The translations under genes and the position numbers were made by a program. Positions 1 to 64,000 of a DNA stretch of 64,000 nt are shown here, one piece after another. The notes below the pieces were generated by a model. The model searched no databases and was not told the DNA's origin. It saw only the letters and a program-made list of their open reading frames with translations. The first letter of the stretch is position 1; each line of letters begins with the position of its first letter. The stretch is from NCBI GenBank assembly GCA_021324735.1, contig JAJPIO010000004.1, positions 124,001 to 188,000 of the forward strand, read 5' to 3'. This DNA comes from Bacteroidota bacterium. Its GTDB lineage: Bacteria > Bacteroidota > Ignavibacteria > Palsa-1295.

Positions 1-1494
1 ACGCCCCCTCGTATCGATCGCTGAATGAGCGATTTCCGAATCTGTTAAACCGTATTCGTTAATACACGTTGCGAAGTTAGCATAGTATGCGCTCATATTA
101 TGAGCACCAGGGATCGCAACGGTCACAGATAACCCTTGAAAGAAAGGCTCAAGGTATTTTGCAATTTCCGAATAGATATCCATCGTGCCACGGTATGCAC
201 CATTGATGTAAAAGTGGTCGTAGTAGTAGACCCAGCGTTCATCGGCAATTCCTCGAGTAGAGCCTTCTCCTTTTAGATCCCAATTTTCAATACGCTGATT
301 CGCCTCATTAAAGTGAAAAAGTACATTGTCACGCAGTGAGTTCTCGACAAGAACCCCTGCAATGATCATCGATACAATTACTATTTGATACCGCTTTAAA
401 TGATTCGGCAATCGCTCGATCGCCTCCTCCAAGACAAAAGCCATCAAGGGCACGACTGGAATAATGAAGCGAGCAAACATGAAATCGCCGCCAGTACGAG
501 CCACAAATATTGAAAGATATACGAGACTTGCAATGCCCGCAACGACAACCGCAGAGCCTCGTTCCGGTTCAGCAGAACGCTCCCTGCGTTGGGACCGCAA
601 TAAAATTCCGACACCAATTAGAAGGCTCAATCCTTGTATGAAGTATACTCGGAAATAAAGCCATATATAATAGACGCCTTGCTCGAAGTAAGAGTAACCG
701 GCAGACTTGGCATAGTAGGTTAACGGCAGAATATCACCATAATAATATTTCTTCCAAAGCAGATAAGGCACTCCAATTATCACAGATGGAAGTAAAATCA
801 TAAGTACCTCCTTTGCTGCGCTCTTTAATGTTCTGCTTCGTACACCTCGTGCAAAGAACAAACAGCATGCAGTAAGAGTAAAGAGTACTCCGTCGGGCCG
901 AGTGAGTGCAACAAGCACTAGAATAAACCCTGCAATAAGAAGACGTACATTCTCCTTATATTTTGAATAAAACCAAACATAGAATGCGGCAAGAATAAGA
1001 AAAGCATACAAAGAAGTCTCAAGACCGCCACTCGCCCAAACCGCTGCATCATAACTAAGAGCTACTATTACAGCTACCACCGGAATCCAAACGCGTTTCG
1101 ACGTTCCGCGCTCTTGAACAGAAATTAGAAGCAAGAGAATAAGTAATCCGGTATAGGCCGCTATTCCCAACCAGATACTTGCATCAACCGGATCGAAACC
1201 TAAATATCTTGCTCCGGAAAGCAATAATAGCCAAAGGAAATGAGTATAACCTTCAACTCGCTCACCTACATTATAGACCAGCCCTTTCCCTGCCGTAAAA
1301 TTTTGTACGTAACGTGTAGTAATAAACGCGTCATCCGATATCCAGCGTAAACCGACTGCATGCCATACACCGATAATTAATACTACAATCGAAATGATCC
1401 AATTAAGGGGTGAATAGGAAAACGCAGGGCTATCTTTGCGCCACGTTTCCGATCCACGCTTCGAAGTTGACCTCTTCTTTAATGCTTTCGACAT
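1..1494 (-). CDS. GT-C family membrane glycosyltransferase, AftB/ArnT-like, 3' end cut by window
   Basis: This is an open frame of 498 codons from the ATG at 1494 to the window edge with no stop, so the C-terminus is missing. An in-frame stop lies a few codons upstream of that ATG, which fixes the start region. After a basic N-terminus the protein has a membrane segment and then the sequence DDAFITTRYVQNF (about residues 53-65) with GERVEGYTHFLW shortly after. SGGLETSLYAF and RTGGDFMFARFIIP follow later. These motifs, with many hydrophobic helices, are typical of polyprenyl-phosphate-sugar-dependent GT-C transferases such as the mycobacterial arabinosyltransferase AftB and its relatives. The acidic pair DD in the first periplasmic loop matches the catalytic region of GT-C enzymes. 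Donor and acceptor cannot be told. It lies 51 bp behind the next gene on the same strand and may be co-transcribed. Confidence 0.8.
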   Translation of the reverse strand, partial: MSKALKKRSTSKRGSETWRKDSPAFSYSPLNWIISIVVLIIGVWHAVGLRWISDDAFITTRYVQNFTAGKGLVYNVGERVEGYTHFLWLLLLSGARYLGFDPVDASIWLGIAAYTGLLILLLLISVQERGTSKRVWIPVVAVIVALSYDAAVWASGGLETSLYAFLILAAFYVWFYSKYKENVRLLIAGFILVLVALTRPDGVLFTLTACCLFFARGVRSRTLKSAAKEVLMILLPSVIIGVPYLLWKKYYYGDILPLTYYAKSAGYSYFEQGVYYIWLYFRVYFIQGLSLLIGVGILLRSQRRERSAEPERGSAVVVAGIASLVYLSIFVARTGGDFMFARFIIPVVPLMAFVLEEAIERLPNHLKRYQIVIVSMIIAGVLVENSLRDNVLFHFNEANQRIENWDLKGEGSTRGIADERWVYYYDHFYINGAYRGTMDIYSEIAKYLEPFFQGLSVTVAIPGAHNMSAYYANFATCINEYGLTDSEIAHSAIDTRGR

Positions 1495-1545
1495 AGATCC
1501 TGTACAACTTCCAAGCTACTTCAAGAGTGGCACTTCGATATGTTT

Positions 1546-3033
1546 CTATCCGATCGTCATCTTGAACGGGAAAAGAATAAAGAATCGATGTTCGGGACTG
1601 ATCTCGTATGCGGGCGCCGGGAAATGCCAATAGTCTAAGCTATGACGCACGAAATTCCAGATGCCGGATGACGATTCGGGAATGATCTTCGAGAAATCGT
1701 AATCGAGCGAGACGAGCCACGTGAGGAAATGAAGATCGTAAATGTCGTGTCCGGGCCGGGTATCGATCGGTCCGAGGCCAGTACCGGAAAGCCCGACCGC
1801 GAGGTTCAGCCATTTGGGCCACCAGGGATTTAGTCCGGCATCTTTCATCATCGAGTGAACGTCCGCGCTCATCCAATAGGATTGTCCCGTATAGTCCTCG
1901 ATGAACGTGAGCTTCTCTCCCATCGCATCCGGCTGATTGTTGAGGTATTTATCACTCGGGAAATACGACCACTTGTATTTGAAATATTTAAAGAACGGCA
2001 CGCGCTGATTGAGAAGATAAAACGCGGCACCAGCAATGTCGGACTTCGCATCACCGCGCGAAAATCCCCACCCCTGCGCAAAGCCATCTTCTAATTCCAC
2101 ATACAGCTCGTAGAGCGCTCCGGAGAATGCGCCAAGCAAGTTCGATTCCACGGTGTCAATACCTGCCCACCGATAAGCCTGATCGAAAAAATACGAAGTA
2201 TAGTACCCTCCGAACATGTGGCCAGCCTTATCGAAATCGTGCTGGTAGTCCGCATCCTCGATCACGTGAAAGGGTCCACGCTGGTTTGCCCACCAGGCAT
2301 TAAGCTGATAGATGTGCAAAGCCGTAACAGCCGCTGCAAGACTTCCCGTTACAATTCCGACGCGTCCCCAATCGGTTGTGGGGCCAAGCTGTATAGCCGA
2401 ATTAGATTGCGAGCGCTGAAATGCGAGCGCAAGATCAGGTCGCTCGCCTACTACACTCCCATTCGGCGACCAACGAATACCGGCTGTTAGTCCGTAGGAG
2501 AATCCGAGATTCTGTCCGACGTACGCAAGTGGCATTGCACGCGCCGCAATTTCGAGATCGGTCGAGTGGCCGAGATCGACAAGAGCACCCAGTTGAATGG
2601 GAAAACTGGCAGAGACGTGACCACGTCCGGTGTCCTGATACACATCGAAGCCTACACCTACACCCACGAATGGGCGAACTTTCAAATTATCACCCAGAAC
2701 ATAGCGAAGGTTACCATGAAAGCCGTAACTTTCAAGAACAAAATCGGTGCGATCGCTACCAATCGGAAAATCGAGTGTCGAGAAATTTCGAAATGCGGCT
2801 AATACATCGTAGGATAAAAGTCCGCGTCCGGCGGGCACTTCATAATAGCCGTCGATGGCGGGACTTACTTGAGTATTACCGATACGATCTGCAACGCCTA
2901 ATCGAAATCCGTAGGCCTCCGGGTGGTTTTGAACGACGCTATCTATCGTTTGGCTATGAACAGAACTGACGGACCACGCACCGAAGAGAAGACCAAGACC
3001 GGTGCAGAAGAAAAAGAAGCGAATCTGTTTCAT
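1546..3033 (-). CDS. Exported DUF2279-like protein with N-terminal barrel-like region
   Basis: The product has 495 residues and a signal peptide (about 1-28, ending at VHSQ). The region from about 40 to 215 is glycine- and aromatic-rich and alternates polar and hydrophobic residues like an outer-membrane barrel. From about 235 the sequence changes to a helical region with FDKAGHMFGGYYTSYFFDQA, the DKxGH signature I associate with DUF2279, followed by further helices and GLSGTGLGP near the C-terminus. It seems to be an outer-membrane or periplasmic protein of unknown function. A shorter protein with the same C-terminal half lies two genes downstream (3762-4766), with a small barrel gene between them. 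The family call rests on motif memory and is moderately sure. Confidence 0.75.
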   Translation of the reverse strand: MKQIRFFFFCTGLGLLFGAWSVSSVHSQTIDSVVQNHPEAYGFRLGVADRIGNTQVSPAIDGYYEVPAGRGLLSYDVLAAFRNFSTLDFPIGSDRTDFVLESYGFHGNLRYVLGDNLKVRPFVGVGVGFDVYQDTGRGHVSASFPIQLGALVDLGHSTDLEIAARAMPLAYVGQNLGFSYGLTAGIRWSPNGSVVGERPDLALAFQRSQSNSAIQLGPTTDWGRVGIVTGSLAAAVTALHIYQLNAWWANQRGPFHVIEDADYQHDFDKAGHMFGGYYTSYFFDQAYRWAGIDTVESNLLGAFSGALYELYVELEDGFAQGWGFSRGDAKSDIAGAAFYLLNQRVPFFKYFKYKWSYFPSDKYLNNQPDAMGEKLTFIEDYTGQSYWMSADVHSMMKDAGLNPWWPKWLNLAVGLSGTGLGPIDTRPGHDIYDLHFLTWLVSLDYDFSKIIPESSSGIWNFVRHSLDYWHFPAPAYEISPEHRFFILFPFKMTIG

Positions 3034-3101
3034 GTATTCGCCTAAAGATTTAACATTTAGTGATAATTCCCAGAGAAGCGAGTGTTCATCGAATGAACAG
3101 C

Positions 3102-3755
3102 TTAGAACCAGAACCGAGCCGAGAGAATCTCATTCGTAGCGTAGACACCCTGCTCTTTTGTCGGATTCGCATAACCACCTAATTGATCGGACCCGATCGT
3201 TTGGAGCGGTGACCCATAACTATAGTGCATTAGTTGAAGCTCACCACCGATGCTAAAATGCGGCGAGAAATAATATTCGACACTCAGTGCCCCTCCTAAG
3301 TAGAAGATCGCATAATGAGTGTCGGTATCCTGAATGCTCGCTTTATCCGAATGCGTCTCATACTCGGAGGACATGATCCCGATCCGAGCTCCGAGACCAA
3401 ACTCGAAATCCTTATCGGTCCGGCGAGTGTAAAAAATTCCAAACCCAGTGCGCACGATCTGGTGATCGTTATACCGCTCGTAACTTCCACCCGGAACTGT
3501 CGAATCCACCACTTGCTCCTGATTGGACTGAAGCATCAGCCCGACTTCCGGCTCGAAGCGAATGTATGGCCCGAATTGAAATGGTATGAAGAAATTAGTC
3601 ATGCCCGCCGTACCAAATTTATTCTGGTCATCTCCGGCGACCGCAAACGGTGAAAAGCTCAGACCCACCCCGATCGATATTTTTTCATCTTGCTGGGCCA
3701 ACACGGGACGGACGAACGAACACAAAATGATAATGGGAAGGACATATCGAAGCAT
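3102..3755 (-). CDS. Small outer-membrane beta-barrel protein
   Basis: The product has 217 residues and a clear signal peptide (about 1-20, cut near VLAQ). The mature part has repeated amphipathic strands (FGPYIRFEPEVGLML, FEFGLGARIGIM, LSVEYYFSPHFSIGGELQLM) and ends in RFWF. A C-terminal aromatic residue is typical of proteins inserted by the BAM complex. Length and strand count suit an 8-stranded OmpA/OmpW-like barrel. It lies between two DUF2279-like genes on the same strand, 6 bp from the stop of the gene before it, so the three probably form one transcription unit. Function is unknown. Confidence 0.75.
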   Translation of the reverse strand: MLRYVLPIIILCSFVRPVLAQQDEKISIGVGLSFSPFAVAGDDQNKFGTAGMTNFFIPFQFGPYIRFEPEVGLMLQSNQEQVVDSTVPGGSYERYNDHQIVRTGFGIFYTRRTDKDFEFGLGARIGIMSSEYETHSDKASIQDTDTHYAIFYLGGALSVEYYFSPHFSIGGELQLMHYSYGSPLQTIGSDQLGGYANPTKEQGVYATNEILSARFWF

Positions 3756-3761
3756 TGAAGT

Positions 3762-4766
3762 TCAGAATTTAACAAATGGATAAGCAAGATAGAAATGGGT
3801 ACCGGCACTTTTACCATCACGAGTTACGCGCCACTCCACACCCGGTGCCGGAAATTTGAAGAAGTCCAATGTTTGCCGAAACCAATTCCATCCGGGCGAG
3901 CCGTCCGGCAGTATCTTAACCAGATCGTAATCCAGCGCCAATGTGATGATGCGTGTCTCAGTCGGATACCCAAGATCGCGTGCACCATATCCAGCAGCGA
4001 TGTTCAGCCAATTCGGCCAGAAGCTCCACTGGGTCAGGTCCTTGATATTAGCACTGATCCAGAAATTCCAGGCGCTGTAATCGTCGATCGGGGTCATGGA
4101 GCCGGCCTTCGGCTGCCCACCGATCCATGGTGCCCAGTAATAATTAAATTTCGGCGAAAGGTCCTGCAGCGTGCGCGAATACTGTGAAGCGGCGAAATAG
4201 ATCACACCTAATGTTTGGGCATACGCTTCGTAGGGTGAAAAGGAAAAATCCGAACCGTACCCATCGAGTATCTCGACATACGTCTGGTATCCTAGTCCTG
4301 CTAACGCGCCATAGAGCGGTGCAAGTTTGTAGCTCACTCCCGAGGCGATAAGAGCCTGCTCCGATACATAGGAGACAAAGTAGCCACCTTCGAAATGTCC
4401 GCCATAATTCGCGCCGAGCGACTCATCCCAGTTATTTCGAATACGAAATGATTGCCCCGAACGCCAGAAGGTCGCTTCCTGATAATAGTGCAATGCCGCG
4501 AGAATTCCGAAATACGCACCGAGATAGGTATAAGCCGGTAACGGATCGATCTTCGTATACCGGCGCGGAGGTGTTCCCGTCAAGGTATACAGTTGATGGT
4601 CCGCCCACCGGTACTGAGACCATGGGATATATTCGGAGGTATCCTTTTGTGCCAGGGTCGAATCGAGAGTGAACGGCGCCTTGACCGTGCTATCGGAAAC
4701 GATGTCTGCTCGGGCTATACCAGCTCCGAGCAGACTAATAAGTATGACTCCAACACGAGTGAGCAT
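3762..4766 (-). CDS. DUF2279-like exported protein (paralogue)
   Basis: The product has 334 residues with a signal peptide (about 1-20, ending IARA). The remainder follows the same plan as the C-terminal half of the 495-residue protein at 1546-3033: a helix with GGHFEGGYFVSYVSEQA, a YVEILDGYGSDFSFS segment matching YVELEDGFAQGWGFS, a DDYSAWNFWISANI segment matching EDYTGQSYWMSADV, and WPNWLNIAAGYG matching WPKWLNLAVGLS. It ends LAYPFVKF, with an aromatic C-terminus. The DKxGH-type motif is altered here to ANYGGH. The gene follows the metal-efflux operon on the same strand with a 26-bp gap to the cusA-like start side. Function is unknown. Confidence 0.75.
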   Translation of the reverse strand: MLTRVGVILISLLGAGIARADIVSDSTVKAPFTLDSTLAQKDTSEYIPWSQYRWADHQLYTLTGTPPRRYTKIDPLPAYTYLGAYFGILAALHYYQEATFWRSGQSFRIRNNWDESLGANYGGHFEGGYFVSYVSEQALIASGVSYKLAPLYGALAGLGYQTYVEILDGYGSDFSFSPYEAYAQTLGVIYFAASQYSRTLQDLSPKFNYYWAPWIGGQPKAGSMTPIDDYSAWNFWISANIKDLTQWSFWPNWLNIAAGYGARDLGYPTETRIITLALDYDLVKILPDGSPGWNWFRQTLDFFKFPAPGVEWRVTRDGKSAGTHFYLAYPFVKF

Positions 4767-4792
4767 GAGTGGTCAAAAGAGATTAGAAGTGA

Positions 4793-7700
4793 CTATGCCG
4801 GTAACGATAACTCCTTCTCCTCCGATACCGAATGATCTGCTTTATCTAATCGAAATAGCTTATACATAACAGGCAGGAGGATAAGGTTGATGAGTGCGGC
4901 AAGGAACATTCCACTTACGATCACGACTGCGAGCGGCTTTTGTGTTTCGGAACCGATACCGCTCGAAACCGCAGCCGGGATCAGCCCGATCATCGCCAGT
5001 ACAGCGACCATAATGATCGGCCTTACGCGCTCGCTTCCGGCAAACTTCAAGAGCTCGTCGGTATTTGAAAATTCCGGTCGATGCCGTTTAACGTAGGTCA
5101 AAAACACGACCCCATTCTGAATGCTGACTCCAAAGAGTGCAATAAAGCCAATACCGGCACTGACCGAAAAGTGAAGCCCAGCGACCAGAAGGCCCAGAAT
5201 ACCACCGATCGTAACGAACGGTACGTTCGAAAGCGTGAGCAGAGCATATCCCCACGAATCGAACAGCGAGTATAGCAGCATAAGAATAAGCAGTAAGCTA
5301 AGCGGAACGACGATCATAAGCCGCTTCATCGCTCGCTGCTGACTTTCAAATTCGCCTCCCCATACCGCATACGAACCGGGCGGCAACTTCACGCTTTTGT
5401 TCACACGCGCCTGTGCATCGGCAACCGCGCCGCCCATATCGCGACCGCGAACGCTGAATTTAATGGCAATATATCGACTATTCGATTCACGATAAATAAA
5501 TGCGGCACCCGGCTGCACGCCGATCGTTGCTACTGCGGAAAGAGGGATCTTCGCACCAGACGCAGTCGATACTTGCAGGCTGTTTACCTTATCCGCCGAG
5601 TTTCGGAATTCCGGTGCGAGGCGCAATACAACATCGAAGTGCTTCTCGCCTTCATAAAGCTGTGTTGCAACGCGTCCGCCGATCGAAGCTTCGATCAGCT
5701 CCTGAATATCGCTAACATTCACGCCATATTGTGCTGCTCGCTGCCGGTCCACCGTAACTTGCAGTACCGGCTGACCTACTTCGCTGAACACACCGACGTC
5801 TGTAATCCCCGGCGTACTATTGAGCACTTCGCGAATCTCCGCAGCTTTCTGTTCGAGAACATTTAGGTCGTCACCAAAGACTTTAACGGCCAGCTCCCCT
5901 TTTACACCGGTCACAGCTTCTTCCACGTTGTCGGAAATAGGCTGCGAGAAATTAAAGTCGATACCGGGGAATGGCGCAAAAGCGGCATTCATATCCCGAA
6001 TTAGCGCCTCTTTTTCTGTATGCCCTTTCCATTCATCCGCCGGTTTTAGATCGACGAAGAACTCGGCATTGAAGAATCCGCTCGCATCTGTGCCATCATC
6101 CGGACGCCCAAGCTGCGAGACCACATCTTTGACCTCATCGAACTTCATTAGGGTGGCACGAATATGCGCCGTGGTGGTATCGGCCTCCGTCGGACTGATA
6201 CTCATTGGCATCGTTGCGCGAACCCATAAGGCGCCTTCATTTAAGTGTGGCAAAAATTCCGTGCCTAAATATTGGCTCAGATAAAAACTGACCAGTAATA
6301 TCGCGAGCGATATTCCCATTACCACCTTACCTTTTCGCAGGCAGACGTCAAGTAAACGATCGTATCGCTTATGTAACCACTCTACAATCGGACTCTTCTC
6401 GTGCAGGCGGCCTTTGAGCAGATCGAACGACAGCACTGGTACCAGCGTAAGACTGAGAAGCATTGCACCGATGAGCGCAAAACCCAGCGTGTACGCAAGC
6501 GGCGAGAACATGCGGCCTTCGATCTGCTGGAAGGAGAAGATCGGGATCATGGCCGCGATGATAATAAGGATCGCGAAAAAGATCGGTGTCGACACTTCGG
6601 ACGCCGTCGACCGGATGATCGATTCGCGCGCATTCTGATCGGTAAGTTGCTGCGCCGCTAACGTCGCAAAGATCGCTTCCACCATAATAACGGCACCATC
6701 GATGATAACGCCGAAGTCGATAGCACCCAGTGAGAGCAGATTGGCGGACATCCCTCGCCAATACATCAGGACAAATGCGAACAGCAGCGAGAGCGGCACG
6801 ATGAGCGCTGCAATAAGCGCGCTGCGAACATTGCCGAGGAAAACAAATAGGATCACGATCACCAGCAGCATACCGACTACAAGGTTATGCAGCACCGTAT
6901 GCGTTGTTACCCCTACCAGCTCGGCTCGATCGTAATACGGGACGATCTTTACATCTTTGGGAAGAATTTTAGAATTCAATTCTTCTGCTTTTGCTTCGAC
7001 TCGCGCAATAACTTCCGAAGCATTCTCTCCACGGCGCATATCGACAATGCCTTCGACGACATCGCCATCATACCGCTCGCCGACTTTCCCAAGGCGAACT
7101 GCGTGGCTGATCTGTACGCTGCCTACTTGGGCCACTTTGAGCGGAGTCCCATTATAGTTCGTGATAACGACATTTGCAATGTCGTCGGTATCTTTCAGCA
7201 AGCCTACACCACGAAAAACGTAACCTTGAGAGCCTTGCTCGACGATACTTCCACCCGCGTTCGCATTATTGGCGGCAAGAGCGTCCGATATCTGTTTGAT
7301 CGATACACCGTAATAAGCCAGCTTATGCGGATCGATATCGATCTCATATTGCTTTGTGGGACCACCAAAAGAATTTACATCCACAACCCCGTCTACCGAC
7401 TTGAATTGCCGCTCCAAGAGCCAATCCTCGATCGTTTTTAGCTCTAATGGCGATCGTGTTTTACTCTTTAATGTATAGCGGAATATTTCTCCGGTCGGCC
7501 CCATCTCCGGCGAAAGCTGAGGCGTAACGCCATCCGGCAACGTGACATTCTGTAGCTTCTCGGTGGTCTTTGTGCGTGCGAAAAAGTCATCCGCCTTATC
7601 GTCGAAGGTCAGCGTGACCACCGATAGCCCGAACAGCGAGATCGAACGAAGACTCATGAGGTGCGGCACACCGTTCATCTCCGTCTCGATGGGCACCGTG

Positions 7701-7894
7701 ATGAATTTTTCGAGCTCTTCGGCACTTCGGCCGGGCCATTGCGTAATGATCTGAACGCGTGTATTAGTAAGATCGGGATACGCTTCGATCGGGAGCTGCG
7801 TAAACGAGTAGATGCCTGCCGCCACAATAAGTAGCGTCGTAAAATAAACGACGAGGCGCTCTCGAAGCGAGAGTTCAACCAGTTTTTTAAGCAT
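4793..7894 (-). CDS. RND heavy-metal efflux pump, CusA/CzcA family
   Basis: The product has 1033 residues, full length for an HME-RND inner-membrane pump. The N-terminus (ERLVVYFTTLLIVAAGIYSF followed by LPIEAYPDLTN) is typical of CusA/CzcA. Near residue 400, transmembrane helix 4 carries DFGVIIDGAVIMVE, which matches the proton-relay motif of the heavy-metal RND branch rather than drug pumps. Two periplasmic halves and a second six-helix block follow. It exports metal cations across the envelope by proton antiport together with the adaptor and outer-membrane channel encoded just upstream in the same operon (2-bp gap to the adaptor). Whether the substrate is Cu/Ag or Co/Zn/Cd cannot be decided by eye. 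Confidence 0.95.
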   Translation of the reverse strand: MLKKLVELSLRERLVVYFTTLLIVAAGIYSFTQLPIEAYPDLTNTRVQIITQWPGRSAEELEKFITVPIETEMNGVPHLMSLRSISLFGLSVVTLTFDDKADDFFARTKTTEKLQNVTLPDGVTPQLSPEMGPTGEIFRYTLKSKTRSPLELKTIEDWLLERQFKSVDGVVDVNSFGGPTKQYEIDIDPHKLAYYGVSIKQISDALAANNANAGGSIVEQGSQGYVFRGVGLLKDTDDIANVVITNYNGTPLKVAQVGSVQISHAVRLGKVGERYDGDVVEGIVDMRRGENASEVIARVEAKAEELNSKILPKDVKIVPYYDRAELVGVTTHTVLHNLVVGMLLVIVILFVFLGNVRSALIAALIVPLSLLFAFVLMYWRGMSANLLSLGAIDFGVIIDGAVIMVEAIFATLAAQQLTDQNARESIIRSTASEVSTPIFFAILIIIAAMIPIFSFQQIEGRMFSPLAYTLGFALIGAMLLSLTLVPVLSFDLLKGRLHEKSPIVEWLHKRYDRLLDVCLRKGKVVMGISLAILLVSFYLSQYLGTEFLPHLNEGALWVRATMPMSISPTEADTTTAHIRATLMKFDEVKDVVSQLGRPDDGTDASGFFNAEFFVDLKPADEWKGHTEKEALIRDMNAAFAPFPGIDFNFSQPISDNVEEAVTGVKGELAVKVFGDDLNVLEQKAAEIREVLNSTPGITDVGVFSEVGQPVLQVTVDRQRAAQYGVNVSDIQELIEASIGGRVATQLYEGEKHFDVVLRLAPEFRNSADKVNSLQVSTASGAKIPLSAVATIGVQPGAAFIYRESNSRYIAIKFSVRGRDMGGAVADAQARVNKSVKLPPGSYAVWGGEFESQQRAMKRLMIVVPLSLLLILMLLYSLFDSWGYALLTLSNVPFVTIGGILGLLVAGLHFSVSAGIGFIALFGVSIQNGVVFLTYVKRHRPEFSNTDELLKFAGSERVRPIIMVAVLAMIGLIPAAVSSGIGSETQKPLAVVIVSGMFLAALINLILLPVMYKLFRLDKADHSVSEEKELSLPA

Positions 7895-7896
7895 AG

Positions 7897-9030
7897 TTAC
7901 TTCTCGTCGCTTTTTAATTCGTCGTTCAGGAAGAGAGCGTTGTCTGCCACAATGGTATCACCGCTGGCAAGTCCGCTGGTGATCTCGATGCGTGAAGGCT
8001 CGGTTCGGCCCGTTTGGACCTCGATTTTCTCGTAGGTCCGTTCGCCACGCTTACGAAAGACGTAGACCTTACCATCTGCATCGAAAAATGCGGCGGAAGC
8101 AGGGACGTAGAGGCCAGATCCGGACCGGTGCAGTACCGTCGCCGAGACGAACATCATCGGCTTGAGTTCGCCCGTAGAATTGGGAAGCATACAGCGGACC
8201 TTCGTCGTGAAGGACGATGGGTCTACAACAGGGTTGACATACTGAATTGTCGTAGTGATCGGATGATCTTCCGAACCGGCAGCACGAATAATAGCAGAAT
8301 CTCCGACGCCGATCGCCCGTAGTTGATCGGGATACGCATCCAGAGAGATCCAGAGGCTGGCGGTACTCCCGACTGTAAAAGCGGCCTGGGACCCATCGTT
8401 ACGTACCTGGCTTCCTGGCTGGGCGAAGCGTTCGAGCACGACGCCAGCGATCGGAGAAGTAATTTCATACGTAGCACTGGTCGTTTTCTCATTCCCGCCG
8501 AGCAATTTCAGCGTCTTCAAACTGCGGTCATAATCGGCCTGGGCTTGGGCCTCATCACTTTCCGCTTGTTCGAGATCGCGATGGGATGCCACTTTCGATT
8601 GCAGCAACTCTTGCTCGCGGGTAAGATTCTTTTGCGCAGTTCGAAGTGCTGCTGCTGATTTTTGGAAGTCCGAAACAGCGTTCGCAATATCGCTGCTATA
8701 TACTTCGGCCAGGACCTGCCCTTTATGGACAGCGTCTCCCTGATTAACCAAAATGCGATTGTAGATACCGGTGACCAGCGAATAAACGTGTGTTACAGAG
8801 TTCGGATCGAAATCGACCTTACCGGTGAGGCTCACGTGCGTATTAGCCGGTTCTATTCCAGCAGTGCTGAGCACTAATTGTGCATCCATTGATTTGCTCA
8901 GCGTGATCGCACTTCCATTGGCTTTGGATTGCTCGGCCGCAGGGCTGCTCTCACCGGCACAACCGGAAAGAGAAGCCGCAGCAAGAAGCACACTAAGCGT
9001 TATATAGATTTTTAAGCGACTCGTTATCAT
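7897..9030 (-). CDS. Periplasmic adaptor of metal efflux pump, CusB/CzcB family lipoprotein
   Basis: The product has 377 residues. The N-terminus is a lipoprotein signal with LSGC at residues 21-24, so the adaptor is probably anchored by lipid at Cys24. Two half-lipoyl pieces (around GIYNRILVNQGDAVHKGQVL and SPIAGVVLERFAQPGSQV) flank a coiled-coil hairpin of about 60 residues rich in Ala, Gln, Arg and Glu. A beta-barrel domain and membrane-proximal domain follow. This is the membrane-fusion protein linking the RND pump to the outer-membrane channel. Its start codon overlaps the stop codon of the upstream channel gene by one base (TAATG), a sign of translational coupling. Confidence 0.93.
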   Translation of the reverse strand: MITSRLKIYITLSVLLAAASLSGCAGESSPAAEQSKANGSAITLSKSMDAQLVLSTAGIEPANTHVSLTGKVDFDPNSVTHVYSLVTGIYNRILVNQGDAVHKGQVLAEVYSSDIANAVSDFQKSAAALRTAQKNLTREQELLQSKVASHRDLEQAESDEAQAQADYDRSLKTLKLLGGNEKTTSATYEITSPIAGVVLERFAQPGSQVRNDGSQAAFTVGSTASLWISLDAYPDQLRAIGVGDSAIIRAAGSEDHPITTTIQYVNPVVDPSSFTTKVRCMLPNSTGELKPMMFVSATVLHRSGSGLYVPASAAFFDADGKVYVFRKRGERTYEKIEVQTGRTEPSRIEITSGLASGDTIVADNALFLNDELKSDEK

Positions 9031-10412
9031 TAGAAAATCTCCTTTCCTACGGCACGTTCGAGGGCGATCTTATTCTTTGCTAGTTTGTAAAGCGCCGAGT
9101 AATAATTGGTTATAGCATCATTATAGACCTGCTCGGATTGGAGCAGATCGAGAAGGCCGATATGTCCGGCCGAGTAGTTCTTTGCGGCAGTATTCCGTAC
9201 GTCCTCCGCTATCTGGACGACGCTGGAATCAAGGCCACTCATAACACGTCGTGAGTTTTGGTATTTGGCGTACGACGACGAGACCTCATTCCGAATTTCA
9301 CTGCGAGTGCTTTCGAGGTCGTATTCCGAAGCTCGATAATTTGCCTCGCTGCGCATAATGTCGTCCTGGTTTCGGCTGAAGATCGGTATCGCGATACCGA
9401 TACCGCCGCCGACCGTATTAGGAAAGTCCGGCCCTTGCCGATCGAGCTCGACCCCGACATCGAGATCAGGCACTGCATTGGCGTGCGACAAGTGTACTTG
9501 GTTCTCCGCCGCTCGCACACGGTGCTCGCTAGCCCAGAAGTCCGATCGATTTTCATACGCCGCGCTGAGCAACGAATCTCGGTCGAGCACGGGACCGTTG
9601 GTCGTGAAATCGTACGAAGTATGGAGATTAGCGGACCGGTCCAGAAACAGGGTTTGACGTAATTTGGCAAGCGCATCGAGCAAGCTTTGTTGTGCATCGC
9701 TAAGCGCGCTGCGATAGGTCAGTTCTGTCAGCTTTAACTTCGATACATCTTGTTCCGCAACGTCGCCGGCTTTCAACCGTAATTCCGATGCCCGCACCAG
9801 TTCGGCAAAGAGATCGTAATTCTCTCGAGCCAGCGTTATCTGCTTTTCCGCATACGTAGCGTCGATATAAGCATCTTTTACATCTTCTCGGACAGAAAAG
9901 ACCTGGCGAACGTAATCCGCGCGGGCTGCGGCAGTGCTTTCGCGTGCCGTTGCGATCCGGTCCGATATCTTTCCACCAAGTAGGATCTGTTGATCCAGAC
10001 GGTACGACGTTGTGGCGGCCGTTGCATCGATGGGCCGTTGCAAAAGGCCATAGTTCGTTGCGTTGATCGAAAGCTGAGGGTTCGGATACAGCCGAGCGCC
10101 GATCGTATCCGCTTCGGAAGCAAGCAGGCGGTATCGCGCCGCGGTAAGATCGGGACTTCGCTCTTCAGCCATTTGCATGGCGTGTTCGAGTGACAATCCG
10201 TTCTCACCGCTTTGCATAAATTCGGAAGTCTGCACCGAATCTTCCTCGACCGGTACCATCGGAAACGAAGGCTCCAGTGGGCGCTCCGAGGCTGCTTTCG
10301 ATCGCTCGTCGTTCAAGGAAGTCCCTCGCTGTTGAGCAAAGGACCGTGCAGACAGAAGCACAAGGACGAGCACTAAGACCTTAGGCCCATAAATAATTTT
10401 ACGATTTGGCAT
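9030..10412 (-). CDS. Outer-membrane channel of metal efflux pump, TolC/CusC/CzcC family
   Basis: I chose the start at 10412 (MPNRKIIYG) because it places the signal peptide (ending SFAQ) at the N-terminus. A start at 10463 would add 17 residues in front of it. From there the product has 460 residues. Two repeats of long alpha-helical segments, each beginning with a region like LEHAMQMAEERSPDLTAARY and containing YPNPQLSI, are the hallmark of the outer-membrane efflux (OEP) fold. The protein forms the trimeric exit duct. It is the first gene of the three-gene order channel, adaptor, pump, which is the common order for czcCBA-type operons. Confidence 0.92.
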   Translation of the reverse strand: MPNRKIIYGPKVLVLVLVLLSARSFAQQRGTSLNDERSKAASERPLEPSFPMVPVEEDSVQTSEFMQSGENGLSLEHAMQMAEERSPDLTAARYRLLASEADTIGARLYPNPQLSINATNYGLLQRPIDATAATTSYRLDQQILLGGKISDRIATARESTAAARADYVRQVFSVREDVKDAYIDATYAEKQITLARENYDLFAELVRASELRLKAGDVAEQDVSKLKLTELTYRSALSDAQQSLLDALAKLRQTLFLDRSANLHTSYDFTTNGPVLDRDSLLSAAYENRSDFWASEHRVRAAENQVHLSHANAVPDLDVGVELDRQGPDFPNTVGGGIGIAIPIFSRNQDDIMRSEANYRASEYDLESTRSEIRNEVSSSYAKYQNSRRVMSGLDSSVVQIAEDVRNTAAKNYSAGHIGLLDLLQSEQVYNDAITNYYSALYKLAKNKIALERAVGKEIF

Positions 10413-10538
10413 TGCCAATGACTCATAAAGAAGTAGGATGACACGGTGAGCAAAACAGCCCACCGAAATAGCAGTTAAATACAGTCTATCGCTTGCATTA
10501 AAGACTGCAGGCGACGAAGTGAATTAAGGGAGATACTG

Positions 10539-10973
10539 CTAAATCAGGAGACAGCCGTAGGTGATCGTACGGTCGAGCGTGGTGACAGCGCTTTCGCTGG
10601 AGACGTTTAGTTCAGAACAATAGTATCGGACAGAGAACGTCAGGCTGGCAGTTGTAGCACCATCCAGAACGGTTGGGCTATCGACATCCTCGAGGATCGT
10701 CGTGCCATGAAAAACAGGAGTAATATGCCGCTTAACGGTATTCGCGCCGCCATCAAACTTAGCCAGTGCGAAGTAATTGGTGTGGGGCCGGACAGCATCC
10801 GGTATGACGCTGGTCGAATCCGTTGCGGAATCGATAATAAGAGGATTATCCTGAAAGCGGACATCCCCTTTAATAGCGGCATAGAGAATATCGGCATTGA
10901 TGGTATCGGCAAAAAAGACGAGTACCGTGATGAACGCTACCGTACGAGCCAAATGAGCGCCCACGCGCTCCAT
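10539..10973 (-). CDS. Hypothetical exported or membrane-anchored protein
   Basis: I do not recognise this gene. A start at 10973 gives 144 residues with one hydrophobic segment (TVAFITVLVFFAD) that could be a signal peptide or anchor. An upstream ATG at 11030 is also in frame. The rest is moderately polar beta-type sequence with YYCSELNVSSES and a C-terminal TYGCLLI, so two cysteines could pair. It lies between the metal-efflux operon and another small exported protein on the same strand. Alternative frames here look like shadows. The lack of family evidence keeps confidence moderate. Confidence 0.5.
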   Translation of the reverse strand: MERVGAHLARTVAFITVLVFFADTINADILYAAIKGDVRFQDNPLIIDSATDSTSVIPDAVRPHTNYFALAKFDGGANTVKRHITPVFHGTTILEDVDSPTVLDGATTASLTFSVRYYCSELNVSSESAVTTLDRTITYGCLLI

Positions 10974-11084
10974 GCCTCGCAGATCGCGAGTACTTCCACC
11001 CAGAGCTATATGCCGTAAAGCTTGGATCATTACTGTTGCGGCAACCGAGAGAAAAGGGTCGAGGTTCCGGCGGAAACCGAAGCG

Positions 11085-11543
11085 CTATTCCTTCTTCGCG
11101 GCTGGGGATTCCCCCGTCGTAGCCGTAGCATCCGGCGTTTGCCGCCAATTTAGCATAAAATTCTGGTCGATCGTAAGCGGCTTATCGATCTTTGGCATCT
11201 GCAACAGGGTATCGATCGACTGAAGAAAAGTACCTTCGAGATGAAGCCAATATTTTTTTGCCGGTTTCAAAACCAAAAGATAATGTCCCGATTCGGAATT
11301 AGCTTTGCTTGCTGTGATCTCCTGAATACCACAGGTTGTTATTTCGTGGGCGGTATCTTCATCGGCTTCGCTGCCACCGGTTTCGTGAATGGATAGCCGG
11401 ACCGTGGCCGGCTTACCGTCGGAAGTTAATACGCAGCCTTTCATCACGATGACGGGCCGCGAAAATTGAGCCTGAGCGGAAACGACGATGGTAAAAGTGC
11501 AAACGAGAAACAACGCGAACGGACGCATGAAGGACTTGGACAT
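11085..11543 (-). CDS. Exported protein of unknown function
   Basis: The start at 11543 (MSKSFMRPF) puts a signal peptide ending VSAQAQ at the N-terminus and gives 152 residues. A longer reading from 11612 adds 23 residues without signal character. The mature part begins VIVMKGCVLTSDGKPATVRLSI, similar to the opening strands of carboxypeptidase-regulatory-like or transthyretin-like domains. It then has SGHYLLVLKPAKKYWLHLEG, the second half expected of such a domain. The C-terminus is a short Thr/Ala-rich tail. It is transcribed divergently from the nucleotidyltransferase gene. The role is unknown; the fold call is inference. Confidence 0.65.
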   Translation of the reverse strand: MSKSFMRPFALFLVCTFTIVVSAQAQFSRPVIVMKGCVLTSDGKPATVRLSIHETGGSEADEDTAHEITTCGIQEITASKANSESGHYLLVLKPAKKYWLHLEGTFLQSIDTLLQMPKIDKPLTIDQNFMLNWRQTPDATATTGESPAAKKE

Positions 11544-11728
11544 TGGAAACAGGTTGTTTATGTTAGATAACGCCGATGTAACCCTCTGGAACGCGCGCAA
11601 GTTCGATGACACAGCTGAGGTATGAATAGTCCTTCGTTGGTATCCGTTTTTGTATGCGTATTTTTGAAGACCGGCAATACACGAGGTCAGTGCCGCCGAT
11701 TTCTCACCAGCTCAGATCTATTGAATCA

Positions 11729-14251
11729 ATGAAAGCGATCATCATGGCAGGCGGATTTGGGACGCGTTTGCGGCCGCTCACCATGAACTTGCCCAAACCA
11801 ATGGTCCCCATGATGAACCGGCCGATGATGGAGCACATTGTCCGTCTGCTGGCCCGCCATGGGATGACCGATCTTACTTCCCTGCTCTATTTCCACCCGG
11901 ATGCGATCACCTCGCATTTTGGCGATGGCTCTGCCTTTGGCTGTACGATGGAGTACGTCCGCGCGGAAGCGGATTTCGGCACCGCCGGGAGCGTCCGCAA
12001 TGCGACCGAGCAACTCGGCATTAACGAACGCATTCTCATCATCTCGGGTGATGTGCTTACGGATTTCGATCTTACAGCGGCGCTGAAATTTCACGAGAAA
12101 AAGAAAGCACAAGCCACGATCGTCCTCACTCATGCGAAGAATCCGTTGCAGTTTGGTATCGTGATGACGAACCCGGACCGGGAGATCACCCGCTTTTTGG
12201 AGAAGCCATCGTGGGGAGAGGTTTTTTCGGACACGATCAATACCGGGATCTACATTCTCGAACCGGAAGCGTATAATGAGATACCTTATAAGCGAGAGTT
12301 TGATTTCAGCAAGGACCTTTTTCCTCTCCTATTAAAACGTAAAGGGGCGCTTGCAGGACATATTGCCGAAGGCTACTGGAGAGACATTGGCAATCTTTCC
12401 GAATATCACGAAGCGCACATGGACGCACTGGCCGGCATGGTCGATATCGAGATCGAAGGCAAACGTCACAATGGAGCGATCGTTGAACAGGATTGTCAGA
12501 TCGAGGGCGCTCGATTCCGCGGACAGAATGCGATCGCACGCGGTACGATCACCGAAGAAGGAGCGATGATCACGAATTCGATCGTGGGCGCCGATTGCCA
12601 CATAGAAGCAGGAGCCATCGTCGAAAATTCGATCTTGTGGAATGGTACGCGCGTGGGCCGCAATGCGAGCCTCAGTCATATGGTCGCATGCTATAATGTC
12701 GTTATTGGCGACCGCGCGACGATCGACGAAAATGTATTTATTGGCGAAGGCTCACAGATCGCTGAAAACGCCAGAGTATTATCAAACGTAAAGCTGTGGC
12801 CGGGCAAGCGGGTGGAGTCCGGTGCAACCCTGCAAACAAGCTTGGTCTGGGAGGATAGGTGGAATCGTGAGCTATTTACGAACTCACGTATTTCCGGCAC
12901 TTCGAATATTGAACTGATACCGGAATTCGCTGCTAAAGTTGGTGCGTCGCTCGGGGCACATGTTGGATTAGGGCAACGCGTGGTTATCAGCAGAGATAGC
13001 GACCCGGGCTCACGCGTACTTTCACGAGCGCTCGTAAGCGGCCTTATGAGTGCCGGCGTCGTCGTCGTTGACATGCAGCAGACGCCGATCCCGCTGACTC
13101 GTCATCATCTTCGCGACGCTCGCAGCTCTGGCGGCGTACATATTCGCAAAAATCCGATCGACCGCCGCCGTTCGGACATGATCTTTTTCGATTCGGGCGG
13201 ATACGATCTGCCCTCGAATAAGTCAAAAGCGATCGAGAGATATTTCTTTGGCGAGGATTTCCCTCGCGCTCAATTCGATCAGGTCGGCACGATAGAATTT
13301 CCTGCTCATACGGGAGAGATCTATACCAAGCGCTTTCTAAGCGCGCTCGATACGGACCTTATTACTCGCGCGCATTTTAAGATCGCGATCGATTATGCCA
13401 ATGGTATTGCCTCTACGATCTTCCCCAATATTCTGGGCGCCTTTGGGAGCGAGGTCGTTTCGATCAATGCCTATCTCGAACCATCGCGGCTAACCCGCGG
13501 CCGAGAAGAATTCGATCGTTCGACGAGACACCTGGCAAATGTCGTGCGTTCGCTCAGTTATCAGATGGGCTTCATTCTCGATGCCGGCGGAGAGCGCGTC
13601 GGCTTAGTGGATGAGAACGGGAATATATACATCAATAATAGTTTACTGACGATCCTGACCAAGCTCTTCTTTGAGAGTGAAATAAAACGCGGGCGTTCTG
13701 TAAAGAAGATCGCGGTACCTATTTCTGCGACAAGCGAAGTAGAAGAATTAGCTCAGGAGTACGGCGCTGAAATAACCTACACGAAAAACACGCACGCCGA
13801 TATGATGCGCGCGGCGAGCGAGGAAGACGTATCATTCGTTGGTGGTACGCTGGGTGGCGCCATCTTCCCTGATTACTTCTTTGCCGTCGACGGCATGTTC
13901 ACCGTTGCAAAGACAATGGAAATGCTGGCGGTCGTCGAAAAGAATTTGGGTGACATCGCTCACGATATGCCGCGGCATGCGCAAGCTCGCAAACAAGTAT
14001 TTTGCCCCACGGATGATCTTGGCAAGGTCATGCGGCAGGCCATGGACCACTCCCGGGATATGAAAAAGGTACTGGTCGATGGCATCAAGTTCTATCCGCA
14101 CGATGGTACCAACGCATGGGTGCTGGTCATTCCAGAAAAAGAGCGGCCGTATTGTACGGTGCTTACCGATGCCAGAGAAGAGCGCGAAGCCACCAAGTTA
14201 GCTGAAGAATACGCAGACCTCGTCGAAGAGTGGAAAAAGGCCGGCAATTGA
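11729..14251 (+). CDS. Sugar-1-phosphate nucleotidyltransferase fused to degenerate phosphomannomutase domain
   Basis: The start at 11729 (MKAIIMAGG) is chosen because the nucleotide-binding motif GGFGTRLRPLT then falls at residues 8-18. 840 residues follow. Domain order is nucleotidyltransferase (about 1-235), left-handed beta-helix with hexapeptide repeats (about 250-370), then a phosphohexomutase-type region (about 380-800). In the mutase part the usual phosphoserine loop (TASHNP type) reads SSGGVHIRKNP and the metal loop (DGDADR type) reads LDAGGERV. Phosphotransfer by the normal mechanism is therefore unlikely. Similar long fusions are annotated as mannose-1-phosphate guanylyltransferase in actinobacteria and cyanobacteria. 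The substrate is unproven. It is followed by lnt. Confidence 0.85.
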   Translation: MKAIIMAGGFGTRLRPLTMNLPKPMVPMMNRPMMEHIVRLLARHGMTDLTSLLYFHPDAITSHFGDGSAFGCTMEYVRAEADFGTAGSVRNATEQLGINERILIISGDVLTDFDLTAALKFHEKKKAQATIVLTHAKNPLQFGIVMTNPDREITRFLEKPSWGEVFSDTINTGIYILEPEAYNEIPYKREFDFSKDLFPLLLKRKGALAGHIAEGYWRDIGNLSEYHEAHMDALAGMVDIEIEGKRHNGAIVEQDCQIEGARFRGQNAIARGTITEEGAMITNSIVGADCHIEAGAIVENSILWNGTRVGRNASLSHMVACYNVVIGDRATIDENVFIGEGSQIAENARVLSNVKLWPGKRVESGATLQTSLVWEDRWNRELFTNSRISGTSNIELIPEFAAKVGASLGAHVGLGQRVVISRDSDPGSRVLSRALVSGLMSAGVVVVDMQQTPIPLTRHHLRDARSSGGVHIRKNPIDRRRSDMIFFDSGGYDLPSNKSKAIERYFFGEDFPRAQFDQVGTIEFPAHTGEIYTKRFLSALDTDLITRAHFKIAIDYANGIASTIFPNILGAFGSEVVSINAYLEPSRLTRGREEFDRSTRHLANVVRSLSYQMGFILDAGGERVGLVDENGNIYINNSLLTILTKLFFESEIKRGRSVKKIAVPISATSEVEELAQEYGAEITYTKNTHADMMRAASEEDVSFVGGTLGGAIFPDYFFAVDGMFTVAKTMEMLAVVEKNLGDIAHDMPRHAQARKQVFCPTDDLGKVMRQAMDHSRDMKKVLVDGIKFYPHDGTNAWVLVIPEKERPYCTVLTDAREEREATKLAEEYADLVEEWKKAGN

Positions 14252-14320
14252 TGCCGATCAAGTAATCATTAGCCTTCGGCCATATACGCTTCTGGTGGAA
14301 CCCATCGCCACTTTCGTGGG

Positions 14321-15982
14321 ATGAATGGAGCAATGCTCTCTCGCCGTAACCGCTATTTACTCGCTGCACTTTCAGGCCTGCTGCTTGGCCTGGCCTTTCC
14401 GCCGACCGGACTCGCTGGTAGTCTGCTCGCGTTCATAGCTTTAGTACCATTACTCATTGCAGTAGAAGGCGGCACGCGTTTGCGCGAGGCATTCAAGCCT
14501 GCCTTCCTTGCGATGTTCGTTCTCGGTATTGTCGCGAATTATTGGGTCGGCGGCTGGAAGTCGATCGGTGAAGCCGATCCATTTCTTATGGTGGGCGGAG
14601 TCCTGCTTGCATTAGTGCATCCATTCTTCCTCATTGTACCTTGGCTACTATATGATATCGTTCGCAGGAAGTTTGGAAGGAACGCCGCACTTTATTCGCT
14701 GCCCATTTTTTACGCCGGTTTCGAATACGCACATTCGTTTGGCGACCTGGCGTATCCATGGCTTAACCTTTACAATACACAAACATATAATCTAGCCTAC
14801 GACCAGTTCATCGAGTTTACCGGACCGTTCCTACTAACGATCATTATAGTGCTGGTAAATGTGGAATTGTATCAGCTTTTCCTCTCTCGTTTAAAATCAC
14901 AAGGACGCTCCGGGATTTTACGGCACGCGCTGACTTTGATCTTGCTCGTCGCCCTTCCCTATATCTACGGCTTTCGAGCAATGGACCAGCATGAAGAATC
15001 GCGAGCATCACTGCGGGTGACGGTCGTACAACCGAATGTCGATCCCTGGGCTAAGTGGTATACCGATTATCAGCGAATACTCGATACGAACTTTCATGCA
15101 ACGATGACCGCGCTCACTGCGGTACACAACTCGACCGATCTTATTCTCTGGCCGGAAACCGCGATCACCTTTTATATCACCACTCCAGCCAAAGGATACG
15201 AACTTGATGAACTCTATAATTTTATTCGGCAGATCCATCATCCCGTCCTAACCGGATTTCCCGACCGCAAAGATTATATCGTCGGACAAGATTCGATTCC
15301 ACCGGACGCGAATCCGATTGGTGTCGACGGAATATATTATCGAAGTTGGAATGCTGCGATGCTTCTTTACCAGGGAACAGATGGGCAGATCCATCGCGAG
15401 GTCTATCATAAGCAGAAACTGGTGCCCTTGGGCGAGCATATTCCGTTCGTACAGTATTTCCCATTCTTAGGTAAGTGGTTTCAGTGGGGCGTTGGGATCG
15501 GGAGTTGGAATTACGGCCAAGGTTACGAGCCACTCGCGATGCCCGTGCAATCGCCGGACACGCTTCGCATCACACCGACCATTTGTTATGAGTCGATCTA
15601 TCCGTGTTTTGTCCGCCACTTTGTAGATGAAGGCGCGAACATGCTCGCCGTGATCACGAATGATGGTTGGTATGGCAAAAGCTCCGGGCCATATCAACAC
15701 GAGCAATTTGCCGTGCTGCGGGCTATAGAAAATCGCCGTTGGGTCGTTCGTAGCGCAAATACTGGTATCTCGACCATAATAGATGACCGTGGTCGATATA
15801 TAAAGGAGTTACCACTCTTTACCTCCGGCTCGATAACAGAACGAGTACCACTTATCGAGAGAAAAACATTGTACGTCCGGTTAGGCGACTACATCGCAAT
15901 ACCGGCAACAATATATTCTGCGATCGTCTTTCTGTACGCTTTTGGATTGTGGATAGGCCTTCGGTTTAAGAAGGCAAAGTAA
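14321..15982 (+). CDS. lnt: Apolipoprotein N-acyltransferase
   Basis: The product has 553 residues. An N-terminal block of about eight hydrophobic helices is followed by a nitrilase-type periplasmic domain. The catalytic triad is visible: Glu279 in LWPETAITF, Lys364 in YHKQKLVPLGEH and Cys422 in ICYESIYP. A final hydrophobic helix and basic tail close the protein. Lnt adds the third acyl chain to the N-terminal cysteine of lipoproteins in the inner membrane, which fits a genome with several lipoproteins in this window. A start at 14333 (MLSRRN) is equally possible. Confidence 0.95.
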   Translation: MNGAMLSRRNRYLLAALSGLLLGLAFPPTGLAGSLLAFIALVPLLIAVEGGTRLREAFKPAFLAMFVLGIVANYWVGGWKSIGEADPFLMVGGVLLALVHPFFLIVPWLLYDIVRRKFGRNAALYSLPIFYAGFEYAHSFGDLAYPWLNLYNTQTYNLAYDQFIEFTGPFLLTIIIVLVNVELYQLFLSRLKSQGRSGILRHALTLILLVALPYIYGFRAMDQHEESRASLRVTVVQPNVDPWAKWYTDYQRILDTNFHATMTALTAVHNSTDLILWPETAITFYITTPAKGYELDELYNFIRQIHHPVLTGFPDRKDYIVGQDSIPPDANPIGVDGIYYRSWNAAMLLYQGTDGQIHREVYHKQKLVPLGEHIPFVQYFPFLGKWFQWGVGIGSWNYGQGYEPLAMPVQSPDTLRITPTICYESIYPCFVRHFVDEGANMLAVITNDGWYGKSSGPYQHEQFAVLRAIENRRWVVRSANTGISTIIDDRGRYIKELPLFTSGSITERVPLIERKTLYVRLGDYIAIPATIYSAIVFLYAFGLWIGLRFKKAK

Positions 15983-15990
15983 GCGCTCGC

Positions 15991-16233
15991 TCACGCGGCG
16001 GGCTGCACATAGAGCTTGAGTCCGGCTTTATGGAGAAGATACTGTACCTGCTCGACTACCGGCTTTGTAATTACAGGCATTGAAGACTCGTGTCGGGCGG
16101 CTAAGATGGCCTTTACAGCTTCTGCAATCTCTTCTGGTGTGCCATCATCCAGAATGCTATTAAGATACTGCGCAGCAAATTCCGGGTTCTTTAACCGCTC
16201 CGCCAAAAAGTCATCCAAAGGAATCGTGCTCAT
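15991..16233 (-). CDS. Short antitoxin-like partner of HigB-like toxin
   Basis: The product has 80 residues. The first part, with NPEFAAQYLNSILDDGTPEE and a following alanine-rich helix, resembles the start of the 'probable addiction module antidote' family (TIGR02684-like). The last 20 residues (LLHKAGLKLYVQPAA) resemble the end of that family. The middle, where the family has its helix-turn-helix, is replaced by a short stretch (HESSMPVITKP). The protein therefore looks about 20 residues short and lacks an obvious DNA-binding motif. Its ATG overlaps the toxin stop codon by 4 bases (ATGA), the usual toxin-first order of this group. Confidence 0.7.
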   Translation of the reverse strand: MSTIPLDDFLAERLKNPEFAAQYLNSILDDGTPEEIAEAVKAILAARHESSMPVITKPVVEQVQYLLHKAGLKLYVQPAA

Positions 16234-16559
16234 TTCTTAGTAGCTTTATACTCTTTCCAGAGGTCAATGGCCAGCTTAATAGTTCGCGATTGTTCCGATT
16301 TGTCGCTTCCTGCAAGAATTAAGACCAATTTATTGTCTTGCCCATAGTATATCCGAAAGCCAGGGCCTATGTGCAACCGCAACTCATAGACTCCTTCTCC
16401 AACGGCTTTAGTATCGCCCATCAAACCACTACGAATACGGCTTAATCGCTTTGCAATATCAGCCTGAATTTCCAATGTTAATGAGTCAAACCATTCATCG
16501 AAATACCACCGACCAGTAGAGCTTCGATAAATTTCAACCGTTCGCGGGATCGGCTCCAT
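16230..16559 (-). CDS. RelE/HigB-like toxin (addiction module killer protein family)
   Basis: The product has 109 residues. The order RTVEIYRSSTGRWYFDEWFD, a helix with IAKRLSRIRSGLMGD, then EGVYELRLHIGPGFRIYYG and ILAGSDKSEQSRTI, is the pattern of the TIGR02683 / phage Gp49-like RelE-superfamily toxins. Members are thought to cleave mRNA at the ribosome. Conserved Arg, Tyr and Lys residues of that pattern (ELR, GFRIYY, GSDKSEQ) are all present, so the toxin looks intact. It sits 3 bp from the pgk stop and is coupled to the short antitoxin gene that follows. Confidence 0.85.
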   Translation of the reverse strand: MEPIPRTVEIYRSSTGRWYFDEWFDSLTLEIQADIAKRLSRIRSGLMGDTKAVGEGVYELRLHIGPGFRIYYGQDNKLVLILAGSDKSEQSRTIKLAIDLWKEYKATKK

Positions 16560-16562
16560 GTT

Positions 16563-17753
16563 TTAGCTCTCCAGCGCCTTTACACCTGGCAGTGTCTTCC
16601 CTTCCAAAAATTCGAGGCTTGCACCGCCGCCGGTGGAAACATGCGACATCTTATCGGCCAGACCCGATTGTTCCAGCGCCGCTACGCTATCACCACCGCC
16701 AACAACCGTAGTCGCTCCTTTCCCCGTCGCCTCTGCCATTGCCTTGGCGATGGCAAGCGTGCCATTCGCGTAATTTGACATCTCGAAGACACCCATCGGA
16801 CCATTCCACACGATCGTCTTTGCCTTCAGGATCTCCTCTGTGAATTGCTTTATTGTCTCGGGACCAATATCAACGCCCATCCAATCGGGCGGAATATTGT
16901 TGACGCTCACGGACTTGTGTTCGGCTTCGTTCTTAAACTCGCCGGCAACAACGGTGTCGGTTGGGATCATAAGCTTGCCACCCGCTTGAGCAAGCAGCGA
17001 TTGTGCGAGCTCGATCTTGTCCTCTTCCACCAGTGACTTCCCGACTTCTTTCCCCTGAGCTTTGAGGAAGGTGTAGGTCATACCGCCACCGATAAGCACT
17101 TTATCGGCGCGGCCAAGCAGATTCTGAATGACATCGATCTTACCGGATATTTTCGCTCCGCCGATGATCGCGATAAATGGATGTGCCGGATTCTGAAGAA
17201 CTCCGCCGAGATATTTCAGCTCCTTATCCATTAGATAACCAGCCGCTTTGACGCTGACGTAATGCGTAATTCCTTCAATGGATGCATGAGCGCGGTGCGC
17301 GGCTCCAAACGCATCGTCGACATAAACATCGGCCAGCTTTGCGAGCTGCTGTGCGAAGGCAGGATCGTTCTTTTCTTCTTCGGGATGGAAGCGAAGATTT
17401 TCGAGAAGCAACACTTCCCCATCTTTTAAAGCATTCGCCTGCTTTTCTACTTCCGCGCCCACGCAATCGTTAGCAAAGGAAATTGCACTGCCGATCTTCT
17501 CTTGTAGATGTTCGAAGACAGGCTTCAAAGAATACTTCGCTTCCGGTGCACCCTTCGGGCGACCAAGATGGCTCGCAAGAATTACGCGCGCACCACGTTT
17601 GCGGAGCGCTTCGATCGTTGGAGAGGCCGCTTTAATGCGCGTTGCATCTGTAATACGGTATGGTGCTTCCTTGGTGAGCGGCACATTGAAATCAACGCGG
17701 AGAAAAACGCGCTTCGATTGAACGTCGATGTCGTCGATGGTCTTGTAGTGCAT
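16563..17753 (-). CDS. pgk: Phosphoglycerate kinase
   Basis: The start at 17753 ([10 protein letters not shown]) gives 396 residues, the usual length; a start at 17768 adds five. The N-terminal substrate domain shows [11 protein letters not shown] and SHLGRPKG. The C-terminal nucleotide domain has [21 protein letters not shown] and the ATP-binding [13 protein letters not shown]. The enzyme moves phosphate from 1,3-bisphosphoglycerate to ADP in glycolysis and the reverse in gluconeogenesis. Its upstream side holds a pair of REP-like hairpins (17760-17827) that separate it from the carB C-terminal half. Confidence 0.97.
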
Positions 17754-17759
17754 AGTGGT

Positions 17760-17827
17760 GTAGAGCATGCTTCAGCTTGCTCTAAAAATTAGATAAAAGA
17801 ATTGGGGCAAGCTAAAGCATGCCCCAC
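17760..17827. repeat. Pair of REP-like imperfect palindromes, inverted to each other
   Basis: The first hairpin is 17763-17782 (GAGCATGC, loop TTCA, GCTTGCTC), preceded by GTAG at 17760. The second is 17804-17825 (GGGGCAAGC, loop TAAA, GCATGCCCC), and read on the minus strand it is preceded by GTG. Each stem has one central A/T mismatch. The two hairpin cores (GCATGCTTCAGCTTGC and the reverse complement GCATGCTTTAGCTTGC) differ at one base, so they are inverted copies. This structure fits a BIME-type REP pair of the kind mobilised by RAYT transposases, one of which is encoded 4 kb away. Confidence 0.7.
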
Positions 17828-17831
17828 ATTA

Positions 17832-19634
17832 TCAAACTGCGAGAGTTCGATGCAATTCTTGCACGCTCCTCACATCGCGTTCGCCTTTGCGCAGGGAGCT
17901 AATAGCCGAGACCACACTGGCCGCCGCAGAAAGTGTGGTGATGAACGGCACTTTGTGCTCGACCGCCGCCCAGCCGATCTGGTACTCGGCAATACGAGAG
18001 ATCTCGCCGCTCGGAGTATTGATGACGAGGTTCACTTCATGGTTACGAATAGCGTCCACGATATTCGGGCGTCCCTCACTCACTTTGCGGACTGCTTCCG
18101 TTGGTACTCCATGCTCGCGAAGGAATTTCGCAGTGCCTTCGGTAGCAATGATGCGGAAACCGAGATCGTAGAAACCACGAATAACCTCGACCGATCGGTT
18201 GCGCTTATCGAGATCGCGCAATGAAACGAAGAGTGTGCCTTCTGTCGGCAGCTTCATATTTGCACCGAGGTGGGATTTCAGTATCGCTTCACCGAAATCC
18301 TCGCCGACACCCATCACTTCACCCGTCGAGCGCATTTCAGGACCCAGGAACATGCGTACCCGCGGAAATTTATCGAATGGGAAGACCGACTCTTTAATAG
18401 CAACAAACGGAGTCTCTTTCTTAAAATCTTTAAGACCAAGCTCTTTAAGCGTCCTGCCGACCATCACTTTCGCAGCGACCTTGGCCAGCGGGCGACCTGT
18501 AGCCTTCGATACGAACGGCACCGTGCGGCTCGCGCGCGGATTTACTTCGAGCACATAGACCGTACTATCCTTCAATGCATACTGCACATTGATGAGCCCA
18601 ACAACTTCGAGGGCATTCGCGAGCTTGCGGGTATAGTCAGCGATCTGCTTGTAATTCTCATCCGAGATATAGTATGGCGGAATGACGCTCGAAGAATCGC
18701 CGGAGTGAATGCCAGCCTCTTCAATATGCTGCATGATGCCACCAATAATGACCGTGCCTTCTTTATCGCGAATGGCATCGACATCGAACTCGAACGCATC
18801 CTCTAAAAATCGATCGATAAGAATGGGATGGCTCGGACTAACACCGCGAGCACTTGCCATGTATTCCGCCACCGCCTCCGGGCGGTAACAGATCTCCATT
18901 GCACGGCCCCCGAGAACATAGCTCGGGCGAACGAGCACGGGATATCCAACGCGCTCCGCGACGCGGATCGCCTCATCCGTTTCGAAGGCCGTACCATACG
19001 GTGGGCATTTGATCTTCAGTCTATCGATGAGCTCGCCAAAGCGTTTACGGTCCTCGGCAACATCAATTTGGTCGGGCGCCGTACCGAGGATCGGTACACC
19101 CGCGGCTTCCAATTGCTTAGCGAGCTTGAGCGGCGTTTGACCGCCAAACGTAACGATCACGCCATCCGGTTTTTCGAAATCGAAGACGTTCATCACATCC
19201 TCGAAGGTCAGTGGCTCGAAATAAAGCTTATCGCATGTGTCGTAATCCGTCGAGACCGTCTCGGGATTACAATTGATCATGATCGTCTCGTAGCCCTCCT
19301 CTTCCAGAGCGAGTGCCGCATGGACGCAGCAGTAGTCGAATTCGATCCCCTGGCCGATGCGGTTCGGTCCGCCACCCAGGATCGCCACCTTCTTTTTCGC
19401 AGAGCGTACCGATTCATTCTCCTCTTCATAGGTAGAATAGTGGTACGGCGTCTCTGCGGCAAACTCGGCCGCACACGTATCGACGGTCTTAAAGACGGGT
19501 ACAATACCCATCTCGAGGCGTCGTTTACGGACGTCTTCCTCTGTAATTTTGAAAATATCGGCGATTTGGCGGTCGGAGAAGCCTGCGCGCTTAGCGCGAC
19601 GAAGAAGGTCGGCGGTTATATTAAGTTGGGGCAT
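17832..19634 (-). CDS. carB: Carbamoyl-phosphate synthase large subunit, C-terminal half (carbamate kinase and allosteric domains)
   Basis: The start at 19634 (MPQLNITADLL) is where similarity to CarB resumes; 33 upstream in-frame residues from 19733 do not look like CarB. From there the product has 600 residues. It opens with the end of the oligomerisation domain (LLRRAKRAGF, then VDTCAAEFAA) and continues into the second ATP-grasp unit (GGGPNRIGQGIEFDYCCVHA, then NCNPETVSTDYDTCD, then GGIMQHIEEAGIHSGDSS). It ends with an MGS-like allosteric domain (ATEGTAKFLREHGV, INTPSG). This half phosphorylates carbamate. The other half is encoded 3 kb upstream on the same strand. Confidence 0.93.
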   Translation of the reverse strand: MPQLNITADLLRRAKRAGFSDRQIADIFKITEEDVRKRRLEMGIVPVFKTVDTCAAEFAAETPYHYSTYEEENESVRSAKKKVAILGGGPNRIGQGIEFDYCCVHAALALEEEGYETIMINCNPETVSTDYDTCDKLYFEPLTFEDVMNVFDFEKPDGVIVTFGGQTPLKLAKQLEAAGVPILGTAPDQIDVAEDRKRFGELIDRLKIKCPPYGTAFETDEAIRVAERVGYPVLVRPSYVLGGRAMEICYRPEAVAEYMASARGVSPSHPILIDRFLEDAFEFDVDAIRDKEGTVIIGGIMQHIEEAGIHSGDSSSVIPPYYISDENYKQIADYTRKLANALEVVGLINVQYALKDSTVYVLEVNPRASRTVPFVSKATGRPLAKVAAKVMVGRTLKELGLKDFKKETPFVAIKESVFPFDKFPRVRMFLGPEMRSTGEVMGVGEDFGEAILKSHLGANMKLPTEGTLFVSLRDLDKRNRSVEVIRGFYDLGFRIIATEGTAKFLREHGVPTEAVRKVSEGRPNIVDAIRNHEVNLVINTPSGEISRIAEYQIGWAAVEHKVPFITTLSAAASVVSAISSLRKGERDVRSVQELHRTLAV

Positions 19635-19673
19635 TCGGAGGACTGCAAACAGCAGACAGGGCAAAACTTCTCC

Positions 19674-19693
19674 TGCCATTTTAAGGAATGGCA
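19674..19693. repeat. Perfect 7-bp stem hairpin upstream of the carB C-terminal half
   Basis: TGCCATT at 19674-19680 pairs with AATGGCA at 19687-19693 around a 6-base loop. It lies in the 82-bp gap between the divergent starts of the carB C-half (19634) and a small membrane protein (19717). It could be another REP-type relic or a control element. There is no T-run on either side, so it is not a normal terminator. Confidence 0.4.
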
Positions 19694-19716
19694 CTTCAAA
19701 TGCTCCCGCCCAGCCT

Positions 19717-20058
19717 ATGCTGCCCCTTCTCATAGAAGGCGTTTATTACGGGTTTACCGGTATTTGGCCGATCGTCTCCATTGACTCGTTTATGAAGGTG
19801 ACGGGCCCAAAGACTGATCTGTGGCTGGTCAAAACGGTCGGTGTGCTGGTATTAGCCAGTGGTGCTGCCATGATCGTAGCGTACACCCGGCATAACACGT
19901 CCCCGGATATCCTTCTTCTCGCCCTCGGCGAGGCGTTCTTTCTTTTGCTTATCGATGTGATTTACACCATTAAAAAGATAATTCGCCCTATTTATTTGGC
20001 TGATGCCATAATACAGATCGGCTTCGTAATTTGGATCGTTGCCTACCAACTGAGTTGA
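19717..20058 (+). CDS. Small four-helix membrane protein
   Basis: The start at 19717 (MLPLLIEGVYY) gives 113 residues. Upstream in-frame sequence is basic and overlaps the carB leader, so I exclude it. About four hydrophobic helices are visible. A conserved-looking N-terminal segment (GIWPIVSIDSFMKVTGPKTD) resembles a small uncharacterised membrane protein family seen in many bacteria. No catalytic residues stand out. It is divergent from the carB C-half and precedes the KGG stress-protein gene. The function is unknown. Confidence 0.7.
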   Translation: MLPLLIEGVYYGFTGIWPIVSIDSFMKVTGPKTDLWLVKTVGVLVLASGAAMIVAYTRHNTSPDILLLALGEAFFLLLIDVIYTIKKIIRPIYLADAIIQIGFVIWIVAYQLS

Positions 20059-20172
20059 AGCCTTCTCGGAAGAGCTTTAGAGATGTTAGTTCTTGCTCAT
20101 GACTAAAAAAGAGCATGAGTGATGAGATCGCGCGGAATGTCGATTGTCCGTCTATTTGATGAATTAATTAAT

Positions 20173-20209
20173 CGATCGGAATGGGGTATACTCCCAGCTC
20201 TTCCGATCG
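20173..20209. promoter_or_regulatory. Long inverted repeat upstream of the KGG gene
   Basis: CGATCGGAA at 20173-20181 pairs perfectly with TTCCGATCG at 20201-20209. Inside it, TGGG at 20182-20185 can pair with CCCA just before the closing arm. The element ends 30 bp before the ATG at 20240. It could be an operator for a dimeric regulator or a stem-loop in the 5' leader. There is no T-run after it. Confidence 0.45.
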
Positions 20210-20239
20210 GAGACAATCATCGATAATTATAGAACGATT

Positions 20240-20494
20240 ATGGCAAGAAAAACCAATAGCGGCCGCAGCAACTCCGGCCGTAGTGGCAGTAGCCGGCGTG
20301 GCTTTGCTGCAATGGATCCGGATGAACAACGGCGCATTGCAAGCAAAGGCGGTCGTGCAGCGCACCAGCGAGGAAGCGCACATGAATGGAATTCGCGTGA
20401 GGCCTCAGAGGCCGGTCGCAAAGGCGGTCGTGAGAGCGGCGGTAACCGTCGTAATACTAGCTCGCGGAGCTCTGGAAGAGAGATGCGCGGTTAA
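20240..20494 (+). CDS. KGG-repeat stress-induced small basic protein
   Basis: The product has 84 residues, very rich in Ser, Arg and Gly. It contains FAAMDPDEQRRIASKGGRAA and later SREASEAGRKGGRESGGN. These are two KGG repeats of the type in Bacillus GsiB and fungal con-10-like stress proteins, with the typical M-D-x-x-x-x-R-x-I-A-S-K-G-G start. Members are hydrophilic, disordered and induced by general stress or starvation. The N-terminal 20 residues form a Ser/Arg/Gly tail. A second, larger Ser/Arg-rich gene follows, so the two may share regulation. Confidence 0.85.
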   Translation: MARKTNSGRSNSGRSGSSRRGFAAMDPDEQRRIASKGGRAAHQRGSAHEWNSREASEAGRKGGRESGGNRRNTSSRSSGREMRG

Positions 20495-20647
20495 CGCGCA
20501 TTTGTTCGAGTGAGGGTGCGTATGTGACTTCACGTGCCCTCATTCTTATTTTATCTCTCTGTTCACTCTTTTACTTTTTTTATTCTCTCTTTTTCGATTG
20601 GTTCGTCCTTTGCAAATAATCTCGCCAAAACAAACCAGGAGTTATTT

Positions 20648-21133
20648 ATGCCACGTAAAAAATCAACCGATCCCGAAATGGAAAACGATCGTGCCGAAGA
20701 ACTCGAAGAGCAATACGAGGACGAAGGCATGGGTGAAGACGAAGCCGAAGCTCTTGCGTTCGGTGAATCAGGCGAAAGCCAGACATCAGGCAAGCGCACG
20801 ACTGTGAAGCGCTCGCGCGGCCGCTCGCGTACTGCGACGGGCAGCAAATCCAAAAGTGCACGCGGTGGTAGCGCACGAGGCCGTAGTACAAGCGGTCGGA
20901 GTGCGAGCGGAAAAACCGCAGGCGGTTCACGCGGCAGGTCGTCGTCGCGCAGCGCCAGCTCACGGAATGGATCCTCGGGTAGTCGTTCGCGGAGTGCAAG
21001 TTCACGTAGCGGATCAAGCTCCGGTACTTCGCGCGGACGTTCGTCATCGTCGCGCAGTTCTTCGGGGAGATCCAAGGCCAGCACGGGATCGCGCGGTCGT
21101 TCGAAATCGACCAGCCGCAGAAGTAAGAGCTAG
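20648..21133 (+). CDS. Ser/Arg-rich basic low-complexity protein with acidic N-terminus
   Basis: The start at 20648 (MPRKKSTDPEM) has a good Shine-Dalgarno (AGGAG, 6 bases upstream) and gives 161 residues. An upstream in-frame ATG at 20534 would add a hydrophobic leader without such a site. Residues 9-45 are strongly acidic (ELEEQYEDEGMGEDEAEAL). From about 50 to the end the protein is almost only Ser, Arg, Gly and Lys with many SR, RGRS and SSR repeats, resembling SR-domain or histone-H1-like tails. It may bind nucleic acid or condense with it; this is inference. It is not a known family to me. Confidence 0.75.
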   Translation: MPRKKSTDPEMENDRAEELEEQYEDEGMGEDEAEALAFGESGESQTSGKRTTVKRSRGRSRTATGSKSKSARGGSARGRSTSGRSASGKTAGGSRGRSSSRSASSRNGSSGSRSRSASSRSGSSSGTSRGRSSSSRSSSGRSKASTGSRGRSKSTSRRSKS

Positions 21134-21134
21134 A

Positions 21135-21815
21135 TTAAGGTATCAGTGTCAGCAAATCGGAAAGACATTCGATCTTCGGACCGGTCCAATCATCCTCGGG
21201 ATCGGTCCGATAGTCATTCAGTTGCCCCGAGTTGCGGATCATTACCGTTGAGATACCAAGGGCTTTCGATTGCTTAAGTTCACCGTTATCACCATCGGCC
21301 ACATAGAGGCATTCGGCTGGTTGAACTCCCAACCGCGTAAGCGCGCGTTCGTAGAATTCGGGCATAGGCTTGCGAAGACCTTCATTGCAAGAGAATAACG
21401 GCTGGTCAATAATTGGAGCAAAAGCGATTTTCGGCCAGATCTCTGGCACCTCGGCAGTACAATTGGAAAGAAGCCCAATCTTGAGCCCTCGACCTTTTAA
21501 CTCGGCAATAGTGCTTACAGCGTCTGAACGAGGAGTAAGCCAGGTTTTTGTAAACTCGTGGCGAATAATTACTGCTTGTTCAAGCGCCTCTTCTTTATAG
21601 ATAGCGCTACATTGTTTAGCTGCGGCAGCTATTGATTTAGCGATAGAGCCATGCAGGCCGCTTGCACGATCGTGAAACGTTAGCTTCCACCCTTTAGCAT
21701 ATTCCTCCGGCGGAACACCTAGTACTTCTGCAATCGAAGCATGAAGAGAAAAGACTTGCTCGTTAGTAGGATTATCGACAAGAGTCCCAAAGAGATCGAA
21801 GAGAACAGCTTTCAT
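21135..21815 (-). CDS. HAD-superfamily hydrolase
   Basis: The start at 21815 (MKAVLFDLFGTLVD) places HAD motif I (DLFGT) at the extreme N-terminus. Upstream in-frame codons run into the REP-like element and are excluded. 226 residues follow. Motif II is GLLSNC, a Lys lies in the GLRKPMPEFYERAL segment (motif III), and motif IV is VADGDNGELKQSKALGI. A helical cap lies between motifs I and II. The order resembles haloacid dehalogenase / phosphoglycolate phosphatase-like enzymes. The substrate is unknown. It converges on the Ser/Arg-rich gene with 1 bp between stop codons. Confidence 0.88.
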   Translation of the reverse strand: MKAVLFDLFGTLVDNPTNEQVFSLHASIAEVLGVPPEEYAKGWKLTFHDRASGLHGSIAKSIAAAAKQCSAIYKEEALEQAVIIRHEFTKTWLTPRSDAVSTIAELKGRGLKIGLLSNCTAEVPEIWPKIAFAPIIDQPLFSCNEGLRKPMPEFYERALTRLGVQPAECLYVADGDNGELKQSKALGISTVMIRNSGQLNDYRTDPEDDWTGPKIECLSDLLTLIP

Positions 21816-21842
21816 AGTATGCGACGCGTATAGATGTAGTAT

Positions 21843-21884
21843 GTAGGACAGGCTTTCGAGCCTGTTCGCGGGCTTTCCAGCCCG
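21843..21884 (+). repeat. REP-like double hairpin, left flank of RAYT gene
   Basis: A GTAG tetranucleotide (21843-21846) is followed by a hairpin with stem GACAGGCT / AGCCTGTT (21847-21866) and loop TTCG-like centre, then a second hairpin CGGGCT / AGCCCG (21869-21884). The first 16 bases (GTAGGACAGGCTTT) recur in inverted orientation on the other side of the transposase gene at 22531-22570. GTAG plus an imperfect palindrome is the known organisation of REPs recognised by RAYTs. Confidence 0.75.
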
Positions 21885-21892
21885 CACGCCAG

Positions 21893-22513
21893 CTATCGAG
21901 CCTTTAGCCTAAGTGTTTCGAGGCCATAAAAATTCGGCGAGAGATATGTACCGGGCCAGTCTCGCCAATCATCGACCAATCCCGCCTTAACAGGATTCAT
22001 CAAAATGTAGTACACGACGTTGCCGAGCCGCCCATCGCGTACAACGTCATCGTAATTCTCGTCTTGCCAAAATGCCGTACCGGTCCGACCCAGCACTCGG
22101 TTTGCCTCTCGTGCGGTAAAACCTTTCAGCGATTGCATTACTTGCGACAAGGTCTTTTCACCACACAACTGCGCTACAAAATGCACATGATTTGGCATTA
22201 TCGTATAGGCGATAAGATCGAGAGACCGACCATCGAGGAAGGCAAAGCTCTCTTGGCAGATCGTTCGAATCTCTGGTTGTGCTAAAAATTTTGGGCCATG
22301 CCTTGCGGCATCCAGAACGAAGTCATATTTCTGGAAATAAACAGCCTGCTCTTTCATTTCAGCATTCGATCCTGGATGGAGGAGGTGCAATCGATCTCGC
22401 TCTAATGAACTGACCGTATGGGCCAGCCGATAGGTCACGAAATATGTCGCATCGTCAGGATAAAAATGCGGGAGTTTTCTCCGTGTGGAATTCCAGGGAG
22501 TTGGATTTTCCAT
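21893..22513 (-). mobile_element. REP-associated tyrosine transposase (RAYT), Y1/IS200-like
   Basis: The product has 206 residues. The HUH metal site is MPNHVHF (His109 and His111). The nucleophile is probably Tyr169 in NVVYYILMNPVKAGLV, the usual Y-I-x-x-N-P-V-x-A-G-L-V end of RAYTs. A WQDENYDD segment precedes it. RAYTs cut single-stranded REP hairpins and spread non-autonomous REP/BIME elements. They are typically single-copy and domesticated. The gene is bracketed by two REP-like double hairpins in inverted orientation, and the whole unit lies between the two halves of carB. Confidence 0.9.
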
Positions 22514-22530
22514 TATCGGATATGTTTTGT

Positions 22531-22570
22531 CGGACTAAAGTCCGGTGACAGGCTAAAAAGCCTGTCCTAC
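22531..22570 (-). repeat. REP-like double hairpin, right flank of RAYT gene
   Basis: Read on the minus strand it starts with GTAG (22570-22567), then hairpin GACAGGCT / AGCCTGTC (22566-22547), then hairpin CGGACT / AGTCCG (22544-22531). It begins with the same GTAGGACAGGCTTT as the left flank but points the opposite way. The second-hairpin stem sequence differs from that of the left copy while pairing is kept, which indicates selection on structure. Confidence 0.75.
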
Positions 22571-22581
22571 AATTACGCGCG

Positions 22582-24111
<1,530 letters not shown>

Positions 24112-24124
24112 GTAAGCGGGGTTA

Positions 24125-24146
24125 ACACGGCAGTGCGCCGCCGTGT
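24125..24146. repeat. Hairpin between TonB receptor and carB N-terminal half
   Basis: ACACGGC at 24125-24131 pairs with GCCGTGT at 24140-24146 across an 8-base loop. It lies 14 bp from the carB N-half start codon, in the leader. No T-run follows, so it is not a simple terminator. It may be another REP-like copy or a leader structure. Confidence 0.4.
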
Positions 24147-24170
24147 GCCCTGAATAAAAGAAATGCGGGT

Positions 24171-27074
24171 TTATAGTGTTGGTAAGGTATACGCCGCCCG
24201 TAAAACAGTCAGCCGACCAATGTATGGCGCCCCGATAAACTCCTGATGCTTATAGTCCAGCAGGTTAGTGATGGAAAGTGTAAACAGCAGATTATTCCAC
24301 TGCGCGGCATCGGGACGGTAATTTACCGTGAGGTCCAGAACATGTCGAGCACTGACATCTCCCTCATAATAATTGTCGAGCATCTTAAAACCATCGGACC
24401 ACCGATCGCGCATTTCGAGCACGAGTCCGTGAGCGAGGCCGCTATACCGTGCGGAGACCGAAGCGCGATATTTCGGCATATTCAAAGAGAACGGATTTTG
24501 GAGTAATGAATCCGCACCGGGTCGCAGATCACTGGCGAACCAATAATTCTTATTGAGCCACGAACCCGCAATCGTAAAATCCCATGTATCTGACGCTTTG
24601 ATCTCCGCGATAGCATCGATGCCATAAAATTCGATCGCATTATCGAGATAGCCGCGTGAGCCGATAAGCAGATCGTACGGGTGCATCTCATTTGCGGGCT
24701 GGCCATTGGGCTGAATAACACCGAGCGGAAGCTGGCCTGCGGAAGCGGCAATGGAGCCAGCAATCGTATCCGCCAATGCTGCCCCTAAGACACCACCATG
24801 CGCTTGCAGTGTATCCTTAAACGCCGGATTCGCTAAGAGATATTGCTTGAGCTGTTCCGTATTGATGAACACGTTGGGCGTAAGGGCAACGGTCGTTGCA
24901 ACTACGGAAGTATAATGCGTTTGGTAACCATCCACCTCGAATTGAAATGTCTTCGAAAGGGCGCCCTGATAATCCAACTCGAGCGTTCGCTGATGCTGCG
25001 GTTGAACGCCGGAGATATCGAGTGGAGCTGCGGTCGGGAGGATCGGCATCGTCGTATTGCTCGCGCTATTCAAATTGATGTAGGCAAGATAGGTACTCAC
25101 CTGCTGTGGCGTTGGTGCATTCATATTTTGCAGCACGGACTCGAGCGCCGCAACTCCGGAGGCACCGAGCAGAGTCTGCAGAGTCGCACTGGAAGCGAGT
25201 TTGCCACCGGCCAATTGGGCGAGAGCCGGCCATAACGCTCCTGCAGCTGTATTCGATCTAATAGGCGCGCCGGGACTAAATTTCGAATACATATTATAGG
25301 AACCGTCCCCATTGGCAATGAACGATGTGCCTGCCACATACGGACTCACAAATCTGGCTGTTGTTGCATATTGTAGCGGAAGCCCTTCGCTGCCAAACCC
25401 GTAGATATCCGTCGAGAAGACGATATCCGCAAACATGCGATTCTCTGATGGTAATAGATATGTCTCGTTATACATCGCACGTACGAGATTCAAGCGGTCG
25501 AGATGATAGACCGCTGCCGCACGCGGCGAAAAGATCGGCTTTTGTATTTGATCGCTCGGATCGCTCAGCTTATCGACGCGGCCAGCAAGGACGAGATCGA
25601 GGGTGGAATCCAGCAGCGACGTTTGCGACTGAAGATAGGCGCCCAAGATCGATACATTTGCGTGACCGTCTTCCGGACCATAGAGCGTTGAATCGGTATT
25701 GGGGCGGATAGCCCGAAAATCAGCCCCGTAGGTTAGCTGCTCGTTCGTCCAGGGTGTGTAATGATGCTGCAGTTGTACGCTATACGTTGTTGAATGATCG
25801 GATACCTTTGCGCCGGTTGGCAGAAAGTAAGAATCTTTCGTATCGTTGTGATTAATATCTCCCTGGACGAATAGATCTTTATAATTGAGCCGCCCCTGGA
25901 CGTAATCATACATCCAATTTTTGATCTGTGCGGCACCGAAGTCTTCCGTCAGCGCAACGTCATTGGCGATATTCGTAAGACCGCCAGTTAAATTGAGCGT
26001 CATGTCATCCGAAAACACGGCGTCAGCGCGACCTTCGAACGAATAAAGCTCGAGCGTATAATCGCGACTGCCAATACGTGCAAGGCTGTCCCGCTGTGGC
26101 CCGGCCGGAGTACTTACGAGTGCGGCTTGCGCATTTTTGCGAGCCGTATCTTCTTTCGGATCGTCAGCGATGGGCCAATCATTCGCGCGCAAATAATGTC
26201 CGCTGATCTTGAATGCGAACTTATCACTCAATGCCTGCGCGTGGCGGAAGGCACCATCTATATAGCTCCGCTCTCCACCGGCAAACGAAATGTTGGTACC
26301 CTGCGAGGCGAACGGCGAACGGGAAATAAAGTGAACGACACCGGTTGCTGCATCCGGGCCGTACAATGCCGAGCCGGGACCGCGAATGACCTCTACATGA
26401 TCGATATCATCCGGCACTTGGGGCATAAGAATACCGTAAAATCCGCCGATAGCCGGGACCTCCATAGAATGATAATCATTCATTGTGAGCATATCGCTGC
26501 CGAACACGCTGTGCATGCTTCGGCTGGAATAGGTCGCCATAGCTATGCCCTCACGGCTTACATCGATGCCCGGGACAGTAGCGAGAATATCGGTCGGGGT
26601 AGCAGTAACATGTTCGCGAACAACGGTCGACGGCACGACACTAATAGATGCTGGTGCATGGGTGATCTTTTCCTCGTGGCGGGAAGCCGTAATAACCACA
26701 TCTTCGGAGTTGAGTGGCTGTTCCGACAGCTGAACGTTAAGCGTTGTGGACTCTGCATCCGAAACGTCCGTTTCCTTTTTGATGGATACATATCCCAGAA
26801 GTGAATACGTTACGGAATATTTACCCGGTGTGAGGTTAACGAATTTATACTTTCCTTTTGAATTGGTAAACGTATAATGGCCGAGCGACGTATCCGCCTC
26901 GGACACCACGTGAACCGTAACACCCGGAAGAGGGCTACCATCGGAAGAAGCAAGCACCGCTCCCGTCAGGATGCCACCTTTCGCTTGTACCTCATACGCG
27001 GCAAACAAGCTACAAAAAAGAATTACGATACTGAACGTGTGTTTCAGGCGAAGATTGGTCTTACTTTTTCTCAT
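24171..27074 (-). CDS. TonB-dependent outer-membrane receptor
   Basis: The product has 967 residues. A signal peptide (1-31, ending EVQA) is followed by a carboxypeptidase-regulatory-like domain (about 33-117; [19 protein letters not shown]). The plug comes next (about 125-255; [12 protein letters not shown] and [19 protein letters not shown], with the typical RGP-x-x-x-LYG). The rest is the 22-strand barrel. Two Ala/Gly-rich helical-looking insertions interrupt the barrel (about 620-700 and 735-790); these could be large extracellular loops. Ligand class cannot be told. The end TLPTL lacks the usual terminal Phe. It is divergent from a small gene at 27238. Confidence 0.92.
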
Positions 27075-27237
27075 ACCTTATCGGGATCGCTCCCATGCAT
27101 TCCAAACCAGGGTGAACATTAATACCGTGATAGGCAGCGAACCCATCAAGGCGTTGAAGACCGTACCACAACCATAAACAAAAATAAGGATTTTTGAACT
27201 CGATCGCAAGGTTTTCTCACAACACTTTAAACACCGG

Positions 27238-27495
27238 ATGGATATTACAGGGACGATCGGCTCGGATTGGATGAAACGCATCTCGCCAAACGGCAAGTAC
27301 TCGGATGACCTTTTGCGCTCCTGGCGTGATTATCTGGAAGACGAACTTCGCTCGCGTCTCGGACTTTCGTCCGATCTTACCATCGGCACTCGAACGCAGT
27401 TTACGCTCCCTCGTGATTTCACGCACACCGCCATTGAGATCGAAGCATTCGCCCGCAAAGCGCTGGATACGTTCTTGAATAAGCAAGAACAGTGA
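27238..27495 (+). CDS. Small hypothetical protein
   Basis: The product has 85 residues with balanced charge and no signal peptide. I do not recognise the sequence. SDDLLRSWRDYLEDELRSRL looks like an amphipathic helix and IEIEAFARKALDTFL another, with a short beta-like stretch (TIGTRTQFTLP) between. The reverse-strand reading of the same DNA is poorer in composition. It is followed after 130 bp by a T9SS cargo gene on the same strand. A plain reading is a real small soluble gene. Confidence 0.55.
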   Translation: MDITGTIGSDWMKRISPNGKYSDDLLRSWRDYLEDELRSRLGLSSDLTIGTRTQFTLPRDFTHTAIEIEAFARKALDTFLNKQEQ

Positions 27496-27627
27496 CGGGG
27501 ACGATAGAAGTACAACTTAAAAGCATCTTCGCTACTTGACAAGACTCCCAAAAGCTGTTATATTTGACGATTGCGGATTGAGAACTGGGTGTCTCAAACA
27601 TCAATGCTCATTTGCCCATAATCGTAT

Positions 27628-29034
27628 ATGCTATCTTTTCGAAGTATCGCATTTTTTGCTCTTGTTTGGTTAGCAGTCGTACCTGAGAGCCAGGCCCAGT
27701 CCATCTGGCATGTTCGTCGTACACCAGGAAATAAGCGCTGTTGGGACGAATACACTGCCATCAGCTGCTATAAGGGAATCTGTACGGTGGCAGGTATCGC
27801 ACAAAGAGACACAGCCCCATTCAGTTGGCTCGTCTTCGAACGAAGCACTGATGAAGGACGGACATGGATGGAACAGACCCCCGCACCATTGGGAAGTTTT
27901 TGTGGCAATTGTACCTCGATTACCAAGCTCCAGCAGATTGACTCACTGCATACGGTGGCACAGGCCGATTCCAGTTGGACCACTCAGAACGGGAATACCG
28001 GGACCATTCAAACAATCAGTTATTTCATTGCTACAACCGACGGTGGGAAAACATGGTCGCGACCACATTGGCCCGACTCCTTATGGGTGATGGATTTTCA
28101 CTTTTCCAGTCCCTTGACCGGTATCTTTGTCACCAATAATAGCATCTATTGTACATCCGATGGCGGCGAACGTTGGGAGAAGCAGATCGTCCCCGTTCGA
28201 GGCGGACCGGAAGCCTGCCACTCGTATGGCGACGGAATGTTTCGTGTTTGGGGTCACGCACATGGGCCGCTTTATACAACACGAGATAACTGGAGCAGCT
28301 ACGATACTACTCAGCCGTGTTACGACTCGAGTGTCGATGCTGCATCTAAAACTCTCTTTGGATCGTGCAATTTTGGATCGGGCGATACAATAATGTGCTA
28401 TGGAATTCACTTTTCGGCACTAAATCCGAGTATCCACTATGGCTCCCTTGCTAGAACTACGGATGGTGGAAGCAGTTGGACTCATTTTCGAATCGCAGAT
28501 AGCATTAATGCACCATCTGGTAATGGAATCCTCTATACAACAAGCCTCGACCATGATACGGTGTATGCTGCCGGCGAGAGTTTTAATCATTGGATATTGC
28601 GTAGTACTGACCGCGGAGCAACATGGTCCATCGATACGCTTCTACTCGATACATCCATGAATGTACTTGAGACGGATGGCATTGCGATGACCGGCGATGG
28701 TCATCCCCTGGCCTTATTTTCTTTTAGGGATCTCTTTATAAATCCAACGTTAATTTTCCGCCGCGAGCAAGATAATTCTATTGTTACAACCACGCTATCA
28801 GCACTACATCCGTTTGCCGTTTATCCGAATCCTTCAACCGATTGGGTAAACGTGCGTTCGTCCACCCCATTACGGAGAGTAGTTATTCGCGATCTTCTTG
28901 GCAGGCCAGTTCTTTACGGTATGGCAGATGTAGGCGGAGAAGCCAGACTCGATGTTTCGAAGCTTCCCGCTGGCATGTACGAACTCGAAACCGAGGGTGA
29001 GAATAGTACGGGAAAGATTTCTATCTTACGATAG
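27628..29034 (+). CDS. T9SS-secreted Asp-box (BNR) propeller protein
   Basis: The product has 468 residues with a signal peptide (1-23, ending SQAQ). Five Asp-box repeats of the form S/T-x-D-x-G-x-x-W are visible: STDEGRTWME, TTDGGKTWSR, TSDGGERWEK, TTDGGSSWTH and STDRGATWSI. This suggests a beta-propeller. Residues from about 390 (FAVYPNPSTDWVNV, then RDLLGRPVLYG, then LPAGMYEL) are a T9SS type A sorting domain. The protein should be exported across the outer membrane and released or surface-attached. The ligand or enzymatic activity is unknown. It is rich in Cys compared with its relatives here. Confidence 0.85.
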   Translation: MLSFRSIAFFALVWLAVVPESQAQSIWHVRRTPGNKRCWDEYTAISCYKGICTVAGIAQRDTAPFSWLVFERSTDEGRTWMEQTPAPLGSFCGNCTSITKLQQIDSLHTVAQADSSWTTQNGNTGTIQTISYFIATTDGGKTWSRPHWPDSLWVMDFHFSSPLTGIFVTNNSIYCTSDGGERWEKQIVPVRGGPEACHSYGDGMFRVWGHAHGPLYTTRDNWSSYDTTQPCYDSSVDAASKTLFGSCNFGSGDTIMCYGIHFSALNPSIHYGSLARTTDGGSSWTHFRIADSINAPSGNGILYTTSLDHDTVYAAGESFNHWILRSTDRGATWSIDTLLLDTSMNVLETDGIAMTGDGHPLALFSFRDLFINPTLIFRREQDNSIVTTTLSALHPFAVYPNPSTDWVNVRSSTPLRRVVIRDLLGRPVLYGMADVGGEARLDVSKLPAGMYELETEGENSTGKISILR

Positions 29035-29054
29035 AATCATTCACCACTCTCCAT

Positions 29055-29486
29055 TCACCATTCACCGTTATCCACCCCATCAATAATTTTTCGTACTTGC
29101 GCGGCTGCTTTGGGGCCGAGCCCATCGAGTGATTTCCTTAAGATGGGCAGGACTTTCGCTGCCGCTTGTTTACTCGTCTTCGCATAATTCGAAAGGATCT
29201 CGATCGCATTGTTGGCGAGCGTGTTCTGCGGTTCGTTAGCAAGCAGTGTATGGAGTTTCGGCAAAAGAAAGGCCATAGCCGATGGCGACACTCGCGATAG
29301 TGCTGCAAGCGTTTCGAGCGAGGCTTTACGCACGGGGCCGCTCGTCGAGTCGAGCAGCTTCGCGATCTCCTTCGCATAGGGCACGATATGCCTCGGGCGT
29401 TCTCGAACGAGCTCTGCCAAACGGTCGCGCGCTTCCACGCTACCTCGCGAAATGACCTCGAGTAAATTCGGTATCAGTTTACGCAC
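29055..29486 (-). CDS. HEAT-repeat protein
   Basis: The product has 143 residues, nearly all alpha-helical. About three to four HEAT-type helix pairs are visible, such as IAKLLDSTSGPVRKASLETLAAL and LHTLLANEPQNTLANNAIEIL, with the conserved Asp/Asn and Val/Ala pattern. There is no signal peptide. Such short HEAT proteins bind other proteins; no partner is suggested by context. It converges on the T9SS gene at 27628-29034 and lies downstream of another T9SS gene on its own strand, separated by a terminator-like hairpin. Confidence 0.75.
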   Translation of the reverse strand: MRKLIPNLLEVISRGSVEARDRLAELVRERPRHIVPYAKEIAKLLDSTSGPVRKASLETLAALSRVSPSAMAFLLPKLHTLLANEPQNTLANNAIEILSNYAKTSKQAAAKVLPILRKSLDGLGPKAAAQVRKIIDGVDNGEW

Positions 29487-29557
29487 AACAAGATCGTGAC
29501 ACTCAAGGAACGCGTAACGAGTAGCGTTCCGATTCCTACGCTCATCCGTAAATCCAA

Positions 29558-29584
29558 AAGCCTCTCCCTATTCGGAAGAGGCTT
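29558..29584 (-). terminator. Terminator-like hairpin after T9SS gene
   Basis: AAGCCTCT (29558-29565) pairs with AGAGGCTT (29577-29584) around an 11-base loop. On the minus strand it is followed by TTGGATTT, a weak T-tract. It lies about 50 bp beyond the stop of the minus-strand gene at 29634. Between them is an imperfect direct repeat of GTTCCTAAAAAT(T)CTTCGTTA (29592-29640). Confidence 0.5.
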
Positions 29585-29633
29585 CTCTCACGTTCCTAAA
29601 AATCTTCGTTATTCTGTTCCTAAAAATTCTTCG

Positions 29634-32201
29634 TTACTCGATCGTGATCGTCTTCGTGACCGACACGCCATCGGCGGTGAGGCGCACAAAGTGCTGGCCA
29701 GCCGGAAGGCCCGAGAAATCGAACGACTCATCGTGGCTTCCTTTCGCTATCCACTCGTTTGCGAGCGTACGTTCCTGGCGCCCCATGACGTCATAGACCT
29801 CGATCGAAGCGTGTGCATCATCGGCAAGCGAGAACTGAATATTCGAATGTGCAACACCGGATGGTACCACACTCGGATAAATGCTCGATATCGCAACGCC
29901 CGAGTTTGCCGCCCCAGCATTTACTGCATTGTTGCCAGAAGAGATCGGTGGAAGTTGATTGATATCGATGTAGAACATACCGCGACCGTATGTACCTGCA
30001 ACAAGATAGTGGCCACGCACGCGAAGTGAGGTCACCATTACGAGCGGCATACCATCCGCAACCGGATACCAGTTCTTACCACCGTCAGCCGAGCGAAGCA
30101 CACCATAGTCGTTACCGATGAAGATGGTACCGGAATTACCATCATAGGCAACGCGGCGGTAGTTGAGCGCGGGAAGATTCGTGGCCGGGGCGGTCCAGGT
30201 GTGGCCCGTATCGGTCGATATGAAGAAATGCTTCGAGCCGGTGCCGGCAACCGTCATAAAGAGATGCGTCTCATCGGAAGGATCCGACGTGATCGAAGTG
30301 GGGCGAGCATTGAGGCTGGTCTTCGTACGCGTCCAGGTATGTCCCTGGTCAATACTATAATACATCGTATTGCTCGTCGTACCGATATAGATATTTTGCG
30401 GGTTCGCCTTTGCGAGATGCACGGTCGTAACAGAGCCGGAGATCGCGTTGCCAACATTACCGTTGTTCGTTACCTGCGGAAAATCATTACCGAACGTTGA
30501 ACCACCGTCCGTCGAAAGAAAGAGATTCTGGTTTCCACAAACGGCAACGATATTAGCATCGTAATCGGATACATCGTACTCCATATAGAACGGTGCATGT
30601 TCGCCCTGCGTGATCGGCGTGCTCTCTAATATATTTATTGGCTGCGGGTTATCCGGCCAGTTATTTCCACCATCGCGCGAATGATAGAGCACATCGTAGA
30701 CGTACGTGCCATAAATAGAGAGCCCGTTCGCATTCGGGTCGGCTGAAATAATGGTCGTACCACCATCACCGCCTACGATCGACGTATAGTACGACGAGGA
30801 ACCGACGGTATACTTGCTCATGCCGTTATCCTGCGCGCCGGCGGCAAAGAACGCGACCTTGTTATTCGCATCGATGCTCGCATCGCCGCCCACGAACTGG
30901 AACGTGCCCAGCGTTGCATTCATGTTTTGCGACCACGACTGCCCATTGCTCTCGCTATGATAGACACCGCCATCCGTCAATGCAAACAGCGTCGGAGGAT
31001 TGACATAGGGATCGTACTTGAGCACATGAATATCGGCATGTGTGAAGTCCGAACTCACGTTAGAACTCGTCCAGACAGTGCGCTTCTGCATGCCAATACC
31101 GGCGCGGCTCGATGTGTAGATATCGAGGCCACCGACAGCTATGATCGAAGGGTTCTGCGGATTTACCGCAACGGCATTCGCATACTGCGGTTGCTGGCCG
31201 AGATAATTCTGGTTCTGACTCGCCGTCTGCCATGTGGCGCCGCTATCGGTCGAGATCTGAAGAATGGATGTCTGACTCCACGTTCCATTACTTACATAGA
31301 TCGTGTCGGACGAACTCTTCGACATTGCGATCGTCGTGAGCAGGCCGGTGCCTTGAAAACTCGTGGTGTACCACGTCTTACCAGAGTCGATCGACTTCTT
31401 TATTGTACCCGCTGCGGCTGCATAAAGCACCGCCGGATTATTCGGATCGAGCGCGAGCGATGTCGTGCCGCCCAGAGCGAGCACGGTCGTCCATGTTTGG
31501 CCGCCATCCGTCGAACGACGGACGCCGTTGGCGGCGACATAGATAATATTCGGATTACCCGCATTCACCTCGAGCTGGCTGATCGGTGCCTGTGGCGAAT
31601 TCGTAAGCAATGTCCAATTAAGGCCGCCATCTACTGACTTATAGACGCCGACACCATTCGTGTTATTACCACCACCGATATCCGATAACGGAGCGCCTGT
31701 GCCGGCATAGATCGTCTTCGAATTGGTCGGATCGACCGCAACGCCGCCGATAACGAGCGTCTTCCACGAGCCATCACTGAGCGATACCCAGTTCGCGCCA
31801 AAGTCGGTCGATTTCCACAATCCGCCGGTGATCGTACCGAGGTAAAGCGTCTTCGAATTCATCGGATCGAACGCGATGCACGATGCACGCCCGCTCACAC
31901 GGCCATCCTGCGATTTCGACACCTCGATCCACGCCGCGCTGCTCGACGCCTTCATCGCCGGCGTGTTATCCATATGGCGCATTTGCTCGAAGCCGTTCGC
32001 CTGGAGCGCACCATAGTTCGCCTCGCCCATCGGATTGGTAAAATTCTCATACCACAGCTTGGCGTCCTCCGCGTGGTTCTCCTCAACCTCCGGATACTTG
32101 CCTTCAGGAATATGCTTTTGTGCCACGGCCGAGCTTGAACCAAGCACCCAGCCGGCAAACATGAGCGATACAAATCCTATATATTTAATGCGCTTATTCA
32201 A
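29634..32201 (-). CDS. T9SS-secreted Asp-box (BNR/VPS10-like) propeller protein
   Basis: The product has 855 residues with a signal peptide (1-28, ending AVAQ). At least ten Asp-box repeats run through the protein, such as STDFGANWVS, SVDGGLNWTL, STDGGQTWTT, SRDGGNNWPD, SIDQGHTWTR and SADGGKNWYP. Each is often preceded by DPTNSKTIYAGT-like strands. This is the arrangement of sortilin/xyloglucanase-type double propellers. The last 85 residues (ISSIYPSVVPSG, VYDVMGRQERTL, GLPAGQHFVRL) are a T9SS sorting domain. It is related to the protein at the right end of the window (60888-64000). Confidence 0.88.
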   Translation of the reverse strand: MNKRIKYIGFVSLMFAGWVLGSSSAVAQKHIPEGKYPEVEENHAEDAKLWYENFTNPMGEANYGALQANGFEQMRHMDNTPAMKASSSAAWIEVSKSQDGRVSGRASCIAFDPMNSKTLYLGTITGGLWKSTDFGANWVSLSDGSWKTLVIGGVAVDPTNSKTIYAGTGAPLSDIGGGNNTNGVGVYKSVDGGLNWTLLTNSPQAPISQLEVNAGNPNIIYVAANGVRRSTDGGQTWTTVLALGGTTSLALDPNNPAVLYAAAAGTIKKSIDSGKTWYTTSFQGTGLLTTIAMSKSSSDTIYVSNGTWSQTSILQISTDSGATWQTASQNQNYLGQQPQYANAVAVNPQNPSIIAVGGLDIYTSSRAGIGMQKRTVWTSSNVSSDFTHADIHVLKYDPYVNPPTLFALTDGGVYHSESNGQSWSQNMNATLGTFQFVGGDASIDANNKVAFFAAGAQDNGMSKYTVGSSSYYTSIVGGDGGTTIISADPNANGLSIYGTYVYDVLYHSRDGGNNWPDNPQPINILESTPITQGEHAPFYMEYDVSDYDANIVAVCGNQNLFLSTDGGSTFGNDFPQVTNNGNVGNAISGSVTTVHLAKANPQNIYIGTTSNTMYYSIDQGHTWTRTKTSLNARPTSITSDPSDETHLFMTVAGTGSKHFFISTDTGHTWTAPATNLPALNYRRVAYDGNSGTIFIGNDYGVLRSADGGKNWYPVADGMPLVMVTSLRVRGHYLVAGTYGRGMFYIDINQLPPISSGNNAVNAGAANSGVAISSIYPSVVPSGVAHSNIQFSLADDAHASIEVYDVMGRQERTLANEWIAKGSHDESFDFSGLPAGQHFVRLTADGVSVTKTITIE

Positions 32202-32410
32202 TGGTTTTGCGAGGAAGATAAGTACGAGTAACGTTTTGAAACTGCGGATCGCAAATGAGTATGCTCCCTAAATCCCGTGAACACACGAGTGTTGCGAGAG
32301 TTTCCGGACGAGGCGAAAATTTATCTCATGATTGACGGTCCCTGTAGTAGTGTAACCCCAAAGACACCACTTTCAAACATGTTGAAACAGAAGATTATGT
32401 AGAATTCACG

Positions 32411-32438
32411 AAAAAGCCCCGCTCATGACAAGCGGGGC
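32411..32438 (-). terminator. Rho-independent terminator of the subtilase gene
   Basis: GCCCCGCT (32416-32423) pairs with AGCGGGGC (32431-32438). On the minus strand the stem is followed by five T. It lies 30 bp after the stop of the 1614-residue subtilase. Confidence 0.8.
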
Positions 32439-32468
32439 AAAGGGATACACTAGCTCCACTGAGCGATG

Positions 32469-35400
32469 CTACTCTTTGACAAGCTTCACGGCTTTGCCCA
32501 TAATAGAATTCTGTACCTGAACATAATAGACTCCGCTTGGAAGCTTTGAGCAATTAAAGTTGACACAGAAGCCCATATCGCCTTGAGGAGTATCGTTATA
32601 TAGCAGTGCGACCTGCTCACCTGCCGCATTAACGACCGCAATGGTTGCCGGCAAGCCTTCCGGCAATTCTTCAACGCACACTGTTGCTTTGTCTCGGGCT
32701 GGATTTGGATGCGCGGTCACAGTTAACCCGTTTTGCATACTGAATTCAGTTCTATTTTTCTGCGCATTGGTTTTGGGCGCTGGGCCATCAACTGTGTCTT
32801 GTAGCCAAATGATATCTCGATTGACGCGAACTAGGTACGTATTAAGAAGGGAGTCGAATCCCATTGAGGATGGATCTTCTGGAATCGTAAGTCGCTGCAA
32901 ATTCCATTGAGCATAGATTGAATCACTATATGAGTGATAGAGATATAATACACTATCGTAACAAGCTACTGCTGCGCTGATCTGTCCAAGTGTTTCATAA
33001 GCGCTTCCCTTCGCCATCCATAACCCGCTAACAAGTTCTGGTGCTACTCCAGGCTCTGCAATTACAGTGTTGTAGTCGGTAATTGCCACCTGAATATAAG
33101 CCGTTGCAGAATCGGTTAAAGTTGCAAACCATAATTCATCCGAAGCCTTTTGTAGTCTTATGTTGACATCATTAGTATCTGAACGCAGCATTCCACTTGC
33201 ATTCCAGAAAATAGTTCTAAGCGTGTCGCTTCCCGATGACACCGTTGTCCAAAGAAGCAAAGATGGATAGGGATCTGCAATTGTCGGGTCACAATCAGGA
33301 GCATCGGTATGATCCTGACAATCAGTATGGCTGTGCCCGGATGGAGTTGGTACATTCTGAGGAGATCCGTATGCCGTAACCCCTTGGGTTATAGCACTTC
33401 CTCCTGGTTCAAAATCATTGAAAGAAACGTCCATGAGGTAGCTTAATCCATGATCCATATTCAAAAGATGAGTACTATTGTTTGGACCGAAATCATTATA
33501 GCCACATCTTATGACTAAATTACCGCCATGCACGCCTTTATTGCCTCCTCGAACAAGCGCCGCAGTCTTATGAGGATTCGGTGATATCGCATCAAGATGA
33601 CACTTGCCGTAATCGAAGAATATGTAGTTTATGTAGTTAGAAGAGTTGTCATCCAGTTGGATCAAACTTCCAGCCCCTAAAGACCACCCACCCCATGAGC
33701 TATAACTTAAGAGCCCATTATTACGAACGAGACAATTACTATTCGACTGCGCAGTTATGCACCAGTTATCGTCGAACGAAAACGAATTGTCAAATAAGAA
33801 ACCATGGGAATGGTTCACGAACATGATACCACCATTCTTACAATATGAAATATCCGAATTGCAGTACGTTGAGCGACAATTGCTATTATATATTCCATAC
33901 CATTTAAGCGGGGACGGATTCCCCGATATATCCTTGCCAAAGATGTTCGAATTTCCCAGAACGCTTTGACAATAATAGCTATTGCATCCGGTCCGTGCGT
34001 TGTGGAATCGGCACTGTTCAATCATCACCTGTTGTAAATTACTACCCCAAAAACAATCGAATATGCGATTACCAAATGAATTGGTTGATTCATCGAAAAA
34101 GCGGCAATCGGTTAACCAGGCTGTGGTAACTTCTGGTAATGAATAAATCAGATTCTTTGAATAATTACAATAAAGCATTTGAGTGGAAAACCCTTGAGCG
34201 TAGAACTCTGAATTTTCCGAAAAGCAATCACCAACGAAGTGGTCTTTGGAAGCATCATACGTGAAGATACCTACGTCGCTATCATCAGTGTATTGCATAC
34301 TGATAAATGCAGGGGTAGGCATGGCACCCGGTGTTTCGATAATGGGTCTTACGTCGATTCCCGCAAGCTGGTTGACTTGCCCGCATGACGTAATTCCTCC
34401 GGTTAGAATACATCGTGATGTTGGCGAACCCGCAAAAGAAATATTCCCATAACATACATTTCGAAGTGACTTATTAAGCGTCAATCTTCCACCGGAGAGA
34501 CACGTGAATGCTCCTCCGTAATCAATAAGGAATTGATCAAGGCGAAGATATGCCCCCCCTTGAATCAGAACTTGACCACCAGACATAATATGTAGCTTTG
34601 CATCGATGTCAACAGGTAGGGGTCCAACTATAGTTAGATTTCCGTAAACCTTTACCTCCTTCGAAGAAGAAATAATTTTTGAACTCGCCTCCATAGTGAC
34701 ACTACCGTTAATAACGAAGTCCTCATTTCCATCGAGATGGATTTCCCCGCCAGGTTGAATTATCAAGTTGCTTCCGTCATCATCAGCAATGTATCCATAG
34801 TTTTGAAATTTTACCACACCATAAATTTCACCGGCATGGTAATTACCTAAATGAAGCTGTCCATGATTCATGCTGTTTGAAGAATAAAGGATAAGGTCGT
34901 CAGCCTTAATGTCACCGGTGATGCAAACATCTTGAACGTACCCTGCCACCAAAATTTTTGCAGTACCATGACCCCCATCCGCCGCGTCATTCGACGTTAT
35001 ATTGCCCTCGTTTCCATCTCCGGACTCCAAAAGACCGTCAATCGCAAGTATACAACCATCAGGAACTGTAAGCGTAGAACCATTTGAAACCAATGTTAGC
35101 CCTTGATTATAATGTGGCCAAATTGGTATTTGATTTGGAATCGGATTTCCACCGGCATTTATAACTAGATTTGAACAATTTGTACTGCTGGCATCTTTCC
35201 ACGCACCCATGTGCATTAACCATTGGGCTTTTTCATTTCTTACTCCATTGGTAGTAAAATCAAGAGTTTGAGAAGACGAATAACTAGGATCAGCTTTTTT
35301 AGAAATGGAGTGTGCAACAGCTCTGTAGGCGTTGACCTGTCCGAAGCCCATGCGCTGACACCATGATCGGTTAAGGGGATCTACGGGCCCTTGATTTTCG

Positions 35401-37313
35401 TAATTCAAGTGGTAGGCGTTCCCTTGCTGATCCGTAGTGGGCTGTCTATAGTAGACACCGCCAAGCTGATATCTATCGCCTGACCATAGTTGATCGGGAA
35501 TTTTGTCTGCTGTAAATGTAAGTATATCGTACGCTTTTCGATGAACGTCTGTAAGATCGGACGGCTTTGAGTCATCACAAGACAACCATCGATTAACCGA
35601 ACGCATCAACGCGACTACTCCAGAAACGAGCGGCGCGGAATACGATGTTCCGGATGTGCCGACGGAGTAACCACTTGGATTCGTTGGATCTATATCCAAC
35701 ATGTCAACACCCGGTGCAACGAGATCCATATATGCCTCAGCTTTATCCTCTCTCCGGAAGTCCGTATTAGTAGTGGTTGAAAATTTGTTATGACCAGGAG
35801 AAAATGCCCAGCCAAACGTGAAAGGCTCGGCATCCCCAGTCCAATGATAAAGATAAGTACTAGGATCTGGTTCTTCGTCGGGATAGAGTAAGCAATTACT
35901 TTTCGTCGCTCGGGCGCAGCCAGCAATTATTCCGTCACTAGTCGAGCCAACCGCAATCGGTTTTACGTCCTGAGCAGGTGTAGCACCAAGCCAAACGTCT
36001 GAGGCTGGATATATTCTTGCAGGCCTCAATTCCGTTACCTGTTTATTGTCAAAGTCCGTAACGGGCGTTGATAATCCCCAACCTTGATCAAGGTCATTTC
36101 CAGCACATACCACTACAACCGTCCCATTCTGCATTGGCTGTCGATATCTTTGATATTCCGCGTTACGTGGATCATCGAGCGCATAGGGTGTTATATTTGG
36201 GCCAATTAGTCCCCCCCTGCTCGCATTATCCACGTCCAAGTGCGTGGTTACGTTGTTTGCAATGTGGTCAACATCAGTCGTTGCAGGGAACTCGACAGCA
36301 AGCGCGGTAGCACCATATGCGCTTCCCAGCATTACACCTCCTTGAACTGCATTATTACCTAACCCAACTGCACTTGCGGTAACAGTACAACCGTGATAAA
36401 TAGGGGAAGATCCATAGGCATTGAACGCATAAGTAACAGGTCCATCTCCTTGATTTTGTGGGTCTCCAGCGACCTGATGACCCGGTGCGAGATAAAGGAA
36501 ATTGCCATTTATATTAGCGGAAGTAATTGCTGAGATATCGGGCGAACTAATATTAGTTGTTGCACTCGTGCTCCAATCAACATCATCAATACCAATAAAT
36601 ATACCGAGTTGCCCAGAATTGACCTCATCATAGGTTTTACCGGACGTAATCTCCCAAGCCATTGGACACTTCATTTTATATAGTGCCCATTCCCATCCAA
36701 GTCTATGAAAAGCAGAGTTCCCATATCTGCAAACATCTTCAGCGGGTGCAGCAGACTCGACATCGGTAAGCTTTACACCAGGTATCAATCCTTGATCGTT
36801 TGGAAGGAATGCCGGCACCATCGGATACGGCTCTCTCCACGTCACTTTGGGAATTTGTGTTACAAACCCCATAGCAAGACCTGCCCACGTGTATGATAGA
36901 AATCGAATCTTGAAATAGACGCTCGGGCTACCTGTCGTGTCATTCGGTGTTATCTTGCGGAGAACGAACGGACCTACGCTATCATAGAGCGCCTTGAAGC
37001 CGGCGCGAACGTCAGTCAACGTTGTATCAATTGCAGTCCACGGCACTTCCAGAATCGTATCCGCAGGTGCCAGTGGTACATGAATCATTCCTGTCCGATA
37101 AAAACCAATCTGAATACCTTTCTTAATCCAAACGTTGTCATTGATGGGGCTTTTGGTTGTATCAACCATTACCGAGTCGGGATTATATAAGGCGTTTCGA
37201 AGGCTATCAGGAAAGTAAAGCCTAAGAGTTGAAGGTGGAGTCTGCGATCTTGCGGTGAACGCGAACAATAGTAGAACAACGGTGAACCATGCACCAGTCT
37301 TCATATTCGTCAA
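32469..37313 (-). CDS. T9SS-secreted subtilisin-like (S8) serine protease with beta-helix region
   Basis: The product has 1614 residues with a signal peptide (1-23). Residues about 29-165 form an N-terminal module shared with the gene just upstream. The S8 domain follows: Asp243/244 in GIDDVDW, His307 in YHGCTVTASAVG, the oxyanion Asn406 in CAGND, and Ser557 in GTSGTSYSAP. From about 720 to 1330 there are short Asn/Gly-rich repeating strands (for example LHLGNYHAGEIYG and GNSNIFGKDISGNP) like a right-handed beta-helix. The end (VTAHPNPARDKATV ... LPSGVYYVQV) is a T9SS sorting domain. It is probably a surface or secreted protease with its N-module acting as pro-domain (inference). Confidence 0.9.
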   Translation of the reverse strand: MTNMKTGAWFTVVLLLFAFTARSQTPPSTLRLYFPDSLRNALYNPDSVMVDTTKSPINDNVWIKKGIQIGFYRTGMIHVPLAPADTILEVPWTAIDTTLTDVRAGFKALYDSVGPFVLRKITPNDTTGSPSVYFKIRFLSYTWAGLAMGFVTQIPKVTWREPYPMVPAFLPNDQGLIPGVKLTDVESAAPAEDVCRYGNSAFHRLGWEWALYKMKCPMAWEITSGKTYDEVNSGQLGIFIGIDDVDWSTSATTNISSPDISAITSANINGNFLYLAPGHQVAGDPQNQGDGPVTYAFNAYGSSPIYHGCTVTASAVGLGNNAVQGGVMLGSAYGATALAVEFPATTDVDHIANNVTTHLDVDNASRGGLIGPNITPYALDDPRNAEYQRYRQPMQNGTVVVVCAGNDLDQGWGLSTPVTDFDNKQVTELRPARIYPASDVWLGATPAQDVKPIAVGSTSDGIIAGCARATKSNCLLYPDEEPDPSTYLYHWTGDAEPFTFGWAFSPGHNKFSTTTNTDFRREDKAEAYMDLVAPGVDMLDIDPTNPSGYSVGTSGTSYSAPLVSGVVALMRSVNRWLSCDDSKPSDLTDVHRKAYDILTFTADKIPDQLWSGDRYQLGGVYYRQPTTDQQGNAYHLNYENQGPVDPLNRSWCQRMGFGQVNAYRAVAHSISKKADPSYSSSQTLDFTTNGVRNEKAQWLMHMGAWKDASSTNCSNLVINAGGNPIPNQIPIWPHYNQGLTLVSNGSTLTVPDGCILAIDGLLESGDGNEGNITSNDAADGGHGTAKILVAGYVQDVCITGDIKADDLILYSSNSMNHGQLHLGNYHAGEIYGVVKFQNYGYIADDDGSNLIIQPGGEIHLDGNEDFVINGSVTMEASSKIISSSKEVKVYGNLTIVGPLPVDIDAKLHIMSGGQVLIQGGAYLRLDQFLIDYGGAFTCLSGGRLTLNKSLRNVCYGNISFAGSPTSRCILTGGITSCGQVNQLAGIDVRPIIETPGAMPTPAFISMQYTDDSDVGIFTYDASKDHFVGDCFSENSEFYAQGFSTQMLYCNYSKNLIYSLPEVTTAWLTDCRFFDESTNSFGNRIFDCFWGSNLQQVMIEQCRFHNARTGCNSYYCQSVLGNSNIFGKDISGNPSPLKWYGIYNSNCRSTYCNSDISYCKNGGIMFVNHSHGFLFDNSFSFDDNWCITAQSNSNCLVRNNGLLSYSSWGGWSLGAGSLIQLDDNSSNYINYIFFDYGKCHLDAISPNPHKTAALVRGGNKGVHGGNLVIRCGYNDFGPNNSTHLLNMDHGLSYLMDVSFNDFEPGGSAITQGVTAYGSPQNVPTPSGHSHTDCQDHTDAPDCDPTIADPYPSLLLWTTVSSGSDTLRTIFWNASGMLRSDTNDVNIRLQKASDELWFATLTDSATAYIQVAITDYNTVIAEPGVAPELVSGLWMAKGSAYETLGQISAAVACYDSVLYLYHSYSDSIYAQWNLQRLTIPEDPSSMGFDSLLNTYLVRVNRDIIWLQDTVDGPAPKTNAQKNRTEFSMQNGLTVTAHPNPARDKATVCVEELPEGLPATIAVVNAAGEQVALLYNDTPQGDMGFCVNFNCSKLPSGVYYVQVQNSIMGKAVKLVKE
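36832..37116. repeat. 285-bp direct repeat, copy A (inside subtilase N-module)
   Basis: It matches copy B at 37646-37930 with constant spacing of 814 bp and no gaps. I count 9 mismatches in 285 (about 97% identity), nearly all silent. Outside these limits the two genes diverge quickly. The repeat codes for the core of the shared N-module. Confidence 0.9.
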
Positions 37314-37335
37314 TTTTAAGAACAGTGAAAAAGTA

Positions 37336-38142
37336 TCAGCGACCAGAAGTTACAATAACTGGTTTTTGAATACCACCAACACTAAGGAAATAGACCCCAT
37401 AGGGTAGTCGTGAGACATCAAACTTATAGAGTCCATCCTTCACAGTAATAACCCTAAGCTCTAAAGCATGACCCAGGAGATCGTAAAGCTTTGGATCGGC
37501 TAAGAGAGTACTATTTTCAGGTGCTTCAATTTGAGATATTGAAACAAACACCTCGCGATCTGCGGGCTGTGGGAATATCGATAAAACATCAGATGTAATT
37601 GTTTCTTTAACTCCATTATGACCAGCCGGAAGCGTTGGGAATGGATCTCTCCACGTCACTTTGGGAATTTGTGTTACAAACCCCATAGCAAGACCTGCCC
37701 ATGTGTATGATAGAAATCGAATCTTGAAATAGACGCTCGGGCTACCTGTCGTGTCATTCGGTGTTATCTTGCGCAGAACAAATGGACCTACGCTATCATA
37801 GAGCGCCTTGAAACCAGCGCGAACGTCAGCCAACGTTGTATCAATTGCAGTCCACGGCACTTCCAGAATCGTATCCGCAGGTGCCAGTGGTACATGAATC
37901 ATTCCTGTCCGATAAAAGCCGATCTGAATAAGCTTTAGCCATGCATTATTGTTAACGTCCTGAGGTGATTTGATGTGACAGGTATCAATCATCATCGAAT
38001 CTCGGTTATAGAGCGCATTGTTGGTGGAATCTGAGAAGTAAAGGCGAAGACATGTAGTGTCAAGTTGTGGCGTTTGACACACACACACACGAGTATAGAA
38101 GCACAAAAGCGCGACTAACAGAACAATATACTTCATTTGCAC
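37336..38142 (-). CDS. Stand-alone subtilase N-module with T9SS sorting domain
   Basis: The product has 268 residues. The signal peptide (1-22) ends at CVCQ and is encoded over a (GT)7 tract. Residues about 31-172 match the N-terminal module of the adjacent subtilase; the shared segment from IQIGFYRTGM to PKVTWR differs at only one residue (Ala for Thr). There is no protease domain. After a short linker comes a T9SS sorting domain (SIFPQPADREVFV, YDLLGHALEL, LPYGVYFLSV). It precedes the subtilase by 22 bp and is likely co-transcribed. By analogy with S8 pro-domains it could be an inhibitor or chaperone of the protease, but this is inference. Confidence 0.85.
   Translation of the reverse strand: MQMKYIVLLVALLCFYTRVCVCQTPQLDTTCLRLYFSDSTNNALYNRDSMMIDTCHIKSPQDVNNNAWLKLIQIGFYRTGMIHVPLAPADTILEVPWTAIDTTLADVRAGFKALYDSVGPFVLRKITPNDTTGSPSVYFKIRFLSYTWAGLAMGFVTQIPKVTWRDPFPTLPAGHNGVKETITSDVLSIFPQPADREVFVSISQIEAPENSTLLADPKLYDLLGHALELRVITVKDGLYKFDVSRLPYGVYFLSVGGIQKPVIVTSGR
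37646..37930. repeat. 285-bp direct repeat, copy B (in stand-alone module gene)
   Basis: This is the partner of copy A at 36832-37116, about 97% identical over the full length with 9 substitutions and no indel. The high silent-site identity points to recent duplication or gene conversion. Confidence 0.9.
38077..38090. repeat. Dinucleotide tract (AC)7 inside coding sequence
   Basis: Seven AC units on the plus strand lie inside the signal-peptide codons of the 268-residue protein (minus-strand reading Arg-Val-Cys-Val-Cys-Gln). A change by one unit would shift the frame at the very start of the gene. Confidence 0.85.
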
Positions 38143-38533
38143 AACTTCTTTAGACTAGCACTTATCGTATATAAGAACCCGCAGACCCCCTGAAGGTTAC
38201 ACAAAATCTTCGTAAAGTTATGAACAACTTTCTCACAACTTGGAAATCTGTTCAAATTGGACGATGGTCACTTATAAATACCTCTGAGTTGGAATCCATG
38301 TTACTTCCTGGGTTGGTAACGTATCTCCAATATCTCGTTGCGAGCAAATTATATATTTCCGGAATGCCATTCTCAATTCTCTCTAATAATTCCTGAACTT
38401 TCGGGAACTCCGTTTTATTCATGAAATTACAACGCAAAACAAAAACAAATTTTTTCGGCATGCACGTAAGAGAAGAAGCGAGAAATGGCGTGTTACTCGT
38501 CCTCGGCGCTCGTTACTGCGTAAATTTGCAGGA
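38143..38533. other. Intergenic region with a weak possible small gene
   Basis: These 390 bp lie between the divergent module gene and the acyl-CoA carboxylase gene. A minus-strand frame at 38252-38422 (56 codons from MNKTEFPKVQ; 69 from 38461) has plausible composition with helix-like EFPKVQELLERIENGIPEIY. It has no recognised family and no good ribosome site. The rest, AT-rich near 38200-38250, probably holds promoters. Confidence 0.35.
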
Positions 38534-40192
38534 ATGAAACGAATCGGCACCCCGCTAGACCCCAACTCTCTTCCCTACCAGTCCGCCCTCGATGCCAGCC
38601 AGAGCTCTCTGCGCAAGCTCGCGGCGCTCGCCGAAGAAACCAAGCTCGGCGGCGGCAAGAAGAATATCGAAAAACAGCACGAAAAAGGTAAGCTTACCGC
38701 CCGCGAGCGGATCGAGAAGCTGATCGATCCGGGCTCGGAGTTCGTCGAAGTCGGGCTTTTCGCGGCTCACGGGATGTACGAGGAAGAAGGCGGAGCCGTC
38801 AGTGCCGGAGTCGTGGTCGGCATTGGCCGGGTTAGCGGCCGCCTGACGGTGATCGTCGCCAACGACGCCACGGTCAAGGCCGGCGCCTGGTTTCCGATGA
38901 CCGCGAAGAAGAACCTTCGCGCCCAGGAGATCTCGATCGAGAATCACCTGCCGATCATTTATCTGGTCGATAGCGCCGGAGTTTATCTGCCAATGCAGGA
39001 CAAGATCTTCCCCGACAAAGAGCATTTCGGAAGGATATTTCGCAATAATGCAGTGATGTCGTCGAAAGGCATCGTACAGCTTGCAGCGATCATGGGACCG
39101 TGTGTTGCCGGCGGCGCGTATCTTCCGATCATGTCCGATGAAGCGTTGATCGTTGAAAAGACGGGACACGTCTTTTTGGCAGGAAGCGCGCTCGTCGAAG
39201 CAGCGATCGGCGAGAAGACGGATAACGAGGCGTTAGGCGGTGCGAGAGTTCACTCGGAAATTTCGGGTGTCACCGATTATAAGATGCCGAATGATGATGC
39301 CTGCCTTGCGGAGCTTCGCAGCATCATGAGCAAGTTGGGTCGCGGTACCCACGATCACTTCGATCGCATCGAGCCCGCCCAACCGCTCTATCCTGCCGAC
39401 GATCTTTTGAGCGTCGTCCCGCAGGACCGCACGAAACCGTACGATATGTACGAGGTCATCGCACGGCTCGTCGATGGCTCGGAGATCGATGAATATAAAG
39501 CAGATTATGGTAAGACGATCATCACGGCCTATGCGAGGATCGATGGATGGTCGGTCGGGATCGTTGCAAATCAGCGGGCGGTCGTGAAGAATGCGAAAGG
39601 CGAGATGCAATTCGGCGGCGTGATCTATTCCGATAGCGCGGATAAAGCTGCTCGCTTTATTATGAACTGCAATCAGAAGCATATCCCGCTCGTCTTTTTG
39701 CAGGACGTGACCGGCTTTATGGTCGGTAGTCGAAGCGAGCATGGTGGTATCATCAAAGACGGTGCAAAGATGGTCAGCGCCGTTTCGAACTCGGTGGTGC
39801 CGAAGTTTACGTTTATTGTCGGCAACTCGAATGGCGCAGGCAACTATGCGATGTGTGGGAAGGCATACGATCCTCGGCTCATCTATTCGTGGCCGACGTC
39901 GCAGATATCGGTAATGGGTGGAGCGCAGGCATCGAAGACGCTGCTATCGATCAAGTTAGCGAGCATGAAGAAGACCGGCGGATCGATCTCGGACGAAGAT
40001 CAGAAGAAGATGCTCGCCGAAATTCAGAAGCGATACGATGACCAGACCGGCCCTCTCTATGCAGCGTCGAGATTGTGGGTCGATGGCATCATCGATCCGC
40101 GTGAGACGAGAACGATCGTGTCGACCGGCATCGCCATGGCGGATCACGTGCCGGAGATATCGAAGTTCAATGTCGGAGTGATCCAGACCTAA
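38534..40192 (+). CDS. Acyl-CoA carboxylase carboxyltransferase (beta) subunit, methylcrotonyl-CoA type
   Basis: The product has 552 residues, the usual length. The N-terminal half shows KGKLTARERIEKLIDPGS, VDSAGVYLPMQDKIFPDKEH, GRIFRNNAVMSSKG and IMGPCVAGGAYLPIMSDEAL, the oxyanion-loop region of crotonase-fold carboxyltransferases. The C-terminal half has FLQDVTGFMVGSRSEHGGII. The wording matches methylcrotonyl-CoA/acyl-CoA carboxylases rather than propionyl-CoA ones. It transfers carboxyl from biotin to acyl-CoA, as in leucine or branched-chain breakdown. The biotin-carrying alpha subunit is not in the window. The thiolase and acyl-CoA dehydrogenase nearby suit the same type of metabolism. 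Confidence 0.9.
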   Translation: MKRIGTPLDPNSLPYQSALDASQSSLRKLAALAEETKLGGGKKNIEKQHEKGKLTARERIEKLIDPGSEFVEVGLFAAHGMYEEEGGAVSAGVVVGIGRVSGRLTVIVANDATVKAGAWFPMTAKKNLRAQEISIENHLPIIYLVDSAGVYLPMQDKIFPDKEHFGRIFRNNAVMSSKGIVQLAAIMGPCVAGGAYLPIMSDEALIVEKTGHVFLAGSALVEAAIGEKTDNEALGGARVHSEISGVTDYKMPNDDACLAELRSIMSKLGRGTHDHFDRIEPAQPLYPADDLLSVVPQDRTKPYDMYEVIARLVDGSEIDEYKADYGKTIITAYARIDGWSVGIVANQRAVVKNAKGEMQFGGVIYSDSADKAARFIMNCNQKHIPLVFLQDVTGFMVGSRSEHGGIIKDGAKMVSAVSNSVVPKFTFIVGNSNGAGNYAMCGKAYDPRLIYSWPTSQISVMGGAQASKTLLSIKLASMKKTGGSISDEDQKKMLAEIQKRYDDQTGPLYAASRLWVDGIIDPRETRTIVSTGIAMADHVPEISKFNVGVIQT

Positions 40193-40195
40193 GTA

Positions 40196-40609
40196 TCACT
40201 TTTTGATCTTCGAGACATACTCGAGGGCAGCTTCCGCAAAGCCGCTCCATTTACTGGCGCTTGCCTCGGGCACCTGCACCCATTCCTTCATCGGGCGTCT
40301 ACCGGCTGGATCGAAGAGCTTTGCGCCCGCGAGCGATATAGCCTTCTTATGGTCCTCGCCGGTGAGCTTAAAGACCATGGCATCCTGGTACAGTCCTGCA
40401 AATGCTTTTCCATTGATCTTCAGGGCCGGCATTCCGAACATGGCGCTCATCTGCACATCGTTATTGCTGGCGAGTTTTTGAGCGATCTCCTCATACGCTG
40501 CAGTCGCCGTAAGGCCCGAAGTCTTGCTTGTGCTTTTGGATGCCTTCGTTGATTTAACCTTGGACGCCTTCGTTGATTTAACCTTGGATGCCTTCGCTGA
40601 TTTAACCAT
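40196..40609 (-). CDS. TfoX N-terminal-domain-like protein with Lys/Ser repeat tail
   Basis: A start at 40609 (MVKSAKASK) gives 137 residues; 40654 would add 15. Residues 1-30 are an 8-residue repeat (KVKSTKAS) encoded by 2.9 copies of a 24-bp unit. The rest contains MSAMFGMPALKINGKAFAGL, LTGEDHKKAISLAGAKLFDP and RPMKEWVQVP. This is the pattern of the small TfoX-N / YjbR-like domain. Function is unknown; the basic tail suggests contact with nucleic acid (inference). It converges on the carboxylase gene with 3 bp between the stop codons. Confidence 0.7.
   Translation of the reverse strand: MVKSAKASKVKSTKASKVKSTKASKSTSKTSGLTATAAYEEIAQKLASNNDVQMSAMFGMPALKINGKAFAGLYQDAMVFKLTGEDHKKAISLAGAKLFDPAGRRPMKEWVQVPEASASKWSGFAEAALEYVSKIKK
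40538..40607. repeat. 24-bp tandem repeat, 2.9 copies
   Basis: Units at 40538-40561, 40562-40585 and 40586-40607 share GGAYGCCTTCGYTGATTTAA, with two variable positions. The length is a multiple of three, so copy changes would only alter the Lys/Ser tail of the TfoX-N-like protein. Confidence 0.85.
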
Positions 40610-40798
40610 CAAAGAGAATTCTATCATTAAGGGAAATATTCTCCCACTAAACATTCCTCATCGGTAAGAATTCTTACGAGATTTGGCCCTAAAAATAGCC
40701 TATCTTTGCTATTTCAACAAAAAATCATCGATGGCATGGAACTGGTCTTATTGAGACTGAGTCTTAGTAAGTGATTCTTCAACACCAGTTCTTTATTC

Positions 40799-42064
40799 GT
40801 GCAGAATACTAACAACACTACATCGGAATCTCGCAGGTTAGGCCGTTTAGGCCTCTGGCTCGCCGTACTCGGCCCTGGTCTTATGGTCATGCTGGCCGAT
40901 ACCGACGCGGGCAGCATCATTACGGCTGCTCAATCAGGCGCGCAGTGGGGCTATACAATGATCCTTCCCCAACTGCTGCTCATTCCTATTCTCTATGTAG
41001 TCCAGGAGATCACCGTCCGGCTGGGACTGGTAACCGGTAAAGGCCATGGCGAGCTCATTCGAGAGCACTTTGGTATGGGATGGGCCATGCTTTCGGTCAT
41101 CACACTTTTTATTGCTTGTGTTGGAGCGCTCGTAACGGAGTTCGCTGGTATCGCCGGTGTTGCTGAGATGTTTCATATACCACTCTGGGTGAGCGTCCCT
41201 ACTGTTACAGGATTACTGGTCGCCGTAGGGCTCAGCGGGAGCTATAAGCGCGTCGAGAAGATCGGACTCGCCGTTGGCCTCCTCGAATTACTCTTCATCG
41301 TTGCCGCACTTATGGCAAAGCCGGACCTGTCGCAAATGGCGCATGGTATGGCTCGCATGCCATTCGGCGAAGGCAATTATCTCTTCCTGCTTGCTGCCAA
41401 TGTCGGTGCCGTCATTATGCCGTGGATGGTCTTTTATCAACAAGGCGCCGTCATCGATAAACGTCTTGGCAGTCGAGATATGAAGCTCACGCGGTGGGAT
41501 ACGAAGATCGGTGCAGTAGTGACACAGCTAATTATGATCGCTGTTGTAATTGCAACGGCAGTCGGTATACATACGACACAGCCAAGTGCTACACTCAATG
41601 ATGTGCAAGACGTCTCACGTGCACTCACACCGACGCTCGGCGCGACGACCGGTGTTATTCTCTTCGGACTTGGAATGGCCGGTGCCGGATTCCTCGCTGC
41701 GATCGTCGTTTCATTGGCCGGTGCGTGGGGATTAAGTGAAGCACTCGGATTTAAGCACAGCCTGAACCTTCCGTTCAAGAAAGCAAAAGGATTTTACAGC
41801 GCGTACACTCTTGCTCATCTGGGCGGAGCTGCGATCGTTCTTGCCGGCATTCCACTCGTAAGCTTGATGGTAAATGTGGAGGTGATGAATGCCGTATTGC
41901 TGCCGATAGTCCTTGGCTTCCTGATTCTCCTGGAGCGCAAAGCTCTTCCAAAAGAATATCGCATGACTGGCACTCGCAAACACATTGCGTGGTCCCTTAC
42001 GGGTATTGTTATTCTCTTTGGCCTCTACACTGCCGGCTCAACGCTAATGGGTGCGTTGCAGTAA
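40799..42064 (+). CDS. NRAMP-family divalent metal transporter, divergent binding motifs
   Basis: The product has 421 residues and begins with GTG. About eleven hydrophobic helices are present. Helix 1 has ADTDAGSIITAAQSGAQWGY, where classical NRAMPs have DPGN; here it is Asp36-Ala-Gly-Ser. Helix 6 has VGAVIMPWMVFYQQ, so Met207-Pro is kept but the next His is Trp. The protein is clearly in the NRAMP superfamily. The altered site leaves Mn, Fe and Mg all possible, the last because NRAMP-related Mg transporters are known to have changed sites. No regulator or riboswitch was seen upstream. Confidence 0.85.
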   Translation: MQNTNNTTSESRRLGRLGLWLAVLGPGLMVMLADTDAGSIITAAQSGAQWGYTMILPQLLLIPILYVVQEITVRLGLVTGKGHGELIREHFGMGWAMLSVITLFIACVGALVTEFAGIAGVAEMFHIPLWVSVPTVTGLLVAVGLSGSYKRVEKIGLAVGLLELLFIVAALMAKPDLSQMAHGMARMPFGEGNYLFLLAANVGAVIMPWMVFYQQGAVIDKRLGSRDMKLTRWDTKIGAVVTQLIMIAVVIATAVGIHTTQPSATLNDVQDVSRALTPTLGATTGVILFGLGMAGAGFLAAIVVSLAGAWGLSEALGFKHSLNLPFKKAKGFYSAYTLAHLGGAAIVLAGIPLVSLMVNVEVMNAVLLPIVLGFLILLERKALPKEYRMTGTRKHIAWSLTGIVILFGLYTAGSTLMGALQ

Positions 42065-42109
42065 TTTATGATCTGTAAGCCAGGACGGCAGGATCGGCGC
42101 GATAGTATA

Positions 42110-42140
42110 AAGCCCTCTCAGAACGAGAGGGCTTCTTTAT
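42110..42140. terminator. Terminator, probably bidirectional
   Basis: AGCCCTCTC (42111-42119) pairs with GAGAGGGCT (42125-42133) with loop AGAAC, then TCTTTAT on the plus strand and TTTATACT on the minus. It serves the NRAMP gene (plus) and probably the small membrane protein (minus). Confidence 0.8.
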
Positions 42141-42553
42141 TGCGGGTTGGATGGTGGCGCAAATCGGCTCTTAAAATCCTCTTTCCACTTTTCTTTATTG
42201 GCCCGCCATTCTTCCTTTGCCTGGCGACGCTCTTCCGGTGTCATTTGTTTCCAACGGTGCCACCATTCATGGCCTTCTTCTCCGCACATATAATGCTCTC
42301 TTACATAAGGCTCGTGCATCGCTTGTTTCAAACTCCATCCTCGTTTGCGCCAGGTCCATGGTGGTCCCCATTTTTTGAGGTGCCATAGAAAGGGGCGCGG
42401 GGCTCGAAACCCCGCAAGTAACCGTGTAAGAACAAGCAGTCCCACCGCCTGTAAATAGGTGAGCTCGGGTCCGTGAAAGAGATCTGGAATGAGGGCATTC
42501 CAGAGTAACTTCACAAAAAAGCCGAGCACGAACGCCGCGACTACGAAAAACAT
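42137..42553 (-). CDS. Small membrane protein with charged helical tail
   Basis: The product has 138 residues. Two hydrophobic segments (FFVVAAFVLGFFVKLLWNAL and LQAVGLLVLTRLLAG) are followed by a Trp/Arg-rich stretch (HLKKWGPPWTWRKRGW). A highly charged helix (MTPEERRQAKEEWRANKEKW) comes next. It is the gene after an ECF sigma factor, 71 bp away on the same strand. I do not recognise a named family, but small membrane proteins beside ECF genes often modulate them. There is no anti-sigma zinc motif (HxxxCxxC). Confidence 0.65.
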   Translation of the reverse strand: MFFVVAAFVLGFFVKLLWNALIPDLFHGPELTYLQAVGLLVLTRLLAGFRAPRPFLWHLKKWGPPWTWRKRGWSLKQAMHEPYVREHYMCGEEGHEWWHRWKQMTPEERRQAKEEWRANKEKWKEDFKSRFAPPSNPQ

Positions 42554-42624
42554 ATACTACCTCGCTATCTTAATGCTGGATATTGCGCTATGCGCTGATC
42601 GTTCAGGACATGACCGAATACGTC

Positions 42625-43155
42625 CTATTCTTCATACAAAAATTGCAACCGTTTCCTAAGAGCGAGCACTGCATATCGCTTGCGCGCGAGCAATGTGTTG
42701 AGGTTCTCGCCGGTACGGTCCTGGATATCCTTGAATGACATGCCTTCCAGTTCGTGCATAATGAAGACGTCGCGCTGCTTATCGGGGAGGTCAGCTAAGG
42801 CATCCATAAATGCTTCCCAGATCTCGGCTTGTTCGAGGGTTGCTTCACCGTCGAATCTCGTACCAACAACCGAACGAGTGTGGTCATCGGTCAGACGTTC
42901 GGGCTTACGGCGACGGTACCAATCGATCACTCGATTTCGAGCAGCATGGTACAGCCAGGCACCCACATCCTCGATCGCCTCGGAAGCATCCACCGCCCGG
43001 ACAAGCTGAAACAGCGTGTCCTGCACGATATCCTCCGCCAGATCGATATCCCGTACCTTGGAACGGACGAATTTGAGAATAGTCTCACGCCCCTCCTCGA
43101 GGAGCCTCGCCCCCCGGGCATTGGTCAGATCGTTCACGGTCAGTGCTGCGCTCAT
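42625..43155 (-). CDS. ECF-type RNA polymerase sigma factor
   Basis: The start at 43155 (MSAALTVNDL) gives 176 residues; 43179 is possible. Region 2 has DIDLAEDIVQDTLFQLVRAV and AWLYHAARNRVIDWYRRRKP, the core-binding and -10 recognition parts. Region 4 has LPDKQRDVFIMHELEGMSFK and the helix-turn-helix TGENLNTLLARKRYAVLALR. A standard ECF protein of the SigE-like type. It is transcribed divergently from the M16 peptidase pair and followed by a small membrane protein that may belong to its circuit. Confidence 0.93.
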   Translation of the reverse strand: MSAALTVNDLTNARGARLLEEGRETILKFVRSKVRDIDLAEDIVQDTLFQLVRAVDASEAIEDVGAWLYHAARNRVIDWYRRRKPERLTDDHTRSVVGTRFDGEATLEQAEIWEAFMDALADLPDKQRDVFIMHELEGMSFKDIQDRTGENLNTLLARKRYAVLALRKRLQFLYEE

Positions 43156-43343
43156 AGGATTCTGGGATTTAAGACGCATGAAGGCGATAATTATTGTTGC
43201 ACCGGTTCCGAACGAGCCCTTCTACGGTCATTACAGGCCCCAGGTTGCATTCATTCCCAACCAAATATACCCAGCTTGGAACGCGAATGAAAATCCTCCG
43301 TAGACCGTTTCAAATCCGCTTTTTCCCTAACTCAACATTTACT

Positions 43344-44738
43344 ATGCATAAATGCCTTTGCTGGCTTTGCATTTTAAGCGCAATTTTGGCTGTAGGTCTC
43401 ATCACAGCCGGAAGTGCCAGTGCACAGCCTGCCCCGTATAAATCCAAAACGCTTGCGAATGGCCTCGACGTCATCGTCGTCGAGAACCATATGGTACCGC
43501 TCGCAACGGTCGAACTCGTTGCAAAGAATGGTGGCTTTACCGAACCACCAGAGTACAGCGGCCTCTCGCACCTCTATGAGCACATGTTCTTTAAGGCGAA
43601 CGAGAAGTATCCCTCTCAGGAGAAATTTCTCCATGGTCTCGAAGACCTTGGTGGCTCGCTTGGCGTCAGCAATGCCGCTACGCACCAGGAGCATGTCAAT
43701 TACTTTATCGTGATCCCGAAGAAGAATTTGGCGGGTGGGTTGGACTTCATGTCCGCCGCGATCCGCACCCCGCTCTTCGACACTGCGGAGCTTCGCAAGG
43801 AGCGCTACGTTGTGCTCGGCGAGTTCGATCGCAACGAAGCAGAGCCAACATTCAAACTTCGCTATGCGATGGATAGCGCCGTATGGTCACCTGAATTGTT
43901 TAGCCGTAAGGAGCAACTCGGTCTTCGTCCAACGATTCTCTCCGCGACACCAGAAATGATGCACACGATCCAGCATCGTTTCTATGTGCCGAACAACATG
44001 GCACTTATCGTTGCTGGCGATGTCGACCCGAACCAAGTGTTCGCAGAGGCGGAGAAGTACTTTGGACCAGCGATATGGCCCAAAGGACCCGCTCCATTTC
44101 CGACCTATAATCCTCCGCCATTCCCGCCGATCAAGAAACAGTTGGTCGTACGCGAAGCACCAAACCTTCCGTATACCTATATCGACTTTGAATGGCACGG
44201 ACCGAGCCTCGGCAAAGATAATGCGGACACCTATGCGGCAGACGTCTTCAGCACGATCGTGAATGAGCCGAACAGCCGATTCCAAAAGGACCTGGTCGAT
44301 AAGCGACTTGCCTACCAAGTACAAACCTCATACTACTCAGAAAAGAATGTGGGGCCGATCTCGATCGATGCATACGTGCCGATCCCTGCCACAAAGAAGG
44401 CTGTAAAAGCGATACAGAATGAGATCAGCCATTGGACCGATCCAGATTATTTCACTGACGAAGAACTCAATACTGCAAAGCGCATTCTCGAGGGCGATCG
44501 TATTTACGAGACAGAATCGGCTACCTCGTTTGCGACCAACTCGTTACCCTTATGGTGGGCTTCCGCCGGTCTCGATTACTTCAATCATTATCTCGATAAT
44601 GTGAAGAAAGTAACTCGTGCCGATATCCAACGCTACCTCAATAAATGGATCGTGGGCAAAAATTACGTTCTTGGCGTCACAACGAATCAGACCGCACTCG
44701 ATAAACTTCAACTCAAAGCGGAGGACTTGATCCAATGA
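43344..44738 (+). CDS. M16 zinc peptidase, catalytic subunit
   Basis: The start at 43344 (MHKCLCWL) puts a signal peptide (ending ASAQ) at the N-terminus; 464 residues follow. The inverted zinc motif HxxEH is HLYEH within SGLSHLYEHMFFKANEKYPS. A downstream Glu in the helix about 75 residues later completes the site in this family. The C-terminal M16 domain (NEPNSRFQKDLVDKRLAY) follows. It acts in the periplasm or outer envelope. The next gene overlaps by 4 bases (ATGA) and codes a partner without the zinc motif, as in mitochondrial-processing-peptidase-like heterodimers. Confidence 0.93.
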   Translation: MHKCLCWLCILSAILAVGLITAGSASAQPAPYKSKTLANGLDVIVVENHMVPLATVELVAKNGGFTEPPEYSGLSHLYEHMFFKANEKYPSQEKFLHGLEDLGGSLGVSNAATHQEHVNYFIVIPKKNLAGGLDFMSAAIRTPLFDTAELRKERYVVLGEFDRNEAEPTFKLRYAMDSAVWSPELFSRKEQLGLRPTILSATPEMMHTIQHRFYVPNNMALIVAGDVDPNQVFAEAEKYFGPAIWPKGPAPFPTYNPPPFPPIKKQLVVREAPNLPYTYIDFEWHGPSLGKDNADTYAADVFSTIVNEPNSRFQKDLVDKRLAYQVQTSYYSEKNVGPISIDAYVPIPATKKAVKAIQNEISHWTDPDYFTDEELNTAKRILEGDRIYETESATSFATNSLPLWWASAGLDYFNHYLDNVKKVTRADIQRYLNKWIVGKNYVLGVTTNQTALDKLQLKAEDLIQ

Positions 44739-46039
44739 AGAAATTAATTCTACTCCTTACCCTCGCGCTTGTTGGAGCTGGTGCCGCTCAAGCGCAAATC
44801 CCGAATGACGTAGAGGACTTTACCAGCCACGGTATTCACGTAATCCTTCGCTCGACAAAAGCGAATCAGGTAGTGAGCGCCATTCTTGGTTTCGAAGGCG
44901 GTTTAGCGTATGGCGAGACCGATAATGCTTCGGTAGCCGGTGGCACCGCTGGACTTATCGCAGAGAGCGGCAGCGATCGATATCCCAAAGAAGCTTACCG
45001 CGATTCACTCGCAACGCTTTCCACTTCGATCGCCGGCACAGGTAACATCTATCATATGACATTCACGCTTCGGACGATTCGTCCGAATTGGAATTCGGCC
45101 TGGGCTATTTTCAGCGACCTCCTTACACATCCGCATTACGATACACTCGAAGCCGAAAAATTACGTGAACAGTCGATCAAAGCGATCGAAGGCCGTCAGT
45201 CGGATCCCGAGAGTTACTCAGCGTTCCTCGCTGATAGTATCTGGAAGGGTTCTTCAAGGCTCAATCGTGTGCCGACCGTCGAAGAGGTCGAGAAGCTATC
45301 CGTTCCGGACTTACAGAATTACCGTAACGCTCAATTCCAGCGTTCACGTGCAGTGCTGGTTGTAGTCGGAAATGTTTCGAAGCAGGACCTCGAAGCAAAA
45401 TTAGCCTCACTCGAATCACTTCCGCAAGGTAACTTCGGTTGGCCAAAAGTCGAGCATATTACGCCGGTAACGGATCAGTTTCTGTTCATCCCGAAGCCAG
45501 CCGATTTTCCGACGACGTACGTCAATATGCGTGCACCGTCGGCCAGCGTGCAGGATGAGGATTGGTGGGCCGAGCGTATTTTGTTCGAGGAAATGGATAA
45601 GCGCCTCTTCGACGAAGTTCGTACGAAGCGCAATCTTGCGTACGCTCCGGCCATTTACCCGACCGGCAATTACAGCAACTTCGCGGTCGATATTTCGCTC
45701 CAGTCCGTGCTTCCGGATTCTGCATCGAAGGTCGTCTTCAATGAGTTGCGCAAGATACAGAGCACTCCGATTCCGGAGGATCAGCTTCGTCGCGATAAAG
45801 AAGGGCGTATCACGACCTATTACTATGTCGTGCAGGAAAATCTTCGTCAGGCTCAGGCACTCTATACCGATCAGGTGGAAGCCGGCGATTGGCGTCTCTT
45901 TTTCCGAATCGTACCCGAGACAGAAAAAGTCACTTCGGCACAGGTCCAGAATGTTGCCAATAAATATTTGCATCATTTAGGCTTTGTGCTAATGGGACCC
46001 GAAGGCAAAGTGACCAGGGATGTATATCACTTTGAATGA
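44735..46039 (+). CDS. M16 peptidase-like non-catalytic partner
   Basis: The product has 434 residues with a signal peptide (1-21, ending AAQA). The fold is M16 (GHVxL-type start VILRSTKANQVVSAILGFEG, and SVAGGTAGLIAESGSD where the zinc motif should be). The HxxEH residues are missing. The C-terminal substrate-binding pair is kept (RNLAYAPAIYP, Arg and Tyr). It most likely pairs with the catalytic subunit encoded just upstream. Start and stop codons overlap (ATGA), which indicates coupled translation and equal amounts. Confidence 0.92.
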   Translation: MKKLILLLTLALVGAGAAQAQIPNDVEDFTSHGIHVILRSTKANQVVSAILGFEGGLAYGETDNASVAGGTAGLIAESGSDRYPKEAYRDSLATLSTSIAGTGNIYHMTFTLRTIRPNWNSAWAIFSDLLTHPHYDTLEAEKLREQSIKAIEGRQSDPESYSAFLADSIWKGSSRLNRVPTVEEVEKLSVPDLQNYRNAQFQRSRAVLVVVGNVSKQDLEAKLASLESLPQGNFGWPKVEHITPVTDQFLFIPKPADFPTTYVNMRAPSASVQDEDWWAERILFEEMDKRLFDEVRTKRNLAYAPAIYPTGNYSNFAVDISLQSVLPDSASKVVFNELRKIQSTPIPEDQLRRDKEGRITTYYYVVQENLRQAQALYTDQVEAGDWRLFFRIVPETEKVTSAQVQNVANKYLHHLGFVLMGPEGKVTRDVYHFE

Positions 46040-46068
46040 TCTTGTTTGAACGAGATTTCAAATTTCAA

Positions 46069-46098
46069 GGCCTGATTCTTTGAATCAGGCCTTTTTCT
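46069..46098 (+). terminator. Rho-independent terminator of the M16 pair
   Basis: GGCCTGATTC (46069-46078), loop TTT, GAATCAGGCC (46082-46091), then TTTTTCTTTTTC. A perfect 10-bp stem with strong T-tract. Confidence 0.93.
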
Positions 46099-46182
46099 TT
46101 TTCTCCCACTTTTCTACACCTTGGCATTCCGATTGTTGAATATAAAAGCGCCCCAGTCTTGATCGGAATCAGAGGAGAAAAT

Positions 46183-46377
46183 ATGCGCGACCCTATTGCA
46201 GAAGATATTTTACACGAAGTATCCAAGAAAATGTATGCGTACGAACGTAAACCCAATACACCCATCGTCCCTGCGGCACGGCGCTATCCGCATTCCCTTA
46301 AACGTGTAGAACTGGAATATAGCCGCCAGCCTTGGGCTCAGCGCCAGGCTCATTACAATACGTGGCGTGCTTCTTAA
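46183..46377 (+). CDS. Small hypothetical protein with strong ribosome site
   Basis: The start at 46183 (MRDPIAEDILHE) follows AGAGGAG by 5 bases, a strong Shine-Dalgarno; 64 residues. An earlier in-frame ATG at 46159 lies before the site. The N-terminal 22 residues look helical (EDILHEVSKKMYAYERK), then a Pro/Arg-rich part and an aromatic tail (WAQRQAHYNTW). No family is recognised. The good ribosome site argues that it is real. Confidence 0.6.
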   Translation: MRDPIAEDILHEVSKKMYAYERKPNTPIVPAARRYPHSLKRVELEYSRQPWAQRQAHYNTWRAS

Positions 46378-46487
46378 ATAAAGAGCCACCCACGAAAGCG
46401 ACTTGCCTTAAAAAAAGACAACGGGGATGGTCGCTTTCATGAGCGGCTACTTTGTCTACTGCTGCGTTTGTCTCTCTTGGCGTCCTA

Positions 46488-46802
46488 CTAATCTTGTGCG
46501 TAATATGCAGCTCGTGCGGTATTAAGCCGCAGTGTATAGCTCCGGTGCTCACCGGGATGCATCTCTTCTAAGAACCGGCCGGTCGAAATTCTTGCCGATC
46601 CTGCAACGAGACGGTGCCGCACCAGTTGAGGCTCCTGCGCGATCGACTCATTCAAAAACATGAGATAGCGACTAATGAGCTCGCGCTCTTCGCTAATGGC
46701 CTGAGCGATCTCTTTTGCTAACTCATCTTGCAGGAATGAGGCATGACGGGTTTTCTCTTTTGCGCGCGCGATCACGCGTTGGGCGATTTGTGTAGGGGTC
46801 AT
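46488..46802 (-). CDS. Hypothetical small helical protein
   Basis: The product has 104 residues, no signal peptide. IAQRVIARAKEKTRHASFLQ and LAKEIAQAISEERELISRYL give two long amphipathic helices; the C-terminal 35 residues (GSARISTGRFLEEMHPGEHR) look beta-like. The family is not recognised. It converges on the small gene at 46183-46377 and has no close neighbour upstream. Confidence 0.55.
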   Translation of the reverse strand: MTPTQIAQRVIARAKEKTRHASFLQDELAKEIAQAISEERELISRYLMFLNESIAQEPQLVRHRLVAGSARISTGRFLEEMHPGEHRSYTLRLNTARAAYYAQD

Positions 46803-47125
46803 CAGTGTGTTCGATTAATGGAAGGGATACCAACACCGAGTTATTTCGGGGCAAAGCGAATCCATTAAGCGCCATGCGCTCATGAATAGGATCGTGCCAA
46901 AGAATGGTAACGGGCATTGGCAAACTATGTTGAGCATCGTGACCTCAGACGGATTTGGGCAAATGTCTGTAGCCACGGTATACTGCTTATCGCAAGCAAT
47001 TACAATATAACATTTTTTTTGATGAATGCAAGAGCTTTACAATTAAAAATAGCTGAGCAGAAAGATACATCTCACTGGCTTTTACAATTGTTCTTCGGTC
47101 GCCTCTTGTAAGGGTTGCCGTACGA
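46803..47125. other. Intergenic region, no clear gene
   Basis: 323 bp between the convergent/tandem minus-strand genes. A plus-strand frame from 47022 (29 codons after a T8 run) and one from 46917 are present but have no family likeness or good ribosome site. AT-rich around 46990-47060, probably promoter DNA. Confidence 0.5.
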
Positions 47126-48325
47126 TCAGTCCCGTTCGAAGATCGCTGCTATTCCTTGTCCGACACCAATACACATCGTCGCAACCCCGCGCTTTAAGCC
47201 TTTTCGACGCATTTCATAAAGAAGGGCGCCGACAAGACGGCCACCACTTGCACCGAGCGGATGACCGATCGCAATAGCTCCTCCATTCGGATTAACCTTC
47301 GAAGTGTCCAATCCTAACTCACGAATAACAGCTAGACTCTGGGAAGCGAACGCTTCATTAAGTTCGAAGAGATCGATATCTTTAACGTCGAGCTTTGCTT
47401 GTGCGAGCGCCTTTCGAGTTGCATATATAGGCCCGACACCCATACAACGTGGAGAGAGTCCTTCGACCCCGCTCGAAACGTATCGACCAAGCGGCTCGAT
47501 ACCAAGCTTCTTTACAACTCTTTCGCTCGCAACGACCACAGCACTAGCCCCATCATTCAAGCTACTGGAGTTACCAGCCGTCACCGAACCGCCTTTGCGA
47601 AAGGCGGACTTAAGCTGCGCTAACTTTTCGAGTGTGGTATCGGCACGCGGTTGTTCGTCCTGAGTTACAACTGAGGTGCCCTTGCGCGTCACAATTTCTA
47701 CTTTTACGAGTTCTTCGTTATAGTCACCACGTTCTTGTGCGGCAACAGCACGCTTGTGCGATTCCAACGCAAACGCGTCCTGGTCTTCCCGAGCGATCTT
47801 CCACTGCTCGGCAACATTCTCTGCTGTCTCTCCCATCGACTCGAGGGGAAACATGGCCTCCAACTTCGCATTGGGATAGCGCCATCCAAGTGCTGTGTCA
47901 TACGCGGGAATATTACCGAAGACCGCACTGCCTGATACATTCTTAGGGAGAGAATACGGCGCACGTGTCATGCTTTCTACTCCGCCTGCAACAATAATAT
48001 CCGCTTCACCAAGCTTGATCGCGCGGGCCGCCTGAATAATAGCATCCATCGACGAGCCACAGAGCCGATTAAGCGTTACAGCAGGTACGCGCTCCGGGAA
48101 TCCTGCGAGTAGAGCGCCCATTCGAGCCACATTACGATTATCTTCACCCGCCTGATTGGCGCACCCGAACATGACGTCATCGATCTCATTCGTATCGATA
48201 CCGGCTCGCGAGGCCGCCTCTTTCATTACGAGCGCTGCCATATCGTCGGGACGAAGGTCCTTCAATGCGCCACCATATTTACCGAACGGGGTACGACAAG
48301 CAGAAATAATATAGGCTTCGGTCAT
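47126..48325 (-). CDS. Acetyl-CoA acetyltransferase / beta-ketoadipyl-CoA-type thiolase
   Basis: The start at 48325 (MTEAYIISACRTPFGK) gives 399 residues, the usual length; the frame extends to 48394, but that part overlaps the terminator of the upstream gene. The nucleophile is Cys89 in NRLCGSSMDAI. The second site is GGAIAIGHPLGASGGR with the catalytic His, and the third is MCIGVGQGIA with the acid/base Cys. The enzyme cleaves or forms 3-oxoacyl-CoA. The wording resembles PcaF/PaaJ/FadA-type thiolases. Other acyl-CoA genes at 38.5, 49.1 and 51 kb suggest a scattered beta-oxidation/amino-acid catabolism set. Confidence 0.95.
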   Translation of the reverse strand: MTEAYIISACRTPFGKYGGALKDLRPDDMAALVMKEAASRAGIDTNEIDDVMFGCANQAGEDNRNVARMGALLAGFPERVPAVTLNRLCGSSMDAIIQAARAIKLGEADIIVAGGVESMTRAPYSLPKNVSGSAVFGNIPAYDTALGWRYPNAKLEAMFPLESMGETAENVAEQWKIAREDQDAFALESHKRAVAAQERGDYNEELVKVEIVTRKGTSVVTQDEQPRADTTLEKLAQLKSAFRKGGSVTAGNSSSLNDGASAVVVASERVVKKLGIEPLGRYVSSGVEGLSPRCMGVGPIYATRKALAQAKLDVKDIDLFELNEAFASQSLAVIRELGLDTSKVNPNGGAIAIGHPLGASGGRLVGALLYEMRRKGLKRGVATMCIGVGQGIAAIFERD

Positions 48326-48394
48326 CTTTTCTGGTCCTAAAAGCTGAGTAGTGCGGGCGAATAACGGAGAAATGAGAGGAGGAATTTCATCCAA

Positions 48395-48427
48395 TAAAAA
48401 ACGGGGCTGCGATTCTGCCGCCCCGTT
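48395..48427 (-). terminator. Rho-independent terminator of the RRM protein gene
   Basis: AACGGGGC (48400-48407) pairs with GCCCCGTT (48420-48427); on the minus strand the stem runs into T6. It falls between the RRM gene and the thiolase. Confidence 0.85.
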
Positions 48428-48500
48428 ATGTGTGATCTACACTTTTTTGACTGATTTTTAAGATGCCGTCTGCATCCGATCCGTCGATGTAGCGTGTTGC

Positions 48501-48812
48501 TTACCAGCGCTTACCGCCGCCACGGTTTCCACCGCCGCGATAGCCGCCACCGCCGCCGCCACGCTGCTCCATCGGACGAGCTTCATTTACCGTAAGTGTA
48601 CGGCCATCAAGCTCTGCCTCGTGGAGTTCTGCGATCGCCTTTTTGGCTGCGGCATGGTCTGGCATTTCAACAAAGCCAAATCCCTTGCTACGGCCGGTAT
48701 CGCGATCGGTGATGATCTTCGCGCTGGCGATCTCGCCATAGCTTGAAAACATCTGATTTAATTGAGCGTCGTTCGTCTGGTACGGAAGTCCGCCCACATA
48801 GATTTTTAACAT
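48501..48812 (-). CDS. RNA-binding protein with one RRM and Gly-rich tail
   Basis: The product has 103 residues. The RRM shows RNP2 IYVGGL (4-9) and RNP1 KGFGFVEM (43-50) with conserved aromatic residues. The tail from about 83 is Arg/Gly-rich (RGGGGGGYRGGGNRGGGK). This is the plan of the cyanobacterial and Bacteroidota Rbp/cold-regulated RNA-binding proteins. They are often raised at low temperature. A 330-bp non-coding leader lies upstream, long enough for a regulated 5' UTR. No Shine-Dalgarno is seen. Confidence 0.93.
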   Translation of the reverse strand: MLKIYVGGLPYQTNDAQLNQMFSSYGEIASAKIITDRDTGRSKGFGFVEMPDHAAAKKAIAELHEAELDGRTLTVNEARPMEQRGGGGGGYRGGGNRGGGKRW

Positions 48813-49146
48813 AAGAAACTAAGAAATAAAACGAAAAAAATGCTTTTGGGATGACGGCTCTTAGGAAAGGATCGAATAAAGCAAACCGTGAGAGCGGGAC
48901 GCTCATGTGGCTGGGCGCCACTGGCGTAAGGCTATTACGAATGATGCAAAATACGCAATCTTAGAAACGAAAACCGAAAGCGTGTCAGTAAACCGTAAAT
49001 GAAAGCCATTGCGGCCACCACCTACAAAAGCACTAACATCGGTTTTATGGATACGTTCGATAATTATGCGTTATCGTTCTATTCTGAGTATGAACTCATC
49101 GTTAAGCAAACACTGCAGTTGTGTCTAAAACGATGAGAATTCGGCC
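48813..49146. other. Intergenic region upstream of the RRM gene
   Basis: 334 bp without a supportable gene. The 60 bp next to the RRM start are very T-rich on the minus strand (TTTTTTTCG, then TTTTATTTC), as in leaders of cold-regulated genes. I see no strong hairpin. Confidence 0.5.
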
Positions 49147-49806
49147 TCAATCAAGGAATTTCAACCCTGATTCTGCATAGCGGCGAAGTAATGTCGCCAC
49201 CCGATAACGCTCCGGACCATATTCTTTTGCAAGGGCATCGAGCACCGCAACAATCGCGTCTGCGCCGATCTCATCGCACCACGCCAAGGGGCCCTTCGGA
49301 TAATTCGTACCGAGTTTCATTGCCGTATCAATATCTGCCGCCGTAGCAACGGATTCCTGCACAGCAAAGGTGGCTTCATTTACAATCATCGCGAGCGTTC
49401 GAGGAAATACACCTCCGATCGTATCTTTGATCTCTTCCCCGCTCTTATCTAAAGCGTCGAGCAATTGGCTAAAGGGTGCTGAAGCTTTCGATATGCCGAA
49501 CGGCAACGAGTACTCCACCGTTTTTTGACGGTCGATATAATTAGGGAACACAGAAAGTCCAACCACCTCGGCAGCATTGTCGAGAGCGGCCCGCACACTC
49601 GTTGCCGAAACGGTCAGCGTGTTTGTAACGATCGGCGCCTTTTCAACGAGCGCTTGTAATGCCGCGATCTTAGCATAGGGGCTGAGGAACGCGGCATCAA
49701 CGATAACATCTGGCTTCGAATCCACTAACTCGATACCGGGAGCGGATCGAAGAAGATTCGCGAAGGAATCCCGGTACTTGGTATCGGCAAGAAGAAGAAC
49801 TTTCAA
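49147..49806 (-). CDS. 3-hydroxyacyl-CoA dehydrogenase-like protein lacking catalytic His and NAD motif
   Basis: The product has 219 residues. The second half (GGVFPRTLAMIVNEATFAVQ, then TAADIDTAMKLGTNYPKGPL) is a clear 3HCDH C-terminal domain. The first 110 residues align with only the later part of the NAD domain (DVIVDAAFLSPYAKIAALQA, VVGLSVFPNY, TVEYSLP). There is no GxGxxG, and the His of the family's GLHFFNP motif is Ser here (GLSVFPN); the Glu of the dyad is kept. Normal dehydrogenase activity is unlikely. It follows purE by 6 bp, so it is probably co-transcribed with it. Confidence 0.8.
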   Translation of the reverse strand: MKVLLLADTKYRDSFANLLRSAPGIELVDSKPDVIVDAAFLSPYAKIAALQALVEKAPIVTNTLTVSATSVRAALDNAAEVVGLSVFPNYIDRQKTVEYSLPFGISKASAPFSQLLDALDKSGEEIKDTIGGVFPRTLAMIVNEATFAVQESVATAADIDTAMKLGTNYPKGPLAWCDEIGADAIVAVLDALAKEYGPERYRVATLLRRYAESGLKFLD

Positions 49807-49812
49807 GCTCGT

Positions 49813-50301
49813 CTATCCTTCCAGTTTCGCTGCAAGTACTGCCTTCGTTTGCACCTCACGATAGGCACTCAATTTATCGCGAAGGTCAGGATTGGATGTA
49901 GCAAGGATCGCGACCGCGAGCAATGCGGCGTTCTTTGCACCGGCCTTACCGATAGCGAGCGTTCCTACTGGAATTCCGCCTGGCATTTGTACCGTCGAAA
50001 GCAACGAGTCCATTCCTTTTAACGACTGCGATTCGATCGGCACACCGAGAACGGGAAGGAGCGTCTGGGCTGCGAGAACACCCGCTAAATGGGCAGCGCC
50101 GCCAGCGGCTCCGATAATTACTTTAAGCCCACGGCCTTCTGCCCCCGAGGCATATTCAGTAACTGCGGCCGGTGCCCGATGTGCCGAAAGCACACGGTAT
50201 TCATGTTCCACACCGAACTCCTCTAAAATTTTGTGGGCCTCTTTCATGGTGTCCCAATCAGAAGCGCTTCCCATAATGATTCCGACTGCTGGTCCTGGCA
50301 T
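49813..50301 (-). CDS. purE: N5-carboxyaminoimidazole ribonucleotide mutase
   Basis: The product has 162 residues, the usual class I PurE length. It has [20 protein letters not shown] at the N-terminus, then [17 protein letters not shown] with the active-site Ser-Ala-His-Arg-x-Pro, and [18 protein letters not shown]. It isomerises N5-CAIR to CAIR in purine synthesis. purK is not adjacent; instead the dehydrogenase-like gene follows closely. Confidence 0.96.
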
Positions 50302-50409
50302 AGATTATTTTGGTCGAGTCCTCGTTTTAGTTAGTGACAAGCAAGTAAATAAGCGACGAATTAACAGCCTGCAGTAAATGCTGGTTCAGGCAACATTATT
50401 CGAGACACC

Positions 50410-51084
50410 ATGAAAAAAGTAGCAGTAATTCTTTCCGGCTCCGGCTATTTAGATGGCAGTGAGATTCGGGAGGCAGTCGGTGTACTATGGGCCCTCAGTC
50501 CTCACAATGTGGAGGTGGAGTGTTTTGCACCGGATATTAAGCAGTCGGACGTTGTGCACCATATTACCGGTCAGCCGGTCAAGGAGGAGCGGAATGTATT
50601 GGTCGAATCTGCGCGAATTGCTCGCGGCAAAATTCGCCCGCTCTCCGAATTAGATCCAGGCGATTTCGATGCGCTTGTTATGCCTGGCGGATTTGGCGCT
50701 GCTAAGAATCTTTCGACGTTCGCTTTTCAAGGCTCCGGCGGCACCGTATTGCCGGAGGTCGCTCATGCGATCAAATCGATGTTAGATGCTGGTAAACCTG
50801 TAGGTGCGGCGTGTATAGCGCCAGCGGTTGTTGCCGTCGCCGCAAAAGGGAATGCTCTCGAGCTAACGGTTGGCGCACAAGGCGAAGAGGCGCAAGAAAT
50901 TGAAAAGCTCGGCCACAAACATGTTGTGACCAAACCTCATGAGGTCCACATCGACCGAAATAACAATGTCGTTACTACGCCTGCTTATATGTACGACGAC
51001 GCCCCTCTCCACGAGATCTTCGAAGGCATTCGAAAAATGGTGGATGAGGTGATAAAGATGACGAATGCTTCGGTGGCCGCTTAA
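50410..51084 (+). CDS. elbB: ElbB-type DJ-1/PfpI family glyoxalase-like protein
   Basis: The product has 224 residues. VAVILSGSGYLDGSEIREAV and ALVMPGGFGAAKNLSTFAF are the ElbB-specific forms. The nucleophile elbow is GAACIAPAV (Cys). A His-rich part HKHVVTKPHEVHID and TTPAYMYDDAPLHEIFEGI follow. E. coli ElbB has weak glyoxalase III activity and was linked to isoprenoid synthesis. The gene is divergent from purE and converges on the acyl-CoA dehydrogenase gene with no gap. Confidence 0.9.
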   Translation: MKKVAVILSGSGYLDGSEIREAVGVLWALSPHNVEVECFAPDIKQSDVVHHITGQPVKEERNVLVESARIARGKIRPLSELDPGDFDALVMPGGFGAAKNLSTFAFQGSGGTVLPEVAHAIKSMLDAGKPVGAACIAPAVVAVAAKGNALELTVGAQGEEAQEIEKLGHKHVVTKPHEVHIDRNNNVVTTPAYMYDDAPLHEIFEGIRKMVDEVIKMTNASVAA

Positions 51085-52254
51085 TTAGGTATAAGCAGCA
51101 ATACCGGTAATATCTTCTCCAAGCACCAGGGTGTGAATATCATGCGTGCCTTCATAGGTGCGCACCGATTCCAGGTTCATCATGTGCCGCATGATCGGGT
51201 ACTCGCCAAGAATGCCATTCGCTCCATGGACATCCCGGGCAATGCGCGCGATCTGAAGTGCCATATCGACATTGTTGCGCTTTGCCATCGAGACCTGTTG
51301 CGGCCTCATCTTTCCTTCATTCTTGAGAGTGCCAAGGCGATATACAAGTAATTGAGCTTTGGTGATCTCGGTCAGCATTTCTGCTAACTTAGCCTGTACT
51401 AACTGAAAGCCACCGATCGGCTTATCAAATTGAATGCGGCTTTTGGCATAATCGACCGAGCTTTCGTAGCACGCCATCGCAGCTCCTATAGCGCCCCAAG
51501 CGATGCCGTAGCGTGCTTGCGTGAGGCAGCTAAGTGGTCCCTTAAGCCCCGCAACGCCCGGCAACATATTCTCTTCCGGCAATTCCACATCCTGAAAGAC
51601 CAACTCGCTTGTCACGCTTGCACGGAGTGAATACTTACCCTTCATCTCCGGAGCCGTAAATCCCTTCATTCCCCGTTCGACCAAAAATCCACGAATGCTT
51701 TTTGAAGAATCGCTATCAACCTTCGCCCAAACGACCGCAACATCCGCGATGGTACCATTGGTGATCCACATCTTCGCACCGTTCAGGATGTAGCCATTAC
51801 TCGTCTTTTTTGCATTCGTGATCATTCCACCCGGATTGGATCCGAAATCCGGCTCGGTGAGCCCAAAGCAGCCGATCGCCCCACCGGAGGCAAGACGAGG
51901 CAGCCACTTCATACGTTGCTCCTCCGTACCATAAGTAAAGATCGGATACATAACGAGAGAGCTTTGCACGCTTGCGAACGAACGAACAGCCGAGTCCCCT
52001 CGCTCCAGCTCCTGCATGATGAGGCCATACGCAATATTATCGAGACCGGCACAACCGTATTGTTCGGGAAGGGTTGGCCCGAGAAGCCCGAGTGAGCCGA
52101 TCTTTGGTACCAGCTCGCGCGGGAACGTCATCGCCTGATTGTGTTCCTCGATGATCGGCAAAACTTCCGATTCCACAAAATTGCGGACGGTGTCACGGAT
52201 CATGTGTTGCTCTTCAGTGAGCAGCGATTCCAGATCGTAATAATCAACCAGCAT
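51085..52254 (-). CDS. gcdH: Acyl-CoA dehydrogenase, glutaryl-CoA dehydrogenase type
   Basis: The product has 389 residues. FAD/acyl-CoA dehydrogenase motifs: CFGLTEPDFGSNPGGM, KMWITNGTIADVAVVWAKV, QFDKPIGGFQLVQAKLAEM, DVHGANGILGEYPIMRHMMN and the catalytic Glu in YEGTHDIH. The RDVHGANGI and YEGTHDIH wording matches GcdH more than short- or medium-chain enzymes. It would convert glutaryl-CoA to crotonyl-CoA in lysine/tryptophan breakdown. Its leader contains a perfect hairpin (52286-52309) and a three-stem element (52321-52391). Confidence 0.9.
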   Translation of the reverse strand: MLVDYYDLESLLTEEQHMIRDTVRNFVESEVLPIIEEHNQAMTFPRELVPKIGSLGLLGPTLPEQYGCAGLDNIAYGLIMQELERGDSAVRSFASVQSSLVMYPIFTYGTEEQRMKWLPRLASGGAIGCFGLTEPDFGSNPGGMITNAKKTSNGYILNGAKMWITNGTIADVAVVWAKVDSDSSKSIRGFLVERGMKGFTAPEMKGKYSLRASVTSELVFQDVELPEENMLPGVAGLKGPLSCLTQARYGIAWGAIGAAMACYESSVDYAKSRIQFDKPIGGFQLVQAKLAEMLTEITKAQLLVYRLGTLKNEGKMRPQQVSMAKRNNVDMALQIARIARDVHGANGILGEYPIMRHMMNLESVRTYEGTHDIHTLVLGEDITGIAAYT

Positions 52255-52285
52255 GTATCAGCCCCGACAAGATATTAAATGCAAA

Positions 52286-52309
52286 GAGGGTATTCATACG
52301 AATACCCTC
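52286..52309. other. Perfect 10-bp hairpin upstream of gcdH
   Basis: GAGGGTATTC (52286-52295) pairs with GAATACCCTC (52300-52309) across ATAC. On the minus strand it is followed by TTTGCATTT. It may be a terminator for the lipoprotein operon or part of the gcdH leader. Confidence 0.6.
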
Positions 52310-52320
52310 ATGCAAATATA

Positions 52321-52391
52321 CCCACTTCTGGAGGCGCCCTCCTATCTCAAAGCCCTGTCCGTTGCCCTTTGAGTCCGAGAGGAGAAGTGGG
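52321..52391. ncRNA. Possible structured element, three-way junction
   Basis: Outer stem CCCACTTCT (52321-52329) with AGAAGTGGG (52383-52391), 9 bp. Inside are hairpin GGAGG / CCTCC (52330-52342) and hairpin CTCAAAG / CTTTGAG (52346-52373). All three stems are perfect. The 71-nt element could be a riboregulator, small RNA or dispersed repeat; the coding strand is not known. Confidence 0.45.
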
Positions 52392-52428
52392 AGTTGCTTC
52401 AGCCCAACCTATTTATTCCTCCATAATC

Positions 52429-53085
52429 CTACTTTTGTTGGATCGACATCAACCGGTTTTCGACCATCCCATCGCCCGGCCGTTCGATATGTGAGAAGAT
52501 CAGTCCCTTACCACGAGCGAACCACTGCGTGCCAGTCGTACCACTACCACCGGTGTATTGCACCATGATCACATCACTATATGACTGTCCTTCCACCTGA
52601 GCGGACACACCATACTGTAGCACATTTGCAGTGACCGTCTCGCCTTTAGATTGGAACGTCCAGTTGGCACCTTTGCTAAGCGGTGATTGAAGATCGACCC
52701 AATGATCATTATACATACCGGAGAATTCGATACCGAGATCGATCGCCTGCTTGTCGTTCAGCGAATAATACCACATGGTCGGAGTACCAAAATTATTGTA
52801 GCTCCACATGCAACCGTACACTGGCGTTCCGTTCACGTTATCCTCCTGGCCTTTCATATCCATCGTAAGCTGGCCATTACCTGGATGGTAGGCAGAACCC
52901 ACAGAAGAAACCGCATACTGATATTCCATTCTCGGCGCTGCAAGCTGGATATAATATTGCCTTACGTCCGGCTCGGGCGGAGGGCTATTCTGTGGTGCAG
53001 TATCGACCGAACAGCTCGAAAGCGCCGCCATGGAGAGTAAGCTCACCAAGATCGCATATCGTTTAACTGTTATCTTTCCGCTCAT
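52429..53085 (-). CDS. Lipoprotein of unknown function in the sigma/anti-sigma operon
   Basis: The start at 53085 (MSGKITVKRYA) gives 218 residues; an upstream ATG at 53130 would precede the signal peptide. The lipobox is LSSC. The mature part begins with Ser/Pro/Asn-rich sequence and then beta-type strands (VNGTPVYGCMWSYNNFGTPT, GIEFSGMYNDHWVDLQSPLS) ending with SHIERPGDGMVENRLMSIQ. No family is recognised. It is 58 bp after the anti-sigma gene on the same strand, so it may be a target or sensor of that system. Confidence 0.7.
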   Translation of the reverse strand: MSGKITVKRYAILVSLLSMAALSSCSVDTAPQNSPPPEPDVRQYYIQLAAPRMEYQYAVSSVGSAYHPGNGQLTMDMKGQEDNVNGTPVYGCMWSYNNFGTPTMWYYSLNDKQAIDLGIEFSGMYNDHWVDLQSPLSKGANWTFQSKGETVTANVLQYGVSAQVEGQSYSDVIMVQYTGGSGTTGTQWFARGKGLIFSHIERPGDGMVENRLMSIQQK

Positions 53086-53143
53086 AATTGTCTTCCTCTC
53101 TCCTTTTCCAGTGACGGATACAGTGCACATACCGGCGCTCGTA

Positions 53144-54340
53144 CTAAAACTTGTACGTCAATCCATATTCGATTCGGCCATCCAGAGTTTTGTAGATCGG
53201 TCCGTTATCGTAGATGATCGCCGCATCAGACGTTTGAATATCACGCTGATGAAGATTCGTAAGCACCATCGAGAAACCTCCCAGTAAATGATCGCCGAAT
53301 GGTACTTCGAAACCAACTTCGCCGGTAATTAACATACCGAGCGAATAGATACCATAGCCAGCGCCTGCCGTTACGAAGAATAATCCTTCCACTGGCTCGC
53401 GATGGCGATAAAGAATTTCACCCGAAAGACCACTTTGACTACCGAGGCTAACTTCCGTAAACCCGGCACCGCTCGTTTGCTGCAATCCCTGGAATGAACC
53501 CTCGGTGAAACGAAGGCCAACCTGATTCTTCGAATCCAGATTATAGGCAGCCCTCAACGATACGGTCGCAAATGGATTTAACTGCGGTACATTGGACGGT
53601 CGGCTAAACCCAGAAGTGATCGGTGTGGCGATGCTAAGCTCGAATTTAGAATTACCATCATTGAGAGCAATATCCTGCTGCGAACGAAGCGACGCGAGCG
53701 TTGAACCGGTGCGCGGCAATTCTACTCGGCCCACTTCTTTCGCTCTTGGTACCAATTGAATGGTGCTCGCAGTAGAGTTCTGCTCCGCATTTTGAGCCGC
53801 CACAGGAGTGACTGGTGCAGCAATTCGCGGAACAGAGTTTCTAACGACCCATGAACGATGCGGAGCAACGCCACTTGTTACAATATTTTGTATCGAAGGT
53901 ACTGACATAGTGGTGGTGGCTACACTGTTTGCTGACGCTGGATTTACTGACGCGGCAACAGGAGCCACGTGCAGTTGTTTTATATCGCCTGCATTATTAG
54001 TGTGGTATTCCATACCGCCGATGAATGCCACGAGAAGAATAGCGATAGCGGCAGCGGTCATCGAGAGTCGACGAGTACTCCAGAACCCGACGGGCACTGC
54101 ATCACGCTCTGCCTCTTGAAGAGACTCGATATGGGCAAAAAGATCTTCTTCAAGCTCTGGAGGAACCGAAACATTACGTGCAGCACGATACGATATATTG
54201 CGAAGCGTCACATGCTTCTCAAAGATATCTCGGATTTCCGGACTGACAGAGACTCGATGCAAAAGTTCTGCACTTTCGCTGTCCGTTAATCGACCATCCA
54301 TATAGGCGATGATCGTATCTTCTATTTGAAATTCCTTCAT
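53144..54340 (-). CDS. Anti-sigma factor with C-terminal outer-membrane barrel (dual-membrane type)
   Basis: The product has 398 residues. Residues 1-80 are a cytoplasmic helical anti-sigma-like domain (IIAYMDGRLTDSESAELLHR) without zinc ligands. A single membrane helix is at 92-111 (LSMTAAAIAILLVAFIGGME). A 115-residue Ala/Pro/Val-rich linker leads to a region (about 230-398) of alternating strands such as ATVSLRAAYN, QVGLRFTE, LFFVTAGAGYGIYSLGMLIT and GGFSMVLTN. It ends YGLTYKF with the aromatic C-terminus of outer-membrane barrels. Proteins with this plan (Dma1 of Bacteroides) are described as dual membrane-spanning anti-sigma factors. The ATG overlaps the sigma-factor stop (ATGA). Confidence 0.8.
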   Translation of the reverse strand: MKEFQIEDTIIAYMDGRLTDSESAELLHRVSVSPEIRDIFEKHVTLRNISYRAARNVSVPPELEEDLFAHIESLQEAERDAVPVGFWSTRRLSMTAAAIAILLVAFIGGMEYHTNNAGDIKQLHVAPVAASVNPASANSVATTTMSVPSIQNIVTSGVAPHRSWVVRNSVPRIAAPVTPVAAQNAEQNSTASTIQLVPRAKEVGRVELPRTGSTLASLRSQQDIALNDGNSKFELSIATPITSGFSRPSNVPQLNPFATVSLRAAYNLDSKNQVGLRFTEGSFQGLQQTSGAGFTEVSLGSQSGLSGEILYRHREPVEGLFFVTAGAGYGIYSLGMLITGEVGFEVPFGDHLLGGFSMVLTNLHQRDIQTSDAAIIYDNGPIYKTLDGRIEYGLTYKF

Positions 54341-55113
54341 CGTGCAAACACCTCCTCATGGGACGATTCATCGTCTCTCATGCTCTTTCCTATGTCATCC
54401 ATCGAAATCGGTCTCTCAATGCTTTCAAATTCGTCATACTCTTCGCGGCTCTCTTCGATCGCGTTCAGAGGATCGGTAAGGCGGCTTTTACGACCCGAAC
54501 GACTCGCCTCATATTTGTAATATGGTGCGAGCAGCATTCTCAGTTGCTTTTTCGCTCGGGTGATACGCACCTTGACATTCATCTCAGTCGTATTTGTTAT
54601 CCGGGCGATCTCATCATAATCGTATCCTTCGAACTCGCGAAGCAAAAAGGCTTCACGATAGATCGGCGCCAATTTTTCCAGCGAAACTCGAAGCATGTCA
54701 TCCGCGATCATGTGCTGGACCGGTTGTGCCGGTTGTTCCAAAGTCTTTCCGATCGAGTCAAAATCTTCCGCCCCGCTTATGGATACGAATTCGGGTGTGA
54801 ACTTCGAACTGCGCAATAAATTAAGGCAAACGGATCGCGTGATCATGAGCACCCAGCTTTTAAGGGCCTTCGGGTCCCGAAGTTGATCGCGCCGAGTATA
54901 AACCCTGCTAAAGACCTCCTGAAACGCATCTTCTGCCAACGCCTGATCGCTCATATAATAGATGCAATAGCTCAAAACCCGCTGGCGAAATCGTGTATAG
55001 ACGAACTTAAAGCCAGCCATATCACCTCGGGTGAAGGCCTGGATCAGCGTCAGTTCACGCTCGCTTAACTCTGCTTCTTTTACTCTGGACATCCGATGAC
55101 TAACTGGCGACAT
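54337..55113 (-). CDS. ECF-type RNA polymerase sigma factor with charged C-terminal tail
   Basis: The product has 258 residues (or 251 from 55092). Region 2 has DQALAEDAFQEVFSRVYTRR and SWVLMITRSVCLNLLRSSKF. Region 4 has LAPIYREAFLLREFEGYDYD and a helix-turn-helix (EIARITNTTEMNVKVRITRA). The last 60 residues are an acidic extension (IEESREEYDEFESIERPISM) not needed for a basic ECF factor. It is the first gene of a three-gene unit with the barrel-ended anti-sigma gene (4-bp overlap) and a lipoprotein gene. The pair would transmit outer-membrane stress to transcription. Confidence 0.92.
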   Translation of the reverse strand: MSPVSHRMSRVKEAELSERELTLIQAFTRGDMAGFKFVYTRFRQRVLSYCIYYMSDQALAEDAFQEVFSRVYTRRDQLRDPKALKSWVLMITRSVCLNLLRSSKFTPEFVSISGAEDFDSIGKTLEQPAQPVQHMIADDMLRVSLEKLAPIYREAFLLREFEGYDYDEIARITNTTEMNVKVRITRAKKQLRMLLAPYYKYEASRSGRKSRLTDPLNAIEESREEYDEFESIERPISMDDIGKSMRDDESSHEEVFAR

Positions 55114-55211
55114 TGCTTAGGACACAATCTGAAGGAGTGTAGTTACAACGGACTTATGCATTAACCTTGTCACAGGGACAAAATTGCTTAAAGAATCGTA
55201 GTTTAAAGACA

Positions 55212-55241
55212 CGAAAAAAGCCGCATCACTTGCGGCTTTTC
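55212..55241 (-). terminator. Rho-independent terminator of the M48 protease gene
   Basis: AAAAGCCGC (55215-55223) pairs with GCGGCTTTT (55232-55240) and is followed on the minus strand by a run of T. Confidence 0.85.
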
Positions 55242-55264
55242 TTCAAACTGGTGCGTTCTAAGCT

Positions 55265-56140
55265 TTAATGCCCATAGGGAGCTGTTGCTGCTGACCCGGT
55301 AAGCATTGACTTATAACGAGCATAATTTCCCACGTTAAGCTGCGCGGCCGTTGGATTACCGATCCCCGAACTCTTGATATCACTATTAATCGCATCAATA
55401 CGCTGCTGATCGACCGGATGAGTAAGGAATAACTGCTGGAAAGCCCCCGGCTGATTTGGCTGGGCTGCGAGCGATTTTTGAAGGAAGAGATTTACACCTC
55501 CCGGCCACCAGGGGCGGCCCGGCAACTGATTCAAATCGTCGAAGGAACCCTGGTCTGCTTCTCGTTCATCATCGCGGCTGAATTTAAGCACGGTAAGTTG
55601 CGAGCCGAGTGCGCCGACGATCTGTGCAATGAGCCCAGGATTGTTACCCAGCGCTAAAGCAGTGATCATCTGAAGGCCATACGCTTGTGTTAAATTGCGA
55701 GTAGCATGGCGATGATCCGCATGGGTGGTCTCATGCGCGAGCACACCCGCAAGTGCCGACTCGTCATTGATAAAATTGAGAAGGCCCGTATAAACATAGA
55801 TACCACCTGCCGGTATCGTAAACGCATTGATCGTCTTCGGATCGTTGATGATCTGTACGCGATAATGGAAATCCTTATTTTGTACGTTCGGCGATGAGAC
55901 AATACGATCTTCGATCGATTGTAAGTATGCCGTCAGCGTCGGATTATTTAAGATCGGATAATGAGCCGGATCCGCAGCGATCTGTTGCGCCATTTGCTGA
56001 CCAAGCTGCACGTCGTCGGATTTCGAGAAAAGATTAAAACCGCTCGATGCACAACTAATGGCTATCGTTGTGACCAGCGTCATAAGCGCACCGAGCATTA
56101 CATGCTGTTTGTACTTGCTAAAGTAAGCCTTAAACTTCAT
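55265..56140 (-). CDS. M48 family metalloprotease, likely lipoprotein
   Basis: The start at 56140 (MKFKAYFSKYK) follows AAGGAG, a good Shine-Dalgarno; the longer frame to 56428 overlaps truA and has no family likeness. 291 residues. The signal has a Cys at 30 (AISC), probably lipid-modified, although -3 is Ala rather than Leu. HETTH at 136-140 is the zinc motif and Glu194 in EREAD the third ligand. INAFTIPAGGIYVYTGLL is typical of BepA/Oma1-type envelope proteases. These handle misfolded outer-membrane proteins. Confidence 0.93.
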   Translation of the reverse strand: MKFKAYFSKYKQHVMLGALMTLVTTIAISCASSGFNLFSKSDDVQLGQQMAQQIAADPAHYPILNNPTLTAYLQSIEDRIVSSPNVQNKDFHYRVQIINDPKTINAFTIPAGGIYVYTGLLNFINDESALAGVLAHETTHADHRHATRNLTQAYGLQMITALALGNNPGLIAQIVGALGSQLTVLKFSRDDEREADQGSFDDLNQLPGRPWWPGGVNLFLQKSLAAQPNQPGAFQQLFLTHPVDQQRIDAINSDIKSSGIGNPTAAQLNVGNYARYKSMLTGSAATAPYGH

Positions 56141-56169
56141 ATTCAATTTCTCCTTACCACCCTCTCTGT

Positions 56170-56964
56170 TCACGAATTGCCTTCGAGAATGTTCCACAAA
56201 CCAAAGTGTCCGGGATACTCGATGCCTTCGAGGACCAATCCATGCGGCGGTGCGATGTATTTCGCTCGGCGTACTTCCTGCGGCTCGTGAAGCAACCGCT
56301 CGAATTCGTCCTCCGAAAGAACATTTTGCCCAACTTGCACCATCGCTCCGACCAGCGCACGTACCATTCCGCGGACAAATCGGTTGGCCCGTATCGTGAG
56401 GGCAAGGACTGTGCCATAGAAATCCCATCGCGCTTCCGTTACGATACAGCGATAATGTTTCACATCCGATGTACGCTTGCTGAAACTCGTGAAGTCGTAT
56501 TCACCGATGAGCTTTTGAGCACTACGGACGAGCTTATCGCGATCGACATTCTGCCGTAATGCCCACATATAGCGCCTATCCAGCGCAGTACGTTCGGTCT
56601 TTATCGTGTATCGATATTGGCGCGCTACAGCGCTATGACGTGCATGAAAATCATCCGCCACGTGCCGAATATCACGAATTACAATATCTTCGGGTGTCGT
56701 AGCATTGACCGCAATAGTAAGCTTTGGAATGGTGATCGAAATATCCTTGGGGAAATCGATATGTGCGACCATTCCCCGAGCATGAACGCCAGCATCCGTT
56801 CGACCAGCGCCGTGAACTGTGATCTCTCGAGAAAAAAGCTGCAGGAACGAGCGCTCGATCTCTGCCTGGACCGAGCGGCCGCGAGCTGTTTCTGCTAAGC
56901 CCTGCGTCTGCCAACCGGCAAAGTCGGTCCCATCATATTCGATCAGAAGAGCGAATTTCGACAA
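56170..56964 (-). CDS. truA: tRNA pseudouridine(38-40) synthase
   Basis: The product has 264 residues. LLIEYDGTDFAGWQTQ starts the protein. The nucleophile is Asp57 in GAGRTDAGVHARG. RYMWALRQNVDRDKLVRSAQ and RANRFVRGMVRALVGAMVQV are later TruA motifs. It modifies uridines in the anticodon stem-loop. The stop lies 29 bp before the M48 protease start, so the two may be co-transcribed. Confidence 0.95.
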   Translation of the reverse strand: MSKFALLIEYDGTDFAGWQTQGLAETARGRSVQAEIERSFLQLFSREITVHGAGRTDAGVHARGMVAHIDFPKDISITIPKLTIAVNATTPEDIVIRDIRHVADDFHARHSAVARQYRYTIKTERTALDRRYMWALRQNVDRDKLVRSAQKLIGEYDFTSFSKRTSDVKHYRCIVTEARWDFYGTVLALTIRANRFVRGMVRALVGAMVQVGQNVLSEDEFERLLHEPQEVRRAKYIAPPHGLVLEGIEYPGHFGLWNILEGNS

Positions 56965-57026
56965 AGCTAATTATGAAGTATGAACGGTGAATATAGCGTA
57001 CTTCATAAACGGAGAGATGAAGTGCC

Positions 57027-58382
57027 TTAGCTCACCAGGCTCGCCATCAACGCTTTTTCTTTCTCGCTCAAACCAGCTACATCTTCCACCTTTTCGCGTT
57101 CACGAATAAGGCGATACTCCGTACCATCCACAAGAACTTCGGCCGCTCGCGGACGAAGGTTATAATTCGAGGCAAGAGTATAGCCATACGCACCGGCACA
57201 CAATACCGCGATCGCATCACCACGTTTAAGAGGCGGCATTTCGCGCGATTGTGCCAGGAAGTCGCTCGTCTCGCAGATCGGACCAACGATATCCACCCGT
57301 TGCGTCGAACCTTGATGTAACTCCAGTGGCGCCACTTGATGATAGGCTTCGTATAAGCACGGCCGAATAAGCTCGGTCATACCGGTATCGGTGATGACAA
57401 ATTTCTTCAAGCTATTCGACTTCGTATAAAGCACGCTTGCAAGCAAAGCACACGCATTAGCGATAATGGCACGGCCCGGCTCGAAAATAATTTTAAGTCC
57501 TGTTTGATCGAGGATCGGGAGTACAGCACCTACAAATTCACTGAGGGATGGCACGTATTCGCCTTCCTCTCCTAATTCATCCTTTGGCAATAGAGGATGC
57601 TTGACCACATTCCTGTAGTGAATTCCCTGTCCACCACCAAAATTAAGATGCTCCAGTACAATACCCGATTTAACTCGTAGTGAGTTGACAAATTTTACAG
57701 TCGAGCGGGCAGCTTTGATGAAGGGATCGAGTGAAGTAATTTGCGAGCCGATATGTACGTGAATACCGACCACCTCGAGTGCAGGATGCTTCGACGCATA
57801 AATGAATGCTTCACGAGCATTCTCCATATCGATACCAAACTTATTCTCCTTCATGCCCGTGGAGATATAAGGATGGCTCTTCGCATCGACATCGGGATTG
57901 ACGCGGATCGACACCTTGGCGCGAACGCCGAGTCTCTCCGCAATATTATTAATAACGGTTAGCTCTTCCAGGCTCTCGACATTGAAAGCATGTATATTCG
58001 CCTTCAGCGCAAGTTCGATCTCACGATCTGTTTTGCCGGTACCATCAAAAGTAATTTTATCCGGTGAAAATCCCGCGGCCAGTGCTGCCAACAATTCGCC
58101 GGCACTGACAACGTCTGCTCCAGAGCCTTCTTCTGCAAGAATTCGAAGTATCTCGATGTTCGAATTCGCCTTTACCGCATAACTAACGTAATGCTCCTTG
58201 CCCGATGCTTTCAGCGTTGCATCGAACGCGTGCAGGTTTTCGATGATTTGCCGCTTGGAATAGACATAGAGGGGTGTCGAGAACTCACGAGCGAGTTCTG
58301 AAAGTGGCACATCTTCGCAGAGCAGTTGTGGCTCTGCATCATTCGAATACCGAAATGCTTGTTGGTCTAATACGTCAGTCAT
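57027..58382 (-). CDS. lysA: Diaminopimelate decarboxylase
   Basis: The product has 451 residues. PLP-binding Lys71 in YAVKANSN, then VSAGELLAALAAGF, HVHIGSQITSLDPF with the conserved HIGSQ, EPGRAIIANA, and GPICETSDFLA with the catalytic Cys. YGYTLASNYN ends the active-site set. It makes L-lysine from meso-diaminopimelate. The N-terminus is about 20 residues longer than the E. coli enzyme, which is common. It is followed downstream by truA on the same strand. Confidence 0.96.
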   Translation of the reverse strand: MTDVLDQQAFRYSNDAEPQLLCEDVPLSELAREFSTPLYVYSKRQIIENLHAFDATLKASGKEHYVSYAVKANSNIEILRILAEEGSGADVVSAGELLAALAAGFSPDKITFDGTGKTDREIELALKANIHAFNVESLEELTVINNIAERLGVRAKVSIRVNPDVDAKSHPYISTGMKENKFGIDMENAREAFIYASKHPALEVVGIHVHIGSQITSLDPFIKAARSTVKFVNSLRVKSGIVLEHLNFGGGQGIHYRNVVKHPLLPKDELGEEGEYVPSLSEFVGAVLPILDQTGLKIIFEPGRAIIANACALLASVLYTKSNSLKKFVITDTGMTELIRPCLYEAYHQVAPLELHQGSTQRVDIVGPICETSDFLAQSREMPPLKRGDAIAVLCAGAYGYTLASNYNLRPRAAEVLVDGTEYRLIREREKVEDVAGLSEKEKALMASLVS

Positions 58383-58458
58383 AGAACGTGCCGCACAGGC
58401 TCTCGCGTGTGCTTTAATAGTAAGAAACAGGCAACATAAAAGCGCCGAGGCTCACCGT

Positions 58459-59739
58459 TTACACAATTTCCGTAAATGGTAAGTATGGTTGAAGCACCTC
58501 TGGAATTCGGATTGTTCCATCGGGCTGCTGAAAGGTTTCTAAGAAAGCGACCATAAGCCGCGATGTTGCGAGCCCTGAACCATTCAGTGTATGTACCAAC
58601 TCTGGTTTAGCTTTCGGCTCTCTGCGAAAACGAATATTTGCTCGGCGGGCTTGAAAGTCTTCGAAATTGGAGCAACTTGAGGCCTCCAACCATTTGCCTT
58701 CGACCGGCGACCACACTTCGAGATCGTACGTCTTTGCACTGGAAAAGCTGGTATCGCCCGCACATAGTAATAATCGGCGATATGGTATTCCAATAAGCTC
58801 GAGAATGCGCTCCGCATCCGCGGTTAATTTTTCGTGCTCGTCGTACGAGGTTTCCGGCAATGTAAATTTTACCAGCTCTACTTTATTGAATTCGTGGACT
58901 CGTAAAAAACCACGCGTGTCCTTGCCATAGGAGCCCGCTTCACGACGAAAGCAGGCACTAAAGCCGCAATGAAGTACCGGTAGGGTCTCCGCCTTCATGA
59001 CCTCATCACGATAGAGATTTGTGATCGGCACTTCTGCCGTTGGAATCGCATAGAGCTGATCTTCCGGCATAAAATACACCTGATCGCCGAACTTTGGAAG
59101 ATTGCCCGTACCACGTAGCGATTCCGCATTCACAAAGAATGGGGGCAGTACTTCCGTATATCCATGCGAGCGTGTATGGATATCGAGCATGAAGTTGATA
59201 AAGGCACGCTCGAGTTGTGCTCCTCGGCCGGTATAGACCGGAAATCCGGCCGCAGTGATCTTTGCTCCGCGCTTAAAATCGAATAGACCGTGCTTTTCGG
59301 CAAGCGCAAGGTGATCGAGTCCTTCACGTTTTTCGAAGGCATTACTCACTCCTGCAGGTGACCAGCGTTTTACTTCCACATTCGCTGAAGCATCTTCACC
59401 AGCCGGCACACTGGAATGTGGAACATTGGGAATAGAGTCAAGAATAAGACCAAGCGCGAGTTCTTTCTCTCGAAGCTGATCGTCGAAGCGAGCGATCTCA
59501 TCACCAACGGCCTTCATCTCAGCTATCCGATCCTCCGCGGATTCTTTTGCTTTCTTAAGCCGGGCAATCTCTTCAGAGACTGTGTTGCGCCGATTCTTAA
59601 GAACTTCAACTTCCTGAATGATCGCCCGCCGTTCACGATCGAGTTCTAAGGCCTGGTCGACGAGGTCATCCGTGTGCTTTGCCTTAATGGCGGCACGTAC
59701 TACATCCGGATTTTCGCGTATAAGCTTAATATCTAACAT
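58459..59739 (-). CDS. serS: Seryl-tRNA synthetase
   Basis: The product has 426 residues. The N-terminal 110 residues form the long coiled-coil tRNA-binding arm (RRAIIQEVEVLKNRRNTVSE). Class II motif 2 is FRREAGSYGKDTRGFLRVHE and motif 3 is GLATSRLMVAFLETFQQPDG. TAEVPITNLYRDEVM is the serine pocket region. Standard length and order. It charges tRNA-Ser with serine. Confidence 0.97.
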   Translation of the reverse strand: MLDIKLIRENPDVVRAAIKAKHTDDLVDQALELDRERRAIIQEVEVLKNRRNTVSEEIARLKKAKESAEDRIAEMKAVGDEIARFDDQLREKELALGLILDSIPNVPHSSVPAGEDASANVEVKRWSPAGVSNAFEKREGLDHLALAEKHGLFDFKRGAKITAAGFPVYTGRGAQLERAFINFMLDIHTRSHGYTEVLPPFFVNAESLRGTGNLPKFGDQVYFMPEDQLYAIPTAEVPITNLYRDEVMKAETLPVLHCGFSACFRREAGSYGKDTRGFLRVHEFNKVELVKFTLPETSYDEHEKLTADAERILELIGIPYRRLLLCAGDTSFSSAKTYDLEVWSPVEGKWLEASSCSNFEDFQARRANIRFRREPKAKPELVHTLNGSGLATSRLMVAFLETFQQPDGTIRIPEVLQPYLPFTEIV

Positions 59740-59832
59740 CTCTAAAAGTATCGAGGGATGAGTAACGAGTAATAAGGATCAAAAGATGCGAATTACTGGT
59801 GAGAGCAACAATTGAACCTTTTGAACCGCTCG

Positions 59833-60867
59833 CTATTCGTACACAAACAAATCTTCTTTGCCTAAAAGCTCACGCATGGAGCGCTCCATAACACGGAGGC
59901 CATCGTCCACTTTTGAGAATCGAACGCCAAGATCCGTTTGTGCTTTGAGCGAAACAAGTCCGTTCCGTGTCGGACGATCTGCTCGCCATTTGCCGCTTTG
60001 CTTCAGTTCGGCGATCGTCGTTGGAATAATGAGCGAGGTTGGCAACCCAAATGTTTCTGCAATTCGATGGGCGAACTCAAAACGGGTGATCATTTCCGGG
60101 CCCCCAGCATGATACAGCCCAGCGCGCTTTCGCTCTGTTGCTCGGACAATAGCAAGCGCGAGATCATCTACCAGCGTTGGGGAGGAGAGCAGATCGGTCG
60201 CAGCGTATACCGGCTGACCACTCTCGAGCGACTGAGCCACCGAAAGTGCATAGTTCGCTTTTGCTCGTTCTGCAGCACCATACACGAGACACGTGCGGAA
60301 TATCGCATATTCCAGGCCGGAGGTTTTGAGCACATTTTCGCTCGCAAGCTTCGTGCGACCATAATAATTTATAGGGTGTGGAGTGTCGGTTTCCGTATAG
60401 GGTGCACGTGCACCATCAAAGACAAGGTCGGACGAAACATGGACCAATCGCGCATCTACCTTTCGTGATGCTTCCGTAAGATGCTCGAGCGCCGATACAT
60501 TCGTGCGCCATGCCATTTCACGGTTAACTTCTGCATCATCCACGCGTACGAACGCCGCACAGTTGACGATCACATCCGGCTTGGTCGAGCCAATAACGTC
60601 CTTGACCGAAGAACGCTGCGTAATGTCCATGGTGTGATACGCACGGACACGAGGCTCATCCGAGATCCCTACAAACAGAGATCTATTCTCTTTTCCCGTA
60701 AGGATAAGATCGCACTTGGAATCTTCCAGAAACGTCTGCACGACATGCTGCCCCAGAAAGCCGTGGCAACCTGTAATGAGTACCGTTTCCCGAGATTTAC
60801 TATGTAAGATCAATGGATCGTATCTATAAGATACAAGCGAGGCCTTATCCGGGCCTCGCTTGTTCAA
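59833..60867 (-). CDS. RmlD-like dTDP-4-dehydrorhamnose reductase / NAD-dependent sugar reductase
   Basis: The product has 344 residues if read from 60867. TVLITGCHGFLGQHV is the dinucleotide-binding loop, VNCAAFVRVDDAEVNREMAW the RmlD region, and YYGRTKLASE the Tyr-x-x-x-Lys catalytic pair with VHVSSDLVFDG before it. The first 33 residues lie inside the terminator hairpin of the upstream gene and look unlike the family, so the true start may be a TTG at 60813 (14 residues before TVLITG). Other rml genes are not in the window. Confidence 0.85.
   Translation of the reverse strand: MNKRGPDKASLVSYRYDPLILHSKSRETVLITGCHGFLGQHVVQTFLEDSKCDLILTGKENRSLFVGISDEPRVRAYHTMDITQRSSVKDVIGSTKPDVIVNCAAFVRVDDAEVNREMAWRTNVSALEHLTEASRKVDARLVHVSSDLVFDGARAPYTETDTPHPINYYGRTKLASENVLKTSGLEYAIFRTCLVYGAAERAKANYALSVAQSLESGQPVYAATDLLSSPTLVDDLALAIVRATERKRAGLYHAGGPEMITRFEFAHRIAETFGLPTSLIIPTTIAELKQSGKWRADRPTRNGLVSLKAQTDLGVRFSKVDDGLRVMERSMRELLGKEDLFVYE
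60836..60864 (-). terminator. Strong hairpin after the T9SS gene
   Basis: CAAGCGAGGCC (60836-60846) pairs with GGCCTCGCTTG (60854-60864), 11 bp perfect, loop of 7. It ends the gene at 60888-64000. On the minus strand it is followed only by TATCTTATAG, a weak T-tract. Confidence 0.7.
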
Positions 60868-60887
60868 CCACAGATTTTGTTGCTTCG

Positions 60888-63800
60888 TTACCGCTCGATC
60901 GCAATGCGCGCCGCGCCGACCTCACCATTGGAGCCGGTAATACGAAGGAAATAAATGCCACCCGCAAGGTCAGCCGTTGGAATTTCTACGGAGTGTTCGC
61001 CAAATGAAATAGTACCCAACGGCTGCGATCGTACTTCCCGACCCGTTACATCGAATATTTTCGCTTCAGCCACCGTGGAGTGATCCAGTTCAAATGTGAC
61101 ATCGACATGATCGCGTGCCGGATTTGGCCACACGTCAAACGTCAGGCTGTTAGCATTCGGAGCTACGCCTTCGTGACTAACCGGGCCATCGGTTAGCGCG
61201 ATCTTTACGAGCTTTGCCGAAGCAGCACCACTTAAGATCGTGGTCCACGCCGTATTACCTGCGCCACGAGGATCGAATTCCATACCTCGAATATTTGCGA
61301 CCTCCGAACCACCCTGCCGAATAGCCAATGAGTTCTTTATCTCACCGCTTGCCGGATCGACAAAGAAGATATAGCTGCCGTTCAAACTCGAACTGGCAAG
61401 CGAACCCTGGAAATCGGTATAGGCAAGAAGGAATTGGTCGAGCTTCGGATCGTAGGTCAGTCCGCGCGGGCCATAAATTGCCTCCGGCGAGCCGGTGAGC
61501 GTGATCGGATTATAATCGCCGAACGTAAGGTCTAACATCGCTGCACGAGAGATCAGATCGATATCACCCGCATTCGATCCTTGTCCCATGCGGTCGATCA
61601 CGAGGAGCGTGTCACCCTTCGGCAAAATACCAGTGCCGTATTCTGCGGGCGATTGCGTTGAACGAATAATGGTGCCGTCGGTCGCAATTTCATAGACCCA
61701 GGACGACCATGTATTCGCAGAAGCGCCGTTTATTACTTGATGGACGAATAAGTGTTTTGTGCGGGGATCGTACTTAATACCCGTCAAGCCAGCCTGATTT
61801 GCGGTATTAATTGCGACGGTAACCGAACCGAGGATCGTCCCATTATCCGGATCGATCTTATATAGCTTGTTATCGCTCGCATTGAAATCCGTGCCCCACA
61901 AAACATTGTCATCCTTATCGTATCCGATATCATAGAGATAAAACGGAATTTCACCGATGGTCGCGAGTTGATCGCCCGCGCGCTGTTGCACGATCGTGAA
62001 GAGCGGCGAAATAAGAGTATGCGTACCATCGCTGATGCGCACCTGTGCGTTCTCGGAGACCTGATACGTTACGTTTGCGATCTTATAGGACGACGAAGAA
62101 AGATTGGAAGCGATATTCTGCCAGGTCTTACCGCCATCGAGCGTAAGATCGACAGTTACTGATTCTCCAAAGCCTCGCCATTGAATACTTGCTGTATCAC
62201 CGATCGTCCATACCGTGCGTTGCGACGGAATTATGATACCGGTAACATCGCCCACGAGCGGCACTTCCCAAATAGATCGGCCATGCGTACCCGCACGCAA
62301 AACCCGATTCGTTTTTTGAATATCGAGAAAATCGACCGCGACATTAGGAAATCCCTGACCATACGGCATCCACTGTGCGCCGCCATTGGGCGAGAAGAAC
62401 ACACCAATGTCAGTACCTATATATAGAATAGAAGAATTCGTTGGATCCATCACCAACGAGTTCACAGGAATATCCGGCAGTGTCGAACTGATATTCGTCC
62501 AGTGCGCTCCATTATCGGTCGTCTTAAACACATGTCCGGCACCGAAGCCAGAAAGTGTCGCGTAGAAGGTGGTCTTTACCGTTGGATCGAACTTCACACA
62601 GGTGACCCACCGGCCCGGAAGGCCAGCCGATACATTCGTCCAGCTAAGTCCGTTGTTCGATGTCACGTACACCCGACCACCACTCGAACCCGTCAGCAGG
62701 GTTACTTTATCGCCGAAGTAATCGATCGACTGGATCGAGGTACCACTATCCGGCGCAAGCCAGGTATTTCGGCGAGTCCAAGTCGCCCCTTGATTTGAAG
62801 AAATATATAAATGATCGAGGCCGAAGTAAAGAATGTTATTCTTGCCATCCAGCACAAGTGGATTCAACCAACTGACATAATCTTTTCCGCTTGGATTGAT
62901 ACCGCTTGCAATCTGAGTCGTTGAGCCGTTTTCCCATTTGAGCGGCATTTGCTCCGTGATGGTATAATAGACTCGAGATGGCTTATTAGGATCGACGACG
63001 GTATAGCCACCATCACCACCCTGGAATTGCGTCCAGTCACTCGACGAAGAGCCGAAGACAAGTCCATTATCCTGTAACCCACCGTAGGTCACATCGGACT
63101 GTGACTGGTCGATACCAATACCATAAAATTCAGATACGGGAATCGGGAATGGAATGCCGCCATCGATGACATCGCCGCCATTCCCTGAATGCCACACACC
63201 GCCGTCATTTCCGAAATAAACTTCTTTATGATTCGATGGTGCGAACGCGACATCATGCTGATCGGGATGAAGCCCTTGGTAGGGAGTCCAGGACTGACCA
63301 CCGTCGTGAGTACTCCATACATAGATTCCGCCTAAGATCATGTGATTAAAGTCGGAAGGATCGACACGAATATACATGTCATAGGTACCCTGAGGCGGAA
63401 TGGATGGCGCTTCATAAAATGGGCCTTGGCTGGGATCTCCATTTTCGAACTGTGTTGCAATGTCAGACCAGTTATCACCGCCATCATTGGAGACCTGGAT
63501 TCCCTCGAGGTCATCCTGACCGTTGCCGCCTTTTTGGCTGGTTACACTAAGTGCTACTACATTTTGCCAATTCGTCGGATCGACATCCACCGATATGCGG
63601 GCCATATCTGTAAAGGAAGGAATATTCAGAAGCCTCCACGTATCCCCGCCGTCCGTCGAACGATAAACGCCTTTACCAACGATACCCGCATAAAGAACTG
63701 CTACATCACCGTTCATCGAAAGAGCCAGATCGGATACGGATGTATTGGGTGGAAGACTATCGGCAAGCCATTGCCAGGTCAATCCACCATCTTTCGATCG

Positions 63801-64000
63801 TAACACTCCGCCGCCGGAGCGGCCCGCTGAAGCATAGACCAAATTCGAATGCTTCGGATTTACTATGATGCGCGAATAAGAGGCGACATTCGTCGGGCCG
63901 ACGTTCGTCCATGTTTTACCACCGTCGCTCGAACGAAGAAGACCGTAACCAGTATAAGAATCACTCACAGGAAATTCACCGGTACCGGCGAATACGATAT
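60888..64000 (-). CDS. T9SS-secreted Asp-box propeller protein, 5' end beyond window
   Basis: More than 1036 codons are open to the window edge. The GTG at 63968 is not the start: the frame continues upstream with YAGTGE-like sequence (VFAGTGEFPV). About nine Asp-box repeats are visible, such as SSDGGKTWTN, SKDGGLTWQW, STDGGDTWRL, SNDGGDNWSD, THDGGQSWTP and TTDNGAHWTN. A region at about 560-640 (TIGDTASIQWRG) resembles an Ig-like insert. A second, non-Asp-box part from about 660 follows. The end (FDVWPNPARDHVDV, IFDVTGREVRSQ, LAGGIYFLRI) is a T9SS sorting domain. It is related to the protein at 29634-32201. Confidence 0.9.
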   Translation of the reverse strand, partial: IVFAGTGEFPVSDSYTGYGLLRSSDGGKTWTNVGPTNVASYSRIIVNPKHSNLVYASAGRSGGGVLRSKDGGLTWQWLADSLPPNTSVSDLALSMNGDVAVLYAGIVGKGVYRSTDGGDTWRLLNIPSFTDMARISVDVDPTNWQNVVALSVTSQKGGNGQDDLEGIQVSNDGGDNWSDIATQFENGDPSQGPFYEAPSIPPQGTYDMYIRVDPSDFNHMILGGIYVWSTHDGGQSWTPYQGLHPDQHDVAFAPSNHKEVYFGNDGGVWHSGNGGDVIDGGIPFPIPVSEFYGIGIDQSQSDVTYGGLQDNGLVFGSSSSDWTQFQGGDGGYTVVDPNKPSRVYYTITEQMPLKWENGSTTQIASGINPSGKDYVSWLNPLVLDGKNNILYFGLDHLYISSNQGATWTRRNTWLAPDSGTSIQSIDYFGDKVTLLTGSSGGRVYVTSNNGLSWTNVSAGLPGRWVTCVKFDPTVKTTFYATLSGFGAGHVFKTTDNGAHWTNISSTLPDIPVNSLVMDPTNSSILYIGTDIGVFFSPNGGAQWMPYGQGFPNVAVDFLDIQKTNRVLRAGTHGRSIWEVPLVGDVTGIIIPSQRTVWTIGDTASIQWRGFGESVTVDLTLDGGKTWQNIASNLSSSSYKIANVTYQVSENAQVRISDGTHTLISPLFTIVQQRAGDQLATIGEIPFYLYDIGYDKDDNVLWGTDFNASDNKLYKIDPDNGTILGSVTVAINTANQAGLTGIKYDPRTKHLFVHQVINGASANTWSSWVYEIATDGTIIRSTQSPAEYGTGILPKGDTLLVIDRMGQGSNAGDIDLISRAAMLDLTFGDYNPITLTGSPEAIYGPRGLTYDPKLDQFLLAYTDFQGSLASSSLNGSYIFFVDPASGEIKNSLAIRQGGSEVANIRGMEFDPRGAGNTAWTTILSGAASAKLVKIALTDGPVSHEGVAPNANSLTFDVWPNPARDHVDVTFELDHSTVAEAKIFDVTGREVRSQPLGTISFGEHSVEIPTADLAGGIYFLRITGSNGEVGAARIAIER

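Follow-up and report, generated by a model that had tools for sequence, protein, structure and literature searches.

Why should a bacterium that secretes a subtilase also encode, immediately upstream of it, a second secreted protein with nearly the same N-terminal module and no protease attached? This arrangement occurs in the stretch of 64,000 nucleotides analysed here, referred to as the window, where it comprises the following features:

37336..38142, minus strand: stand-alone module protein gene, 268 aa, likely ATG at 38136; signal peptide, module and T9SS tail
38074..38136, minus strand: signal peptide of the short protein, MKYIVLLVALLCFYTRVCVCQ, read by eye from the translation
37624..38061, minus strand: module region of the short gene
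37648..37917, minus strand: near-identical core in the short gene, 97.4% against 36834-37103
37375..37578, minus strand: C-terminal T9SS sorting domain in the short protein, scoring under the curated cut-offs
32469..37313, minus strand: subtilase gene, 1614 aa, likely ATG at 37304
36807..37238, minus strand: subtilase copy of the module, at the prodomain position
36834..37103, minus strand: near-identical core in the subtilase gene
35304..36695, minus strand: S8 catalytic domain, with Asp (GIDDVD), His (YHGCTV) and Ser (GTSYSAP)
32502..32708, minus strand: T9SS sorting domain of the subtilase, 28.2 bits (Pfam cut-off 27)

The short gene lies directly upstream of the subtilase gene, with 22 bp between them (~31 bp when counted to the likely ATG), and these two genes hold the only module copies in this genome at the search sensitivity used. 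The subtilase consists of a signal peptide, the module, the S8 domain, a long region with a weak beta-helix match, a TPR-like stretch and a T9SS tail. Signal peptides were read by eye from the translations, and in the same reading no lipobox was seen at the end of that of the short protein (TRVCVCQ-TPQ).

T9SS tails were assessed with the type A families PF18962 and TIGR04183. The tail of the short protein is recognisable and falls under both cut-offs (22.9 of 27 bits in Pfam and 19.2 of 23 bits in NCBIfam), while stand-alone relatives exceed them clearly, at 47.1, 39.1 and 34.4 bits. SprA is also present in the genome, with at least 150 matches to T9SS tails, and we infer that both the short protein and the protease are exported by the T9SS.

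The two genes share a direct repeat of 300 nt (36811-37110 and 37625-37924), which is 94% identical over its full length. In its strict core, corresponding to residues 71-160 of the subtilase and 76-165 of the short protein, 7 of 270 bases differ in the codon alignment, six of them silently, and a wider block of 294 bp has 14 differing bases, of which 11 are silent; this similarity is far beyond chance. On the 5' side of the core the proteins are homologous and far more diverged, with ~35-70% of the bases different per bin throughout the signal peptide and the first ~45 module residues. On the 3' side they are unrelated in detail, one continuing into the subtilase domain and the other into the T9SS tail. 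A preliminary description of this DNA had reported a near-identical module in both genes with differing flanks, and a short protein made of that module and a T9SS tail without a protease. Both observations are borne out: the two reading frames lie where it placed them, they agree at 97.4% over 270 bp, and a T9SS tail, below cut-off, is the only match found in the short protein besides the module.

The module family has a conserved cysteine pair in its N-terminal part (CLxL...DTC), which the short protein keeps (37624-38061). Both cysteines are lost from the subtilase copy (36807-37238), a joint loss as would be expected of a disulfide.

The module and S8 prodomains

The window subtilase matches PF00082 with 56.3 bits (cut-off 21.8), and the catalytic Asp, His and Ser, intact in the window, are invariant across its subfamily. 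The module is followed by a linker and then by a typical S8-domain start (AWEITxGK). The module profile also matches ordinary S8 proteases of the class, 670-1030 aa in length, exactly before the motif PNDPxY...AWDITTG. When compared with hhalign to the prodomain profile of these ordinary proteases (A7), the module aligned with a probability of 96.9% and an E value of 1.4e-10, on a template of only three sequences. All matches of profile A7 precede S8 domains. Resting mainly on sequence profile and position, the evidence indicates that the module is homologous to S8 prodomains; its predicted fold agrees and is a common one.

The module has no Pfam match to Inhibitor_I9 (PF05922) up to an E value of 10, and hhalign gave a probability of 0.1% against the I9 domains of the class. 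Membership in I9 by sequence was thus ruled out, in agreement with the preliminary description, which had recognised no I9 family in it. Whereas S8 propeptides of this type (MEROPS I9) are ~80 residues long, the module has ~140 and no such Pfam or profile-profile match; it has an extra N-terminal part, which bears the cysteine pair in most members. The best explanation of these comparisons is that the module represents the N-terminal prodomain of one T9SS-exported S8 subfamily, belonging to a sequence family other than I9. The earlier reading of it as a protease pro-module therefore gains from its position before an intact Asp/His/Ser set and from its profile kinship to S8 prodomains of the class, while the roles suggested with it, as inhibitor, chaperone or decoy, stay an inference.

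The predicted fold of the module is consistent with this assignment. The AlphaFold2 model of the module has strands and helices in the same order as S8 propeptides, and comparison with the PDB returned only generic ferredoxin-like arrangements, with Z scores of at most 4.8. No I9 entry was among the PDB matches listed, which by itself excludes nothing, and the predicted fold alone is weak evidence for propeptide identity. In the model of the fused protein the S8 domain is clear (Z 27); the linker has a pLDDT of 36-50, and the module has no reliable placement and does not superpose on the propeptide of Tk-subtilisin.

In the subtilases of two related genomes (G055 and G104, loci L027 and L081) the catalytic Ser is kept, but the oxyanion-hole Asn seems to lie in a changed stretch, where the alignment is uncertain; these two proteases may be weak or inactive.

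Distribution and settings of the module family

The module profile found matches in 16 of the 245 genomes of the window's class. Of 12 matches in a sample of 395 genomes from across the phylum, 11 fell in the same class, the twelfth being a weak match in an unrelated-looking protein. A single-sequence scan of named genomes found no module relatives, and an alignment of close modules used as query on these genomes found 13 loci, in records named Ignavibacteria, Ignavibacteriae and unclassified Bacteroidetes MAGs. In the genomes searched, the family was thus found almost only in Ignavibacteria-type Bacteroidota, to judge from these profile matches. Carriage by phages or plasmids was considered and rejected, as no relatives were found in viral contigs (searched with profile A3) or in plasmids (searched with the window module). 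The related genomes are mostly MAGs in which several module loci lie at contig ends, and calls of absence or truncation are to be read with care.

The module occurs in two main settings. In one, it forms the N-terminal domain of proteases from a distinct S8 subfamily, ~1450-1780 aa in length, which occur in the window, G055, G104, G213, G224 and locus L113 and are cut or frame-broken in G015, G046, G110 and locus L064. All subfamily proteases with upstream sequence on their contig carry the module or its remains; the contig of G006, which has the protease, ends before the module position. Degraded protease remains with the module were found in G001, G004 and L102. In the other setting, it forms stand-alone proteins of ~250-300 aa, made of a signal peptide, the module and a T9SS tail and encoded singly or in tandem arrays (G001, G004, G005, G011, G197, G213, G224, L102, L103, L105 and L109; the form in G127 has 434 aa). 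Two modules stand in tandem before one T9SS tail in proteins from two different families of the class (L021:9731-10990 and L065:6615-7835).

Stand-alone modules outnumber fused ones by 28 to 11 in a tree of 39 modules. Nine genomes with stand-alone modules were searched for the subfamily protease, and three have an intact one, two have fragments and four have none at the sensitivity used; most of the genomes with stand-alone modules and no subfamily protease keep other S8 proteases at weaker similarity. The preliminary description had named, as an outcome that would count against its proposal, a module occurring mostly without S8 domains in unrelated proteins. The first half of that outcome was found, the module being mostly stand-alone, but nearly all of the non-protease cases are the same minimal protein of signal peptide, module and tail. 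Many stand-alone genes of G213 and G224 sit solitary among unrelated genes. Neighbours of ~547 aa that recur beside solitary copies were considered as a constant partner and rejected, as they belong to unrelated families (a C69 peptidase and an SLT-LysM protein).

Some copies depart from these settings. A stand-alone relative of 430 aa (L079:6305-7597) has an extra domain of ~130 residues between the module and the T9SS tail, and in L069:6643-7353 and L088:5760-6293, both broken or cut by the contig end, the module is preceded by another kind of secreted N-terminal domain (YNFDEINSLKI type). Near a contig end in G015, module and protease lie in different frames (L026:7429-7761 and 3003-7436), which may reflect a frameshift, a sequencing error or a broken gene.

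Paired loci, probable gene conversion and selection

At three separate loci, including some in distant relatives, a subtilase frame with the module has a stand-alone gene immediately upstream: in the window, in L113 (JACPWH010000277), where proteins of 262 aa and 1622 aa (from ATG) are encoded 13 bp apart, and in L064 (G224), where the protease frame stops after 463 aa, near the contig end. In the tree of 39 modules each of these same-locus pairs forms a sister pair, with supports of 100/98, 100/99 and 100/99 (window, L113 and L064, respectively). Fused and stand-alone modules are otherwise interspersed, with 10 changes of label, where shuffled labels give 9.9 on average; well-supported branches force at least five of these changes. 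The tails tell a different story from the modules: those of the window and L113 short proteins match the tails of other stand-alone proteins best, and the tail of the window protease matches that of another protease, while the L113 protease tail, with a weak best match, is an exception. Modules thus appear to follow the locus and tails mostly the architecture, a pattern best accounted for by gene conversion between neighbouring old paralogues. Patchy identical blocks are also seen in L022, L023 and L102.

The preliminary description had regarded the module as duplicated. A fresh tandem duplication was ruled out by the diverged signal peptides and T9SS tails, the latter mostly grouping with the same architecture elsewhere, and an internal deletion of a duplicated protease was ruled out on the same grounds. 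The flanks of the core are unequal, the T9SS tails have separate ancestries and the pairing recurs in other genomes, all of which instead points to a pair of old paralogues in the window that were homogenised over the module by local gene conversion.

Within the core, the window pair has a dN/dS of 0.055, the L113 pair one of 0.13 and the L064 pair one of 0.125; between two stand-alone genes it ranges from 0.16 to ~0.6. For the window core, neutrality of both copies was rejected (P = 0.0016) and a model with one relaxed copy fits (P ~0.2). One relaxed copy would likewise account for the differences seen in the L113 and L064 pairs, and selection on both partners of these pairs is not proven. 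As a class, the stand-alone genes nonetheless seem to be kept, because their frames of ~270 codons stay open at high divergence; in simulations of neutral drift, 0.35 substitutions per site produced 6 to 12 stops.

A candidate exported inhibitor and its alternatives

We lean, with little more than an even chance of being right, towards the explanation that the short protein, exported by the T9SS, inhibits the neighbouring protease in the manner of a propeptide, with gene conversion keeping the two copies alike. The short gene would supply the prodomain of the protease without the protease, on its own signal peptide and T9SS tail, and the free module would most likely bind the catalytic domain of its neighbour as the built-in prodomain does. 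Binding would keep the protease silent in the periplasm during its passage, limit it on the cell surface, or both. Latency in the periplasm would matter because T9SS cargo crosses this compartment before secretion. Gene conversion, probably aided by selection for matching binding surfaces, would keep the free copy and the prodomain alike; recognition between propeptide and protease can be selective (PMC10580911), which would favour such matching. Six of the nine genomes with stand-alone modules have no intact subfamily protease, and this counts against an inhibitor, as do the solitary stand-alone genes of G213 and G224, the absence of an I9 sequence match, the generic nature of the PDB matches and the fused model, which does not dock the module at the site of the Tk-subtilisin propeptide. 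We speculate that, where that protease is absent, stand-alone proteins might act on other S8 proteases or on foreign ones. More tentatively, and as a possibility that we would not yet call probable, the family may amount to a bacterial system specific to this lineage, where repeated conversion keeps a protease matched to a copy of its prodomain that is exported separately; inhibitor and protease would then evolve in concert, and the additional stand-alone proteins would serve as a repertoire against other proteases.

Several other explanations must be weighed against an exported inhibitor. The excess of stand-alone over fused copies, the tandem arrays and double-module proteins (L021, L065 and L102) and the occurrence of stand-alone genes without the subfamily protease or a constant neighbour would suit a fast-changing family of surface proteins, such as adhesins, decoys or capture proteins for foreign proteases, which lies near the subtilase incidentally, the latter carrying a related N-terminal domain. 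We consider this rather unlikely, although worth keeping in mind: the module is present in every intact subfamily protease, it is related to the prodomains of other S8 proteases, and at three independent loci the copy next to the protease matches that of its neighbour. There is a smaller chance that tandem duplication and recombination around a protease locus rich in repeats left the short genes behind as by-products that do little or nothing themselves. Such an origin would explain the fragments and broken copies beside intact ones (L022 3749-4207, L025, L069, L075 and L102), the patchiness of the identical blocks and the fit of the window pair to one relaxed copy; however, the many full-length frames at high divergence would be very unlikely for neutral copies according to the simulation, dN/dS is 0.16-0.25 in some stand-alone pairs, and the signal peptide and T9SS tail are retained across families.

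It is improbable, in our view, that the short protein helps folding in trans, as an extra prodomain with which the protease folds in the periplasm. S8 propeptides do act as chaperones (PMC10580911, PMC6993865), and the gene pair recurs in the same orientation with the short gene first, but the protease has its own copy in cis and does not obviously need a second, a T9SS tail would take the helper out of the periplasm, and stand-alone genes persist where the protease is gone. Finally, several module loci of other genomes lie at contig ends, as might happen if near-identity were an assembly error in a repeat; we would be greatly surprised by such an outcome, as the window copies differ at 7-14 positions, mostly silent, inside one long contig, and the same pairing is found in other assemblies (L113 and L064).

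An inhibitor encoded beside its protease has counterparts elsewhere. Potempins of Tannerella forsythia are small secreted proteins encoded directly upstream of T9SS-exported KLIKK proteases, and are reported to be specific inhibitors of the co-expressed protease (PMC7296668). By description, the window resembles these pairs, for example PotC with the S8 protease mirolase (PDB 8ehe), in having the gene of a small secreted protein directly upstream of that of a T9SS-exported protease; 8ehe is also among the closest solved S8 structures to the window protease model. Potempins, however, are lipoproteins, while the window product has a T9SS-type tail and copies the prodomain of the protease itself. 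In Plasmodium, SUB1-ProM is a stand-alone propeptide-like protein encoded beside subtilases, one of which it inhibits (PMC6993865). It shares a stand-alone, propeptide-like form with TgMIC5 and with the stand-alone members grouped with I9 (POIA1, the yeast peptidase B inhibitor and Arabidopsis SPI-1), as does the short protein with its predicted propeptide-like fold. Inhibitors of the SUB1-ProM and POIA1 type are eukaryotic, are not exported by a T9SS and are not known to share near-identity with their target's propeptide, and, unlike those grouped with I9, the window module has no detectable I9 sequence match. Closer to the window in protease type, the KP-43 peptidases of Bergeyella cardium are putative T9SS cargo with an inhibitory non-I9 propeptide (PMC11982257). 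They resemble the window protease by description, as T9SS-type S8 proteases with a non-I9 propeptide, and the excerpted account of that work describes no stand-alone propeptide copy (PMC11982257).

In the open-access literature, the stand-alone propeptide-like inhibitors that we found described are eukaryotic, and the known protease-inhibitor pairs of Bacteroidota, the potempins, are lipoproteins. In the window, by comparison, the candidate inhibitor is the protease's own prodomain, it apparently takes the same export route, and the pair seems to be kept alike locus by locus. The locus therefore offers a testable case of how a propeptide acting in cis becomes a regulator acting in trans, and of how an enzyme and its likely inhibitor evolve in concert.

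Two further features of the window were recorded. Two BNR-repeat proteins with T9SS tails adjoin the protease locus (27628-29034, plus strand, and 29634-32201, minus strand). A gene with a TfoX_N domain (40196-40654, minus strand) contains, near its N-terminus, three tandem repeats of 24 bp (40536-40607), which encode a Lys/Ser/Thr-rich repeat.

Follow-up and report, generated by a model that had tools for sequence, protein, structure and literature searches.

A Three-gene ECF Sigma Factor, Anti-sigma Factor, and Lipoprotein Operon in a Kapaibacterium-like Bacterium, with a Predicted Outer Membrane-type Barrel in the Anti-sigma Chain

Organization of the Operon and Its Sigma Factor

The host is a Kapaibacterium-like member of the Bacteroidota. 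In the stretch of DNA that was analyzed (64,000 nucleotides, termed the window), three open reading frames on the minus strand form one unit and encode, in order, an ECF sigma factor (258 residues, 54337..55113; open reading frame and Pfam), an anti-sigma factor predicted from profiles and a structural model to span both membranes (398 residues, 53144..54340), and a lipoprotein (233 residues, 52429..53130); the three-gene operon described in the initial annotation is thereby confirmed. The start of the anti-sigma gene and the stop of the sigma gene are joined in an ATGA overlap. A pattern match to an ECF-type promoter, TTGTAAC-N16-GTGTCC, is located 5' of the sigma gene (55120..55148, minus strand), and the unit is bounded upstream by a terminator-like hairpin of the preceding gene (55214..55242, minus strand), with another 3' of the lipoprotein gene (52286..52309, minus strand); it should be noted that, in the consensus scan from which both derive, hairpins in the region were no more numerous than in shuffled sequences. 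In the gene neighborhood, a TonB-dependent receptor is absent beside the unit.

The sigma factor matches Sigma70_r2 (4e-13) and Sigma70_r4_2 (2e-17) in Pfam. The promoter ends 6 nt before its first ATG, so that translation probably begins at the following Met (55092). The protein carries a C-terminal tail of ~60 residues that had been singled out as an extra acidic element; residues 196-258 indeed include 17 Asp/Glu, together with 10 Lys/Arg, among 63 residues, but the tail is poorly conserved among orthologs. The sequence EEV near its end is encoded by GAGGAGG in the window and in two relatives and by GGGGAGG in a third, and GAGGAGG is likely to be the ribosome-binding site of the anti-sigma gene, so the acidic residues encoded there may reflect the nucleotide sequence and not the protein. 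The sigma factor is 27% identical to that of a Reo-like locus, a value that does not assign it to an ECF group.

Domain Structure of the Anti-sigma Factor

Neither the anti-sigma factor nor the lipoprotein has a Pfam match at E ≤ 1, and a search of PDB sequences with the anti-sigma profile gave no match (best E 0.55). Residues 1-80 (54101..54340, minus strand) are predicted to be a cytoplasmic sigma-binding region from an AlphaFold2 (AF2) model and from anti-sigma profiles, which match weakly in 6 and 3 of 12 members. The model places helices at residues 6-14, 20-32, 34-56, and 61-79, with pLDDT values of 80-86 at residues 11-50 and below 50 at residues 55-64; the class I (ASDI) fold comprises, within about the first 100 residues, a three-helix bundle and one further helix. 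The region has no Cys and hence no zinc motif, an element described as optional in class I anti-sigma domains in the accessible text of PMC7406223. The only hydrophobic helix in the protein, preceded by RR, is at residues 92-110 (54011..54067, minus strand; best 19-residue Kyte-Doolittle mean 2.23) and is predicted to cross the inner membrane.

Residues 115-221 (53678..53998, minus strand) are predicted, from the AF2 model and composition, to be a disordered periplasmic linker. The initial annotation described it as long and rich in Ala and Pro; the linker is present and Ala is its most abundant residue of those counted (15%), but Val (14%) and Ser (12%) outnumber Pro (8%). Between the alignment columns of residues 114 and 233 there are 112-167 residues in 10 orthologs. 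Such a length makes spanning of both membranes possible, whereas whether spanning happens is not decided by length. A long unstructured linker would be accessible to proteases, and the anti-sigma factor could normally be cut between the helix and the barrel to give two separate proteins and no spanning chain. This appears unlikely, in that all 10 orthologs retain a long linker, the 60 wider relatives have at least 358 residues in total (the length of the shortest), and the barrel and the sigma-binding region are never split into two genes in orthologs, the sole split (G007) being at contig ends.

Residues 226-398 (53147..53665, minus strand) are predicted to form an eight-stranded barrel of the outer membrane type. 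The AF2 model of the whole protein is poor (mean pLDDT 57, pTM 0.38, from an alignment of seven sequences), and its C-terminal domain, with the barrel at residues 233-397, has eight strands, six of 12-24 residues and two of only 8. The best structural match to this domain is OprF (4rlc; Z 17.0, rmsd 2.2, 119 aligned residues), with NspA (1p4t; Z 16.4, rmsd 2.4, 137 aligned) and OmpW (8qxp; Z 16.1, rmsd 3.6, 156 aligned) close to it and OmpA also among the outer membrane barrels matched. A soluble periplasmic barrel resembling avidin or lipocalin, in a protein that spans the inner membrane alone, would account for the two short strands and for the presence of avidins and designed soluble barrels among the matches; these rank lower (Z 10.7-13.0, avidins at about 11), however, outer membrane barrels being far higher (up to Z 17), and the other six strands are long, which makes this reading very improbable. 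The C terminus also argues against it. A terminal Y-x-F is typical of barrel assembly signals. The protein ends in EYGLTYKF, as had been noted for its last three residues, a Y-x-F ending is present in 10 of 10 orthologs, and the wider form G-x-x-hydrophobic-x-hydrophobic is found in 44 of 60 relatives as against 3 of 153 control open reading frames. The predicted structure thus agrees with the proposal of a C-terminal barrel rather than a periplasmic sandwich. Insertion of this barrel in the outer membrane and spanning of both membranes by the chain are what we infer for the protein, which may also have a part in vesiculation and in receiving a signal.

Conservation of the Operon

The genes for the sigma factor, anti-sigma factor, and lipoprotein occur in the same order in 11 of 13 family genomes, which is more than chance. 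The initial annotation had asked whether the lipoprotein accompanies the pair elsewhere, and it does so in 11 of 11 orthologous operons. The 60 wider relatives were picked by hand from two lists of matches (three of them from the second), not at random, mostly for a frame of at least 380 residues and room on the contig, and 22 of them come from the host's own family; a sigma gene lies directly upstream of the anti-sigma gene in 54. Under a relaxed lipobox rule, applied identically to relatives and controls, the gene directly downstream has a lipobox in 34 of the 60, as against 5 of 153 control open reading frames, from which sigma genes were excluded. The count of 34 is rough, in that at least one call (L174) looks false and several of the 26 misses (for example, L178, L181, and L186) show a lipobox that the rule dropped. 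A strict rule gave 24 of 60 versus 1 of 208 with sigma genes included in the control. This type of anti-sigma factor is widespread in the class of the host.

Promoter and Predicted Regulon

The pattern TTGTAACN{15,17}GTGTCY has its sole match in the 3.55-Mb genome at the promoter before the sigma gene, and when the window was shuffled 100 times, a looser form was matched in 2 of the shuffled sequences. A narrower pattern ending in GTGTCYTT was dropped because it misses the known site, where the window reads GTGTCCTA. TTGTAAC-N16-GTGTCY precedes 10 of 11 orthologous operons; the operon is therefore probably activated by its own sigma factor.

When one mismatch was allowed, the host genome had 40 sites as compared with 31 for a reversed control, and for this reason only zero-mismatch sites and a cross-species test were used. 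L225 and L226, two of the six zero-mismatch sites, were set aside because they read GTGTCG and probably belong to another sigma factor, as were two further zero-mismatch sites, L229, which reads GTGTCG and falls within a frame, and L227, which is not followed by a clear gene. An operon-type site lies before the gene for an exported choice-of-anchor/T9SS protein with one mismatch in 7 of 11 copies and with at most two in 9 of 11, the other two having 3 and 5 mismatches; the 11 copies are from 21 matches, short or weaker ones being left out, and the shuffles used for these sites keep single-base content only. The sequence comparisons thus support a fixed three-gene unit with a common promoter and, as a putative target of the sigma factor, this exported surface protein.

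Structure and Possible Roles of the Lipoprotein

The product of the third gene was identified from the outset as a lipoprotein. Its lipobox reads LSSC, with Cys40 (codon 53011-53013) as the lipidated residue, which gives a mature length of 194 residues; translation probably starts at Met16 (53085). Its model (pLDDT 87.7) is predicted to be a β-clam resembling YmcC, LolA, and RseB. The closest folds are YmcC-like lipoproteins, including those of the Bacteroidota, BF2203 (3fzx; Z 12.7, rmsd 4.6, 166 aligned) and BDI_3050 (4fvs; Z 11.4, rmsd 4.9, 165 aligned), at 8-9% identity, and LolA, RseB, and MucB are further down. The matches to RseB (2v43; Z 7.4, rmsd 4.8, 132 aligned) and MucB (6in9; Z 7.5, rmsd 4.9, 132 aligned) fall, at Z 7.2-7.5 overall, in the zone that the tool calls ambiguous, and no chain among PDB sequences matched the lipoprotein profile with an E better than 0.24. 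An identity as NigD was rejected, since the protein has no Pfam family at E ≤ 1 and the genome has no match to NigD_N (PF12667), a domain matched in 5 of 395 genomes of the phylum.

The predicted fold suggests that the lipoprotein may sense lipids. It could instead be an output, as NigD is in Bacteroides, made when the sigma factor is free and acting on the outer membrane, with sensing left to the barrel. Its gene lies under the self-activated promoter, and many distant relatives have in third position a gene for a different lipoprotein that is not detectably related. In the accessible text of the sources, NigD lipoproteins belong to the regulons of Dma1 in Bacteroides and of EcfO-Reo in Phocaeicola (PMC13088901, PMC13114119), and NigD1 is required for extra vesicles (PMC13088901). 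Against this stand the strict adjacency in all 11 orthologous operons and the finding that the distribution of related lipoproteins, some of which have a long insert, follows that of the anti-sigma paralogs, as would be more expected of a co-diversifying sensor; the lipoprotein may also have its general fold in common with RseB and MucB, and MucB is described in the accessible text of PMC7400510 as regulating through lipid sensing. We put the chance that the lipoprotein is an output at somewhat below even.

Comparison with Known Systems

Signals from the outer membrane are normally relayed through several proteins before they reach genes. Proteins that span two membranes in one chain are described in Bacteroides and Phocaeicola only, and are called unique or confined to Bacteroidota, in the accessible text of the literature (PMC13088901, PMC9308784, PMC13114119). 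They are Dma1 and Dma2, which act with Das sigma factors in Bacteroides thetaiotaomicron (PMC13088901), and Reo of the EcfO-Reo systems with NigD in Phocaeicola and Bacteroides (PMC9308784, PMC13114119). The proposal that the present anti-sigma factor has the layout of Dma1 is supported by the predicted barrel, the linker, and the single helix. The accompanying view that such systems are little studied outside Bacteroides needs correcting in that the literature now covers Dma2 and the Reo of Phocaeicola. Among the sigma factor papers found for Kapabacteria, none concerned such a system to judge by its title and the opening of its abstract.

As with Dma, an ECF sigma factor is paired with a one-chain anti-sigma factor made of cytoplasmic, inner membrane, linker, and outer membrane parts, and its own operon would be strongly affected. 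Unlike Dma, the host is outside the Bacteroidia, the N-terminal part may be of the class I anti-sigma type, a lipoprotein predicted to be a β-clam takes the place of NigD, and the predicted regulon includes a T9SS-exported protein. The architecture, lipoproteins in the regulon, and a proposed outer membrane stress response are shared with EcfO-Reo, but the lipoprotein here is encoded inside the operon and has no NigD domains. No sequence relationship was detectable in hhalign comparisons with two Reo-like proteins encoded beside nigD; the anti-sigma factor (A2) gave a probability of 0.7% (E 0.084) and the 60 barrels 0.5%, in both cases with low power, the barrels changing fast and the Reo-like sequences numbering two.

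The system also resembles RseA-RseB and MucA-MucB, which act with sigma-E and AlgU, in combining a sigma factor, an anti-sigma factor, and a second regulator, which in RseB and MucB has a LolA-like, lipid-capable fold and here may have a similar one. RseA and MucA end in the periplasm, whereas here a barrel is part of the anti-sigma chain itself; the second regulator is a one-domain lipoprotein of 194 mature residues as opposed to the two-domain, ~280-residue form of RseB and MucB (chains of 268-284). In FecR-type cell-surface signaling an outer membrane event likewise controls an ECF sigma factor, but here barrel and anti-sigma factor are one chain; signaling of this type was rejected because Pfam finds no FecR domain and the unit has no adjacent receptor of the TonB-dependent type. 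The present unit shows the predicted two-membrane layout with unrelated-looking sequence in a distant class, where it is widespread, and comes with a promoter, a predicted regulon, and, encoded in the same fixed operon, a lipoprotein predicted to be of a lipid-binding fold type.

Proposed Mechanism

We consider it likely that the operon encodes a self-activated envelope stress switch in which the sigma factor is held by a membrane-bridging anti-sigma factor with an outer membrane barrel. At rest, the anti-sigma factor would keep the ECF sigma factor on the cytoplasmic side of the inner membrane, and the same chain, inserted simultaneously in both membranes, would cross the periplasm by its disordered linker and end in the small barrel folded in the outer membrane. 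The trigger would be trouble at the outer membrane, either an unassembled barrel or a lipid-side signal received through the co-encoded outer membrane lipoprotein. Disturbance of the barrel end would then release the sigma factor, with proteolytic cleavage of the tether as the probable route, and the free sigma factor would turn on its own operon, raising the anti-sigma factor and lipoprotein, and a small exported regulon. Through such a switch, news of trouble at the outer surface could reach the genes directly, and three questions become accessible to testing: the placement of one chain in both membranes, the nature of the signal, and the function of the partner lipoprotein.

A more speculative extension, which we regard as doubtful, is that this is a two-input outer membrane surveillance switch that arose separately from Dma by fusion of a class I-type anti-sigma domain to a barrel. 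The lipoprotein would sample lipids or stray lipid anchors and gate the barrel or linker as RseB gates RseA, and the lineage would have multiplied the module and varied its sensor by lipoprotein swaps or domain inserts. One of the systems in the host genome is without a lipoprotein, and the genome encodes six anti-sigma factors of this type.

Results

The three genes of the unit, which encode on the minus strand a sigma factor (54337–55113, 258 residues), an anti-sigma protein (53144–54340, 398 residues), and a lipoprotein (52429–53130, 233 residues), are real and correctly placed, and the interpretation given to them in the initial annotation is supported. The sigma factor is an ECF factor with two domains, and its gene is joined to the anti-sigma gene by an ATGA overlap; the gap from the anti-sigma gene to the lipoprotein gene is 13 nt, or 58 nt to the alternative start Met16, which lies behind the GGAGAGAGG stretch and is the likelier start. 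A hairpin scan found terminator-like hairpins before the promoter (55214–55242) and after the lipoprotein gene (52286–52309), but the scan count is no higher than in shuffles, and they therefore do no more than fit a unit that stands by itself. The window has one other gene for an ECF sigma factor, at 42904–43089 on the minus strand, with no evident adjoining anti-sigma gene.

The genome is 3.55 Mb in 19 contigs, and the closest records with a name that the species collection contains are metagenome-derived and designated Candidatus Kapaibacterium, Ignavibacteriae, and Bacteroidetes/Bacteroidota bacterium. NCBI taxonomy places Kapaibacterium in Bacteroidota, class Eximiradiia; the host is thus within the phylum and outside the class of Bacteroides.

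The AlphaFold2 model of the anti-sigma protein, generated from an alignment of seven sequences, has low overall scores (mean pLDDT 57, pTM 0.38) because half of the chain is disordered. Averaged over ten-residue blocks, pLDDT is 80–86 in residues 11–50 and 76–87 in most of residues 231–398, with dips to 43–70. Helices are found between residues 6 and 79 and at 85–114. The C-terminal barrel claimed at the outset is predicted with eight strands of seven or more residues (233–240, 260–267, 272–291, 294–317, 321–332, 335–348, 352–366, and 382–397), and outer-membrane barrels are its best structural matches: Foldseek places OmpA, NspA, and others first (E 3e-6 to 1e-4), and VIA-align gives Z scores of 17.0 with both OprF (rmsd 2.2, 119 aligned) and Legionella porin III (rmsd 4.2, 155 aligned), 16.4 with NspA (rmsd 2.4, 137 aligned), 16.1 with OmpW (rmsd 3.6, 156 aligned), and 16.0 with OmpA (rmsd 3.0, 150 aligned), as opposed to about 11 with soluble avidins. 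Among ten orthologs, Tyr396 and Phe398 are invariant and Gly393 is almost so. Anti-sigma factor profiles give weak hits in the N-terminal part (window protein, 6e-5; of 12 members, 6 are hit by PRK13920 and 3 by NF052375), and a zinc motif is absent from the sequence because it contains no cysteine. The linker has 112–167 residues in 10 orthologs and is never lost, a length sufficient to reach over a periplasm at the ∼3.5 Å per residue of a stretched chain.

The mature lipoprotein is modeled with better scores (pLDDT 87.7, pTM 0.86), and its predicted fold is of the beta-clam type, with structural matches to BF2203 (3fzx; Z 12.7, rmsd 4.6, 166 aligned), BDI_3050 (4fvs; Z 11.4, rmsd 4.9, 165 aligned), Escherichia coli YmcC (2in5; Z 8.6, rmsd 3.7, 137 aligned), and LolA (1ua8; Z 8.2, rmsd 3.8, 125 aligned); MucB and RseB score 7.2–7.5, where values below 8 are not decisive, and the best Foldseek E value is 4e-4.

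Orthologous operons are present in 11 of the 13 family genomes (G000–G003, G005–G007, and G009–G012), and in all 11, including that of G007, which is divided over two contigs, the sigma gene precedes and the lipoprotein gene follows, so that the lipoprotein does co-occur with the pair. Flanking genes vary, with an acyl-CoA dehydrogenase in some and others elsewhere. The anti-sigma protein is matched in 13 of 13 genomes; in G004 (67% complete) and G008 (92% complete) only paralogs were found, with no orthologous operon. The lipoprotein profile matches the window copy alone in its own genome; class-wide, 17 of 294 genomes have a total of 19 matches, of which 11 are the orthologs and three of the other eight (G005:C43, G015:C66, and G052:C2) adjoin one of the listed anti-sigma matches. 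In profile-profile comparisons, three groups of lipoproteins from other operons are related, one of which consists of a single protein (probability 94–98%), three further groups share the C-terminal part only (54–78%, E 1e-4 to 2e-5), two of them with a long, propeller-like insert, and no relation was found for eight other groups or single proteins. What is conserved is thus more the kind of third gene than any single family. By eye, the lipoproteins of ∼500–650 residues downstream in paralogous operons (L061, 5621–7216; L062, 5617–7104; L134–L136, L138, L153, L170, and L171) resemble this lipoprotein enlarged by a long insertion that may be a beta-propeller; the profile link is limited to their C-terminal part.

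The site TTGTAAC-N16-GTGTCC lies upstream of the sigma gene and is the single match in its genome to TTGTAACN{15,17}GTGTCY, a pattern with 34 matches in 13 genomes as opposed to 6 for its reverse. The site is present upstream of 10 of the 11 orthologous operons (with N15 in G002), and the eleventh (G003) has, by eye, TGTAAC-N15-GTGTCT. Another core site without mismatch in the window's genome, at C7:95655, is 62 bp ahead of the frame of a ∼920-residue protein that combines choice-of-anchor domains (V and D) with a type IX sorting tail. Before this exported protein, the 14-base consensus at spacing 16 has one mismatch in 7 of 11 tested family copies, two in 2, three in 1, and five in 1 (the second G010 copy); shuffled versions of the regions, with single-base content kept, reach an equal match in ≤0.5% of cases for each of the first nine copies, in 3% for the copy with three mismatches, and in 77% for the second G010 copy. 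N16 sites also precede a small exported protein with a sorting tail in G005 and, as TTGTAAC-N16-GTGTCT, a Pfam-unmatched lipoprotein family in G002 (L259), G003, G011 (L261), and G012 (L258), followed in several relatives by another exported protein. N15 sites lie upstream of another sigma/anti-sigma group (L197, L212, and L220), and other sigma operons of the window's genome combine TTGTAAC with a different -10 element, such as GTGTTTT (L053) or CGTTTT (L058), a pattern that fits a division of targets according to the -10 sequence, with cross-talk possible. Two large exported proteins of the genome with near-identical stretches (L263 on C10, L264 on C9) have upstream a common TGTAACwTTTGC...GGTGTCGCTC, which resembles the site before the L059 sigma gene; they are perhaps the regulon of another sigma factor.

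Discussion

The unit is most likely an envelope-stress switch that activates itself and in which a single chain connects the outer membrane with the sigma factor: an event at the outer membrane would be signaled through the anti-sigma protein, and the freed sigma factor would activate its own operon. The lipoprotein may share its general fold with MucB, which is described as sensing lipids and releasing an anti-sigma factor (PMC7400510); the chances that it is a sensor and not an executor are about evenly balanced.

Dma proteins are described as reaching from the outer membrane to the cytosol and as found solely in Bacteroidota (PMC13088901), and M0N98_03760, with a predicted barrel, as responding to envelope stress from a toxin (PMC9308784). 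Reo is called unique in spanning five compartments, and the EcfO regulon is stated to include three NigD lipoproteins (PMC13114119). The layout is common to these systems and, by prediction, the present one. The present system has a promoter, its lipoprotein partner is conserved, and its predicted regulon is amenable to testing. A NigD search matched 5 of 395 phylum genomes, and two loci (L292 and L293), termed Reo-like from gene content and not from named records, have nigD, a sigma gene, and a barrel-ended anti-sigma. Their barrels match Pfam OMP_b-brl models, whereas the window barrel does not, and profile comparison of the anti-sigma family with these Reo-like proteins, only two sequences, found no relation (0.7%). 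Since the layout is shared and a relation in sequence is not detected, separate origin and old divergence may each account for it.

The anti-sigma profile matches in 75 of 294 genomes of the class and 56 of 395 of the phylum; the open frames in the 26 of these 56 that are outside the class are mostly <300 residues, and so the fusion of this sigma-binding part with a barrel seems to belong mainly to the class. Of 60 selected regions, 54 have a sigma gene immediately upstream, 44 encode a barrel-like ending at the C terminus (control ORFs, 3 of 153), and 34 have a lipobox gene immediately downstream (control ORFs, 5 of 153); the profile of the 60 wider barrels matches the ortholog barrels with 97.5% probability. 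In several distant relatives (L174, L176, L177, and L192; families f14 and f15), an exported-looking protein of 671–712 residues replaces the lipoprotein after the barrel anti-sigma.

Sigma70_r2 has 26 matches in the genome that contains the window. In addition to the window's own, the neighborhoods of the other 25 were surveyed, the sigma frame not being recovered in L054. Long anti-sigmas of this kind number six (window, C1, C7, C11, C14, and C18), with an adjoining lipoprotein in all except the C7 system. Downstream of three further sigma genes are encoded proteins of 329–355 residues (L064, 4258–5325, C4; L067, 4122–5132, C15; L070, 4081–5070, C13) that do not have the main-family anti-sigma motif and, in profile comparison, show no relation to the main family or the Reo-like proteins. 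Their N-terminal part is short, a membrane helix lies around residue 42–53, and the C terminus may form a barrel; these proteins may represent another type of anti-sigma that reaches both membranes.
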